Positions 1-64,000 of a stretch of 64,000 nt of DNA are shown piece by piece. The notes under the pieces were generated by a model that was not told the origin of the DNA, made no database searches, and saw only the letters and a program-made list of their open reading frames with translations. Numbering within the stretch: the stretch's first letter is position 1; each line of letters begins with the position of its first letter. Made by a program: the position numbers and the translations under genes. Origin of the DNA: Pteria penguin (Eukaryota; Mollusca; Bivalvia; Pterioida; Pteriidae). The stretch is from assembly GCA_035048485.1 (NCBI GenBank), contig CM068588.1:28972769-29036768 (forward strand), given 5' to 3'.

Positions 1-3000
1 CCGCGGAATGTGAAGCTGGTAGTAGATGTGATCCGGTATGACCCGCCAGAGATTAAGAAGGCCTTACTATTTGCCTGCGGTAATGCATTGGTTTGTGACA
101 CTGTAGATGACGCAAAGAGAGTTGCCTTCGGTGGACATGAGAGGCATAAAGTTAGTAATACATCTATATACATAGATTAAAGGCCTATATTTTTGTCCAG
201 TTTCACAGAACAGCACTTTTCTTGTTCTGCAATTTCACCAAATGTAGAAGAAAATTTTTATGTTCTAGACTTCAGAGCATATATATATTTTTAGTTTGTT
301 AGTCTTTGACATACCACTTTATCATCATTCTTAACCCTAGTCATGCTATATAAAATACATAGAAATAGTGCTGTGAGCTGAATATTTTTCTATGTATTTT
401 TTGTAAATACAGTGATGTGTTTGTATCCCGTTTTAAGAATGTTCTGTTCACAGCAATAATGACATATTATATATCAAAATGTTCAGGAAGGTTTGAAGTT
501 TATAAATATTGCACTTGTATGATCATAGTCGATGTCCAGCACAGGTAAACTGCAGGTAAATACAGGTATAAGCACAAAAAAACTAAGTTTTGAAATAAAT
601 CGATAAATTTATTCATGATAATACAACAGATGAGATTTAAAATAACTAAATGCACCAATATGAAACAGATCCCATGCACCAATAAGCAAATAAATAGTTC
701 TCAGGTAAATACAGGTAAAATTAAAATCATTTTAATGTGAAGACTTTCTTTAAAGATAATAAATATAATAAATAACAGCATTATAATTTAAATAGTCAAT
801 ACATTCTTAACTTATTGTCAAAATAACATTAACTGCACAACACAAAACTTGTACACCTGTCCAGGTATTACTCGTCTGCCTTGTTAGCTGCGCGACGCGA
901 TAGATAAGCACCAATGTAATCCTTGTATGTATGGTAAAGTTTGAAACATGGATCGATACATAGGGTGGTCTTGCACGATTCACACTGGTAAATGGATTCT
1001 TTCCCGGCACGTTTCCTCTTTTCACCTGCCCTTTCAAGGAGACGGCGTTCAGCCACCGAACACACAACACACGCACGGGAAGCATTCTTTTTCTTCCCAA
1101 AGGATTCCAGCCGTGCTGGAAAATGCTGGCCGTGTAACCGCATTATTGGTTCAGCAGCGGTAGACGGACGTCCACACGATTTTCTCCTAAGTCCCGGCAC
1201 ATTTTACTTGTCGACAGAACTAATTAAATTTTCTACGAGTTGTTTTCGAAACACTCTGTGTAATACAGGTTTGTCGGTCACGGACTTGTAGCACAGGTAA
1301 GCGTTTAATACGGAGAGCGACAAAACGTGGAATATTACGCGCTTCCACCACTTTAATGTTCTGGCATTGAAGGTGGCATAGGATACCATCTGATCTGACC
1401 GGTCAACACCTCCCATGTACTTATTATAGGCGTTCACGATAGATGGGTTCTGGATGGCTTCACCTGTCCTCGGGACTACCCGTCCACTCGGTTGCTGTGC
1501 GGCTTCCTCGATACTGGAGAGCAGGTAGACTGTTTTCCTGTCATGGTACTTGATGAGTAGTAGTTCATTGTTATGCATCGCAAACAGGTCCCCCTTCGCC
1601 ACTTTCTGATCTTTGATACGTTGCGGAATTCCCTTGCGGTTTGCACGGAGAGTACCTGTGGCGCCACACCCTAACGTAAATAAATCCATATATAATTTCG
1701 GCGAACTGTAGTAGTTGTCCATGTATAAAATATATCCTTTGCCATAATATCCTCTCATCATATCCATCACTAAATCATAAGTTGCACCATTTTCTCTCGC
1801 GGGCACCTCCGATTTCCCTGTATATAGCTTGAAACGCGAACAATATCCATTGACAGAGTCACATATCATGTAGGCCTTTATTCCATACTTCTTTGGTTTG
1901 TCGGGGTTATATACACGAAACGACAAGTTCCCACGCCACGGAATCATTCCTTCGTCTAATGATATATGCTGGCTTGGTGTATATAGTACTCCAAAACGAT
2001 GCACAATATTCTGATACAACTGTCCTAGTTTGTATAGTGGATCAAAACCGGGGGTTCCTCGTCGTGTCTGCAAGGTGTTATCGGCCAGGTGAAAAAAACT
2101 CATCAATAGCCAAAACCTGTCTCTGGTCATTACTGATGGAAAGAATGGAGTTGAATTCACGTCGGATGTAGTCCAGTATTCTGATACATCAAGCTGAACT
2201 ATGAGGCCCATCGCTATTATAAGTCCGAAGAACACCTTCATCTCGTCAATCGTTGTGGCTATCCAGCTACGAAAACGTGACGTGCGTTTCAGATTACCGG
2301 CGTTTTGTTGTAAGTACTGCTCTGCATAGCGATTAGTTTCATCTGCCATTGTCTGATAATCATCGTCATTTATAAACAAATTCAGAAAATCCAATGGAGA
2401 TCGTTTGTTGCCAGGCATATTTACATTCAGTCCCGGTACACCTGTAAATCCGAGGTCAACACGTGGTCGGTCGCCATCACACCAATTCTGCATAAAATCT
2501 GGCTGATCATCTACTTCTATACTGTTTTCTATTATGTCTTCAGCATTAAATCCTTCAAATTCCTCATCGCTATCATCGTTTCCAAAGATCTCATTGAAGA
2601 AAGTTTCGTGTTGTGGTAAAAATCCCGCCATCTTGTCAATGAATGAAAATATTTTCACACCTGTTCTCGGGTCTTAATATACGGACCAATCAAATTAAAG
2701 ATGATGTCATGGAAATTTTTGGGGAGAGGAATTATATCTCCATATATGGAAATGATTTTTTTTTATGTTTACAACGATTGGAGGGCTAAAAATACAACTT
2801 TACAATAAGCTACAATCGATCTAGTTGTTGCCCGTATTATTCCGGGTTCAGCTCACAGCGCGTGTATTTGATTCCCGGATTATTCCGGGTCCAGCATGAC
2901 TAGGGTTAAGTTGTGGACAGTGAGAAATTGGGCTGCATCAGTCTGAACTTAACAGACAGTGAGAAATTGAGCTTTGATATTTTTATATGTGTATTCCCAC

Positions 3001-3163
3001 TTACAATACCTTTTTGTTGAATTGGCTGCCTTTCAGGGGTGTCATTGTAAACAAGCAAATCCTGTTTCTTCAAAATAATAATTTACTATGTACAATTGTT
3101 TCAGTCTGTTGCACTGGATGGAACACTGTTTCAGAAGTCAGGAGTTATATCTGGAGGAGCTAG
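1..3163 (+). CDS. SMC1A: SMC1A hinge, end (exons 1-150 and 3105-3163)
   Basis: The first exon runs in frame from base 1 and ends in GGHERHK before GTTAGT at 151. The next exon begins [10 protein letters not shown] and ends VISGGA with a split Ser codon (phase 2). These residues match the C-terminal part of the SMC hinge, the SMC1-SMC3 dimerisation interface. The glycine-rich end is the usual exit into the returning coiled coil. The 2.95-kb intron between them carries the piggyBac element. The upstream intron edge is not visible, so the first exon may extend left. Confidence 0.94.
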
Positions 3164-6100
3164 GTAATTGAGCAAACAAACTTTATCTAAAGCAGTTGCT
3201 CTTTTTTTCTATGATTAATATGTTCAAATGTGAATGATAACCAACATAGTCGGTGTCAACAAATCCTATCACAACTCAGCACACGCTAGCATTTGTAAAT
3301 CATGATAAAGGAAGTCAGGCATCAATCTCAATGAGTAATGACAAACTCCTTTTAATAATACTGATAAAAGAATTGTCTTAACTATGGACAGCATTTTTTC
3401 AACATATTATACAGAAATTTTCACTCACATGGTTAATTGATGACAACTGTAGAGTAAAGTGACAGTATGTTTCAAGGTTTTGGCTTTATTTAAATTTCTA
3501 CTGTTTGGAACTACACTGCATCTTGCTGAAGGTGTTATAATTAAGAAGACTGTAATAGTTATTCATGTACAAGATACAGCATTGTCCAAAACATCCACGT
3601 ATCAAATCCATAACTAGATCATAAGTTCTCCCGAATTCACATGAATTATTTTGTAGATGCATCTTAACATCTAAACACCTTTTTGAGGTCAAAATTTCAT
3701 TAACTTTCTTGCTTCAATATATATATTGAGGTATAACTATGAAATGTATGACAACACACCAAGATTATTTCCAGTACGTGAAGTTGACACTTGCCTGGTA
3801 TGTCATACATGATGATTCTTCAACAGTCCAAACAAGTAATGCCACTAAGTATTATGATACTGGGTCTCCATTAATGATAGTCTTATGTGTGCATGTATAT
3901 TATCTTGAATGGTTCATAAAGATAATTTGCTAACTGCAAATCATGACTCATAAGGAGGTAATATTCTTGAGTTTAATATTAAGTTCTATGGGAATTTCAG
4001 TGACTTGAGAGCAAAAGCTAGAAGATGGGATGAGAAACAGTTGGGACAATTGAAGAACAGAAAGGAGAAATTGATGGAAGAATTAAAGGAACAGAATAAA
4101 AAGAAGAGAAAGGAATCAGAGCTGAGTACAATAAGATCACAAATCAAAGGTTATGAGACTCGTCTGAAGTACTCCATCACAGACCGAGATAATACTGTGA
4201 GTACTAGAATGATATAGTGTAGCTCACAGACTGAGATAATACTGTGAGTACTAGGATGAGATAGTGTAGCTCACAGACTGAGATAATACTGTGAGTACTA
4301 GGATGAGATAGTGTAGCTCACAGACTGAGATAATACTGTGAGTACTAGAATGATACAGTGTAGCTCACAGACTGAGATAATACTGTGAGTACTAGGACGA
4401 GATATTGTAGCTCAGAGACCGAGATAATACTGTGAGTACTAGGATGATGTAGTGTAGCTCACAGACCGAGATAATACTGTGAGTACTATAATGATATTGT
4501 AGCTCAGAGACCGAGATAATACTGTGAGTACTACGATGATACAGTCTAGCTCACAGACCAAGATAATACTTTGAGTACTAAGTTGAGATAGTGTAGCTCA
4601 CAGACCGAGATAATACTTTGAGTACTAAGTTAAGATAGTGTAGCTCACAGACTGAGATAATACTGTGAGTACTAGGATGATACAGTGTAGCTTATCCAAA
4701 GTGGTTCATGTAACGTACAAAGAATATAATAAAGCTCCATATGTTTATCCCATCAAACATGGTGAATACTTTCATCTACTTTAAGCACACCAGTGTCCTG
4801 TCAAATGAGACAGTAAAAACCGAGGTTCTGTGTCACAGTGGGCAGTTTACATAAAAGATCTCTCACTGCTTCGGATGAGTCTGTTAGGTAGGAATTTGTA
4901 TTCAATACATTAGGCAGATGCCGTTTTGTGAAATAATCGTGGATTGACTTAGAACGATAATGAATCAGTCAGTCCGTCTACAAAGCATTAGTTATTATGA
5001 TACATGTACGATGTGTAACTGTTCCTTTTTGAAAATTTGATAATTACTGACATGTGTTTGCACTGTGCATCTGTACATTATTAGTTTGTTTAAATAGGAG
5101 TTGTCCTTGTCACAGCATTAATTTGTGCCATTTTCTTTACTAGCTCAACAAGCATTTAACACAGAATGAGAAAGATCAAAATATGTACCAGGAGATGCTG
5201 AAACAGTTTGAAGTAAGTGAAAACAATTCTCTTAAATGTATAACTAGTAACGTCATGCTTTTCAGGGAAAGTCATGCTTTTCATGGAAAACCAATAACTT
5301 TTTGTTAATATTAATTCCAAGTTGAATTTCATTGCTTTATTCAAATTAAAGTCTGTTAGTGTACCTTATGAACGCTTATCTCAAAAGAAATTGCCCATGA
5401 TTTGGCATCTATTTGATATTTAATGCTTAACTTTGAGGACTGTATAACCTTTTGATGAGTTTAGATGGTTTATTTGTTGATATTTTAAATCTTGTCTTGT
5501 GTAGTTGCTTGAAATTAAAATATTAGAAGTAAAAGGAGCAATTTTGCTGTCAATGGGTGATTACAATAGGTGTGTAAAGATTCCAATACATGTGTCACCA
5601 TAGATAAGTAATTCATATTTTTCCATTATATCTATATAGCCAAGAATGCAGGAAATCGAAAGGAGAATGTTAGAAAGGGGAGATAAAATCAAGGTATTGA
5701 AAGACAAAATGAACAGAGTTGAAGACGAAGTATTTGCTCATTTCTGTCTGCAGATTGGTGTGGATAATATCAGGTAGAGATCCTTGTTTTACTTTTATCT
5801 GTAGGTTTAGGAGAGATAGAGAGGGTTGAAGCCTCAGTTGCAAGCACTTTGTTTTCTGTATAGAAATCAAGGCTTCAAATTGAAGATTACTAGCAATATC
5901 ATACCCCCTGCAAACATAGTGTAGGATAACAGTTAACAAAACATCCTAGTCAACCTTAATAATACTTTGTAAAATACACAGAAATAACACTGTGAGCTGA
6001 ATAGTTATGGTAATTCAAACAGCATAGGAACACTTTTGTATGGAGAAGGATGTCTCCATGGTAATACTGTAAATTACTTGTATTTCACATGATCTTGTGT

Positions 6101-9100
6101 TTGTTAGGATCTCTCTTTAGGTATATTCACAAGACCAATACCCAAGTAGGCAGTGGGAAGTTAAAGAATCCTATTACTTTGGCTGGGACTGTTGCATAGA
6201 TAAAGACTTGTAGCATTAATAAAAGGGCATGGTCTAACATCTTAACTATTGTCCCTCTTTCAGACAATTTGAAGAAAGAGAATTGCTTGTTCAGCAAGAC
6301 AGAGCAAAGAAGAGATTGGAATTTGAGAATCAGAAATTTCGTCTTCAAAATCAAATAGAGTTTGAAAGGTCAAGAGATACCATTGGTAAGACAATTTACA
6401 TGTACAAATGAAAGTCATTCTTCTAGATGTTCAGATGATAAAAATAAATACTGAGATTGGTTTGCTTTATGTTATAGAAGTTTGATTTCTCTTCTGTGCA
6501 TTCTTAGTGTATCAGTAAAGCACTTGCTTTATGTTATAGAAGTTTGATTTCTCTTCTGTGCATTCTTAGTGTATCAGTAAAGCACTTGCTTTATGTTATA
6601 GAAGTTTGATTTCTCTTCTGGGCATTCTTAGTGTATCAGTAAAGCACTTGCTTTATGTTATTGAAGTTTGATATCTCTTCTGTGCATTCTTAGTGTATCA
6701 GTAAAGCACTTGCTTTATGTTATAGAAGTTTGATTTCTCTTCTGGGCATTCTTAGTGTATCAGTAAAGCACTTGCTTTATGTTATCGAAGTTTGATATCT
6801 CTTCTGGGCATTCTTAGTGTATCAGTAAAGCACTTCCTGTATGTTATAGAAGTTTGATTTCTCTTCTGGGCATTCTTAGTGTATTGGTAAAACACTTGCT
6901 TTATGTTATAGAAGTTTGATTTCTCTTCAGGGTATTCTTAGTGTATCAGTAAAGCACTCCCATTTAGTTTGATTTCTGAACTGCACCCTAGTGTAAAGAG
7001 GTTGTGACCTCTCTGCTTCCATATACCGATACATTGTATACATGACTGAAGTTGTTGATAGATTAAAACCCCATTCTACCATTCTACACAGTTCTAATCG
7101 ATGTGTAATCAAACCCTCTTTACAGGATTTCTAAACTGATAGTTGGCTACTTACTTAAAGCGTATTTAATATGAAAAACACTAAAACATAAAAAAATTGT
7201 GGTTGTTAGATAGATAATTATATCATAAGCCATTATTTAGAGCTGACAATAGTCATGGTCCATGTGGCATGTTAAAGATCCCTCACTGCTTTGGGTAGGT
7301 CCATTTGTTACATAGGTCTAAATTTTTGTGCATAGCATACTGCAGATGTTGTTACCATAGAAGTGCAATAATGTTGGTGTGATGTGAAACAAGACTCAAA
7401 TAAAATATCAGATTTAAGTATGCATATGTGCTGGAAATCATATTTCTGTATGTATCTTTGCCCTGTCTTTTAGCCAACGTCAGTAAATGGGAGTCAACAG
7501 TACTGAATGACGAACGGGAGTTGGAGAAAGTGAAGAATGATGAAGCTAGGAATATTAATGTAAGTATTTGTCCTTTAAATAACCTTCTGATTCTTAATAT
7601 ATGTACACCTACCTATATGTCATGGCCCTGTCATTTCTTTGAAAAGTTGCACTTTCATTCTTACGATTAAATGAGCTAATGGCACAATTCAGTGTCAAAC
7701 AGCGAATGTCTTGTATGTTTTACCAATAAGCTGCTGATCAGCTACTTTAAGCCGGCGTGGCCTAGTGGTATTGCGCTGGACTCATAATCGGGAGGCCTTG
7801 GTTCGATTCCCACTCTGGTCATGCCGTGGTCCTGTCTTTCAGATGAGACAGTAAAAACCGAGGCCCCGTATCGTGGTATGCATGGCACGTTAAAGCTCCC
7901 TCACTGCTTCGGTTGAGTCCGCTGCCAAGGTCAAAATTTGTATGTCCCGCATCAGGCAGATGCCATCACCATATACGTGAAATATTCGTGGTGTGACGTT
8001 AAACAAAAATCAATCAATCAATCAGCTACATTAAATTCCATTTCTATCTGTCATTAGATGAAAATCTGTGTTGTATCTTCTAATAAGAGATAAGGGTAAG
8101 CCATCACTGACAGTTGTTTGTGGTGTATTATTTATATATTTATATCTATATATGGAGCAATTGCCATATTTGGTGCCAAATCAATTTTGTTGGCTGAACA
8201 GTTAAGCATTATAGCATGGTATTGAAACATAAGGAATTGTAGCCATACATTGTGGACATATCATTGAAAGGCTTCAATAAAAATCCATTTTTTTTTTGCC
8301 CTGATAGCTGATTGATGAGGCAATGCAGACACAGGAGAAGTTGAAGCGTCAGAGGTTAACGGCTAAATCGCAGGTTGATGACTTTGACTCAGAAATCAAT
8401 GAAATAAAAAAGAAATTGAACGCTCACCAGAAAGATGTAGTGGCTGCACAAAAAGCAATAACTGCTGTAGAGACCAAACTCGAGCAGAAAAGAGCTGATC
8501 GACATAGTCTGCTCAAGGCTTGCAAAGTGAGTAGAGACTTCACTGCAGCACAAGTCGTGAATATGCATGACTGGCTGTTCTTCTTTGATGCATTTGTATT
8601 ACCATGCTATAGCAGGGATTTTCTTCATGCCTTTGCAAATGAAGTCTAGGTCTTTCCCATTGGAAATTCAAGCGACATTTTGCCCAAATTGTGAAAAAAA
8701 AATTTTCAGAAGTATGTACATTTAAAGAAATTTTATTCAAAATCTTTTTAAGATACTTTTCAAAATATATATTGATGTCATTATTATATAATTCATACTC
8801 AAAATTATTCTATTTTCATCTTACAGCCACAAAATATAACTTTTTCTTTTCGCTTGAAATTGGGAATTTTTTATGAACAAATGGAGAAAAATGGTTGCTA
8901 TTTAACAACTGGAAAATGCCTGCTATGTGCCATGAACAAAATAAGTGTTCAAGAAAGTAAAAAGCTGGTGTGGCCCAGTAGATGAGGTACTCAGCTTGTT
9001 ACATAAGGTCCTGATGTTGATTCCCGCCATGGACACACCAAAGTTCTGTCTTTTGAATGAGACAGTAAAAACCGAGGTTCTTTGTCAGGGTAGGCGTGGC

Positions 9101-12100
9101 ACGTAAAAAATCCCTCACTGCCTCTGGTGGGTCCGTTGCAAAGGTAAAAATTTCTATGCGATGCATCAAGCAGATGCTGTCGCCATATAATATGTGAAAT
9201 AATGGTGGAGTGATGTAAAAAAATTATCAATCCAAAAAGTAAAATGTGAATTTTTTATCAAACAAGAACATGTTTAGTATTTTTTAATAGTATGATACAT
9301 GTACTTAATTCAAAACGATTATTTTTAAAGCTGAAAGTAGGCTGTTTCCTAAATTGAGATGCTACTTAACAAATTCCAAAATTATCCTAAAGATGCGTAA
9401 GAAGTAAATTAAAGTGTGACATTTCTCTCCACATCTATACTGCATGACTTTCTAAAGAGAATTTGAGGATGTTGTCAAGACACTATGACCTGAAGTGAAT
9501 TGTAAACCATAATTTCTTTGTTCAAGTTATTCAAATTTATGTTTGAATACAATAGGTACATATTATTTTGGTTTAGATGGATGACATTCGTATCCCCATG
9601 TCCAGTGGTACCATGGATGATATAAGTAGAGAGGATGAACCATCCAGTCAAGCTGATGGTAGCCAATCAGAGACACCCACCGACAGTATGAACTCCCAAG
9701 GTGCCAAGGCTATTTATGCGAGAGAGGCTCAAATTAGTATAGACTACAGCTCCCTCGATGATGATTTGAAAGATGTGAGTTCATTTCAAAGAGTAATAAG
9801 ATCATAATGAGTTCAATATTTATAAACAAGGAGGATGGGATTTATTGCTTTTAGAAAAAAAATAAAGGAATTTGCACTAAGAAAAGAGGAAGGTTGATCC
9901 AGTGGTATTGCACTTGACTTTAAATCTGATGACCAAGTTTAATTGCGGCCGTGAGTTCAGATTTTTCAGAGGTTACCATCTTCTGCCTCTTTATCAGTCC
10001 TGCAGATGAAACGGGATAAACAAAGGTCCTGTGTTACGGTATATGTCGGTATGTAAAAGAGGTTTTGGGTGGGTTTGAAGAATAAGACAAAATTAGGAAG
10101 CAAAACACGAATCAGGTGCTGCCAGCGTATAAAGGCAATAATTTTTGAGTAGGGTAAAGCTTTAAAAAAACAAACAAAATATCTTATAAAAAAAATTGTA
10201 AATCTGACAGATGAATCATATAAATGGCATCTGTGTCTAATTCTTTCATGGATTGCTTTTTAACATAAACAGGAGGTTGAGAATTGACCTTTTTCTATTG
10301 TAACTTGGAATTTGATCTTTTTTCTCATGCCTAAGTTTATGCCCTTGTAAATTAGAGTTGGGTTTATCAATCATACTTCTTAGAAAAACATCGTGAAAAT
10401 GTATGAAATTCTGGTTTTCAATTGGTAATTCTGTTTAAGGACTTTTTTTTCTAGAAATTAAAGTAGGTTAATTTTCTTCTGCATTCTTTAAAATCAGTTT
10501 TAATTTGACTATCATTTTTACAGCTTGATCATCCAGACGAGGTTAAGAAAATGCAGGACCAGTTAACTAAAGCCTGTAATGATATGCAGACAACATTGCA
10601 AAGAATAAATGCACCTAATATGAAAGCTGTTGAGAAGTAAGAGCAGTACATAAAAAGTTGTTTTGAACTGCATTGTCATTAACCCTTTGTGTCTATTAAC
10701 ATTCATGTTGAGTTGTTATATGATGTGTTGCCTTCCTTAATGATCCTCTCAAAATTTTTCTTTTATGTCATGGCAGTCTAACCCTTCCTTTTGGCAGATT
10801 GGAATTATTAATGTGTCAGATCTTCCATCTAGTTCAGGTTCTACCTTACAACTACAGGATCTGATATTGTCTATGATTTTCATGATTCAGTGGCATGTTG
10901 TGCATTTGTAAATTGTTTGGTTGATACTCTATTTCCTCAGTTTTCTTTTAGATGATTGTTTATTTATTATCATACATTATCTATCTCAGATTATCTGGAG
11001 TGAAAGAAAGATTTCAAGAAACATCTGAAGAATTTGAAAATGCAAGAAAACGTGCAAAAAGAGCCAAACAAGTGTATGAAAAAGTTAGAAAAGAAAGATA
11101 TGACAGATTTATGCATTGTTTTGAACATGTAGCAACACAAATTGATGAAATTTACAAGGTAAATATAAGAAAAATTTCTGCACAATAAATTTACATCCTA
11201 TATTCTCATTTCTGAGTAACATTTTGTGGGTATTGTGTTCGTTTTCACCAAATGATATTGGGATTCCTGCAAGACTCACTTTATTAGTTTGCCAGGATGA
11301 ATGTCCTGCAGATTTATACAATTTGTGTTGGATAACAGTGACAGCTTGGTTAAAGTTTTTCAAATGCCCATAGCTTCTCTACAAATACTATTTAAGAAAG
11401 GGTTGTCATATTTCACATGTACAGACTTGCCAACCCTCCTGTTTTTATCGTAATATTTCCGTTTTTAACCCTGTACTTCCACCTGTACGTTTTCAGGTGT
11501 ATTCCTTACATTTATTTTTAAATCCGGATATTTCTGGAACTTTTTTCACCATTTCTGTCTCTGTGGGGATAATAGTATTACACTCCATCTCATTTATTTG
11601 TATTTTTACAATGAAAAACTGAATTTACCTGGTGTCAAGTGTTTTAATTTAAGACTCATTTACCACGTGGTGGGGTTTCAAGATGGCTACCAAACGAAGC
11701 AATATGTGGAGAAACTGGAATATATATATATATATATGCCAGTTTCTTGACAAAAAGTGACAAAAAAGTTTGCTGCCTCCCTTCGCTCAGCATAACCTTC
11801 CATGTTTTAGATTCTAAAGATTGGCAAGTCTGCATGTACATTCCTCAGAAAAAAATTTATCAATTAGTATAGAAAGTTTTTGTCTCTTGAACTTAGAGTA
11901 GCTTTTTAAAAACTTTGACCTAGGCCTTATCTTTTCAATAGCTGTCATAGTTATCATCTATATTCCTTGTGACTAAAATTTTTGTGTCCTTGATGTTGGA
12001 ATTAATTTTCTAAACTTGAAGTTTGGCTGTATCTTTTCAATAGTAAGATATACCTTTTTTACATGTATTTAGCATCTATATTCCTTGTGACTAGAGCTTG

Positions 12101-15100
12101 TAATTGAAACGATTACTTCTTACTTTGTGACCTTGATTTCACGGTCAATTTCCCAAAATATAACTTTGACTGTATCTTAAGCCGGCGTGGCCTAGTGGTA
12201 TCACGCTGGACTCCTGATCAGGAGGCCGGGGTTCGAGTCCCGCTCTGGTCATGACGGTGTTCTGTCTTTCAGATGAGACAGTAAAAACTGAGGCCCCGTG
12301 TCATGGTATGCATGGCACGTTAAAGATCCCTCACTGCAGAGGTCAAAATTTGTATGCCCCACATCAGGCAGATGCCGTCACCATATACGTGAAATATTCG
12401 TGGTGTGACGTTAAACAAAAATCAATCAGTCAATCAATTGGCCGTATCTTCAGAATAAAAACAGAATTGCCGTGAACACAGGATCTCAGCAATACAGGGT
12501 ACTATACAGTATAAACCCATTTGTATACATACAACTCTGGTAATGACCTTCATTATATTGAAACCTCCTCCCCAAATTTAGTCCTTGTAAGGCATCAAAC
12601 AATAAAATATGTATGTCCTATTCCTTTAGCTAATTACTTGCTATTAAATTAAATATTGCAGTCACTTGCAAGAAACCAGAGTGCTCAGGCCTTCCTTGGT
12701 CCAGAAAATCCAGAGGAACCATATTTAGATGGTGTTAATTACAACTGTGTGGCTCCAGGCAAGCGATTTAGGCCTATGGACAATTTGTCTGGAGGAGAAA
12801 AGACTGTAGCAGCCTTGGCTCTCCTTTTCTCAATTCACAGGTATCCAAATTACTTCTTCACTAAAACTCACTAGATACCTTTTACCATATTTCAATCAAC
12901 AAATGATTATTTTGTAGATATTTGAATAGGTCGAGATTCTCTGCCCTTCTCCCACTTATGATATTGGCGGGCATTTCTTCCTCCTTTATTGTCTTGTTAA
13001 TCACTTTGTTTGTACAAACAGTGACACTTCCAGATAACGAGTATAAAATATATAGAAATCGGAGTTCGAGGATAGCAAAATTCCTTTGACATAACTACAA
13101 CTTAACCAACATAAAATCGTAAAGAAAGTAAAGGGAGAAATTGGGGACTTGAACTTGATTTTGAGATAAACAGAATTTCAACTTGAGCAACTTTAAAATA
13201 ACAAGTTTGAACTGTCTGACAGACAAATGATTATTTTGATATCGAGGGGCATTTCTTCCTCCTTTATTGTCTTGTTAATCACTTTGTTTGTACAAACAGT
13301 GACACTTCCAGATAACGAGTATAAAATATATAGAAATCGGAGTTCGAGGATAGCAAAATTCCTTTGACAGAACTTTAACTTAACCAACATAAAATCGTAA
13401 AGGGAGAAATTGGGGACTTGAACTTGATTTTGAAATAAACAGAATTTCAACTTGAGCAACTTTAATATAACAAGTTTGAAATCTCTGACAGACAAATGAT
13501 TATTTTGATATCGAGGGGCATTTCTTCCTCCTTTATTGTCTTCTTAATCACTTTGTTTGTACAAACAGTGACACTTCCAGATAACGAGTATAAAATATAT
13601 ATAAATCGGAGTTCGAGGATAGCAAAATTCCTTTGACGTAACTTCAACTTAACCAACATAAAATCGTAAAGAAAGTAAAGGGAGAAATTGGGGACTTGAA
13701 CTTGATTTTGAGATAAACAGAATTTCAACTTGAGCAACTTTAAAATAACAAGTTTGAACTGTCTGACAGACAAATGATTATTTTGATATCGAGGGGCATT
13801 TCTTCCTCCTTTATTGTCTTGTTAATCACTTTGTTTGTACAAACAGTGACACTTCCAGATAACGAGTATAAAATATATAGAAATCGGAGTTCGAGGATAG
13901 CAAAATTCCTTTGACAGAACTTTAACTTAACCAACATAAAATCGTAAAGAAAGTAAAGGGAGAAATTGGGGACTTGAACTTGATTTTGAAATAAACAGAA
14001 TTTCAACTTGAGCAACTTTAATATAACAAGTTTGAAATCTCTGACAGACAAATGATTATTTTGATATCGAGGGGCATTTCTTCCTCCTTTATTGTCTTGT
14101 TAATCACTTTGTTTGTACAAACAGTGACACTTCCAGATAACGAGTAAAAAATATATATAAATCGGAGTTCGAGGATAGCAAAATTCCTTTGACATAACTT
14201 CAACTTAACCAACATAAAATCGTAAAGAAAGTAAAGGGAGAAATTGGGAACTTGATTTTGAGATAAACAGAATTTCAACTTGAGCAACTTTAATATAACA
14301 AGTTTGAACTGTCCGACAGACAAATGATTATTTTGTAGATATATAAATAGTACGAGATTCTTTGCCCTTTTCCCACTTTTTGATATCGGCGGGTTGTGGG
14401 AGAGGGTCAAAGAGAGTTTGTTCATCAAAAGTTGGAATTTTAGCGATACCAGCCGATATCGTGATGTACAAGCCTCTGGCGACAAATAAACGTTTGCACA
14501 GCAAACTTGCAATCTATAATCCAATAAATGAACATTTAACTTACTTGATCATAGCAATATAAAAGAAATTTTCATATATATATGTATATAGTAATATACA
14601 CGGATGTTTTTATCTTAATAGTTACCAGCCAGCTCCTTTCTTTGTGTTGGACGAGATTGATGCTGCCTTGGACAATACGAACATCAGCAAAGTAGCATCA
14701 TACATCTGTGATCAATCACGCACTAATTTCCAGACAATTGTCATCTCTCTGAAAGAGGAGTTCTATAACCGATCAGATGCATTGATTGGTATATACCCTG
14801 AGGTAAAGTCACATTTACAGCTTTGTCATACACTTCGATGAGAATGCCCTACACTTGCATTGTCTAAAAACAGGGGTTGATTTGATAGGTTGAATGTTTC
14901 TTACAAAAACGACCATATCATTAATATTGGTTACCTATGAAATAGAAGCCGATGTGGCCTTGTGGATAAGGTGCTCAGCTCTTGATCTTGAGGTCCTGGG
15001 TTAGACTCCTGCCCTGGACACACCGGTGTTCTGTCTTTCGGATGAGACAGTAAAAACCTGAAGTCCCATGTCATGGTAGGCGTGGCAAGTAAAAGATCCC

Positions 15101-15709
15101 TCACTGCTTCATGTGGGCCTGTTGCAAAGGTCTAATTTTGTATGAAATACATCAGGCAGATGCCGTCACCATGTATGTGAAATAATCGTTGAGTGACTTA
15201 AAACAATAATCAATCAATCAAAACCTATGAAATGGTAGCAACTGTAGGTCAGTTCTTTATCTTCATCCTATGATGGTCTTCTGAACAAGTTATGCAATTT
15301 TATTCCAGAAGAGATATTTTTGTTTCAGAGAAGAAATAATGAGATGAAATGTCTTTTTGACATCTTCTCAGTTGTAATTAAATGATATGTAATGAATATT
15401 TGATATATTGTTCGGTTGTGTTGAGTTAATTAACAGAGGTGTTGTACTGGTTCTTCAAAAATTCTGACGTTACATATTTGTAGGAATCCCTTATTTGTAT
15501 ATTTGAAGCATTTTTATTGCTTGTATACTAAACAATTAAGATAATTATCTTTTAGAAGAACCTGTTTAAATTTACTTAAGTTCTAAATATTTTTTTATTA
15601 TTTTTAGCAAGGAGATTGTGTCATCAGCAAGGTATTGACTCTTGACCTCAAACAGTACCCGGATACTCATCAAAATGACGAAGATAGTCCAAACAAAATA
15701 CCAAGATAG
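1..15709 (+). CDS. SMC1A: SMC1A, cohesin core ATPase (C-terminal half, 5' partial)
   Basis: SMC1 is one of the two SMC ATPases of the cohesin ring, acting in the nucleus in sister-chromatid cohesion, loop extrusion and DNA repair. Exons read: 1-150, 3105-3163, 4001-4196, 5144-5212, 5640-5773, 6264-6385, 7474-7559, 8308-8526, 9577-9774, 10524-10636, 10990-11158, 12662-12840, 14622-14802, 15608-15709. Every junction is GT-AG, phases agree, and 1,977 nt stay open to a TAG (658 residues). Landmarks are [20 protein letters not shown] (hinge), [12 protein letters not shown] (coiled coil), [16 protein letters not shown] (ABC signature) and [15 protein letters not shown] (Walker B). By family comparison this is about residue 575 to the end of a ~1,230-residue protein. 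The promoter, Walker A head and first coil lie off the left edge. Introns are loaded with repeats, yet every exon is intact. Confidence 0.97.
335..2905 (-). mobile_element. piggyBac DNA transposon with TTAA target duplication
   Basis: The element is bounded by a 13-bp terminal inverted repeat, CCCTAGTCATGCT (335-347), with its reverse complement at 2893-2905. It is flanked by TTAA at 331-334 and 2906-2909, the target-site duplication expected of piggyBac. A 12-bp subterminal inverted repeat lies at 371-382 (ctgtgagctgaa) and 2847-2858. The inside holds a transposase on the minus strand. Length is about 2.57 kb, normal for the superfamily. It sits inside an SMC1A intron, antisense to the gene. 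Perfect terminal repeats and an almost open transposase suggest a fairly recent insertion. Confidence 0.95.
868..2658 (-). pseudogene. piggyBac transposase (PGBD4-like), one in-frame stop
   Basis: Reading from ATG at 2658 gives 484 codons, then TAA at 1204-1206. The same frame continues for 112 more codons to 868. The first part has the DDE_Tnp_1_7 core with the three expected catalytic aspartates: D235 in [14 protein letters not shown]314 in LYMDNYYSS and D419 in GGVDRSDQM. The part after the stop holds the C-terminal cysteine-rich domain (CVVC ... [19 protein letters not shown]) that binds the transposon ends. The single TAA therefore separates catalytic core from DNA-binding tail. Either this copy has just died, or it makes a tail-less protein. 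The N-terminus (residues 20-60) is acidic, as is common in this family. Confidence 0.9.
3549..3640 (-). pseudogene. piggyBac transposase fragment
   Basis: On the minus strand the sequence reads [20 protein letters not shown] then YMNNYYS. This matches residues ~292-317 of the intact element's transposase ([27 protein letters not shown]). The catalytic Asp of that motif is Asn here. Homology fades on both sides into non-coding intron sequence. It is a relic of a second, older copy in the next SMC1A intron. Confidence 0.75.
4001..8526 (+). CDS. SMC1A: SMC1A returning coiled-coil arm (seven exons)
   Basis: Exons 4001-4196, 5144-5212, 5640-5773, 6264-6385, 7474-7559 and 8308-8526 encode a long Lys/Glu/Gln-rich coil. 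It starts [20 protein letters not shown] and ends [20 protein letters not shown]. The strong match to the antiparallel arm of SMC1 supports each exon, and lengths and phases fit exactly. One oddity is that the last ~20 nt of exon 4001-4196 and its donor are tandemly repeated in the following intron. The residues of exon 5144-5212 ([20 protein letters not shown]) are the least conserved part. Confidence 0.93.
4177..4692 (+). repeat. 47-bp minisatellite built from an exon end plus splice donor (11 units)
   Basis: The unit is about 47 bp and includes the final ~20 nt of SMC1A exon 4001-4196 (cacagaccgagataatact), the donor GTGAGT and ~20 nt of intron. The donor core recurs at 4197, 4244, 4291, 4338, 4385, 4432, 4479, 4524, 4571, 4618 and 4665. 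Spacing is 47 nt except one of 45. Nine copies keep GTGAGT; those at 4571 and 4618 are TTGAGT. Only the first is the annotated exon boundary. Confidence 0.95.
4785..4974 (+). repeat. SINE fragment (body and tail, 5' truncated)
   Basis: It carries the body shared with the full SINE copies in this window: aaatgagacagtaaaaaccgagg, a 'tctcactgcttcgg' block, a 'taggcagatgccg' block and a tail ending in gaatcagtcagt. The tRNA-like head is missing. It lies directly after the minisatellite in the same SMC1A intron. Confidence 0.75.
5968..6003 (+). mobile_element. Relic of a piggyBac-type element end
   Basis: These 36 bases match 349-384, the subterminal left end of the full piggyBac element, at 31 of 36 positions. 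The exact block ctgtgagctgaata is included. A CCTAGTCA-like string lies ~20 bp upstream at 5945-5952. This suggests a decayed element end or MITE; no partner end was found nearby. Confidence 0.5.
6460..6958 (+). repeat. 62-bp minisatellite, eight units, in an SMC1A intron
   Basis: The unit core ttatagaagtttgatttctc starts a new copy every 62 bp: the agtttga word is at 6479, 6541, 6603, 6665, 6727, 6789, 6851 and 6913. Copies differ by a few substitutions (ttatagaag, ttattgaag, ttatcgaag; tgtgcat, tgggcat). There is no conserved open frame. The array begins ~75 nt after exon 6264-6385. Confidence 0.95.
7252..7392 (+). repeat. SINE fragment (body only)
   Basis: The string gtcatggtccatgtggcatg, the 'gttaaagatccctcactgctt' block and the later 'gtgtgatgtgaaacaa' end match the body of the full SINEs at 7751 and 12181. 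The head and the CAAT tail are absent, so this is a truncated old copy. Confidence 0.6.
7751..8024 (+). repeat. tRNA-derived SINE, full length, head type 1
   Basis: The tRNA-like head begins gccggcgtggcctagtggta (A-box tggcctagtgg) and has the B-box ggttcgattcc. The body includes gatgagacagtaaaaaccga, gcatggcacgttaaagctcc and catcaggcagatgcca. The tail ends gacgttaaacaaaaatcaat followed by repeated CAAT units. About 274 bp. The internal Pol III promoter boxes look intact. Confidence 0.88.
8963..9233 (+). repeat. tRNA-derived SINE, head type 2, diverged
   Basis: The head reads agctggtgtggcccagtaga and continues with 'ctcagcttgttacataaggtcctga', a different tRNA-like head from the copies at 7751 and 12181. 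The body (aatgagacagtaaaaaccga, ggcgtggcacgtaaaaaatc, catcaagcagatgctg) is the same family. The tail is short (ttatcaatcc). It lies in the SMC1A intron before the SQ exon. Confidence 0.8.
9577..9774 (+). CDS. SMC1A: SMC1A linker exon with SQ cluster
   Basis: This 66-codon exon begins [20 protein letters not shown] and ends SSLDDDLKD before GTGAGT. It contains Ser-Gln dipeptides with serines at 9646-9648, 9661-9663 and 9694-9696. The aligned region of vertebrate SMC1A carries the two ATM/ATR target serines (S957 and S966 in human). The exon sits where the coiled coil bends back towards the head. The internal ATG at 9577 is not a translation start; it is an ordinary Met after an in-phase acceptor. 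Confidence 0.9.
9889..10175 (+). repeat. Highly diverged SINE relative
   Basis: The start ggttgatccagtggtattgc, with ttgacttt and gaccaagtttaatt, resembles a worn type-1 head. Later words (cctgcagatgaaacgggata, ggtcctgtgttacggtatat, gtcggtatgtaaaaga) resemble the SINE body. Homology is patchy, so borders are approximate. Confidence 0.45.
10524..15709 (+). CDS. SMC1A: SMC1A C-terminal coil end and ATPase head
   Basis: Exons 10524-10636 and 10990-11158 finish the coil ([39 protein letters not shown]). Exon 12662-12840 gives [23 protein letters not shown] head sequence and the ABC signature LSGGEK. Exon 14622-14802 gives the Walker B stretch [12 protein letters not shown] and the D-loop and switch region. 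Exon 15608-15709 gives [19 protein letters not shown] and the TAG at 15707-15709. In cohesin this lobe pairs with the Walker A lobe and binds the RAD21 C-terminus. The signature and Walker B exons are separated by a 1.8-kb intron made mostly of the five-copy satellite. Confidence 0.95.
12181..12438 (+). repeat. tRNA-derived SINE, full length, head type 1
   Basis: It is nearly identical to the copy at 7751 (gccggcgtggcctagtggta, B-box ggttcgagtcc, catatacgtgaaatattcgt, gacgttaaacaaaaatcaat). It has a ~20-nt internal deletion in the 'ctgcttcggttgagtccg' segment. High identity between the two copies points to relatively recent mobility. It lies in the intron just before the ABC-signature exon. 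Confidence 0.88.
12898..14393 (+). repeat. Five-copy ~275-bp tandem satellite in an SMC1A intron
   Basis: The word aaatgattattttg recurs at 12901, 13225, 13494, 13772, 14050 and 14322 (spacings 324, 269, 278, 278, 272). Inner units share gtttgtacaaacagtgacac, gataacgagtataaaatata and cttgaacttgattttgagat blocks. The first and last boundaries keep a longer segment (tgtagatat ... gagattct ... gccctt) that inner junctions lack. Minus-strand open frames of ~100 residues occur in each unit, but they have no domain and vary with indels; I treat them as by-products. Confidence 0.93.
14947..15220 (+). repeat. tRNA-derived SINE, head type 2
   Basis: The head reads agccgatgtggccttgtgga with 'aaggtgctcagctcttgatc' and a B-box-like gggttagactcc. 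The body has gatgagacagtaaaaacctg, ggcgtggcaagtaaaagatc and catcaggcagatgccgtcac. The tail is aacaataatcaatcaatc. The copy is complete and better preserved than the type-2 copy at 8963. Confidence 0.87.
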
Positions 15710-15747
15710 ATAATTTATGTCTCTCAGCTTTGAAAGTGTACTGCTAA

Positions 15748-15753
15748 AATAAA
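15748..15753 (+). terminator. Candidate SMC1A poly(A) signal
   Basis: AATAAA lies 39 nt after the stop codon. A second possible signal, ATTAAA, is at 15954-15959. With no transcript evidence I cannot say which is used. Confidence 0.5.
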
Positions 15754-16149
15754 CAGTCACTGAACTGTAAGAAATCGAACAGAAAATGTTTAAGCGAATT
15801 TTAGTTATTATGTGGATCTATCCACAATTCATATTTCGGCTATGAGTATTGTAAATGCTAATTCAAACTGAAGAGTAAGGCAGCAAACTTCTTTTAAACC
15901 TATCTTTCTGTGTTCGTAGTTAATGTATGTGTGTAGATGTTGTTATGTCATTCATTAAAGTGTACCAAGTATCTAAATCTAGTTTTATTTAACTAATACC
16001 GGTATTTCACATCCTGCCTTTGAATCAAAAGTCGAAGAAATGGCAATTTAGATATATAGAGCCATCCGAAATTAATTTCTGTTTTGGAACATTTTACTAA
16101 AAATATCTTGGGAGTAAAGGAAAACACAAGAAACCGCTTAAGACAGTAT

Positions 16150-16500
16150 GGCCAGATTGCAAAGTAAATTCAAACAAGGTCAAGGTCACAAGGTCAGAAG
16201 CCATGGTATCAATTGAAAGCACTCATCTTAAAGAACCCATGTTTGAAGTATCAAAGCCCCATCCCTATTGATTCAAAAGATAAATATAAAGTTTCTTAAA
16301 AGTAGGTCAAAGTCCAAGGTCACTTGGTCAAAAGTCTTGGCATAAGTTGAAAGCTTTGGTCTTAACTTAAGGAAACTATGTGTAAAGTATTATGTTTATA
16401 CTCCTCTTAGTTGCAGAGATTTTGCTTCAACCTGAAACTTTTACCAAAATGTTGACAGGACAGAAATACATCGCCAATCTGTAGTTCAGAATTGCTTTGC
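16150..16500 (+). repeat. AAGGTCA-rich dispersed repeat
   Basis: It contains caaggtcaaggtcacaaggt followed by cagaag, with AGGTCA at 16177, 16183 and 16191. Further words follow: aggtcaaagtccaaggtcac and ggtcaaaagtc, plus 'tgaaagc' and 'tgtttgaagtatcaa' phrases. A related stretch is at 41150-41530 in the dynein gene, which supports an interspersed repeat rather than unique sequence. Confidence 0.6.
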
Positions 16501-17180
16501 AATCCGACCAAAGATGTGTTGATTTTACAAACTGTGAACAAGGAAGTAACAAGTTAATATAAAAATTATGCTCATAAAATGTCATCAGACAAAGCTTTTC
16601 TCCTAGTACCCATGGTCAGTTAAAGGACCTTGCATGCAATGCCACTGAATATTTAAAAAAACAACAAGCACAGTAACTTTCTTATCAATGCATTGATAAT
16701 GTATGAAAACAAATTTATAGTGAAGATTTGACAGATGAAAGTGAAATATGAGGTCAGAACATGATTATCTAATACCTTGGTGTGTTCATTTATACTGTGA
16801 TATGATCTGTGCTTGTAGTTATCTGAAGTGACCATTGTAAATGTGTATATGATAGTCTCTTCAAATGCAGTTTTGTGAAAACTGTTCACGGCATTATCTT
16901 TAAATAACACTCAAGTATTCAAACTATTAACATCTGAAGATTTTGATCCACATGGTGAACAAAAGTGAAAAATATATTCCGAAAGTAACTCCACTCTACA
17001 AACTGACATTGCTAAAAGGATCATTTTGCAAATGCCCTCACTTGCCAGTGTTCTCAGACTGCAATCTGATGAAAAAAAAAAACCACACACACAAGCATAC
17101 ATATTATGCAGAATGACCAGAGCATAAAGTTCTTCAAGTGTGGAATTCAGAATTAAATTTCCATTATCTTGTAAGTTAAT

Positions 17181-17930
17181 TAGTCCCCTGCCAGTGAAAC
17201 TGGAGGGGACTACAGTGTTTGTCATTGTCTGTCTGTCTGGACGATTTCCAGAAAATAACTTCAGTAAGGAATGACCTGTTTGCTTCAAACTTCATACAAT
17301 GTTAGCTTATATAAAAGCTCTAATGTGGGATTGATTTTGGGGTCAAAAGGTCAACTCGAAGGGCCACTGTTACCAAAAAAAAATACATTTATCACTGTAT
17401 TTTGGTTTCCAGATAATAATTTGAGTTAGGAATGATTGATTTCATTTAAACTTCATATAAGGCTAGCTCATGTAAAGGTCTAGGGTGGGATTGATTTAGG
17501 GGTCAATTCTAAAAATCACTTACTAAAAATAGACATTTATCACTGCATTTCATTTGCCAGATAATAACTTGAGTTAAGAATGATCGATTGATTTCTTCAC
17601 TTCATATAAGGCTAGCTTATGTAACTGGAGGGGACTATAATGTTTGTCATTGTCCATCCATTTGTCTGGATGGATGATTTTCAGACCATCCAGACGGACA
17701 ATGGATGGTTTTCAGACAACAACTTCGGTAAGGAATGACTAATTTGCTTCAAACTGTTATTGAAAATAGATATTTATCAGTGCATTTTGGTTGCCAGATA
17801 ATAACTTGAGTTAAGAATAATTGATTTCCTTTATACTTCATACAATGTTAGCTTATGTATAGGTCTAGGGTGGGATTGATTTTGGAGTCAAAAGGTCAAC
17901 TTTAAGGGTCACTGCTACTAAAAATAGACA
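17181..17930 (+). repeat. 'ggaggggacta' repeat block, partial tandem copies
   Basis: A unit starts tagtcccctgccagtgaaac then tggaggggactacagtgttt at 17181-17220. A second start is at 17622 (actggaggggactataatgt). Inside, phrases recur two to three times: gataataacttgagttaaga, gtctagggtgggattgattt, tcaaaaggtcaact and cttcatataaggctagctt. The first 32 bases are self-complementary around ccagtgaaactgg. This looks like an old mobile element with internal repeats; no coding capacity is visible. Confidence 0.7.
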
Positions 17931-18645
17931 TCAGCATAGTTCAGTTGTACATGTGATTCATCACTGTTTCAATTTCCAGATGATGATTATAGATACTGAT
18001 GCCAGGTATGAATAAAACGATGCTAAATTTTTGCTGTCAATTTCACCAGAACATGATATAAACTTCGTTGAATTCAATGTTATTTCTTATTAAATTATGC
18101 AGAAGGTTACCAAGTTCACATAACTGTTTCATGTTGCTAATAAGGTATTAGTCACTTCGAAGGTACAGATTGTGGCAGGGGACGAGTGTTCCATGCAACA
18201 ATGATTGTAAGCTTGTCTTACCAAATTTTATCTGAAGAACAGAAAATAGATTTGTAGTAGCATTATGAAGAGTTTTCCCAATAATCCAGAATGGCCAAAA
18301 GAATAATGGTCTTCTTTTGCAAAAAGAAAGAATGATAAACTGGAGGATACGATATATACTTTTAATTACATAATATTTACATAACAAAATAATTGGTACA
18401 TATTTACCACAAATAATTATCACAATATTTTCTTGCTGCATGATTTTTTGTATCATACATAGCAAAGGGAATAATTGATCGACAAAGTGATGGAATCTTT
18501 ACTTAAGATCCCATTGTGTAAATCAATGTACTGTTCTGGTCTGCCCTTCCCCTGCAAGAATTCCATGAAGGAGGGGAGGCCAGAAGCTCAATTTATGTAG
18601 CCATGTTTTCACTAGGACTTCAATACATTATCACAGATTTAACTT

Positions 18646-18819
18646 TTAAGCTTTGGACTGGACTGGAACTTGTTGTCCTTCAACTGCAGGCCCATTGGGC
18701 ACCGTCCTGTCATGGGCCTTAGCACGCAGGTGTTCTGCCATACCAGGCAGCCGAGAAAAGTAGTTCCTGGCCAAAACATGTTTTTGTTGAACCTTATGGA
18801 TGAACACCAATCCATAACC
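18646..18819 (-). CDS. IQUB: IQUB last coding exon
   Basis: It encodes [20 protein letters not shown] then [14 protein letters not shown], and ends VPVQSKA with TAA at 18646-18648. The first half matches the family (FIHKI..KH.LAKNYFS). The tail after [10 protein letters not shown] is unlike the vertebrate end, as expected for a divergent C-terminus. Confidence 0.88.
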   Translation of the reverse strand, partial: GYGLVFIHKVQQKHVLARNYFSRLPGMAEHLRAKAHDRTVPNGPAVEGQQVPVQSKA

Positions 18820-21800
18820 CTGAAATAAGGAGAAAAATGTGGAATTTACAATGCATCCATGTGTTTAAGTAACTTTATTGAAGATATTGAAATTTATTTT
18901 GGTGGTATTTATTTCCAAAATTCAAATGCAAATGCAGTACAGTATGTTTAAAATGAGAAGCAAGGCATAATGTATTGATCGATATGGTGGTGGGGGGGGG
19001 GGGGGTGTCAGTGTGGTTTGTTGTCTGTCTTCTTAGAGTAAGTTGCTTGAAAACTGAAAAGAAGGCAACATGTTCTTTTGAATATGCTGGTTCAAAATAC
19101 CAATGCATGTATTTAGCATTTTCTCATAATAATGATACTTTGATTCAAAAATTTAAATTCCCACCTCAGATACAGAGTCAGTCTGGTATACATTTAATAG
19201 ATCATACATATAAGATAAAATGTGCAAAATGTAAAATTCCCCCCCCCCCAAGATAGTCACCTCCTCCAAATCCACAAGCTTTTCATGAGCACCAGCCTCA
19301 TCTTTAGTGAGAAGGATACAGTTCCATGGTGACCATTCCTGATGTTTGTCCCATCGTACTAGGATAAGATCAAACACATCTTCCCAAGCACTCAGTATAC
19401 TCTGACCATTCCAGATCTTCTCCACCAGGTAACGCAAATCTTGTTCCTAGGTAGATATCAATTCATAAAGATATGATACAATGTTTAGTTTATCATATGG
19501 TTTCGTTAGATAAATGATGTACATTATTTTGACATTTTACTTTTGATGAAGATACAAGGCATTATGAATGATATCAATAACTATGGCAACCTACTGATTA
19601 TTATATAAAATGTACTTCTGTGAGGATCCTCAGCAAATTCCAGCTTGCTACCTTTACTTCCGTAAATTATAACAAAGGATCAATTGGTAGTTAATAATGA
19701 AACAATCTTTTCTGAATAATTATATATCAAATTTTACAAGTTTTATTAAGTATCGTAAAATGAAAAAACTTGCCTGTAACAAGAAGGCAATCTTGGAATC
19801 GTCTCCGTATTTTTCTTCGGACTTCCGTAGCTGCTTCAGCATGTGTGTATATGTGCTGTAATCCTGGCGAGTGCGAGCATCGTTGTCGATCTTGGTACAC
19901 TTTTGACATTTACCCACATTACGTGAATTAGAGGACAACGCAAACTGGGTAGATGGCAGGTATTGGTTGCAGCTGGGGCAGAAGTAAATGTTCTTTCGTA
20001 ATGCTGATGGATCTTGTGGAACCTAGATTAACAGTTAATTAACAAACAATAGAAGAAACATCACTGAAATAATTAGTATAAACTAGTTTAGGTTATTTTT
20101 GTAATTAGATTAAGAAGAAAAATTTACCATGTTCGCAGTGAAATTTATATGAAGCATACTGCAGGTTTCTTGGTTTAAAAAATTTCTATGTTGCATTAAC
20201 TTATCATGGAACTACTTGTTCTCATTTTCAATTATATAAACATTTAATAACAGTAAAATGTTCAAATAACACACCTTGAGTAATTTTGCAGACTCTGGGT
20301 TAAAGGTGGGTGTCTTTATATATTGTAAGAAAAGAGTGGAGACTCGTTTTCGGAGTCCCTCTAGGTTTGACTCCTTAACTCCTCGCATGAGTAAATCTGC
20401 TTCACGATCTATCAACTCAATTATTTCCTGGGTCAATTTACAGTCGTGTTCCTATGACAACAATAATAACATTAATTTCAAAGTTTTATAAAGATGCTGT
20501 AATTTGCACCAAAAATGTATTTATGATATACTTATGATAGTATAATATATTAAGAAGAAAATAATAACTATCTCAAACAATGGATCTTTTTGTTAAAATG
20601 GTATGAATACTTTACCTTAACTGTGTGTTTGAGGGTCAGAAGGACATCCAGTCGTTCATCTTGTGTTAGGAACTTCATGTTGATACTGTTGTAAATATCT
20701 CGTAATTCTTTCGCTCTCAGTGTATATGGAGTATCCATTTCTGTGGTCTTCCCATCATGCCCTTTCCATTTTTTAGGTGCAGCAGCCTAGGAAATACAAT
20801 AACAAACTATATATGTAGAATTATAATTATATAATAATATACTGATATTTATTTATTTACAAGCATAAAAATATAAGGGTAACAGAATGATCTATACTTG
20901 AGCTTATTACATTTTTCTGTCATAGGTTTCCAAATACTCCATATAAAATTGGAGAGACTATGATCACTCTGCATATATAATAAAACAGCACTATTAATAT
21001 CATAGTAAGGATAATCCATACACTGAGAAGTTACTTAAGAGTTGTCTCACCTTGTTTAAGAATGCCTGAATTCTCTTTTCTTTGTTTTCTTCATCTGCTT
21101 CCAATTTATGACGACCAATGGCTGAGATAAGTTGTGTTTCCTGATCTAGTAACATACAAAGGGCAGCTTTCCTCTCTGCGCCCGTAATGGTCTGATCTAT
21201 CCTTTCCAATTCTTCTTGTCTCCATTCTACAATTACCAGAAAACAACAAAACTACAAATATCATAATTTATGTGTATGTATTAAAACCATTAAGAGAGTA
21301 TCTCATAAAATTACCATGTTCTCTTACATTCAATGTGGGGGTTATAACAAATGCATTGCCTTACTCTTTACTTACTTTCAAGGGCATGATACAATAAATC
21401 AAAGTCTTCTTTTGTTTTGGGATTCATTCTTCGTTCAAATTCTTTCTTTATCCTCTCCTCCTTTTCTTTCCTCTTCTTCAGTTCTTCCTGCCTTTCCCAT
21501 TCTAATCTTTGTATCTGATCCTCTTTCAGCTTTTGAACATATCGCTTGGCAAGCCAACGTCGATGGTACTTTTGAATTATGATGACCTAAATAATTACGA
21601 ATGATATGTATAGAATGTAAAGAGATAATTTGTAATGCATTTGGCAAGCGTAAATTTTTGCATCATGTCATTCAAATACTTCAATAAGTTTTCCGCAAAC
21701 AATTTTTGGTAGATGTTAATCATAGTATAGGTAAAGTTATCAAGATAATTTCCATGATAGCGAAGTGGAGAAACTAAGAGCATGATTGATATTAAATTTG

Positions 21801-24800
21801 TCACATGATTATACTAACATTAATTGTCAATTAACCATGTGACCATAACAAAATAGTTGTTCTACAAGATTATGCAATGTCAAGCTTTTCTAATATCAAC
21901 TTCATCATCAAGCAAGATGACCCTAGTATGGAATTTATATAAATAGGGCTTGTGCAAAACGACCGTAAGGCAAGTTCTTTTGCTTTTTGCTTGTTGTTTA
22001 TGACAACATCATGGTGGCCTATGTCTACTGATTGAGGAATCTGAAATCTGACCGATGGAGATTTACTGTGTGTTCTAGAGCAATGCTTTAGTCTACCTGG
22101 TCAACAAGACCCCTTTCATATGTGCTGTAAGCAAATTGTTTGTTATACATACCTTTTTCAATATCATAGAGAGATGTTCATCAGCTGTGGTGTATTTTCC
22201 TGGTATCAGCAGTTTATCTGGTATATTTGATACATACACTCCAATTTTGGTCATTTGTGTTGAAGTATTGTTTGTTGTCTGCTGCACCCTATGTCTCTGC
22301 TCTACTGTCTGAGTATCCCGACAATTCTTAGAAACTTGAGAAGGAGGAGGTTGTTTCTTAATGGTTTGAGCTGAGGCATGATGGAAGACGATTCCAGTTT
22401 TCTTATGTTTATATCCTCCTAAATATGGCTTCTTTCTTGTTGCTCTCTCAATCTCTACCACAACATCTTTAGCAGTTTGTTCATCTATGAACAAATACAA
22501 ACCATAAAATTGCTGCTTCATAGTTTTCTTCAAGAAATCCTTTACAATAATGTAAGTTTTAGTTATAATGGTGATCCCAATCAAACTTTTAAATCTATAT
22601 GATAATGTGCTGTCAATTAATGTTTGCTTGTTATCACTACTTCAAGGTATGGCAGAATATTTTGAAATAAAGTTAATACCTGAATGTTTTCTTTTGGGAT
22701 TAAGTTGATTCTAACCCAATTTATAATGCTTCTACTCAAAGAGACCCTTTATGGACTATACAGCCATTATATTAAAATTATCATCACATCTCTTACCAAT
22801 AAGCGTGAGTTTGATCTAACTTGCTTAGATCTTAATCTAAGCCAACCTTGCAGGATCCTTCAACCATAAGTATTGTATTCTCAAAATTCATAAATAAACA
22901 ACGGTTTGAAGGGTAGTGGGATACAAGACTGACACCCATAATATACAATGTCCAAGTTACAGTAAATATTAATGACCATCTCTTTTACTTTTAAGCATGC
23001 CTTAACTTGACTACGTACACAGCATAGTGCATCTTGGCACATTCTGTCCATATGAGATGTAAAAGAGATGACTATTCTAGAGAAAAATTCTTAAGGTTTA
23101 CAATCAGTAACGTAGAATACCTGACACCTACATATAAATAAAGCTTAATTCTATAAAAGTGTTTATAATGATATTTTACACCTGTTTTCAGTGAACCTTG
23201 ATCCTCTCTGTGTTAGATGTGGAGACATTATACATTTAATTTTAAAGCCAATAAATTGATACTTTCAAGTTAAACTGATCTTCCATAAGGAAGACAATTA
23301 TATAAATTGTTATTATCTTTGATTCTCCTTTTATAAAAATACCACCTCATAATCCATACATTGAACAACAGGTGGTTTGTTTTCACTGTTTGTGACGTCA
23401 CATTCAAAAATGGATAAAAATCAAATCACAAACAATCCATTTCACAGAAATAGTGTAGTATCAAAAATCCTTTAAATCAACCTAAACTAGATTAAATATA
23501 ACATAAAGAATTTAAACCAAGGTTACCTGTTTGAACCCTAACAGTGATGACATCTGGCATATGATATTCTTGGCGTGGTCTGTAGGTTTTGATTGGCGTA
23601 TTGACAGGGTCTGCAGACTGCATTTCAAGCTGTATTGTACCATTAGGTCCCACCCCAAGGTCTGCCAGTGTGGTGCTACCAGTGACAACCTTTCCTAATA
23701 ATCAAGCAAGGCTTTTCAGTCTCAATACAATGAACTAAACATAATATGTCAAATATTTCATATTTTTATACATTTACATGAAATCTGATTAATTCATTTA
23801 AATGGAAGAAGATCTTTAGCAACATCCATTGTATTGATGTTTTGCATGACTGAAACTTGCCTCAAATTATTGTCAGTTTGATGTTCACCATATTCTTTTA
23901 TCATTGATAACCCAAGTATTTCAAATTACTGATATTTCAGACCTCAAATGACAGTAAATTGCATTGCAAATGTAATTTTATACTTTTACCATTCAATAAT
24001 AAATTGTTTTAGTACTAACCATCAAACATCAGTAGAATCAAGTTGATTGGCATCTTCAGTTCATTAGAAAAGTGATCTTTAAGTTGATCTAAAGACTGAC
24101 CTAGTGTACAGGCTAAAGTGACCACTTGACCACTGGGCATCAAAACAATTTTAACTAGAACAAAGAATGAAAAAATTTTAACATTAAGTGAATCAAATTT
24201 AATGAAACTTTTCAACAACAACATTTGATTAATCAGTTAATGCTCTTATCTAGTAAGTTGCAGAATCATATAACCTGAAGCAACTGTACCAAATTTATAT
24301 GATTTGCGCTGAGCAATAATACATATTTACCTGTGGCAGTGGCTTCTAGATTTGCAGTGGTTCTTGGTGTAGTGCCATGTGGATCTGTCTCATGAAGTTC
24401 TCCAGTGTCCATTGTCTGTGTAGGTTGAGGGGTTGGTGCAGGAGCTGTTTGCTGTACAAAAATATTAAATCTGTACATGTAATAATTTGCAAGTACCTTT
24501 CATGTCATTAGTACATAGCTTGTTGTCCAGCTTTTTATGATGTTAAGGGTAAAAAGGTCAACTTTATGAGAGAAATTATGTATAATAAAATTCAATGAAC
24601 CCATGATAGTACAAAAGATTTTTTCTAAATGTTTAGTGATATGAATAAAGTATTAAAGAAAATGACTTTTTTTAATTCTGGTCATGAAATATACCTGTAA
24701 TGTTTCTTCTCTAACAGCATCTGATTTCTCTTCACTCTTCTCTTTTTTATCCTCTGATGTACCTTCATCTGGTTTTGTTTCCTCTTCCTTTGTTTCTTCT

Positions 24801-26936
24801 TGTTTCTCCTCTTCTGCTTTTGTTTCCTCTTTCTTTGTTTCTTCTGGGGCTTTTTCCTCTGTTGCTTTCGATTCTTCTTGCTCATTATCCTTTTCTTTTA
24901 TGGTTTCCTCCTCCTTTTTGTCAACTTCTTCTGATGTTTCTACAGGTTTCTCTTCTTCTTTTGTATCCTCCTAAAACAATGTTGAAAACATTGAAACAAA
25001 TTGTTCATGGAGTTTCAGATAACTCTAATTTCTACATACATTACTTACAGACAGTGACTGAAACTGTGTAATGTTATGGTATTAATTATTGTACTTTTAT
25101 TCTTCTGATTAATCAGCGTTTTGTATGATACCTCTTTCTGCTCTGTTGACTGTTCTTCTTTCGTATTTTCACCTGCATTTTCTTCTTGTGGTGGAACTAC
25201 AAGCAAGACAAGATATTCAGTGTAACAAACAACTAAACTTTGAGATATTCTCTATTTTAAACTATTATTATTCCAAAGTTTTAATATTTAATCAAGTTTG
25301 CATTTGAATATGGTAAACAAGGATTATTGATGAAATTACTGATATGAAATCAATAAAATTGTTATTTAATGAGACTGAAATAAAAGTAAGGAATGAAAAT
25401 GTATTCTCCTTGACATCTATTACTTTTCAACCTGTTTAAAGAACAAGAATTATCAATTCTTATTTCTGTCGTCTTTTTTCTTCCCTTTTTTCTCATTAGT
25501 TTTTAATTTCTTTGGGAATATCTAAGCCATGACATCAGCCAAATGTTTTTGTCCATAATTTCACACTCATTATAATTAAGCATCCAAGAGATTTTAAATA
25601 ATTCCAACACAGCATTAGAACATTTATATTACATATACAAATGCCTTCACTTTCTGACTTTCTTCAAAATGATAAAATGAGAAACACTTACTTACCTGCA
25701 GATACTCATGCCCATAAATATTAATAAAGCAACACAAAGAATTCTCAAACCCAGAAATCATATACAAATACCTTTTCTTGCACCATCAACCACAAAAACT
25801 CATTTCTTCTAAAAACTATATGTGACTGGAATTCACTATCAGAAGACATTATATCTTTGATTTCAATTACTTCCTTTAGAACTTATTTAGATTGGGATAA
25901 GCCATTATTCCCAAAATATTTCACTGTTGGTGAGAGAAAATACCAGCTCCTTCATACATGCCTTAGAACTGGGTGTTGCTCACTGAATTCTGACCTCTTC
26001 AAAAATCATCTTTCTGACTCACCATTATGTCAGTGTGGGCATAATAAATCATTACACAACATTTCTTCTCGAATTGTCCACTTTATGCAACAGAGCTAAC
26101 ACTCAGTACTATTTTGGTTAATGTGAATACTGATATTCTTTTAAATGGTTGCCCTATGTACAGTGAGGATGTCAACAGATCCATATTCTTAGCTGTCCAA
26201 AACTTCATTAAAGATAGTAATAGATTTAAATGACTATTAATTTGAGCTGATCTCAGCAAATAGCTCCACTACCATTTTTATAACAACATCAATACTGCTC
26301 TTACTTATAGATATACATATACACATTATTATTATGTGCATTGTTTTCTCTGTTCCACCATAGTTTGTTACTCTATTCTCATCTCGCACTACTTATTATT
26401 CTTCTTTTCTCTGACTTGGCCTCACTCTCCTCTCAAATATATTTTTTTCATTTTAGCTTAAATTATAATTTATGGTCTAAACAAAATTATATTTATGTTA
26501 TATGTATTTTCATAAAAGGCCAGCAAATTCATTCATCAGTAACTTCTTTATCAGGAGCGAGCTTTGAATATAAGTTCTGCTTGTTGCTCTATCCTGAATC
26601 TTTCTATATGTACTATATAATCTAAATTAATTTCATCTGAAAAAAATATTGTTTAAACCAAATACCTTCACTTTTTTCAGCTTCAGTAGGTTTACTCTCT
26701 TCTGAGTCAGGCTGTGCATTGGGTGCTGCTTGTATTGTTTCTTGTGGTGAAGGCTCGACCACAGGAATTTCTGATGAAGCTGCCACAGGAACAGATGGTA
26801 TCTCTACTGGCGGTTTTGCATTTGGAGCTGTCTGCTCTGCCTCCTCAGGAGCTTGCTCTTGGACTGCATCAGTTACAGGAGCCTCCTCTGGCTTCTCTTC
26901 TGGGGGAGGAGGAGCAGGTGTTTCTTGATCAGCCAT
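18646..26936 (-). CDS. IQUB: IQUB, IQ motif and ubiquitin-like domain protein (complete)
   Basis: IQUB is a ciliary/flagellar protein of the radial spokes (related to the Ciona sperm spoke protein CMUB116). Coding exons, 5' to 3' on the minus strand: 26666-26936, 25132-25196, 24695-24970, 24331-24451, 24020-24154, 23527-23694, 22153-22484, 21376-21586, 21051-21226, 20616-20786, 20275-20451, 19774-20022, 19261-19446, 18646-18819. Phases agree throughout, giving 2,712 nt, 903 residues plus TAA; the human protein is ~790. Diagnostic stretches are [80 protein letters not shown] and [17 protein letters not shown]. The extra length is an acidic N-terminal region. All introns are GT-AG except one GC-AG. 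The start ATG at 26934-26936 follows a 5' UTR acceptor at 26947/26948. Confidence 0.96.
18985..19250 (-). repeat. Poly-G and poly-C runs in one IQUB intron
   Basis: Fourteen G at 18992-19005 (plus strand) and eleven C at 19239-19249 lie in the same 441-nt intron. In the transcript they become a G-run just after the 5' splice site and a C-run ~230 nt downstream, able to pair. Unit numbers in such runs are error-prone in assemblies. Confidence 0.85.
19774..20022 (-). CDS. IQUB: IQUB zinc-ribbon exon with GC donor
   Basis: Residues 702-784 contain two CxxC knuckles, C716/C719 ([12 protein letters not shown]) and C740/C743 (KCQKCTKI), spaced as in a zinc ribbon. The exon ends [10 protein letters not shown] and is followed by GCAAGT where GTAAGT is expected. 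The next exon starts [20 protein letters not shown] and joins in phase, so the GC-AG junction is well supported. Confidence 0.9.
21376..21586 (-). CDS. IQUB: IQUB IQ-motif exon
   Basis: Residues 457-526 begin [20 protein letters not shown], an IQ motif (I460-Q461 ... R465-R466 ... K470) expected to bind calmodulin or an EF-hand light chain. A long charged helix follows ([20 protein letters not shown]), and the exon ends [17 protein letters not shown]. In the spoke, such a helix would act as a structural strut. Confidence 0.9.
22153..22484 (-). CDS. IQUB: IQUB conserved central exon
   Basis: This 110-codon exon (residues 346-456) includes [20 protein letters not shown] and [20 protein letters not shown] followed by [20 protein letters not shown]. 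It is the most conserved block of the family and the strongest single piece of evidence for IQUB identity. It ends with [12 protein letters not shown] just before the IQ exon. Confidence 0.93.
22485..23526 (-). other. IQUB intron, no recognised element
   Basis: This 1.04-kb AT-rich intron lies between the central exon and the exon that ends the ubiquitin-like domain. A palindromic gtgacgtcac (CRE-like) occurs near 23392-23401. No repeat or coding homology was seen. Confidence 0.6.
23527..24154 (-). CDS. IQUB: IQUB ubiquitin-like domain (two exons)
   Basis: Exon 24020-24154 begins [20 protein letters not shown] and continues [20 protein letters not shown] with LLMFDG. Exon 23527-23694 continues [20 protein letters not shown]. 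Residues 245 to ~318 follow the beta-grasp order (strand, turn, strand, helix, strand, 'LxDlGv'). The ubiquitin C-terminal Gly-Gly is absent, so this is a built-in fold and not a conjugated modifier. Confidence 0.88.
24695..25196 (-). CDS. IQUB: IQUB acidic low-complexity region (two exons)
   Basis: Exons 25132-25196 and 24695-24970 encode residues 91-204. The stretch is dominated by Glu, Lys and Thr with KEEETK-like repeats ([20 protein letters not shown]). The reading frame is set by flanking exons in matching phase. It has no counterpart of this length in the vertebrate protein and accounts for most of the extra size. Likely disordered. The antisense strand reads as Ser/Phe-rich open frames, which are artefacts. 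Confidence 0.85.
25741..26235 (+). pseudogene. Degenerate non-LTR retrotransposon 3' end (LINE, ORF2 C-terminus)
   Basis: On the plus strand, antisense to IQUB, the reading gives [13 protein letters not shown], then [20 protein letters not shown] with [11 protein letters not shown]. After a frameshift it gives '[20 protein letters not shown]'. These are the order and wording of the region C-terminal to reverse transcriptase in jockey/CR1-type LINEs (WN.Lp, R.G...L..HL, SP.C.CG, F...v..FI..S.RF). It has stops and a frameshift, and no upstream RT domain is present, so this is a 5'-truncated dead copy in the first coding intron of IQUB. Confidence 0.75.
26666..26936 (-). CDS. IQUB: IQUB first coding exon, Pro/Glu-rich
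   Basis: It encodes residues 1-90, starting [20 protein letters not shown]. The composition is Pro, Glu and Ala with no predicted fold and low family conservation. The exon carries only 11 nt of 5' UTR before ATG; the rest of the UTR is in the upstream non-coding exon near 27225. The donor is at 26665. Confidence 0.88.
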
Positions 26937-27224
26937 GCCTTCTTACTCTGCATAATTTAAAGAAATAGATAAAATTAAGCATGGATATTCAATGCGAATT
27001 ATGATGAAAACTGAAGTTCTACATCTAGATCTGCACCCTAAAATTCACTAATAATTTCCGAGTAGGCGAGTATGACTATCTATACATCACGCAACAGACT
27101 TGACGATTACACAATGGGTAACATTTAATTGTGAATTTAAATACTTTCGAATTATTTCTCTACGAAAATAACATTTTCAAATATCAGTTATATATAAATA
27201 ACGAACGCATATGTTTTCATTTAC

Positions 27225-27265
27225 CTTATTCTTTGCTGTAGTACGAATGTCAGAGAGCCGCCATT
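27225..27265 (-). other. IQUB: IQUB 5' UTR exon (3' border defined)
   Basis: On the minus strand an aagaataag|gtaaatg donor is at 27224/27223. It pairs in position with the acceptor at 26948 just before the IQUB start. The 5' border (transcription start) is not visible in sequence; 27265 is a guess. Confidence 0.45.
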
Positions 27266-27566
27266 AGGGTTATTTTCATGGCGCTTGGCAACGGAGACGC
27301 GCACCTTAAAGCGAATGTTATCTAAATTCTCATTGGATAGAATTTGAACTTAAACCAATCAGAATCCAAGTTACATTGTAGATCGTGGTTTGAGGAGCCA
27401 TAACTTTTTCCGCTGGTCCATAACAACACTATGGTCAGCATTTTCATCTGAATTTTGTGATAAAAAACTATATGCAAGAACTTTGTAATAGACATGTAGT
27501 TTTTATATTTATAGGTTTCGTTTGAGAATTATTGTTAGACACGTGTGATTTATCGGATCGCCAAAG
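27240..27566. promoter_or_regulatory. Putative bidirectional promoter of IQUB and the dynein gene
   Basis: The two genes start head to head ~300 bp apart. Between them is ATTGG (27332-27336) and CCAAT (27355-27359), two CCAAT boxes in opposite orientation. An imperfect RFX X-box, ATGGCG-CTT-GGCAAC (27278-27292), has a perfect right half (RGYAAC). Local GC is higher than in the surroundings (27240-27310). No TATA box is evident. RFX sites are the standard mark of ciliary gene promoters, which fits both products. Confidence 0.5.
27400..27566 (+). other. DNAH7: Dynein gene 5' UTR exon (3' border defined)
   Basis: ggatcgccaaag|gtgagagc gives a strong donor at 27567. The next acceptor, ttttcaattttag, is at 28356-28357 directly before the start ATG. 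The start of this non-coding exon is unknown. The 790-nt intron that follows has no recognised element. Confidence 0.45.
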
Positions 27567-28357
27567 GTGAGAGCTAAAATAATTTGTTACTATGTGCAGT
27601 TAATACATTCACTTTGCTTATTGAATGAAAAATGGCGAAGTCTTTAAATTATATATCGACGTTTATTTAGACAGCTATCAGTGTCAGTTATGCCTTGTTA
27701 GGTGAAGAGTGAATAATTCTGTTTGCAAGTCATGAATTTTTAGCTGCATTTTAATTTTTGCCAGGACATTTTTGTACATTAGTCATAACATAAATATATT
27801 TGATGCAGTCTCAAATCTTGTTCTCTACTGTATTGGAGTTTTGGAGATATTCCAAGATGTCATGTTGAAATAATAACACTGCATGTGTGTACTATTCACC
27901 TGATTCTTGCCTATTCATTTTAAACCTGGATTGATTATATATAGTGTTGGTCCTATAATGTTGCTCTGATGACTGATGTTCTTCAGACAAGGATTATACA
28001 AGAGTAAACAATGTGAATGACATTGAAAAGGACAAGTGCCATGTGAAAATATAAATTCTTCCATAGATTAAACAGATTAAACAAAGAGATGCCTTAAAGG
28101 AAAGTTCGAAAATTCCTTTTTTTCAAATTATCTTTATTGCTGAAAGTGATTTGATATTAAACAATAAACAAAGCAGTGCAACATATCTATAGGGAAGGCT
28201 TTGTGACTGTTTGAAGGTATAATTAAGATTTTTGAAAAAAAAAGGTAGTAGGTAGTGCATGTTTTTTTTAAGAATCTCTGAAGTCTTTACATACTATAAA
28301 ATTCATTTATATCAGTATTCAAATAATTGCACAGACAATGCTGTTTTTCAATTTTAG

Positions 28358-31300
28358 ATGGCATCTGTTAATGGTGTACAGAATATGAATGGGCATCATA
28401 CACCAAATGGTGTAGCAAGTCCTAGAGAAAATGGTGTCAATGAAAGAATGAATGGTTCATCAAGACAGAAGAGTAAAAGTGGAGGAATTGGACCTAATGG
28501 CTACCCTAGGCTACCTCCCATTACCAAACCATCTCTTAAGATGGATGACCCTTATGCCAATAGCAAACTCATGACCTTCAGATTAGCCAATCATAAACAA
28601 GCAATGCTGATGCAAATACTGTAAGACAATCTTTCGTTAACTACGATTTTTAGATGAAAGATTAAAATTTTCAGTGCAATTTGAAATTATTTCTTGATGT
28701 TTTCATTTACAAGAAAACTTGGGTAAAGTGGCTTAAAATATAAAAGAAAAATACAAGTTTTGATGTGGGTAAAGGGTTCAGTTGATTGACCAAAATTTGA
28801 GTGAGAAAAATCAAAGATCACAATTTTACTCTTTTCAATTTATGTTTCAAATGTTTATAGATAAAGTTTTTATAACATAAAACTGTATACATCAAATACT
28901 TCTTATTTATTTTCTTAACAGGCAAAATCAAGCTTTGAAAGATTTTGAAGATATTGAGGAATTCAATGAAAAACATGCAGAGGAAAAGAAAGATCCTGAT
29001 TATCCTCCAGAGGTCAGTTCTGTGTTAATAAAGTGTTGTAAAACAGTTTATTTTCAAAAGTAATGAAAGTAAGTTTTATTTGAGTTGATATCTTTACCTT
29101 TGCAATTTTATTTATTTTATCTTTTTTGAAGGGGAGGGGGGAGGGAGTTTGTAGAAAGAAAGGTACATATACATTTAAAAAACTTAAAATTTTTGTGTAT
29201 AATCGTTCAGTACTTGAATTTTGGTCTCCATATGTAAATGTTTTTGAGTTAAAAATACTGAAAGCTTATCTTACGGTCATAACACTCGTTTAAAGTTTCA
29301 GGAAACTGATTTATTCTGTTATGTAAATGTATGTCAATGACCCACAGTCAGAATTCATAGCATGTGTACAGGACCTGAGAAACACACATGAAGTAACACT
29401 GACTTAATATGAATAACTTATTTGTGACAATTTCCTTGATATAGATACAAAGAGAAGACTTCTTAAGGGTTAGTTATGTACAAAAAGCATGAAGTAAATG
29501 TTGTCAGTACTTGACAGTGTTCCTCGCTAATCACACAAAACTGAAGCAGCAATATTAAGAAATACATGTACTGTTTGGTCACTATGCATGATTGTAACTG
29601 AGTACTTTAGAGCATTGAAATAAACTAGAAATCAAAGTTAAACATTTGATGAATTTACGTATGCAAACAGTCCCACAACTATTTGTATTATATGTTGTTG
29701 ACATGGCATGTATTCATGTGGAATTGCCTTACACAGATGATGAGTAAAGAGAGGCGTATAAGGGTATGTAAATATTGTGCTTTGAATGTAGCATCTTCTA
29801 ACCCTATTTGATATAACAGATATTTTCTCTGCTTATTAACACCTTTACTTCTGAGTTCTCTTTAAAAAGTTTTCAAGTGCTATTAGAATGCTGGGGAATT
29901 TTGCATTTTCATAAAATTCTAATTGAATCATTATAAGATTCATAAGATTTACTGTTCCTTCTGCTTCAGTATTTATCTGAGAGATATCTAAAAATACCCA
30001 TTTGCCTGATTTTACTGGAAAACCTTAGTAAAATAAAGGCTTCCAGTTCAACTTGTGGTACAAGTACAAAATTTAATGTCATTTTAATATGACATCACAA
30101 TTCAAACATTAACATCATAATTAAAATCCAAGGAAAAGCAGCATTTGCACAGCTTCTGATGTTACATATTACAGAGGTTAATGACTGTAAAAAGCCATGA
30201 AGCTGTTCATGCATTATTGTATATATCTTGTGATTAGTGTCACACAGAAATGTAATTTTTGGTCAGCAATTCATGTATGTAGATACACACATTATACTGA
30301 AAAATTGTGAACATCCTAATAGCACTTTCATTTTTTTTTTTTATTTTGAATGTTCTGCTTTTCACTTACACAGCTTTTCTTTATAATTTTTGAGTTGTCG
30401 AAATATCATATGGAGACTTTTTTGTTAAGATACATTTCTTACATATACATTCTCAAAAGAATAATTCAATTTGAAATGATTTATTCTAGTACAAATAACT
30501 ATTTTACTTTGTAATTTAAGAAATGGAATATAAAAATATGATTATATTTACAAATTATTAATCTTACTTGCCAATTGCATAAATCTTTTAAACTTCAATA
30601 TTGTTATGCTTCAGTATACCGGTTTTTTCTTCTACTATGCAATATATGCTTATGTTGAATGTTTAAAGGCCATTTCCAAGTTTTATCTCTATTATAGTAC
30701 AGTCTTAAGTAATAAAGTGGAGCTTTTTGTCCTTACTCCTTAGGCACAAAATTACTTTAAACAAAATGATTTCAAGTTTCAAGCAAAAGGAAAACAGTAA
30801 TATCTACTTTAACATTAAAAGACAGATTTTCACTTTCATTTGTAATGCTTGAAATTTTGTGATTAGAATGTCAGTGTTTGTCTGTAGTAATATATTTTTT
30901 TTAGATGATATTTAAGAATTTCTAATTGTAATCAAAAACTCAGAAATAGTCTTTTCTGCTGTTGGCTTTCACTTTATTTTCTAGTTTTATAGAGATTCAA
31001 GTTTGTTTCCCTGAGTCTTTGTAAAACATTATAAAGAAAACAAGAGATGTTAACTTTAAGTGATTGAGCATGTTTAGTCTGTTTTGACCTAATTTGCACA
31101 TGTTTTCCTCTGCATGACATGATATTTTAATACAAATACTCCGATTTTCTGCAATACCCAAAGTGGTGTGTATCGTAAGAGAGAAATTAAAGGAACATCT
31201 GTAATTGACACTTGATTGTGTGATTCACAGCTGATTGTGTGTATGTGTAATTGAGCAGAATCTTAAGCTGCCAACTAAAGTCTTGATTAAATGTATTATT

Positions 31301-34300
31301 CATCATGCAGACAATAACAAATACTGCAAGCTTAGTCCACATGGACTCTGGCCAAACTCTAACACAGGCTTGTAATGGCTCACAGCCAGACTTATAAAAC
31401 TTTAAACATTGGAACCAATTTAAGTCTTAAATCTTAAAATGAATCCTTCAAAAGGTGTGAGTCATAGATTATCAAAATAAAGTGTATCATGCATTTAAAT
31501 TTAGAAGTATTTTATGTATACATAATAGCTAAAAAGAAGTTTCATAATCAGTAGACATTCTCTTCTTACTTCAAGATCAATAAACAGGACCTCTTCCGCA
31601 TAAATAATATATAACTAAGATTAAAAATTGAATATCTAAGGACTAAAATTTGGTACTACATTTTAAGCTGACACAAATATGATGTGAATATTTTTAGATT
31701 TCCATTTTAACACATTTGTACCTATTATATAGTCCATATTTATAAATGTTTTTATAAGGTACATATTGTATAATACTATTTGATATCCTGTATCTTTGAC
31801 AGTTTTTTTGATATCTGAATGTATGCTATTATAGATCAACTACCAGTACTTAAAGAAATGTGTAGAGCAAGGGCCAGTAACTCCAATGCAGAAAGAGTGG
31901 AATGAACATATACTGAAAATGGTCCCAGATAAACTCAAAACAACTCCTTCCCTGAAAGCTGTTATTAATGAACTGTTTGATGAAATGAAGGGGGACTACA
32001 CATCCAGCATGAAGAAATCCATGGGTATGTGTTGTTTGATGATAACTTCTGCACCTTGTCAGCAATAATATCGATTTACATACAATAATAATGATACAAA
32101 ATTCAATGAATGCAGATTTTATAGTGTTAAATTCCATTGCTTCACACTGTTTTCATTAGGAATATATGTATATGTAATTGTAAACAGTGTGTAATGAATA
32201 TGGGAAATTTGTCTCAGAATAAAATGAGGAGAAGAATGGGCATGAATCTGAATCTGAAATTTGGATATATTTATCTACATTGTATCTGTGTATAGAAAAC
32301 AAGGTATTTTACAATACTTGACCGTTTATTTCAGTACAACATGTGTTGATAAAACCTCCAGTTAAAGGCTTAGAAAATGATGAGGCTGGACCACCCCCAG
32401 CAGAGCCAAAGTAAGTAGATAAGTATGTAAGCATGAATAGCATATGGTGTTGTTATGAGAATATAACCTTAATGTGTAGCACTAGCATATTGTCCTAGTA
32501 AATCAATGTGGGCTCATTTATATATATATACATATAGATAATTATAATATATTATACTAGCTAGATTTTATATTTTAAGATTCATTGTTCTTGCTAATTG
32601 ATAATGAGTTTACTTTATAAAAAATGGTAGGAGTTTTTTCCATAATTAATTCTTTAGAATGGGATGTTTATAACGTTACTTGTAGATACAAAAATTATAC
32701 GATGAATTTATTCTCAACTAACATGAATAGAAGTCATGATGATTCATTTTTATAAATATTCTTTGATATGTAATAATTCTTTTTGAGTACCTCTTACTAT
32801 GTTTGCAAAGTTTTCTTCAAATTCTGAATTTATATAATTTTGGGGAAAATGTCGCGATAATAATATTTTTCTTTGGAGGGAGTAGAGAACTTCAATTGAG
32901 AAGATGTAGCATGTATAAATTTCTTTAACAAGTTCATAAATGTCACCACCTGTTAACATAAATTTAATATAGTAACACAACTTGGTGTATGGTTTAAACA
33001 TTTGCATTGTAGTTTAACTCACTAAATGTATTTCATTGTTAAACAGTAGAGCCAAGAACAATGTCAGATTTTTACCAGTTTATTGTGAGCATGCTTTTTT
33101 CTTGTTTTACATAGTTTGAAAATGCAAAGTACATTAAGTACAGGAGTGTTTTGGCTCTATTGTAGAATGATTATAATATGTGTTATATGTGAAATCTCAA
33201 ATCAACAGGTATAAAGGTATACTAGTACATGTATTAACATCATTGTGTTTCTTTTTCCCTCTTCTCACAAGGTTTAAGGGTGTAGAACCGTAAGTGCTCA
33301 TTTCTTTCATTTTCATTTCATCATTGTATTATTTCTTTGTTTATAATATCAGTTCCTTAATTACATTGGATCTTCTGAAATATCAAAGTAAATTAATGTC
33401 TCACAAACTTCTTTATACTGCATTTTGTAGATTTCAGTCTCAAAATTAAATAATCTATCAGTTTCATATTTAATGAATATCAAGTTTTTGATTTTCTCGC
33501 TGTTTTCGAAATAAAAAAATGGACCATGTAATAAACATTATTGGTTGTTTAAATCTCAGTCTTTCTAAGACAGTGACTAATGATCACAAATTGTATCGTT
33601 TGAAGAGTGTCTTTTTTATGCAAATAGTATCATACAAATTGCACAATACTAAAAGATTTCTCTTTAGTATTATAAATGACATCAAGGTATATTTCTTTAC
33701 TGTGACATTTACACTTATTTAATACAAAATTTTCTCGTCGTCTCTTTATCATATATTTCCTACACAGTTTCATTTTGCATTGACATTTCCTTGATATTTC
33801 AAGACTTGTACCATACAAGGACATGTAGTTATCTTCCTTTTCTGTCATGAACATTTCACATTCTTTATCATCTTTAATGTGTATCTTTGTTATCTTTTGT
33901 CAGTTTCAAACTGTCTTTTGATTTATTTTCAGAAATATCATTTATTCATATGTGCCTTTATCTTGTCAGATTGCTTTGAAGTAGAAAATATTTATAACAT
34001 ACATCAGTGACTGGTCAGATCAGATTATCTGTTATTGTCCTTTACGGTGTCCTTTATCCCCCTCCCTCCCATTTCAGATGATTTAATATATTGATTCTTT
34101 CATATATTCAAAGTGTTGAGCAGACTTCATTTTGAAGATTTTGAATCAGTTGTAAAAGAAAAATAAAGTAAAGGATTACTAAGAAAAACTTTCTTAATCA
34201 AAGTGTATAAATTTTCCAAATGAAATTAAATTTATAAACATTGAAGTGAAGAATAGGAAAATTTTTTAATTTGTACAGTATTATTCATAAAGTCTTATCC

Positions 34301-36362
34301 TGCCATTACTGTTATCAATACAAGGAAGGTGGTATTACTTAGAAGTATCAATATTGTGAAAACGTTTTGAAAATCAAAAAAGAAATTATACACAAATATT
34401 TGAGAACCATTTGATTGTAATTCTCTTGTGTTTGTTCTCAGTGGACTGGATTATTCTCGGCCATGGCATGACAGTTATGTGGAAAATAAAGACTTCATTA
34501 AGGAGAATCTACACACCTTGCATCCTTCTATGCAGACAGTGCTGAGAATGTGCTCATCTACCCTTGGAAACATGATCCTTGTGGACTGTAGCAACTTCAG
34601 GTATTGTCTCCCTTTACCACCTATATGTATTCTTGGTGTTCTCACTGTGCTTTTTGTGTGATATTATTTTACTCATTATCATTTTGTTTAAGTATTTTTG
34701 AAAACAAAAAAACATTAAGTTGTATAAACACTAAAACAGCAATAACGATTCTTTTCTATATGCATAAATGTTGTAGTACTTGTTCAGTATTATAAGCTTC
34801 ATTCCATTTATTTTTAATTATGATTACTACCAAATTTTCTTCTTTTATGCTTTCTTTCTTTCATCTGCTCTACCTTCTCTCTATCTTCTTTTCTGTGTAT
34901 GATAAATGCAGACCTCTTCCTAGAGATAGTAAAGATAGATTCAAGTAAGTATAATCAGTTTCCACAATGACTTAATACTGTTGTGTTTATATGTAGAAGT
35001 GCATGTATAGATACATGTATCATTCAAAATTTCATACTCCTTGTGTCATATCACATGTTAACTGTTACTTTCTTTTTTACCAAATACCTATAGCTTACAT
35101 GATTCAGGTGAAGGTATTTGATTTCGATCAGAAGGTCCTGAAAGTGTCTGTTTCCTTCAGGAGCCTTATGCTGGACACATTTTAGTAGAATGATATATTT
35201 CTATGACAAAACATCAAATTGTTATTTCTCAGATTATAATAAATAAGGATAATGTGATGAAGGTATATTAATAGATGATGCAGAACTGATATTCTTGAAT
35301 TGTAATGATATTTTACAGAGCTCAGGGGCCTGTTGAATTTGAATCTTTCAAAAATACGGTTATTTTGGATTTGGAAAAAGCAGAGGACAGACTCAATCAC
35401 AGCTGGTTTCCAGGAATTATCAATGTATTTGCTGATAAAAACACATTTGTGGGACCAAGAGCAGATAAGCTAGACTCCTTCTATAACAGTGTGACCACTT
35501 TGATCTCAAATCAGGTATGTTGAGATACTATTAAGAGTTCAGAAATACAAAATAATATGTATACAGCACTTTGCTTTTGAAGTGGAAGTTACCGAAAATA
35601 CAATGAAAAATTGAACATTATCTGTGAAATTGACATTTGTACTCCAAAATCAATAAAAGATATTTATTGTATTGTTTATATGGATTTATTAACAACTTGC
35701 TCATTTGTTGCATTTTCAGCTGAAAGATCTGTTGGTGCGAACAATTGAAGCTTATGTGTCTCTTTTTGATCCTAATGATAAATCTAAACTTCCCCTGATG
35801 AAAATGGAGCTCACATTTGATGACGAGAAGATGCAGTTTTATCCCCCAAAGGAGGACTTGGAAGAAACAGTACTGTTTGTAGTCAGTCAAATATGTAAGA
35901 CTATGCAACAAGTGCCAACTGTGCAGTCATGGTTAGCAGGGGGAAGTACTGTGAATCATACAGATGTAACTCTGGCTGATCATATTGTGAAAGCTGCCAT
36001 AGACACTTTGAAAGAGGCTGTCAAGAGGGAGTTTGAAGCACCAACCAATCACCTGGAATCCTTCAGTATGTAACAACACTTAAAGTCAATCATAAAATTT
36101 CTTAACCAAAAGCAAAGAATTACATTCCATGTCTTTAATGACATCATTACTAAATTCCTTTGATTACATAATTTAAGTGCTAGCTGTGACTAATTGGAAA
36201 AGAATAATTTAATGGTAAAATCATCATATGGAGAAGCAGATTTATGTATCATACTATTCTATACTTACAGTTCAAAGATACGACTATATAGTAAATGGAG
36301 AAGCATTAAAAGAAATCCATGAGTATGTGAAAGAAGAACACACCTTTGCTGAGTACCAAACA
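28358..36362 (+). CDS. DNAH7: Dynein heavy chain N-terminal tail (exons 1-10)
   Basis: Residues 1-488. The start ATG is the first codon after an acceptor: [20 protein letters not shown], a low-complexity Asn/Gly region, then the conserved [10 protein letters not shown] and [13 protein letters not shown]. Later exons carry [40 protein letters not shown] and [20 protein letters not shown], typical of DNAH7-class tails. Two exons are tiny, 18 nt (33272-33289) and 33 nt (34912-34944), both phase-symmetric. The tail binds intermediate/light chains and the doublet microtubule. Confidence 0.88.
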
Positions 36363-36637
36363 GTAAGGAATTGTTACATAAGATTTGAGTGTATACATGT
36401 TTATTTATGTATAACATACACTTAGGTAAACATATGACACAGAAGATAAACTTATAGTGTACAAGGAAGGCACTTCAGATAAACATTAACATACCAATAA
36501 AATGGATTTGCACCATACGTGAAGGATACTTACATTGCTTTTCACTTTTTAATATGAATTATTGTCAATTATCAATTTTGTTTATTATTATTATGATTAT
36601 TTTTATCATTTTTATTATTATTATTATTATTATTATG

Positions 36638-36683
<46 letters not shown>

Positions 36684-39600
36684 TTATCATTTTTATCATT
36701 ATTTTTTGCAGCAAATTGATAAATATCGTAATCTGGCAAGTGAGATAATGGGACTGCCAAGTATTGAGCACTTTGACATGATACGATTAGATTGTGAGGA
36801 TTTAAAGCGAGGTTTAGCTGAAGCCTCTAGAGGGTTAGCTGAGGAACTCCTCAGGAAGGTCTCAGATGACCATCGAACTGAAAATGCAAGGTAACCAATC
36901 TATTCGTAAATGTCACTTTGATGAATCAGCAGATAACTTATATTGTTCGTTTTGCATATTCCTTAATATTTCTTTCTATCAAAGAACAACATTTTGAAAA
37001 TATTGAATTGACCAATGTAATCGATCTAATTGTATGTTATCCTTGAACAGCATCTGTGAAGAATTCCAAACCATCAAAGACCGTGCACTAAAGGTCCCAG
37101 AAACCAGTGAAGAGCTTATGGACATGATGACTTTTACCCAAGAGGCTCGCACAAATGGCATGATCAAGTTAAACAGTCGTATAATGGAGTCCAAAAATCG
37201 TCTTGCCTATCTGATTGATGTGTATATGTTCACTCAGGAAGATATTCAAATGAACAGTGATGTACTTACATGGCCCAAGAGAATTCACCCTGTCTTTGAT
37301 GCCAATGATGAAGTATGCTTTAATATTAATATTTAATGGATTAATTGTCTTTATCATTTAATTGCTAAAGTTTCTTTTTCAAAAAGATATGACCATTCTT
37401 ATAGATTTTTATTTCCATACAGCATTTCATAAGTTTACATATTTTTCAGTTGATAGAAAAATCCAAGCAGTCTGGTGAGAAACAACTACTTGAGAAGAGA
37501 GAGAAGGTGATGTTAGAGCTCGAGAAATTGCGTCAACGTGTAGATGAGTTTAATGATTATGGAGAATTAGATATGATGCAACAATATGTCATGGATGTTC
37601 GAGCAGTACAGAAACGTCTGACCGATGCTCAAGAACAAATCTCTTTCATCAACAAGGAAGAATTGCTGTATAAGTATCCTGTCAGTACATACCCTGATGT
37701 GGACGAGATAGGAGCTGCTGTTGATCCTTTCCAGCGTCTTTTCAACATCGTACTCAAATGGCAGAAAGCAGAGAAAAAATGGATGGATGGTGCTTTCTTG
37801 GAACTGGATGCAGAAGGTGTAGAAGGTGAGGTGGATGAATACAACAGAGAAATATACAAAATCCAGAAAGTTTTCAACACACGTGTGAAAAAACTCCAGA
37901 TGGAGGTTGATGAAAGAAATAGGGAAAGGAAGAAACGAAGACGATACGCTGAAGAAAGTGGTGGAGAAATAGCAGATGAGGACAAGGACGAGGTGCTTCA
38001 TATACCACAAGCTGTGAACATCACTAACAGTGTACAGGATAGCATGAGGGATTTCAAGGTGCGTTATCTCCATACAACAAAATATATCTCCTTGATCTAT
38101 AATTTTTTTTTCAATGACAGTTTTCTCAAACTACTCATTTTAGTATGAAAACTGTAATTTCTATAACACTGCACAGAACGAATATCAGGAAAATGTTTTT
38201 AAAGTGTGTGAAGTATCAATTGTTTACATATACTTAATTTAGGACAATATCCCTGTTATTGGCGTTATGTGTAACAAAGGTATGCGAGCTCGTCATTGGA
38301 AGAAAATGTCTGACCTCATGGGCTTTGATATCACACCAGACTCTGGCACAACTCTGCGTAAAGTCCTCAAACTGGACATTGGACCCCACATGGAAATGTT
38401 TGAGGGTATTAGTGCTGCAGCATCTAAGGTAAGATCATACCTAACTGAAGGATTATTATGCCACAAAATATTATACTGACATATATAATGTGGATATATA
38501 ATAATAAATGTAATATTGCAAAAGTTTCAAACAAAATTGGAAAATGTAATCATTACCAACATTAGCATGGAAATTCAGTCTCTTTGTGTAAAATTTAGTT
38601 AATTTATGTCACTGAAACATACTGTTTATGTGTTCAGGAATTCTCCCTGGAGAAGGCAATGAACAAGATGATGGAGGATTGGGACACAATCAACTTCAAC
38701 TTGATCCAGTACAGAGACAGTGGCATCAATATCCTGTCCTCTGTAGATGATATACAGACCACACTAGATGACCAGATTGTCAAAACTCAGACAATGAGAG
38801 GTTCACCATTCATCAAACCATTTGAGAAAGAAATTAAGGTAGGGATAGATAACACCTACTGTAAAACTCAGTTATAAAAGGTTTCAGAGGACCTCTTCTC
38901 TTTTTCTTGGTTTTTTTTCAAATAAGCTTCTTATGTGATATATCTTACAATATTGCACCATAGCTCAGTTTGATCGACTTAGAGTAAAGTGCTTCAGAGT
39001 TTAAATTCAAGTGGCTTTTCAGTACCATGTGTTTTAGATGAGACTGTAAAATACGTGGTTATGGGAAATGTTTGTCAGTAAAAGATCCCTTACTTCTACA
39101 GGAGGACTCATGACATAGTTGGAAATTTCTTTGCAGTGCATCAGGAAAATGCACCCACTGAGAAGTGGAGAATTCTTGGTGTGATGTAAAATAGTAAACG
39201 AACAAATCATGAAAGTATTTATATAGTAATACATATTTTTACAGAGAAGGTCATAAAGTGTGGTAAAGCTGATTTTGTCATATGCCTTCATCTGTTTTCC
39301 CTTTAAACATACACTATTATCTGCCCTTAGGAATGGGAAGAACGTTTGATACGTATCCAAGATACCATAGATGAGTGGTTAAAAGTCCAGTCACAGTGGC
39401 TCTATCTGGAACCCATTTTCTCCTCAGAAGATATCATGCAACAAATGCCAGAGGAGGGCAGGCTCTTCCTGATTGTTGACAAAAACTGGAAGGAAATCAT
39501 GCGGCATACAACAAAAGACCCCAAGGTCAGTTCAGCCTTTTTGTATGTGAATGTACTAATCATGTGAAATTTTATCTATATTGTAAGTATGAAATAATTG

Positions 39601-42600
39601 ATAATGTATGATAAAAACATTCTATTCAGGAGTTTACTTCAGAAAAAGATTGTTTTATAGGACATATGTATAAAATTCTAGGAATTCTGTAACAGAATTC
39701 TCATTAATGTATTGTGCTTTTTATTTAAAGGTGCTTTCGGCAACAAGCTTATCAGGTCTTTTGGAAAAGCTACAGGACAGCAATGGTCTGCTTGACAAAA
39801 TCATGAAGGGTCTAAATGCTTATCTGGAAAAGAAGCGTTTGTTTTTCCCTCGCTTTTTCTTCCTTTCCAATGATGAAATGTTAGAAATATTGTCAGAAAC
39901 TAAGGATCCCTTACGTGTGCAGCCCCATTTGAAGAAGTGCTTTGAGGGTATTGCTAAACTGGAGTTCGACAGCAAGCTAGACATCCATGCTATGTTTAGT
40001 AGTGAAGGAGAGAGAGTGAAAATGTCCAACAGCATCTCCACATCAGAGGCCAGGGGAGCTGTCGAGAAATGGTTGCTTCAAGTTCAGGATGTCATGTTGA
40101 TGTCAGTAAAGGATGTCTGTGCCAAGTCTATGGAGGTAATGTTTCATTTCTTCATTTATAGTGTTATATCATTTACAAAATATTTGTCCAGTGCGTAGGA
40201 TGTAAGGGCAAAGCTCTTGTTAATAATAATCCTTAGATGACCATTGTCAGGATGCACTAACATTTGAACCACATATTCTTAAGGGAAAAATTCTGGACAG
40301 CAAATACAGTTACTTCGGAAATTTGATTTATTCTTGTGCATCTGTATGTACAGTCTTACATCATTAAATGCATTCAGACTTGTTTTATGTAAGTCAGAAT
40401 AAAAACAAGAAGTTTGATAATGTGTAAACAACTATCTCACAATGCTCTTTCTTAATCTATTATTCCTTTAAGGTTGTCATTACTTACCTACTGAAAGTCA
40501 TCATACTTTGTAATTTCTACAGTATATTTTTCACTCTATTTAGCCTCCATGTAACTGTAGAGTACGTACTCTTGGACACAAACTCCCACCTGCACAGAAT
40601 CGTTTTATTTATAATGTGTTAACTTGTTTTACAACATACCGGTATACAGTAATGGTCGTAATGTTGTACATTCACAAGTCCAGCATGAGTTATAATTGTT
40701 TGTATGGTTATTTATGATTGTTTGTGAAATGTGATTGTGACAACTGTTTTAATATATCAGGATTGTATGTGTAACATCAAAATATTTGCTTGAAGTTCAG
40801 CTTTTGCAAAAAGAGCAGAAACCAAAAGATGTTTTAATCATAAAAATACAATTGGCATGCAATATGGCAGCATTTTTTCCTATTTGAAACTACAAAATAT
40901 GCACCTTGATTCAGTTTGTTGCAAATTATTTTAAAAGAGGATTTAGTTTCTTTCTTGCTAAAATCATCATATCAGAATGAACAAGATATTTTATGCACCG
41001 ATCATTTGACAGGTCTCATTAAGTTATGGTGATGTCTATCCATCCATCTGCAACACCTTTGTGTGACCCATATTTTCTACACGAGTTATTAGATTAACTT
41101 AATGGTAAAATTTATCCTCATGGAAAAGCAGTGTCATGACCATGAGTCAAGATCATCACTCCAAGGTCAACGTTACTGTGGATTTTGGTGAAGGTTTTGG
41201 TTTCACCGATAAATTTTTTATGCCTGGTCTCAAAAAGTTTATACTTGATATAAATGTTTCTGATGGCAAGGCAGTATGTCAAGACTTTGAGCCAAAGTTA
41301 CATCTCCATTTTCAAGGTCACTGTTAGCTTTGGTGAATGTTTTGCCATACCATAAATTCTATACGCCTTATCCTAGACAGTTTATACTTGGTATAAATAT
41401 TTTCTTGGGGGAAGGCGGTATGTCATAACTTTGAATCAAGGTCAAAGCTCAAAGGTGAAGGTCACTGAAATTTGAAGATTTGAAGAAATTGAAGGGCAAG
41501 GTTACATCCAAGGTCAAGGTACATGTAACACATTTAGTGTCAGCTATAAGGCAGAAGACATGTTTAATTCCTCTCTTGAAATTAGGCAATTAGCATAATT
41601 TGCAACATAGGCATATGCTTGTTTTTCAACGTAAAAACATATTTTTAAAACAATGGGATAAGTTAATGCCTTATTATTCAATGATATACCATAAGAATGT
41701 GGAAAATTACTTTCTTTATATACTTTCTATAGAAAGCAAATGTAACATGTGGAATGTATCTTTACAGGCCTATTCCATTGAACCTCGTATCGAATGGGTA
41801 AGAGACTGGCCAGGCCAGATTGTTCTCTGTGTATCCCAGGCTTACTGGACTAAAGAGGTCCATGAAGCTATCCGTACTGGTCCACAAGGACTCAAAGACT
41901 ATGTTGAGAGTTTGAATGCTCAAATTCAGGATATTGTAGTACTGGTTAGAGGAAAACTGCCCAAGCAGACTCGTACCACATTAGGAGCTTTAGTTGTACT
42001 GGACGTACATGCCAGAGATGTGGTGGTGGAAATGGCAAAGAAAGGTGTCTCAAGTGAAAATGACTTCTCATGGTTATCACAACTTCGATATTATTGGGAG
42101 AATGATACGATGGTGGTTAGAATGACCAATGCCACAGTAAACTATGCATATGAATACTTGGGTAACACCCCACGATTGGTCATCACACCTTTGACTGACA
42201 GGTGTTATCGAACACTGATTGGTGCATTCCATCTGAATTTGAATGGTGCACCAGAGGGTCCAGCTGGTACAGGAAAAACAGAAACTGTCAAGGATTTAGC
42301 CAAGGCATTAGCTGTGCAGTGTGTGGTGTTTAACTGTTCAGATGGTCTGGATTACTTGGCCATGGGAAAGGTAATGTTTTCTTCTTATTTAAGGTTAATC
42401 TCAGTTACTCAAATTTTTTCATACAAAAAGCATAAGTGAGAATATGAAAGCTGAAAACATAAAGAAATATATGTATTTGAAATTCAACCAAGAAAATCAT
42501 TGCTTTGGGGTTTTTTTTTCAGTTTTTCAAAGGTCTAGCATCAGCAGGAGCCTGGGCATGTTTTGATGAGTTCAACAGAATTGACTTGGAGGTGTTGTCT

Positions 42601-45600
42601 GTCATTGCTCAGCAAGTATGTACTAATTTGTTAAATCATCTTTATAAGATTCAAATGTAATAGTTCAAGCAGTTAAAACTTCATGTCTACAAAGTAAAAT
42701 TTCATCATATTTTTCAGTTATTGAATTGTATAAGAAAACTTGTGTTTTCAGATTTTATGCATTATCCGTGCTGTACAAGCCAAGTTAGATGTCTTTGTGT
42801 TTGAGGGAACAGAACTTGGACTCAATCCTAACTGTTACGTTAACATCACCATGAACCCTGGTTATGCTGGTCGATCCGAACTCCCTGACAATCTGAAAGT
42901 TCTGTTCAGGACAGTTGCCATGATGGTACCAGACTATGCCATGATTGCTGAGATCTCCCTCTACTCTTTTGGCTTCCAGAATGCTAAGCCATTATCTGTT
43001 AAAATTGTAACAGTATACAGGTTGTGTTCTGAGCAGTTGTCGTCACAGTTTCATTATGATTATGGGATGAGAGCTGTGAAAGCTGTATTGTCAGCTGCTG
43101 GAAACCTGAAACTGAAATTTCCGAATGAAAATGAAGACATTTTGGTAAGTAATTATAGAAGCATGCTTAAGTTGAAAAGGCTTACCAGTAAATGTGTCAA
43201 ACATATAAAGAGGAAATCCACACTCTTGGATGTAGAATATATTTTCTTAAGATTGATTTTAAAGATTAATTTAAAACAAAGTCAAATTTTATCATTATTA
43301 TGACATACTTATTTATACAAAAATCAAAAGCTGAATTCTGAATCAATTTTGGACATTTTTTTCTTTCAGCTTTTAAGATCTATCATTGATGTCAACTTAC
43401 CCAAGTTTTTGTCACATGACATACCACTGTTCAATGGTATTACCTCTGATCTTTTCCCTGGAGTCACTTTACCCCAGGCTGACTACAAAGTATTTTTGGA
43501 TGCCATGGAGAGAGTTGCCAAAAAGAAAAATCTTCAGTTTGTTGACTTCTTCCAGGAAAAGATAATCCAGACCTATGAAATGATGATTGTGAGACACGGG
43601 TAAAAACTTATATTTCATAAAATGTTAACCCACATTGAGTATGAAGTTTCAAGTTATCATTTCGAAAATATGGCTCCAGTCTTTTCCATCCTTTAATAGT
43701 ATGTTAGTTTTGTTGTATAACATTCTTTGAATTCATTTGATTTTGTTAAGTTTAAACAGTATTCATAAATCAGTGATACTGAAAATAGTATCTTAAATTT
43801 GAAACAAGTGTAATGCTTATAATAATCTGTGTATATTAATTGCATTTAAGTTGCAGGGAAACTTATGCCATTAAAAATTTCTATTTCGCATTTTTTTACT
43901 CTAGTTTCATGTTGGTTGGTGAACCCTTTGGATGTAAAACTATGGTAATTGAAACCCTATCTGAGGGTATGACCATCTTAAATGAGGAGGGCCATGATGA
44001 AGAATTTGAAAAAGTGTATTTCCGTATCATTAATCCCAAGTCCATTACTATGGGCCAGTTATTTGGACAGTTTGACCCTGTGTCCCATGAATGGACAGAT
44101 GGTATTGTGGCAAACACTTTCAGAGAGTTTGCTTCTACTGATACTCCGGACAGGAAGTGGGTTGTGTTTGATGGCCCAATTGATGCTTTGTGGATTGAGA
44201 ACATGAATACAGTGTTAGATGACAACAAGAAACTATGTCTAATGAGTGGTGAAATCATCCAGATGTCAAATACCATGAGTTTGATCTTTGAGACCATGGA
44301 TCTGTCACAGGCTTCTGTAAGTCAGTTTGTCACTGAGCTTTCCTTTTTGATAATTGATGAACTTCTTACTGTTTCTTTACTCAATCGATAGAGTTAAAAC
44401 TCTTTGAAATTAAAATAACTTGTTACTGTTATACTTTATCATTTCTTGATTTCTGATTTCCATTTCTTGATTTCTGATTTTCGGAACTTGTAAATTGCTT
44501 TTCTTTCATTAAAATCTTTCTGTCCTTACAGCCAGCTACAGTTAGCAGATGCGGCATGATTTACCTTGAGCCTACAACACTTGGGTGGCGACCAATTGTA
44601 AAATCATGGATAGAACAATTCGGAGAGGTAATGGAAAGAGAAGCTGCAGATTTGGTACACGAGATGTTTGAATGGCTAGTAGATCCATGTTTAGACTTTG
44701 TCAGGAAAAACACAAAAGTGAGTACAGAAAGAGGCAATTCTTTTTCTTTTATTATCTTTCAGCTTCACCAAAAATTTATTTTTTTTTAATCTTTTTAAAG
44801 ATGTTTCATCAGTATTTTTCACTTGCTTACAATTTACAAAGTAGTTTTGGTCTTTGTTTTAGAATTGAAAATTGATTAAATATTCAAATTTGGTAAATGA
44901 GAAAGGTCACCTTTGAACAAATATTCTCTATCATTTCTTCAGGAATACCTTCAGTCTAAACAGGCCAACCAAGTGAGGTCACTTATGTACATGGTAGATA
45001 TGTTGATGACTGAAGCACTGGGCAAAGATGATGCAGGAGAAAACAAACACATTCGTAATTGGGTCACTGTAAGTATATTGGACATTGATTTGCATTTGAT
45101 GCTTGACTTTTAACATAATTGATCTATAACAGTATTATTTCAAAAAGGTTCTGTTTTGAATAGGATGATGAGTGAAAAATTGACATGTTAATCTTTATAA
45201 AGAAAGCTTTATTTTCTATCTCTGAGGGCAATATAGGACCCGTAGGAACTATGGATTCAACACCTTCCTCCACTTTTTTGGGCAACCATGTTACCAAACT
45301 TTTGAAATGCTTCCATTGGTCCTGATATATGTGCCACAGAGTCAGTGTCACAAACACTTAGTTTATGTTTAAAGCTTAGTTTTATGTTGAAATTGAATTG
45401 ACATACCAAGTAAATTTAGTCCATGGAATTTTCGGACAATATATTTAATATATGGTACATATTTGTTTTCAGTGTGTGATTTTATTTTCAATACCATGGA
45501 CTGTTGCTGCTGTCGTAGATAATGATGGACGTGCCAAGTTTGATACCTTTTACAAAGATTTAATCGGTGGGAAAATTGAAGAATCACCTATTCCTAAAGC

Positions 45601-46161
45601 TGTTGGCAAATTTGATACACCTATGCCACCAGAGATGAGCTGCTATGACTGCTACTTTGAGGTTAGCAATGTTGATACATATATTGAAAAATGAAGTAAA
45701 TAATTGATATTTTGTAGCTGTAAAGACGTGGAAAATTAAATTTGAACACTTTTTAGATGCTTAAGTGAATAAAAATGTATTATATGTTCCATGACTGTCA
45801 ATCTGGGACTGTGTATAATTCTATTTAATTGCTAGTCTTGAGACACTTATAGTACTTTTTTCCTATTGTCTATGTTTTTTTGTCCATCTAACACACCCAA
45901 GTTTTGATCATCTTTGTTCTTTGTAAGCATTACATGTGTTCCTAGAATTTCGACACCACCCACTGACTCCTCTTACACTCTTTATAGAGGTCAGGGGTTG
46001 TGTCATTACCCTCTGCATGTGTTTCTTGGAATGGAAGAGTCTAATATTTGTCCTTTTTTTATTTTGCTTTTTTTGCAGAATATTTCATGAATATTAGTTT
46101 CAAGGAATTAGATAAAGATATGTCATATATATTATGTATATACAGGAAATATGCAAACAGT

Positions 46162-46244
<83 letters not shown>

Positions 46245-49200
46245 AACAAATGAGTCATAATTGTTTGATTAAAGGCATGTATGGATATCATTTTTTATTT
46301 ATTCTGTAGCAAAAAGCACGAGGTGCTTGGCATCATTGGAATGACCTCATCAAGGGTGTGGAGATTAAAGCTAAGAAAATCAGAGAAATGTTAGTGCCCA
46401 CTATGGACACTGCTAGATATACTTACTTCCTGTCACTGTGTATCCAGTATGAGAGGTGAGATATTTCTTCTTGTTTAAACAATTCTAACTATTTGGTTCA
46501 CATTTCTTGTAAATCTCTCCCTCCTTTCCCCGTTTGACTGAGTGTAATAATAAAGGCAGTTATTCGACACTTTCTCCACTCTTAACTCAAAATAGCAAGA
46601 ACTGCCCCAATACAATTATTTACATTTTAGATCTATTGTTTATGGTAATGATCTTGTATATTATTTATCATGAACTGAAGTAGATCAACATAAATCACCC
46701 CAAAAAAACTTACTTACATGCCAAAGTTATTCAATCCCAAAGTCAATCAGAAATCATACAACGTTTAGATTAGCTGAAAGGCGCTTTGTAGTGTTCCAAA
46801 GATCCCTATATATATTATATCTTGATTATTAGGTTTATTTTCATTTATTCTGACAACTTTTACAGGCCTATTTTATTTGTTGGCCCTACTGGTACAGGCA
46901 AGAGTGTGTATGTACAGGACAAGATGATGAATGGATTGGAGAAGGACAAGTATCTACCTGCCTTTGTCAATTTCTCTGCACAGACTAGTGCTAATCAAAC
47001 ACAGGTATGAATTCTTGTGGCAGTCAAAGTAGTACTTTACCATTCTAATAAATGTTTATTACAACTATTCAGTGAAATAGAGGTAATGTCACTTGAGTTA
47101 CTTAAAGAATGTTAATAACAGAAATTTAGTTGTTCCACAATGTAGTTATTTGTAAATGTTTGAAATTTACCACATGTATATGGTAATAATTGATTTACTA
47201 ATCCAGAAATACTTGACTTCTGTCTTCAGAACATTATTATGTCCAGACTTGACAAGAGAAGGAAGGGTGTGTTTGGACCCCAAATGGGCAAGAAAGCTGT
47301 TATCTTTGTTGACGATTTGAACATGCCACAGAAAGAAGTATATGGTGCACAGCCTCCAATTGAGTTGCTGAGACAGTACATTGACCATGGTTATTGGTAT
47401 GATTTGAAGGACACTTCTAAAATAACACTACAGGATGTGTTATTTGTATGTGCTATGGGACCACCAGGTGGCGGTAGAAATGATGTCACTGCCAGGTTTA
47501 TGCGGCACTTCAACATGATTGGAATGAATCCTTTCAATGATGAAACTATGGTCAAGATTTTCTCTATTCTGTTGACAACATATTTGAGGGTGGGTATTGT
47601 TTTTCTCAAAAGGAAATGTATTATTAGTTCAGTAACATAAACTGAATAGATAGTTCATTCGTAATTAGTGTCATTATTAAAATACAAAAATTAAAAATAA
47701 AGAATAAAAGAACTTACTCATTCAAAAAGATTGTGTTGTTAAGATATGAAAAATATTATATTTCAATTGAATAACTTTTTTTGCTTTATTCCCATTGCAG
47801 CAACAAGAATTTTCAACAGAGTACTTTGCTCTTGCCAATATGATTGTAAGTGCTACAATGGACATGTACAAGCAGGCTATAGCTAATCTGTTGCCTACCC
47901 CAGCAAAGTCTCATTATGTGTTTAACTTGAGAGATTTCTCCCGTGTCATCCTTGGGGTATGTCTCATCAAAAAGGGACAGGTTGAGAGCAAAAAGGTGAT
48001 GATTAGGTAGGTAATGCGTACCATAGTGGGAAATCTTAATATAAAATATAAGCTGTACAAATACACATGTATCACTTTCTGAAAAAATCATGTAAAAATA
48101 TATTCTCTTAAACGTTTTATCAAACCTTTCTGTTTGTACAGGATTTTCTTGGACCCCCTCAACATAACTGCCTATCTGCATTTATAGCAAGGATAAGCAG
48201 ACTACAGCTTTCTAGGAAATTAAAACACGAAATCATGTTCTTCAAAAACTCTTTGGATCTGACTCATTCAATATGATTTTTTTTTTGTCATTGCGATTTT
48301 TATATCTGTATCTACATTTCAGATTATGGGTACATGAGGTGATGAGAGTGTTCTATGACCGTCTAACTGATGATGCAGATAGAGCATGGCTCTTCAAGTG
48401 AGTCATTCTACATCTTACTGTTATTAGAAAATGAAAGGTAGTTGGAGTTTGGGCAGGAAAAGGAATTGTCACACTTGATATATATGACTATTATACTTTT
48501 AGAAACATCAGTAATGTGATACTTTACCATTAAGCTCTAAATGATAGATTGTTTGAAATTTCTTATGACTGTTTTTCTAAATGGAAATGTCCTATAATAA
48601 TATACTGTTTTACATAAACTGATATTCTGAATGTAAATGTCCTATATATAATACACTTTTTTTACATATACTGATATTTACATTATTTATGTAAAACCTC
48701 GAAGTTGGTCAGGAATAAACAGGAATAGTTCATTTTCATTTATGTAGGAGCACTGGTAGTGTTTGCAAAGAATATTTCAAAGAAAGCTTTGATTCTCTCT
48801 TTGAGCATCTAGCTGGAGATGGCACTGGAGAAGGAAAGGTAAAATTAAAGATATCATTTGGATACATGTTCTACAAAATTGACTGAATTGTAACGAATCA
48901 TTTAAATTCTAATCCTGTAGTTTTTTAATGGCATGCGAGTATGAATCCCATACTAAATAGATTACACTGTGTTTTACATTAAGAGAAATCTATGTAGTAA
49001 ATGGAGTATTTTCATGATTTTGTTTTGTGACTATTTTCTATGTACATAAATGATCAATGCTCAGTATGTCAATGTTAACTTCCTCATTTTTATGTTCTCC
49101 ATAGATTGAGGTAATGATTATATTTATATTGTTGTTGTTTATTTTTGACTTAAGAATTCTTAAAAGGCCTATTTTGTTGTTTGGTAATGTTTTACGTCAG

Positions 49201-52200
49201 TATTAATTAAATTACATTGTATTACAATCTACTCGATTTGTTTCATGATAAAGTGCATGTGTTTGAACTTTTTTTTTAAACTTTTTATTTTGTGGCATTA
49301 TAGAGACGTGTAAGTAATTTATATTAATGTGAATTTAGAGCAAGAGACAGAGTGGAAGTTAGAAAATATTCAGAGTCTACATTGTTGAGACATTTAAGAC
49401 ATTTTTTATTCTGTGAAGACTGGCTACTGCAGCAGGGATAATACTGCTCATTTTTTGTTATGAGAGAAACTTGGGCTTTTGACCATTTTTATGAGAGAAT
49501 TTACCCAATGATGAATTTCTATGAGAAAATTCTAAATATTATGAGAGAATCTCTCAATTTCGCAGCATAAAATCAGCCCTGCTACTGTTTAAACATTATA
49601 GAAAAGCCACATTCTCTATATATACATATATAGACATGTACAATTTAAAGAGGAATTGAAAGTTGGTAATAAAATGGCTCCCAAAAATTAAGTAACAATA
49701 AGAAGATATATACATTTGGAAAAGGAGTTTGAAGTTGATAATCAAAGAGGATGAAAAAGAAAAATTAATTCAATCTTGCATACTTCCACTTTGTTTTTAA
49801 AAAGACAGTAGACTTTAAGAAGTTCATCAGAAATGCTAGTAGAAAGAGAATCAACATGTTTAACTTAGAATGTAGATTGCTTAGTAGAATAAAAAAAATG
49901 TAACTTGGTTAATTAAAAACAATATATCCAAGAAAGCTTTGAAAGAATCCAACTTTATTTCTCATCATAATATTACTGTATAAAAGAACATCTTCATTCC
50001 TATGCTTTCTTCCCTGTGTGATAAACTGTGTACTTCTCATTTTCTGTGCTGAAAAGTAATTTCAATACATGTACTATTTCTTTCAAATGTTAGATCCTTA
50101 TTTGTATACTTAAATTGCCTTACTCTCAGGAAAATAGTTTCTTAGAAATTTTCTCATTCAATTTATGTATTCACTCTTGTTTGTTAGATTATTGATAAAG
50201 TTGTTTTGTCTTGTCCCATACTTAAATCATAATGTTTATAATCCATTAAGAAATGTGACAAAGCCAGTGAGGATTTTCAATTTATTTATGGTACTCTCCA
50301 TAATTTTCTAATAAAATGCTATTTGTCAGATGTATCTTTCGAAAATATGATCTTTCTCAATCCAGCTCAGATCTTTTGTTATTTTCTTCCTTTTGAAAGG
50401 AAACACATAGTTAAAACTTATTTTATGATCATCTTTAAATGGATTTTATCCTTCAGGTGCGCGAGGAAGATTTGCGCAGTTTAATGTTCGGTGACTACAT
50501 GAATCCAGATGCAGAGCCGGAAGACAGAGTGTATGATGAAGTGAAATCTCTGGAAGATATGTACAGGATTGTAGAACAATGTCTGGAGGAGTACAATAAC
50601 ACACATAAAAACAGGATGAATCTCGTTATCTTCAGGTAATAATCATCAAGTGAAACAGATGTTAGAACATCTCCGTTTGTCTGTAGTTGTCCAGTTAAAT
50701 TTTACCAGCATTCTACAACTTTTAACTCATTTTATTCCCTACTTATCATTTTTATTACAAATTCCATATGAATTATTTTTGTATGTATTGTAAGAATTCA
50801 CCTGTCCCAAGTGGCTATTTTTACACGTTCCTTTGAGGTCTGGTAAGGATTTCTACTTATCTTGCTGTAATGTAGTAGAGATTATTTCATGTTACAGCCC
50901 CTGTATTAGCATCCTTTTTCGATTCTGAAGAGTGATAAATGCATTCCTTAAGTCTTTTATAAACTAAACTTACATGGATGATGCAATTTGGGATGGTTGA
51001 CTCAATCCATGCTATAAATACCGAATCAACACCTACCTTTCAGGGTTTATCAACTTTAAAAAGTATGTTGAGTTCAATATATGGACAGTTTTATTAATAC
51101 CCTCTGTGAAGGTGAGCATTATAATCCTCATTATCTACTTTACTAGGATATAATTATTTGGCCTATACTGTATATTTCATACCTTATTACTGTCTATAGG
51201 TATGTACTGGAACATTTGTCTCGTATCTGTCGTGTCTTGAGGATCCCAGGTGGCAATGCCTTGCTGGTTGGTGTAGGAGGAAGCGGTCGCCAGTCACTCA
51301 CTAAGATGGCCACAGCTATGGCTGGTTACACCCTTTTCCAACCAGAAATCTCGAAAAATTATGGGAAAACCGAATGGAGAGAAGATATTAAGGTAGGATT
51401 ACAGTTATTGATACGATACAGTTTTATTCCTTTAGTGAAATGGATATTTAAAACATCTCAAATTCAGGAAAATTTTAAGACTATTTTTGTCCCTTTCAGT
51501 AATTATTTTGATATTTCATAAATGTTATTCAACCTTCACACCATGTAATTACCCAGTAAATGGTTCTTATTGTTGTAAACATTTTGATATTTATACTATA
51601 TACAGAACACATTGATACGATGTGGAACAGAGGTAAAGTTACAGCACACACAATGAAATGTTGTACCCACAAACATTGTGATTATTGTCAAAGAAAATTT
51701 CAAAATGAAAAAGATACATGTATATATAGGATGCTTTAGTGCCTTATATCATGCAGTGAAGTGCTTTATGATGAATAGAGTATTGTACTAACTGTCAAAA
51801 GTATCCAAGCATTGTCTTCTATATGTAATGACTGACGCATACTTTACAGAGCGTGTTGATTCAGAGTGGTTCTCAAGGCAAAACCATGGTGTTCCTCATC
51901 ACTGATACACAGATCAAAGAGGAGTCATTCCTTGAGGACATAGACAACTTGCTTAATACAGGTGAAGTGCCCAATCTCTTTGCTGCTGACGAGAAAGCAG
52001 AAATCATGGAGGTAATATACTGTTCTAGAGAAATAGAAATCTGAGTGTAAAGAATTAATTTGCAAATTTTGCATTTAAATTATTACAATGTCTCATTCAA
52101 AAATTGTTAACTTTTGGCTCTAAATAAATCTACAAGATATTCATCAAAAATAAACAGCTATGTTTATAGTAATGATGTTCTGTAAATCACTTTTATTTCT

Positions 52201-55200
52201 TAAGACATAATCTTTGCCGAGTTTAATGGTCAAATCATGGGTAGCAAGGTCTTACTTTTCATGTAGAGTCAAGTTCAAATAAAGTTCTCGCATAGGTGTT
52301 TGCAATACTGCCCCATAATGATTTATCTAAAGCTTTGCCTTACCATAGTTTGTCATTACAAGATATGCTACAGAGTAAAAATTGCTGTATTTCATTTACC
52401 AAACATGACCATGAAAAAATTCTCCCATTATTATATATATTTCTTTCAGGCTGTTCGACCTATAGCCCAAGCTGGTGACAAGATGGCAGACTTCAGTCCT
52501 CTGGCATTGTATGCTTTCTTTGTCAACAGATGTCGTGAGAATCTGCACATCATTATTGCCTTCAGTCCGATAGGAGATGCATTCCGTAATCGGCTGCGAC
52601 AATTCCCTTCCCTTATTAACTGCTGTACTATTGATTGGTTCCAGGTATGAACAAAAAACAGTTGTAAGACATTTTTGACATGATTCCTGAAATCATCAGT
52701 TAGTGAATTTATGACTGATTGAAATGTATATTGTGCCTTTTTTCTAAAATAGTTCATTTATCCCATTGGTACACTTTAAATAGATTCTTGATGGACAGAT
52801 ATCAAACATGTAAACAGATAACAGATTAAAATTTCCATATTTACTGTGCAATAATAAGGTAGACATCAAATAAATTTGACAAATTCACTCTCATCACATT
52901 CAAAGCATAGAAAAACTCAGAGATTATCATCTGTCTCTCACACCTATAACCGTTTCGGTTTTAAACTATCTGGCATGTGTGATTTTTGAAAATCTTTTTT
53001 TTTTTTCTGAGGCAGAATTTATAGAATCAAAGATCAATGTTTTGTGTTAACTTGAAAAGAATTCTAGTACACTGTACAAATTTCAATTTTAACTAAAGAC
53101 TTTAGACTTTCTATTGTGTTATTAGTAAAAATCAAAAGTTGAAATTTGTGCTCAGTAAATCAAAGATTGAATGAATACAGAAAGGATTTGCAAAACTTTT
53201 ACTGGAATATATGAATGACTTTTACAGACATGGCCAGATGATGCTTTGGAGAGAGTTGCAAACAAATTTTTGGAGAATGTGGAATTAGCAGATAATGAGA
53301 GAAAAGAGACGATCCATATTGTCAAGTATTTCCACCAGAGCACAATAAAATTGTCAGATCGTTACTTGGCAGAGCTTGGACGTCATAATTATGTCACACC
53401 TACGTCATATCTAGAGTTGATCAACTCTTTCAAGAATTTACTACAGACCAAACAGGATGAGACAATGAAAGCAAAGAGACGTTATGTCGTGGGTCTGGAG
53501 AAACTAGCCTTTGCTGCTTCTCAGGTATACAGACTGGAAGAGCTGCATCATTGCTCAGTTTTAGATTTATTCTATTAATGATATCAGAGGAGTGTAGATG
53601 ACTTTCATGATGTGAAAAAATTTCTTTTGCAAAGGTATTGTGATGACCATATTGTTTTTTAGTAGCAGTTTCAGTCATGTGGAATTTTATGAACCAATGT
53701 AAATTATTTCTCATTACCAACACAACAAGGTTTTGTTCTTATTAACTTGAAAAATAACCTTGATGAGGTCTTTCTATCATCTAGTGTCATTCACATATTC
53801 TATAGGTTGCAGACATGCAAAAAGAGCTTGAAGAACTCCAGCCCCAGCTTGTAGTATCAGCAGAGGAGAATTCCAAGATGTTGGTTGTTATTGAAAAGGA
53901 GTCAAAAGAAGTAGAAGCTACCAGCAAAGTTGTGCGAGCTGACGAAGCTGTTGCAAATGAGCAAGCTGCTGCCTCACAAGCCCTTAAAGATGAGTGTGAG
54001 GCTGATCTGGCTGAAGCTATCCCTGCTTTGGAGGCTGCTTTGGCTGCTCTCAATACACTGAAGGTAAAACACTGTGGAGGAAGAAAGAATTATTATCATT
54101 ATATACAGTATATAGATATATATGTGTATGATTTTGCTATATACCTGTATTTAACATAAAAGACCAGTTTGATAGGAAAATCAATTCTTCCTAAAGTCAC
54201 ATGTATCCTTATTTATTCAGTTTTCTTGAGTGTAAGATCTGTCATTAGATTTCCAATTATCAGTACCTGTTCTTACACTAATTTGTTGGAAAGAAAGAGA
54301 AAGTTTGTATGACTTGTAATGATACAAGATAATCATAGATATGCAGAACATTATCAGAAAAGAATATTCAATTATTGAAAAGAATATTCAATCATTGAAG
54401 TTCCAGAAATGTTCAGAAAGTCCTCTGGTGTTATACATTATATGGTAATTGTTACAGCCTGCTGACATCACTATTGTCAAGTCTATGAAGAATCCACCTT
54501 CAGGTGTGAAACTTGTCATGTCTGCTGTATGCATCATGAAAGATATCAAACCAGACAAAATCAACGACCCAGATAAACCTGGTCAGAAAATCCTGGATTA
54601 CTGGGGACCATCTAAAAAGTTGCTTGGTGACATGACCTTCTTGAGTATGCTGAAAGAATATGACAAAGACAATATACCTGTAAGTATTTATTATATGTTT
54701 GTTTTCTATATAAATTGTAGAATATACAATTATTGTGATGTTTTGATTTAATTGATAAGTTTTTGAAAATCAACATGCATATTTATGTTAAAGGCTGCCT
54801 TCGATATAATGCTGTTTTCAGTATAAGAGGGATTATAAGAATTGATATGATTTGGATTAAAACATTGTGCACAAGGAGTTAAAGCTGTCACATCTCTTTT
54901 AGGTTCATGTCATGCAAAAAATCCGGAAGGAGTATATTGGAAATCCAGAGTTTGACCCAGCAAAGGTTGCCAATGCTTCATCTGCAGCAGAGGGTCTGTG
55001 TAAATGGATTCTTGCTATGGAAATCTATGACAGGGTAGCTAAAGTTGTTGCTCCCAAGAAAGCAAAATTAGCTGAAGCTGAGACAGAATTGAAAGAGACA
55101 ATGGGTAAACTGAATGCAAAAAGAGCGGAATTAGCAGCAGTAGAAAAACGCTTAGCTGATTTGGAAGCTACATTCAAAGAAATGACTGATAAGAAAGAGC

Positions 55201-58122
55201 AATTAGAATTTCAAGTAGACTTGTGTGGCAAAAAGTTACAACGTGCAGAAAAACTCATAGGAGGTTTGGGTGGAGAGAAATCGAGATGGACTCATGCTGC
55301 AGAGAATTTACAAAATATTTATGATAATTTAGTAGGCGATGTGTTGATATCTGCAGGTGTAATAGCATACCTTGGTCCATTTACTCTAGCCTTCAGGGAT
55401 TCCTGTACCACAGACTGGGTTAAGATTTGTACAGTATGTATAGTATTACAGTTTAGTGAGATTACTTATAGTTCATTTACATACCAATATTTAAAAGAAA
55501 ATTAGAAACTTTATGGCATTAACTTAAAAATATTTCAAGATTCTAGACTAAAGTTTTATAAAAATGGTTAATCCTGACATATTATATGAAACACTAAGCT
55601 CATTACCATTTTTTTTCAAATGTATATATCATATTTTAAATTTTTTCACGTAATGTTTTTGTTTTGTGTTTTAGGAAAGGCAGATTCCATGTTCGCAGGA
55701 ATTTTCTCTCAGCAAAACATTAGGAGAACCAATAAAGATTCAAGCTTGGAATATATTTGGTCTACCTAGAGACAGTTTCTCTATTGACAATGGTGTGATA
55801 GTCGCTAACTCCAGAAGATGGTGAGATCTCAGTACTTCCATATGAAAGCATCATATAATTTTCCTGATTTAAAATAATTGGTTTATGTTTTAGTTTAGTA
55901 CACCAATATTAAATTCTGTGTTAATTGAATTTTTGAAAATTAATTTCTTGATTAAAGTTATATAGGTAAGTTATAAAAAGACGTTCATGTAATTACTTTT
56001 GTTTCACTAGATATTCAAAATCAGTTTAGATAAATAAAATTAAAACAATAATTTCAGCAATGCCTCGACAGTTTCACTAAAAACTAAATTTTCTTCCATA
56101 CTAGGCCTCTTATGATTGATCCACAAGGACAGGCCAACAAATGGGTAAAAAATATGGAAAAAGAATCGAAATTAGCTGTGATCAAGTTAACAGATGCAGA
56201 CTACATGAGAAATCTGGAGAATTGCATCACATTTGGTAACCCCCTCCTTTTAGAGAATGTCGCTGAAGAACTGGATCCATCGCTAGAGCCTTTACTCCTA
56301 AAACAGACCTATAAACAAGGTAAGTTAAATCTGGAGATTGGCATAGAAACGGAATATAGTGACTTGTAGGAGAGATACTGTGTTCCTGGATTGATTAGTA
56401 AGTCTTGTGAACAAGATTCTTTTGTCACTTGTAACGGGTATTGAATAATTTGCTTTTATCATTTGTTTTATCAGTGATATTTTATGAGAAGTGTTTAAGG
56501 GTGTATTAAAGATCAAACTTTTATGTCATTTCTGTCTCCACAAATATAGAAGATGCCACAAAAAATGCACAACTTGTGTCATATACAGTTTAGGAGGTCT
56601 GTGAAAATGACGATGAAATCCTTATGTTAGCCATGCACTATCTAGTTTGACTCGGGAGGTTTTTATTAAATTTCTCTCAATAAAACAAGTTGGTCTAATA
56701 CCTGATTAGAATCGTGTAGGTTTCATTCTTAAATAATGCCATGTCATGTAAAGTGATTTTTTTTCCCCTGTTTGCATAAATGTTTTGTTTGTTTCTTTTT
56801 TTTTTTAAACTTCTCTTTTAAGGACTACCATAGCACATAAATGACATCTTTAGTAACCAGTAGTGAGAAATAGAGAGGCATCAGAAACTCAGTATAGAAA
56901 ACGATTTAACATAATACATATACAGTGTAGTTATCTTGTGTAATAAACAGATGCTGTTACATGTTTCATGTTTACATTTTTTATTAATGGTCACTGTTTA
57001 AAAAAAAATCATGTAAGTAAATCACAAACATGTCATATTCATTTGTCATATACACAATAATATTATGTCTTATACTTGCACTTGGAAATGTGTGAAGCAT
57101 GAAGTGCTATTGATCATTCCCCCCCTCTGCTTACTCAGCTGAAGTCCAGTGCTGTGGTAATATGTGATAATGCTGAAGCATTCATGTTGTATTTGTGACT
57201 GCCTAAGTACAGCTGTAAAATCTTTTTTTATTTTTTTGTAGATTATGCATATGGAAACTTTTCTGATTTTTCAATAAGTAATTTTCAGCAACAGTATTGA
57301 TATTCATTCTTACTTAAATGCTTTTCATTATAATAGAATAATGTTTAATTATGCATTAGAATATCTCTCTATACATATATTATGTTTTCCTTTCTAAGTA
57401 AAGTATAATTTCATTAAATGAAGAAATCCTTTAAAGCATATCTGTTTTTTGGTTGCAGCTGGTGTTGATATGATCCGTCTAGGAGAGAATGTAATTGAGT
57501 ACAGTAAAGATTTCCGCTTCTACATCACCACCAAGCTGAGGAACCCCCACTACCTCCCTGAAATTGCTGTCAAGGTGTCCCTCCTCAACTTCATGATCAC
57601 ACCAGAAGGTCTAGAAGATCAGTTACTGGGAATAGTTGTGGCCAAAGAAAGGTTAGCAAAAGGCCAAAACAAAAACAATGGCTTCACCTTTAACTTTCTG
57701 TTAAATGAAGAAATATGGATTATCTCAAATTCACATACAATAATTAAACAATGTCCATTTCTTTTTTTCTTTTTTTTTTTTTGTTTTTGATTGTTGTTAA
57801 GTTGTGCAGAATGTATGTTAAAATTTATAAATATCTCTTATCATCTAGACCTGAACTTGAAGAAGAGAGACAGGCGCTGATTGTGCAGAGTGCCCAGAAC
57901 AGAAAGGCTCTGAAGGAGATTGAGGATAAAATTCTGCATACATTGTCTGCTTCTGAGGGCAATATCCTTGAAGATGAGTCGGCCATTAAAGTCCTGGATT
58001 CCTCTAAAATCCTGTCTGATGAAATATCTAAGAAACAAAAGGTAGGTTACATTGTAATACTTAAAACCTTGTGGGATATAAAACTTAGGATTTCTGTTTT
58101 TTGCACCATATTCAATTATGGA

Positions 58123-58181
<59 letters not shown>

Positions 58182-61100
58182 TCTTAAGTGATCTACATTT
58201 ACTTCAAAAGGGGAAAGAGCCGACATGACTCACTGCTTCAGGTATTTAGCTCAAGAATGGAAAGTCATGGGTTCAAATCCCAGAGGAGCCTCATTTGCTT
58301 CAAGGCAAATGTTACATTTGTTTTACCATTGATTGTGTGCTGGTTTTGCTCCCTGTTATGACTGTAGTAAATCAATTGGTGAACATGCAAAATATTTATT
58401 TACCCTATATTCCATGATTAAGCACTTGCCAACTGACTTCAGTTAATATTACACGTATTTAAACAGATCCTCCTCACAAGAAATAAAGTACTTGTTTTTT
58501 TAACTGATTTGTTACAAAGTGGAATAACTAAATATATTCTTCCTACAGATTGCAGAGGAAACTGAAGAGAAGATTGACACTTCTCGAATGGGATATCGAC
58601 CAATCGCTAAACACTCCTCTATTTTATTCTTCTCGATTGCTGATTTACCAAACATTGACCCCATGTATCAGTATTCACTGACTTGGTTTGTCAACCTCTA
58701 CATTCTGTCCATCCAAGAAAGGTATTTATATTCTTCAAATTCTCATATTTAGAAAATTATTTATTCTCATAGATTTTGTTAATTCTTATATGAATAAATG
58801 TAATATTTAGGATTATCATGATAAATGTATTATTTATTTAGTGATAAATGTCTTATTGTTAATAATGGTATACATGTACTCAGATTATTTGTCTTATAAA
58901 AGAAAAGAGACTTTTGGTGTAGTATACAAAATAATAGTATTTCATACAATGAAACATAGAATTAAAGTAAAGATTATTGAGTTAAAGCACTCTTATAAAC
59001 CATAATGTAATATTTGTCTTGATATGACTAATAATGAGTGTGTTTATTACAGGATAATGAATTTTGTTGATTATTGCATGTTTCATGTCATAATTTTTGA
59101 ATTACATGTAGTGTGCAAAAAATCATACATGATACTAACGTGCTGGGATTAATTAGTATAGAAATAAAGCCTTTATCTTGTAACAATGTATTGAAGTCTG
59201 AGGATCACTACATTTACACAATAGTTTGGTGCCATTGTCATGATTAATATTATGAGTGTCCTATAGAGATCTTTATACAAATGTATAAGCAGTACTGGTG
59301 TTTCTCACTCAGAACCTGTAGATACCTCTATATTCTAGCTATTTATAAGTCTGTAAATGACTTTCAAGTCTTGATATTTCAGTAACAAATCCAAGATATT
59401 GGACCGTAGACTGCGATACCTCAAGGATCATTTCCAGTATCAGCTTTATGACAATGTGTCTCGTTCAATATTTGCTAAGCACAGACAAGTGTTTACGTTT
59501 ATTCTTTGTGCTAATTTATTGCTGTGAGTACCCATTAGGTGTACACGGAACTCGTCTGTGTGCACAGTATATAGCCTACACAGTAGTAGTGGATGTAATA
59601 TTAGGTCCTTTGTATTCAGTCCAATAGCCATGCATGTACTATATTATTCTACCCAAGTACATATAGATCCACATACACTTCATGCATGTAGTACACCGTC
59701 AGTGTTAGCACACAGATATAGTATATTACTATTATCATATATATTGTCTCCTAAATATGAGTCTAGAAACATGAAATGAAAACTCTATAAATTCTTTTAA
59801 AATGGAATAAGTATTTTTCCTAGAACTAATGTTAATCATTGTATTGAGATAGAAACACAGCTGTTTCTAGATTCATACTTTATGTCTGTGTCTACTAGCT
59901 ACACATCTAGATCTTCTGATCAAGACTTTTCCTCTGTCACCAACACAGGGACTTGAGATTGAGTTTCCAAATTATCTTATTTAGTCTATGATATCAATCT
60001 TTCTGTATTTCAGCAACCGATCAAAGATGTTGGAACGCCGATTGCGTTATCTTTCAGATCATTTCACCTACAGCTTGTACTGCAATGTTTGTCGTTCTCT
60101 GTTTGAGAAAGACAAACTTCTATTTTCTTATATTCTTTCCTCAAATATTATGTTGTAAGTATGATAGGATGTAAATTTCGTGTGCTTACCATATAGTCAT
60201 CTCACCTGGCTTGCCTTGCTATAGTTTTCACTGCTTGAAATTTGTTTTTTCATTTCCACCTTGTTCTAGCATGGAATATAATGCATGTACACACAGTTTC
60301 CCGCACCTACCGTAGTCAACTCATAACCTCTGAACAATTTTAACTTTCTCTTTATTCCAGGCTTACCAGTTTGACCTATAATTAATCCTCTCTTCCAGAC
60401 TTGATTGTGTGATGTGTTTCCAATACTGTTGTCAAACCCTCAAAACTAACTGTCTTTTGTATCCTATTCTTTCCCTTGTGTATTACAGCAACAGATCCAA
60501 GATTTTGGAGCGACGTCTACGCTATCTTTCTGATCATTTCACTTACAGTTTATACTGTAATGTTTGTCGATCCCTCTTTGAGAAAGATAAACTTCTTTTC
60601 TCCTTTATTCTGAATTGTAATATAATGTTGTAAGTAATACTATGGTGTCAATCCCTTATAGAAGTTTATTTTGCTGCGTTTTTTGTGAGGTTGTTTTCAC
60701 TCACCCTTGGTCTTTGCTTTGTTTTTCCAGTCTTAGTTGTGATTTGAAGTGAAGTTGGTAGCCATATCTTGTATTAAAATATCATGTACCTAACCTTTTG
60801 TTTTCATTGTGAGATATTTATGATTATTTTCAATAACTAGATGTGGTGGTTTTGGTTGCTATGGCTACATGATGCCAATTCTGTTACAATATTATACAGT
60901 ACATACAGTGTGCGCTTTTCTATTTTGTCTGAATCCTAACCATACATGCTCATGTGTTTCAGCAATAAGTCAAAGATATTGGAACGTCGCTTGAGATACC
61001 TCTCTGACCACTTTACATTTCTCTTGTATTGTAATGTGTGTCGCTCCTTGCTTGAAAAAGACAAAATCCTCTTTTCTTTCGTTCTGTGCTCTAATGTCTT

Positions 61101-63351
61101 ATTGTAAGTATCGCTACGAATTCAGAATAGGTTCTCACTTAAGTTATCTTTCTTATTATTTCTTTTCTCTCATTTGAAATTTACTCTACAATATATTGAA
61201 TTTTTAAAAAGGTTTGATAGTTCTTCTATTAATGCCATATGCTTTTAATTTTTTGTCATTTGCTCTAACAATTTGCATTATGTTGTTTTGGTGGTTTTGA
61301 TTTTTTATTTTCTTTCCATTACATTGTATCATAATGTTTGAATATAGGATATGCTTTATACATTTGCTTCTTTGTAATCATGCAATGATAGAGTATCAAT
61401 TTTGACTAGTTTCAAATGAAATAACCTAACCTTTAAATGAAGTGGTTTCAAATTTAAAAAAAAAAAAAAAATTTAAACTTTATTTATTTTACAACGATTA
61501 AGAAACAAGTTAACAACTTATATAAATCTTGTTCAAATAGTAAAGCATCTGTGTAAAGCACTTGTAAATAAATGTATTATTATATAGTTACTTGCTTATC
61601 TATGAACTTGCAGTTTAACTATCTAGAAATCAATTGTCAAAATATTTCTTATATCATTGATTAATGAAAAATTTTAAAAATATTGCATTCAAGTTGTTTT
61701 TTGGTCTATGATTTTAAGTTCAGGCAATGATATACTAACAATAATGACAAAACATTTCATTTGACAATCGTATATATGTAATTTTCTCTTGTAGAATTTA
61801 AACATTTTAATATTTCTGGGTTTTGTTCTAGTCTTTGTCATATATGATTCCTTACTATACTGTCACTATAATTTGTCAAACTTTTAAAACTTTTCAGTGG
61901 TTCACCATTTCGGTAAACAAGCAGTGTTATCGTATTTTATGATTTGTAATTAGTTCAACTATTTAAATATGATTTTGGAAATGATAATTTATTTATTTTT
62001 TGAAGACAGATATCTTTTATATTCAATTGATATTTGCATGAAATCTTTAATTTTTCTATTCATTTAATTCTGTGGTGTAAATGTTTAAAGAAATTATTCT
62101 TGTTTCTGTAAAATTTATGTCTTTGAATTTTACTTTCCAAATAACTGTAATGAGTTATGCACATATATGTGAAGTGAAAAATTCCCCAGAATAAACATAT
62201 TGAAATATAACTAAGCTTCAAAGGAAACTGGGAGGAATGTTACTATTTTCATTTCATTAATTTATGTTAGTTTAGATAATATTTTCATAAATGAAATATA
62301 ATGATCAGAAAAACAATACATATATAATAAGAGACTTAAAAACAAATAGTTACCACCTATCTCAGTTAATTTATGATAAAGAATACGTCAGGTTATCTAA
62401 CGATGAAACTTATTTTATATCAAACCAATTGATTTAAATGGAGTCCAAATTATCTTTAATATCAACAAGTTGTTATGTGTATTGATTTATTTGTTTGCAT
62501 ATTCTGAATTTTCATTTTTCATTTACAGTTCCAAGGGAGAATTGGACCATGATGAGTTCATGTTTTTCCTGACTGGTGGTGTAGGTCTAGAAAATAAATT
62601 GGCTAATCCCGCACCAACGTGGCTTACAGACAAAAGCTGGGATGAAATCTGTCGTCTAGCTGACCTGAAGAAGTTCAAAAAATTTAGGTACATAGAAAGC
62701 ACCGCTTAGAATATAGATGTGGTTAATATCAAACTTAACAACTATGTAATTCACATGAATAATATGCTTTGAAAATATTATGATGATTATTCTCTATAAT
62801 GATATAGATAAAAGTACCTGCATACCGTAGTTATATAAATCAAGTATCTACATCTAGGTAATTAATATTTAATTTAATCAGCTTCTGGACAGTTTTCACT
62901 AGTATTCCAGTTAATTAGAGTCAGAATGTAATAAAATACCAAAGCAGTGCCATTCTATCTTGAATGCCTGCTCCCCATCATTTGTGCAATAGTTATACGA
63001 TTTGTGTATTACACTCTTCCTCTTTTTTTCTGGATCAGAAGGTTCTAGGGTAATAGTGTTTAGTCTGTATTTGTTCCTCTTTCAGAGATTTTGCACTATA
63101 TAGGCCAGTTGATGGCTGAGAGTGGAATTTGTGTTCATAAACATTCCTCTTTTATGTACTATATTTGTGACATTCTCTTTATGGTGAACAAATGTGTGCT
63201 TTCTAGGGAACATTTCACTTCCCACCTGGATAAATGGGCTGAGTATTATAACTCGCGGGAACCACAAAATGAAGAATTACCCCAGCCATTCCAGAAGGAT
63301 TTAAATGACTTTCAAAGAATGATTGTTTTACGTGTCCTTAGACCAGACAAA
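28358..63351 (+). CDS. DNAH7: Axonemal dynein heavy chain, DNAH7/3/12 class (3' partial)
   Basis: This is a motor subunit of a single-headed inner dynein arm of motile cilia. Exons: 28358-28620, 28922-29012, 31835-32024, 32335-32410, 33272-33289, 34442-34600, 34912-34944, 35319-35514, 35720-36065, 36271-36362, 36712-36890, 37051-37312, 37450-38058, 38243-38428, 38638-38838, 39331-39525, 39731-40135, 41768-42370, 42523-42615, 42752-43144, 43370-43599, 43905-44316, 44532-44717, 44943-45068, 45473-45661, 46310-46455, 46866-47004, 47230-47589, 47801-48006, 48323-48397, 48748-48838, 50457-50635, 51200-51392, 51850-52011, 52450-52644, 53228-53524, 53806-54063, 54458-54679, 54903-55433, 55675-55820, 56105-56319, 57459-57651, 57849-58041, 58549-58721, one of four at 59383-61103, 62529-62687, 63207-63351. 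All phases agree over 10,152 nt (3,384 residues). The remaining ~640 residues (AAA6, C-terminus) lie beyond the window. The short tail fits DNAH7/3/12; which paralogue is uncertain, DNAH7 being my best match. Confidence 0.93.
29013..31834 (+). other. DNAH7: Large dynein intron, nothing recognised
   Basis: 2.8 kb of very AT-rich sequence lies between tail exons 2 and 3. A purine run (ggggaggggggagggag) sits near 29131-29147. I saw no repeat family, no coding homology and no structured RNA in it. Confidence 0.6.
32411..34441 (+). other. DNAH7: Dynein introns around the 18-nt exon
   Basis: Two AT-rich introns (32411-33271 and 33290-34441) flank only an 18-nt exon. A short (TA)n tract lies at 32518-32534. 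No mobile element was recognised. Confidence 0.6.
36580..36710 (+). repeat. (TTA)n microsatellite in a dynein intron
   Basis: Imperfect TTA/ATT repeats with TTATCAT interruptions end only a few bases before the acceptor of exon 36712. They form part of that exon's polypyrimidine region. The all-Ile and all-Tyr open frames here are artefacts of this repeat. Confidence 0.95.
36712..38058 (+). CDS. DNAH7: Dynein tail-to-linker region (three exons)
   Basis: Residues 489-838: exon 36712-36890 (VDCEDLKQ-type sequence, [20 protein letters not shown]), exon 37051-37312 ([36 protein letters not shown]) and the large exon 37450-38058 ([15 protein letters not shown], [40 protein letters not shown]). 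A basic/acidic run ([11 protein letters not shown]) near the end matches the charged loop seen in this class. A 168-residue antisense open frame over 37567-38073 is a shadow. Confidence 0.92.
38243..40135 (+). CDS. DNAH7: Dynein linker domain (DHC_N2), four exons
   Basis: Residues 839-1167. Landmarks: [90 protein letters not shown] and [20 protein letters not shown]. The linker is the mechanical lever that swings across the AAA ring in the power stroke. Wording is close to vertebrate DNAH7 over hundreds of residues. Confidence 0.95.
38960..39210 (+). repeat. Old diverged SINE copy in a dynein intron
   Basis: Worn versions of the SINE body are present: gttttagatgagactgtaaa, tcagtaaaagatcccttact, gcatcaggaaaatgcaccca and ttcttggtgtgatgtaaaat. 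The head (ccatagctcagtttgatcga) is only loosely tRNA-like. Borders are approximate. Confidence 0.5.
40136..41767 (+). other. DNAH7: Large dynein intron with AAGGTCA-type repeat
   Basis: The 1.6-kb intron lies before AAA1. Its 3' half (41150-41530) holds repeated aaggtcaa words (ccaaggtcaacgttactgtg, tcaaggtcactgttagcttt, caaggtcaaagctcaaaggt, ccaaggtcaaggtacatgta), similar in style to 16150-16500. The rest shows nothing recognisable. Confidence 0.6.
41768..43144 (+). CDS. DNAH7: Dynein AAA1, main ATPase site (three exons)
   Basis: Residues 1168-1530. The Walker A GPAGTGKT is at residues 1331-1338. Walker B (CFDEFNR, D1383-E1384) is in exon 42523-42615. Sensor and arginine regions ([40 protein letters not shown]) are in exon 42752-43144. 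All catalytic residues are present, so this is an active motor site. It is preceded by a 1.6-kb intron. Confidence 0.97.
43370..45661 (+). CDS. DNAH7: Dynein AAA2 (five exons)
   Basis: Residues 1531-1911. P-loop GEPFGCKT at 1612-1619, then [40 protein letters not shown] and [20 protein letters not shown]. Exon 44532-44717 has [20 protein letters not shown], and exon 45473-45661 has the lid ([20 protein letters not shown]). AAA2 binds but is not expected to hydrolyse ATP. Confidence 0.95.
46163..46245 (+). repeat. (TA)n(TG)n microsatellite
   Basis: About 28 TA units are followed by about 13 TG units in the intron before exon 46310-46455. Open frames reading YIYIYI and CVCVCV come from it. The unit count is probably polymorphic. 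Confidence 0.95.
46310..48838 (+). CDS. DNAH7: Dynein AAA3 (six exons)
   Basis: Residues 1912-2250. P-loop GPTGTGKS at 1966-1973, then [53 protein letters not shown] and [20 protein letters not shown]. Exons 47801-48006, 48323-48397 and 48748-48838 give the lid and the AAA3-AAA4 connection ([30 protein letters not shown]). AAA3 is the regulatory ATPase site, and its Walker motifs are intact. Confidence 0.95.
48839..50456 (+). other. DNAH7: Large dynein intron with two 6-nt exon-like sites
   Basis: The 1.6-kb AT-rich intron lies between the AAA3 lid and AAA4. It contains atag|ATTGAG|gtaatg (49105-49110) and atag|AGACGT|gtaagt (49304-49309), each phase-neutral. No repeats were recognised. Confidence 0.5.
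50457..52644 (+). CDS. DNAH7: Dynein AAA4 (four exons)
   Basis: Residues 2251-2493. Exon 51200-51392 has the P-loop GVGGSGRQS (2334-2342), with Arg where AAA1 and AAA3 have Lys, as is usual for AAA4 of axonemal dyneins. Exon 51850-52011 has [20 protein letters not shown] and [14 protein letters not shown]. Exon 52450-52644 has [20 protein letters not shown] with CCTIDWFQ. A short exon-like sequence at 51606-51632 precedes exon 51850. Confidence 0.95.
53228..55433 (+). CDS. DNAH7: Dynein stalk and microtubule-binding domain (four exons)
   Basis: Residues 2494-2929. Coiled coil 1: exons 53228-53524 and 53806-54063 ([20 protein letters not shown], Ala/Glu-rich [20 protein letters not shown]). 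The microtubule-binding domain is exon 54458-54679 ([40 protein letters not shown]). Coiled coil 2: exon 54903-55433 ([35 protein letters not shown]). The tip is contained in one exon. Its length is standard; the long flap of DNAH8/DNAH9-type arms is not seen. Confidence 0.95.
55675..58721 (+). CDS. DNAH7: Dynein AAA5 (five exons)
   Basis: Residues 2930-3235. Landmarks: [120 protein letters not shown] and [20 protein letters not shown]. The last exon ends LSIQER with a split codon (phase 2), the entry point to the alternative-exon cluster. Confidence 0.94.
56320..57458 (+). other. DNAH7: Large dynein intron in AAA5
   Basis: 1.1 kb of AT-rich sequence. A strong acceptor-like tract (ccccccctctgcttactcag) at 57119-57138 precedes an 18-nt phase-neutral exon-like segment (57139-57156). 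Nothing else was recognised. Confidence 0.5.
58127..58178 (+). repeat. (TA)n microsatellite
   Basis: About 26 TA units lie 85 nt after the donor of exon 57849-58041. They are intronic; the YIYIYI open frame is an artefact. Confidence 0.95.
58211..58300 (+). repeat. tRNA-derived SINE head, degenerate
   Basis: It reads gccgacatgactcactgctt, atttagctcaagaatggaaa and gtcatgggttcaaatcccag. The B-box ggttcaaatcc is intact; the A-box region (catgactcactgc) is damaged. It is a different tRNA-like head from the two types in SMC1A introns, and the expected body is not evident. Too degenerate for a functional tRNA. Confidence 0.55.
59383..59523 (+). CDS. DNAH7: Dynein alternative exon a (141 nt)
   Basis: It reads [41 protein letters not shown] and ends CANLLL. 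Acceptor AG at 59381-59382, donor GTGAGT at 59524. Its length and phases equal those of exons b, c and d. It is the most diverged copy: the near-invariant '[14 protein letters not shown]' of dyneins is '[14 protein letters not shown]' here. The frame is fully open, so it is not an obvious pseudo-exon. Confidence 0.82.
60014..60154 (+). CDS. DNAH7: Dynein alternative exon b (141 nt)
   Basis: It reads [41 protein letters not shown] and ends SSNIML. Acceptor at 60012-60013, donor GTAAGT at 60155. It differs from exon c at only four of 47 residues. It carries the canonical motif found in other axonemal dyneins. Confidence 0.9.
60489..60629 (+). CDS. DNAH7: Dynein alternative exon c (141 nt)
   Basis: It reads [41 protein letters not shown] and ends NCNIML. 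Acceptor at 60487-60488, donor GTAAGT at 60630. Introns on both sides are almost the same length (334 and 333 nt). The sequence is closest to the family consensus. Confidence 0.9.
60963..61103 (+). CDS. DNAH7: Dynein alternative exon d (141 nt)
   Basis: It reads [41 protein letters not shown] and ends CSNVLL. Acceptor at 60961-60962, donor GTAAGT at 61104. It is intermediate in divergence: [10 protein letters not shown] becomes [10 protein letters not shown] and TYSLY becomes TFLLY. A 1.4-kb intron follows before the constant exon 62529. Confidence 0.9.
61104..62528 (+). other. DNAH7: Intron after the alternative-exon cluster
   Basis: 1.4 kb of AT-rich sequence with a poly-A run at 61456-61471. 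I looked for a fifth copy of the 141-nt exon (DHF, YCN and FEKDK words) and found none. No mobile element was recognised. Confidence 0.65.
62529..63351 (+). CDS. DNAH7: Dynein start of AAA6 (two exons)
   Basis: Exon 62529-62687 reads [40 protein letters not shown] and ends LKKFKKF with a split Arg. Exon 63207-63351 starts [20 protein letters not shown] and ends VLRVLRPDK before GTAAGT. Both are conserved at the front of AAA6. A longer open frame upstream of 63207 is intron read-through, because the acceptor ttctag|gg restores the expected sequence exactly. Confidence 0.93.
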
Positions 63352-63484
63352 GTAAGTTGTTTTCTGTAAGATGGTCATTTACAAGCTTGAAAATTGACAT
63401 TTATATGTTATCTGTATATTCATTAAGCTACTGTATTTTTCATTGTAACTTATAATTTTGCTATGATTTATCTGAAACAAACAC

Positions 63485-63655
63485 CTGTAAATTTGATGAA
63501 TTTTGTCATTGGAACAGAAACCAATTATTTTGATGAATTTTGTCATGGAACAGACACTTATTATTTGATGAATTTTGTCAGGGAACAGACACTTATTATT
63601 TGATGAATTTTGTCAGGGAACAGACACCAATTATTTTGATGAATTTTGTCTTTGT
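63485..63655 (+). repeat. Short ~33-45-bp tandem repeat in a dynein intron
   Basis: tttgatgaattttgtca recurs with ggaacagacac spacers at about 63494, 63531, 63561, 63601 and 63637. Units vary in length (acaccaattattt, acacttatta). Non-coding. Confidence 0.85.
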
Positions 63656-64000
63656 ATTGATTCTTTAATAGATGGGTTATTCAATTTTCATTTGGCATTA
63701 TTTGTATTGAATGCTCTGTATTTATAGAAAGTGTATCTTTAAACCTTCAAAACCTTGCCTTATAAAGTGAAAGAAAAATAAGGCTTTGTGATCCTAGAAT
63801 TCTGAAAGAAATGATTGTATGATTCATATAGTGATAAATATATAACCATTCATGAGTAGATGAATAGCCATACAGAAATGTCTGTTGTTCACTTTGTGTT
63901 GTGACTGGGATATAACAGGGACATAAAAGTTCTGTAACATTATAGGACCTACATAGGCAAACTCCCTTGTTACCTCTGAAAGTGTTGGTTTGGTGACAGG

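Follow-up and report, generated by a model that had tools for sequence, protein, structure and literature searches.

The window (the whole 64-kb stretch of DNA analysed here) carries the gene of an axonemal inner-arm dynein heavy chain, identified below as DNAH12, in which four tandem exons very probably form a mutually exclusive cluster, with two exon types (A and B) that would be older than the split between bivalves and gastropods and with type B multiplied in this lineage. The four exons encode alternative versions of one 47-residue block of the motor, and the evidence for this reading comes from the architecture of the exons, from the constraint acting on them and from the recurrence of the A and B pair in the genes of other molluscs.

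The exon cluster and its place in the DNAH12 gene

All exons of the region lie on the plus strand. The constant exon upstream of the cluster, on the AAA5 side (58549–58721), ends with two bases of a split Ser codon at the donor AAG/GTATTT and is followed by an intron of 661 nt (58722–59382). The variable exons, named copy 1 (59383–59523), copy 2 (60014–60154), copy 3 (60489–60629) and copy 4 (60963–61103), are separated from each other by introns of 490, 334 and 333 nt, and a last intron of 1425 nt leads to the downstream constant exon (62529–62687, with its 3' end placed by eye at AG/GTACAT). Copy 1 is assigned to type A and copies 2, 3 and 4 to type B (see below); copy 3 shares 44 of 46 residues with the Mytilus protein and copy 4 departs furthest from the other B copies (L20, L30 and I35). 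The arrangement put forward in the original prediction could be confirmed, as the four homologous exons are exactly 141 nt long with AG before and GT after, their entry and exit phases are identical (one base, 46 codons and two bases, with no in-frame stop) and the splicing of any single copy from 58721 to 62529 gives a product that is open and in frame. The alignments between the copies are gap-free, with protein identities of 57–91%, and tblastn comparisons between them within the window gave E values from 3e-15 to 7e-25. Tandem internal exons of similar length, with the same phase, splice ends and homology, are the features that define a mutually exclusive exon cluster in the available text of two earlier studies (PMC3228551, PMC5740500), and all of them are present here.

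No fifth copy was recognisable in the 64 kb (the best tblastn match outside the cluster had E = 0.70), and an all-versus-all comparison of open frames of at least 25 residues, with E up to 1e-3, revealed no further duplicated exons in the dynein gene. Elsewhere on the plus strand, self-matches occur at 4–18 kb and 63.4–63.7 kb, largely in repeats. Tandem arrays with units of 47, 62 and 278 bp are placed upstream of the dynein gene (4177–4692, 6462–6958 and 12969–14335), and a 35-bp tandem repeat in 4.5 copies (63491–63650) is found beyond the last exon matched in the window. In addition, a 489-codon open frame on the minus strand (1207–2673) contains a DDE_Tnp_1_7 transposase domain (Pfam E 6e-88).

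The gene extends from 28382 to 63354 on the plus strand, as delimited by tblastn with the protein P0123, splice refinement and matches to DNAH12 proteins. Its exons in the window match residues 3–3374 of the 4006-residue Mytilus orthologue, covering 3325 of the 4006 residues, and the 3' end of the gene lies beyond the window. A spliced region of 157 residues found human DNAH12 as its best match among solved structures (E 1e-71), with no Pfam domain detected in this test protein, and one large exon retrieved full-length mollusc proteins that are mostly named DNAH12. When the window gene was compared with 16 reference proteins, Crassostrea came out nearest (84.1% of 3474 aligned residues) and Argopecten next (80.8%), which makes a pteriomorph bivalve the probable source. 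Judged by these closest relatives over its length, the gene is DNAH12. A search of viral contigs also returned one dynein-like locus, a 6.6-kb contig filed as viral (IMGVR_UViG_3300005724_000028, IMG/VR) that encodes a piece of a dynein heavy chain with 43% identity; it is possibly a misfiled eukaryotic contig and was kept out of the comparisons.

The variable block corresponds to residues 3225–3271 of Mytilus DNAH12, where all four copies match, and in the Pfam layout of that orthologue it falls between the AAA_9 domain (2942–3162) and the D6 P-loop domain (3407–3521). These coordinates bear out the location between AAA5 and AAA6 that had been claimed for it. Its supposed helical nature is likewise supported by the predicted model of a 275-residue relative (P0001; mean pLDDT 75, and 83–96 per ten residues across the block), in which two helices could be seen, one at block positions 6–26 approximately and the other from position 31 on. 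The best structural matches of this model, 9fqr_PW and 8j07_g1, are both DNAH12 chains. Since the block is modelled as a pair of helices, its loss or doubling should damage the motor.

Types A and B: residues, constraint and age

A closer inspection of the best full-length matches showed that most animals have a B block like copies 2–4 and several molluscs an A block resembling that of copy 1. The A blocks identified number eleven, and the taxonomic reach of the type is a lower bound (the search for more A-type proteins gave only 5 proteins); these blocks belong to the bivalve Sinanodonta, to nine gastropods (Plakobranchus, Gigantopelta, Haliotis, Patella, Pomacea, Nucella, Physella, Biomphalaria and Littorina) and to P0136, which is most like caenogastropods. 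Positions 31, 33 and 36 of the block are Ala, His and Val in 11 of 11 A rows and Glu, Asp and Leu in 22 of 22 chosen B rows (Macrostomum being set apart), and position 23 is Asp in 11 of 11 A rows and Cys in 21 of 22 B rows. At all four diagnostic positions copy 1 shows the A state (D23, A31, H33 and V36) and copies 2–4 the B state. With respect to B, type A changes a near-invariant element of the ring, with Glu31 replaced by Ala and Asp33 by His at the start of the second helix, and Cys23 by Asp.

The 241 fetched proteins provided 218 motif-bearing blocks, in which positions 31 and 33 are Glu/Asp in 198 and Ala/His in 11, this last combination being seen only in the 11 A blocks. The rarer states are Lys/Asp (4), Glu/His (4) and Ala/Asp (1). 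The single Ala/Asp case is the block of Macrostomum lignano (P0155), which combines an A-like Ala31 and an acidic Glu23 with a B-like Asp33 and could be either an early A form or a convergence; in the residue table this block was not placed among the 22 B rows, and in the tree it was counted with B. The difference between types is concentrated in the block when Patella (A) is compared with Lottia (B): outside the block the two proteins agree in 92.2% of 2032 columns, inside it in 30 of 46 residues.

The tree built from 38 blocks places copy 1 with the 11 A blocks at a support of 95/92, although the alignment has 46 columns only, most forks are open and the bootstrap had not settled. The A rows of this tree are all 11 found and the B rows are 23 hand-chosen as a spread of the matches. 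A single clade for the four window copies was rejected (p-AU 9.5e-5), and the grouping of copies 2–4 as one clade gave a p-AU of 0.088. By its position in the tree and its diagnostic residues, copy 1 is an ancient and distinct type A, and copies 2–4 are, on the same grounds, versions of the standard type B. The description of the cluster as four tandem copies stands as far as homology and interchangeability are concerned, but the copies are not equal siblings, with copy 1 representing an old type shared by bivalves and gastropods.

The values of dN for the copy pairs are 0.05–0.32, and dS is saturated or 2.8 in all six pairs. Copies 2 and 3 encode 91% identical proteins (42 of 46 residues), yet they have the same base at 3 of 15 four-fold sites, near random. 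This pattern indicates that every copy is under purifying selection; the synonymous sites are saturated and the protein is conserved, and the copies are therefore old, with no apparent decay in any of them. The possibility that one exon was recently quadrupled was rejected on account of the placement of copy 1 in the older group and of the saturated synonymous sites. The nearly equal peptides of copies 2 and 3 have been kept for long, different regulation being one possibility.

It could be argued that only one or two of the copies are used and that the remainder are decaying exon duplicates, given the weak donors of copies 2–4 (see below), the near identity of the peptides of copies 2 and 3 and the predominance of type B in the bivalve proteins examined. 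Nevertheless, frame, splice ends and protein sequence are preserved in every copy in spite of the saturation of their synonymous sites, and type A is conserved in 11 proteins, which makes such a decay quite improbable.

The comparison of the locus in other molluscs, proposed together with the cluster as a way of checking it, gave a favourable outcome. Among 23 long mollusc or mollusc-like proteins, 16 have one block (7 A and 9 B), 4 have an A block and then a B block and 3 have none, these being Mya P0124, which skips the block, and the incomplete P0146 and P0230. The A-then-B arrangement recurs within single gene models of Sinanodonta, Plakobranchus, Nucella and Pomacea, in the same order as in the window. 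The gene tree calculated outside the block, from which Mya P0124, Batillaria and Octopus were left out, follows the main mollusc groups and not the A versus B division, with the A/B labels somewhat clustered on it (7 changes against a shuffled mean of 9.7, a value as low being reached in 4 of 200 shuffles). Most gastropods of this tree show type A; of its seven bivalve models six carry B alone and one carries both types, and therefore type A in bivalves rests on Sinanodonta and the window. With this distribution the A/B pair seems to predate the bivalve–gastropod split.

The two DNAH12 models of Littorina saxatilis (P0186 and P0241) present a different situation. They are diverged from each other (78% identical), with equal lengths given for their contigs, and P0186 and P0241 differ in that one carries A and the other B; to judge from this divergence, the contrast is a gene duplication here, which may have split the exon choice between two genes. 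Extended to molluscs as a whole, it would mean that the A/B contrast comes from paralogous genes and not from alternative exons of one gene. Such an origin is hardly credible, however, because A and B are found together in one gene in the window and in the four other models, and the gene tree outside the block tracks the main mollusc groups.

Proposed use of a single copy and possible routes to exclusion

The 121 long homologues contain one block in 111 cases, two in 4 and none in 6. The contig of P0136, 11738 nt long with an open frame of 3736 residues, is presumably spliced RNA, since dozens of introns interrupt the gene in the window; type A stands alone there between both normal flanks. 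On the proposed reading, exactly one copy would enter each mRNA of the window gene.

As had been anticipated, the reading frame cannot enforce this exclusion, since 141 is divisible by three and the skipping of the copies, the joining of copies 1 and 2 and the joining of all four leave the product in frame with no stop. The same freedom would suit non-exclusive cassette exons included in variable number, with some dyneins having a longer AAA5–AAA6 linker, and in this line both types are combined in the models of Sinanodonta, Plakobranchus, Nucella and Pomacea, and neither is present in one Mya model (P0124). Gene predictors do, as these models show, join or skip block exons; the resulting products could be real isoforms, and isoform names X1–X3 are common among the mollusc matches (in a database clustered at 90% identity). 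Cassette exons of this kind are nonetheless unlikely, given the single block in the great majority of the long homologues and in the cDNA-like P0136, the automated look of the joined models (that of Pomacea is without the next exon and that of Nucella stops at the B block) and the presumed position of the helix pair in a closed ring, where two pairs in series should not fit. The mutually exclusive look of the cluster is sustained by the common length and phase of the exons, their homology, the same structural element that they encode and the purifying selection acting on them, and is qualified by the four automated models that join A and B.

The splice sites of the cluster were compared with those of 35 other introns of the gene (the 38 fitted junctions outside the cluster minus 3 poor fits). 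The donors of copies 2, 3 and 4 are weak, with 0, 0 and 1 of the 35 introns scoring as low or lower against reference donors that are somewhat flattered, as the junction fitting slightly favoured donors close to the consensus; their low scores are mainly due to the exon ending in T. For the donor of copy 1 the corresponding figure is 5 of 35, and the acceptors of the cluster exons are ordinary. The combination of weak donors and ordinary acceptors suggests a regulated recognition of these exons.

Three routes to exclusion find little basis in the cluster. A frame shift followed by NMD would not arise from exons of 141 nt whose combinations are in frame without a stop, and steric hindrance (a donor–branch point distance under about 50 nt) is not expected from introns of 490, 334 and 333 nt. 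Mixed U2 and U12 classes were not seen among the donors (GTATTT, GTGAGT and three times GTAAGT), as compared by eye with the U12 consensus. Competing RNA structures are described as a well-established route to exclusive exon choice in the available text of PMC6071210, and according to the part of a survey of human clusters that could be consulted (PMC5740500) they are usually not conserved over long distances. No intron–intron pair gave a duplex that beat 10 shuffles, in a scan whose long tiles make it insensitive. Twelve overlapping docking scans were also carried out: the four with 20-nt windows fell in the upper tail, being matched by 5, 25, 16 and 8 of 200 shuffles (best candidates at 58956–58975 and 61336–61355), and the eight with shorter windows of 12 or 16 nt did not stand out, 70–181 of 200 shuffles being as good. 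After 12 tests in A+T-rich introns, the 20-nt scans hint at most at a docking/selector pairing, and no convincing pairing shared across the cluster introns was detected by the duplex and docking scans.

In the scenario that we propose, each DNAH12 mRNA would take one of four versions of the 47-residue block between AAA5 and AAA6, either type A (copy 1) or one of the three B forms (copies 2–4). The A/B pair would have arisen before bivalves and gastropods split, with B later multiplied to three in this lineage, and the choice would be made at splicing through regulated recognition of the weak-donor exons. A functional effect of exchanging A and B may be expected, the two types perhaps giving the motor distinct properties in different ciliated cells or in sperm. 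A broader formulation, to which we would give even chances, is that a DNAH12 splicing switch has been kept since before the bivalve–gastropod split, supplying inner-arm motors with different ring coupling, and that some bivalves have widened it to four options.

Significance and comparison with known systems

The diversity of axonemal dyneins is usually attributed to many heavy-chain genes. If the proposed cluster is correct, a conserved exon switch acting on the ATPase ring of a single heavy chain would add a second source of diversity and would offer a natural swap experiment on the AAA5–AAA6 junction. The cluster can be regarded as more than a routine duplicate because it is old, being shared by bivalves and gastropods, and because it alters a near-invariant motif. 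The original prediction knew of no described mutually exclusive cluster in an axonemal dynein, and none was found in the literature searched, among the matches listed and with subscription titles mostly outside its reach; the available text of PMC3303723 makes no mention of dynein, and the negative result on axonemal dynein also covers the accessible part of PMC3583065. Mutually exclusive clusters are already known as a kind, and the DNAH12 instance appears to be new.

Like the clusters of Dscam type with docking and selector sequences, in the portion of PMC6071210 available, the DNAH12 cluster consists of tandem homologous exons of which one would be chosen, but it differs from them in that the scans gave no convincing docking/selector pairing. 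A closer relative by protein family is the cytoplasmic DHC1 of Schistosoma mansoni, for which a mutually exclusive exon was predicted from sequence (PMC3228551, available in part). In both cases an exon of a dynein heavy chain gene has a tandem duplicate that is equally long and likewise begins and ends within a codon; the flatworm case, however, involves a cytoplasmic dynein and a query exon with one candidate. The muscle myosin heavy chain genes, including those of oyster, scallop and limpet, use mutually exclusive exon clusters, and scallop transcripts for catch and striated muscle are known (PMC3912159, accessible text). There, as would be the case in DNAH12, a single motor gene gives rise to several isoforms through the exchange of short motor-domain exons, in molluscs as well. 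The myosin is a muscle actin motor with several clusters per gene backed by transcripts, whereas DNAH12 is ciliary, with one cluster found and recognised from sequence. If its four exons are indeed exchanged as proposed, the DNAH12 cluster would be comparable to those of the myosin heavy chain.
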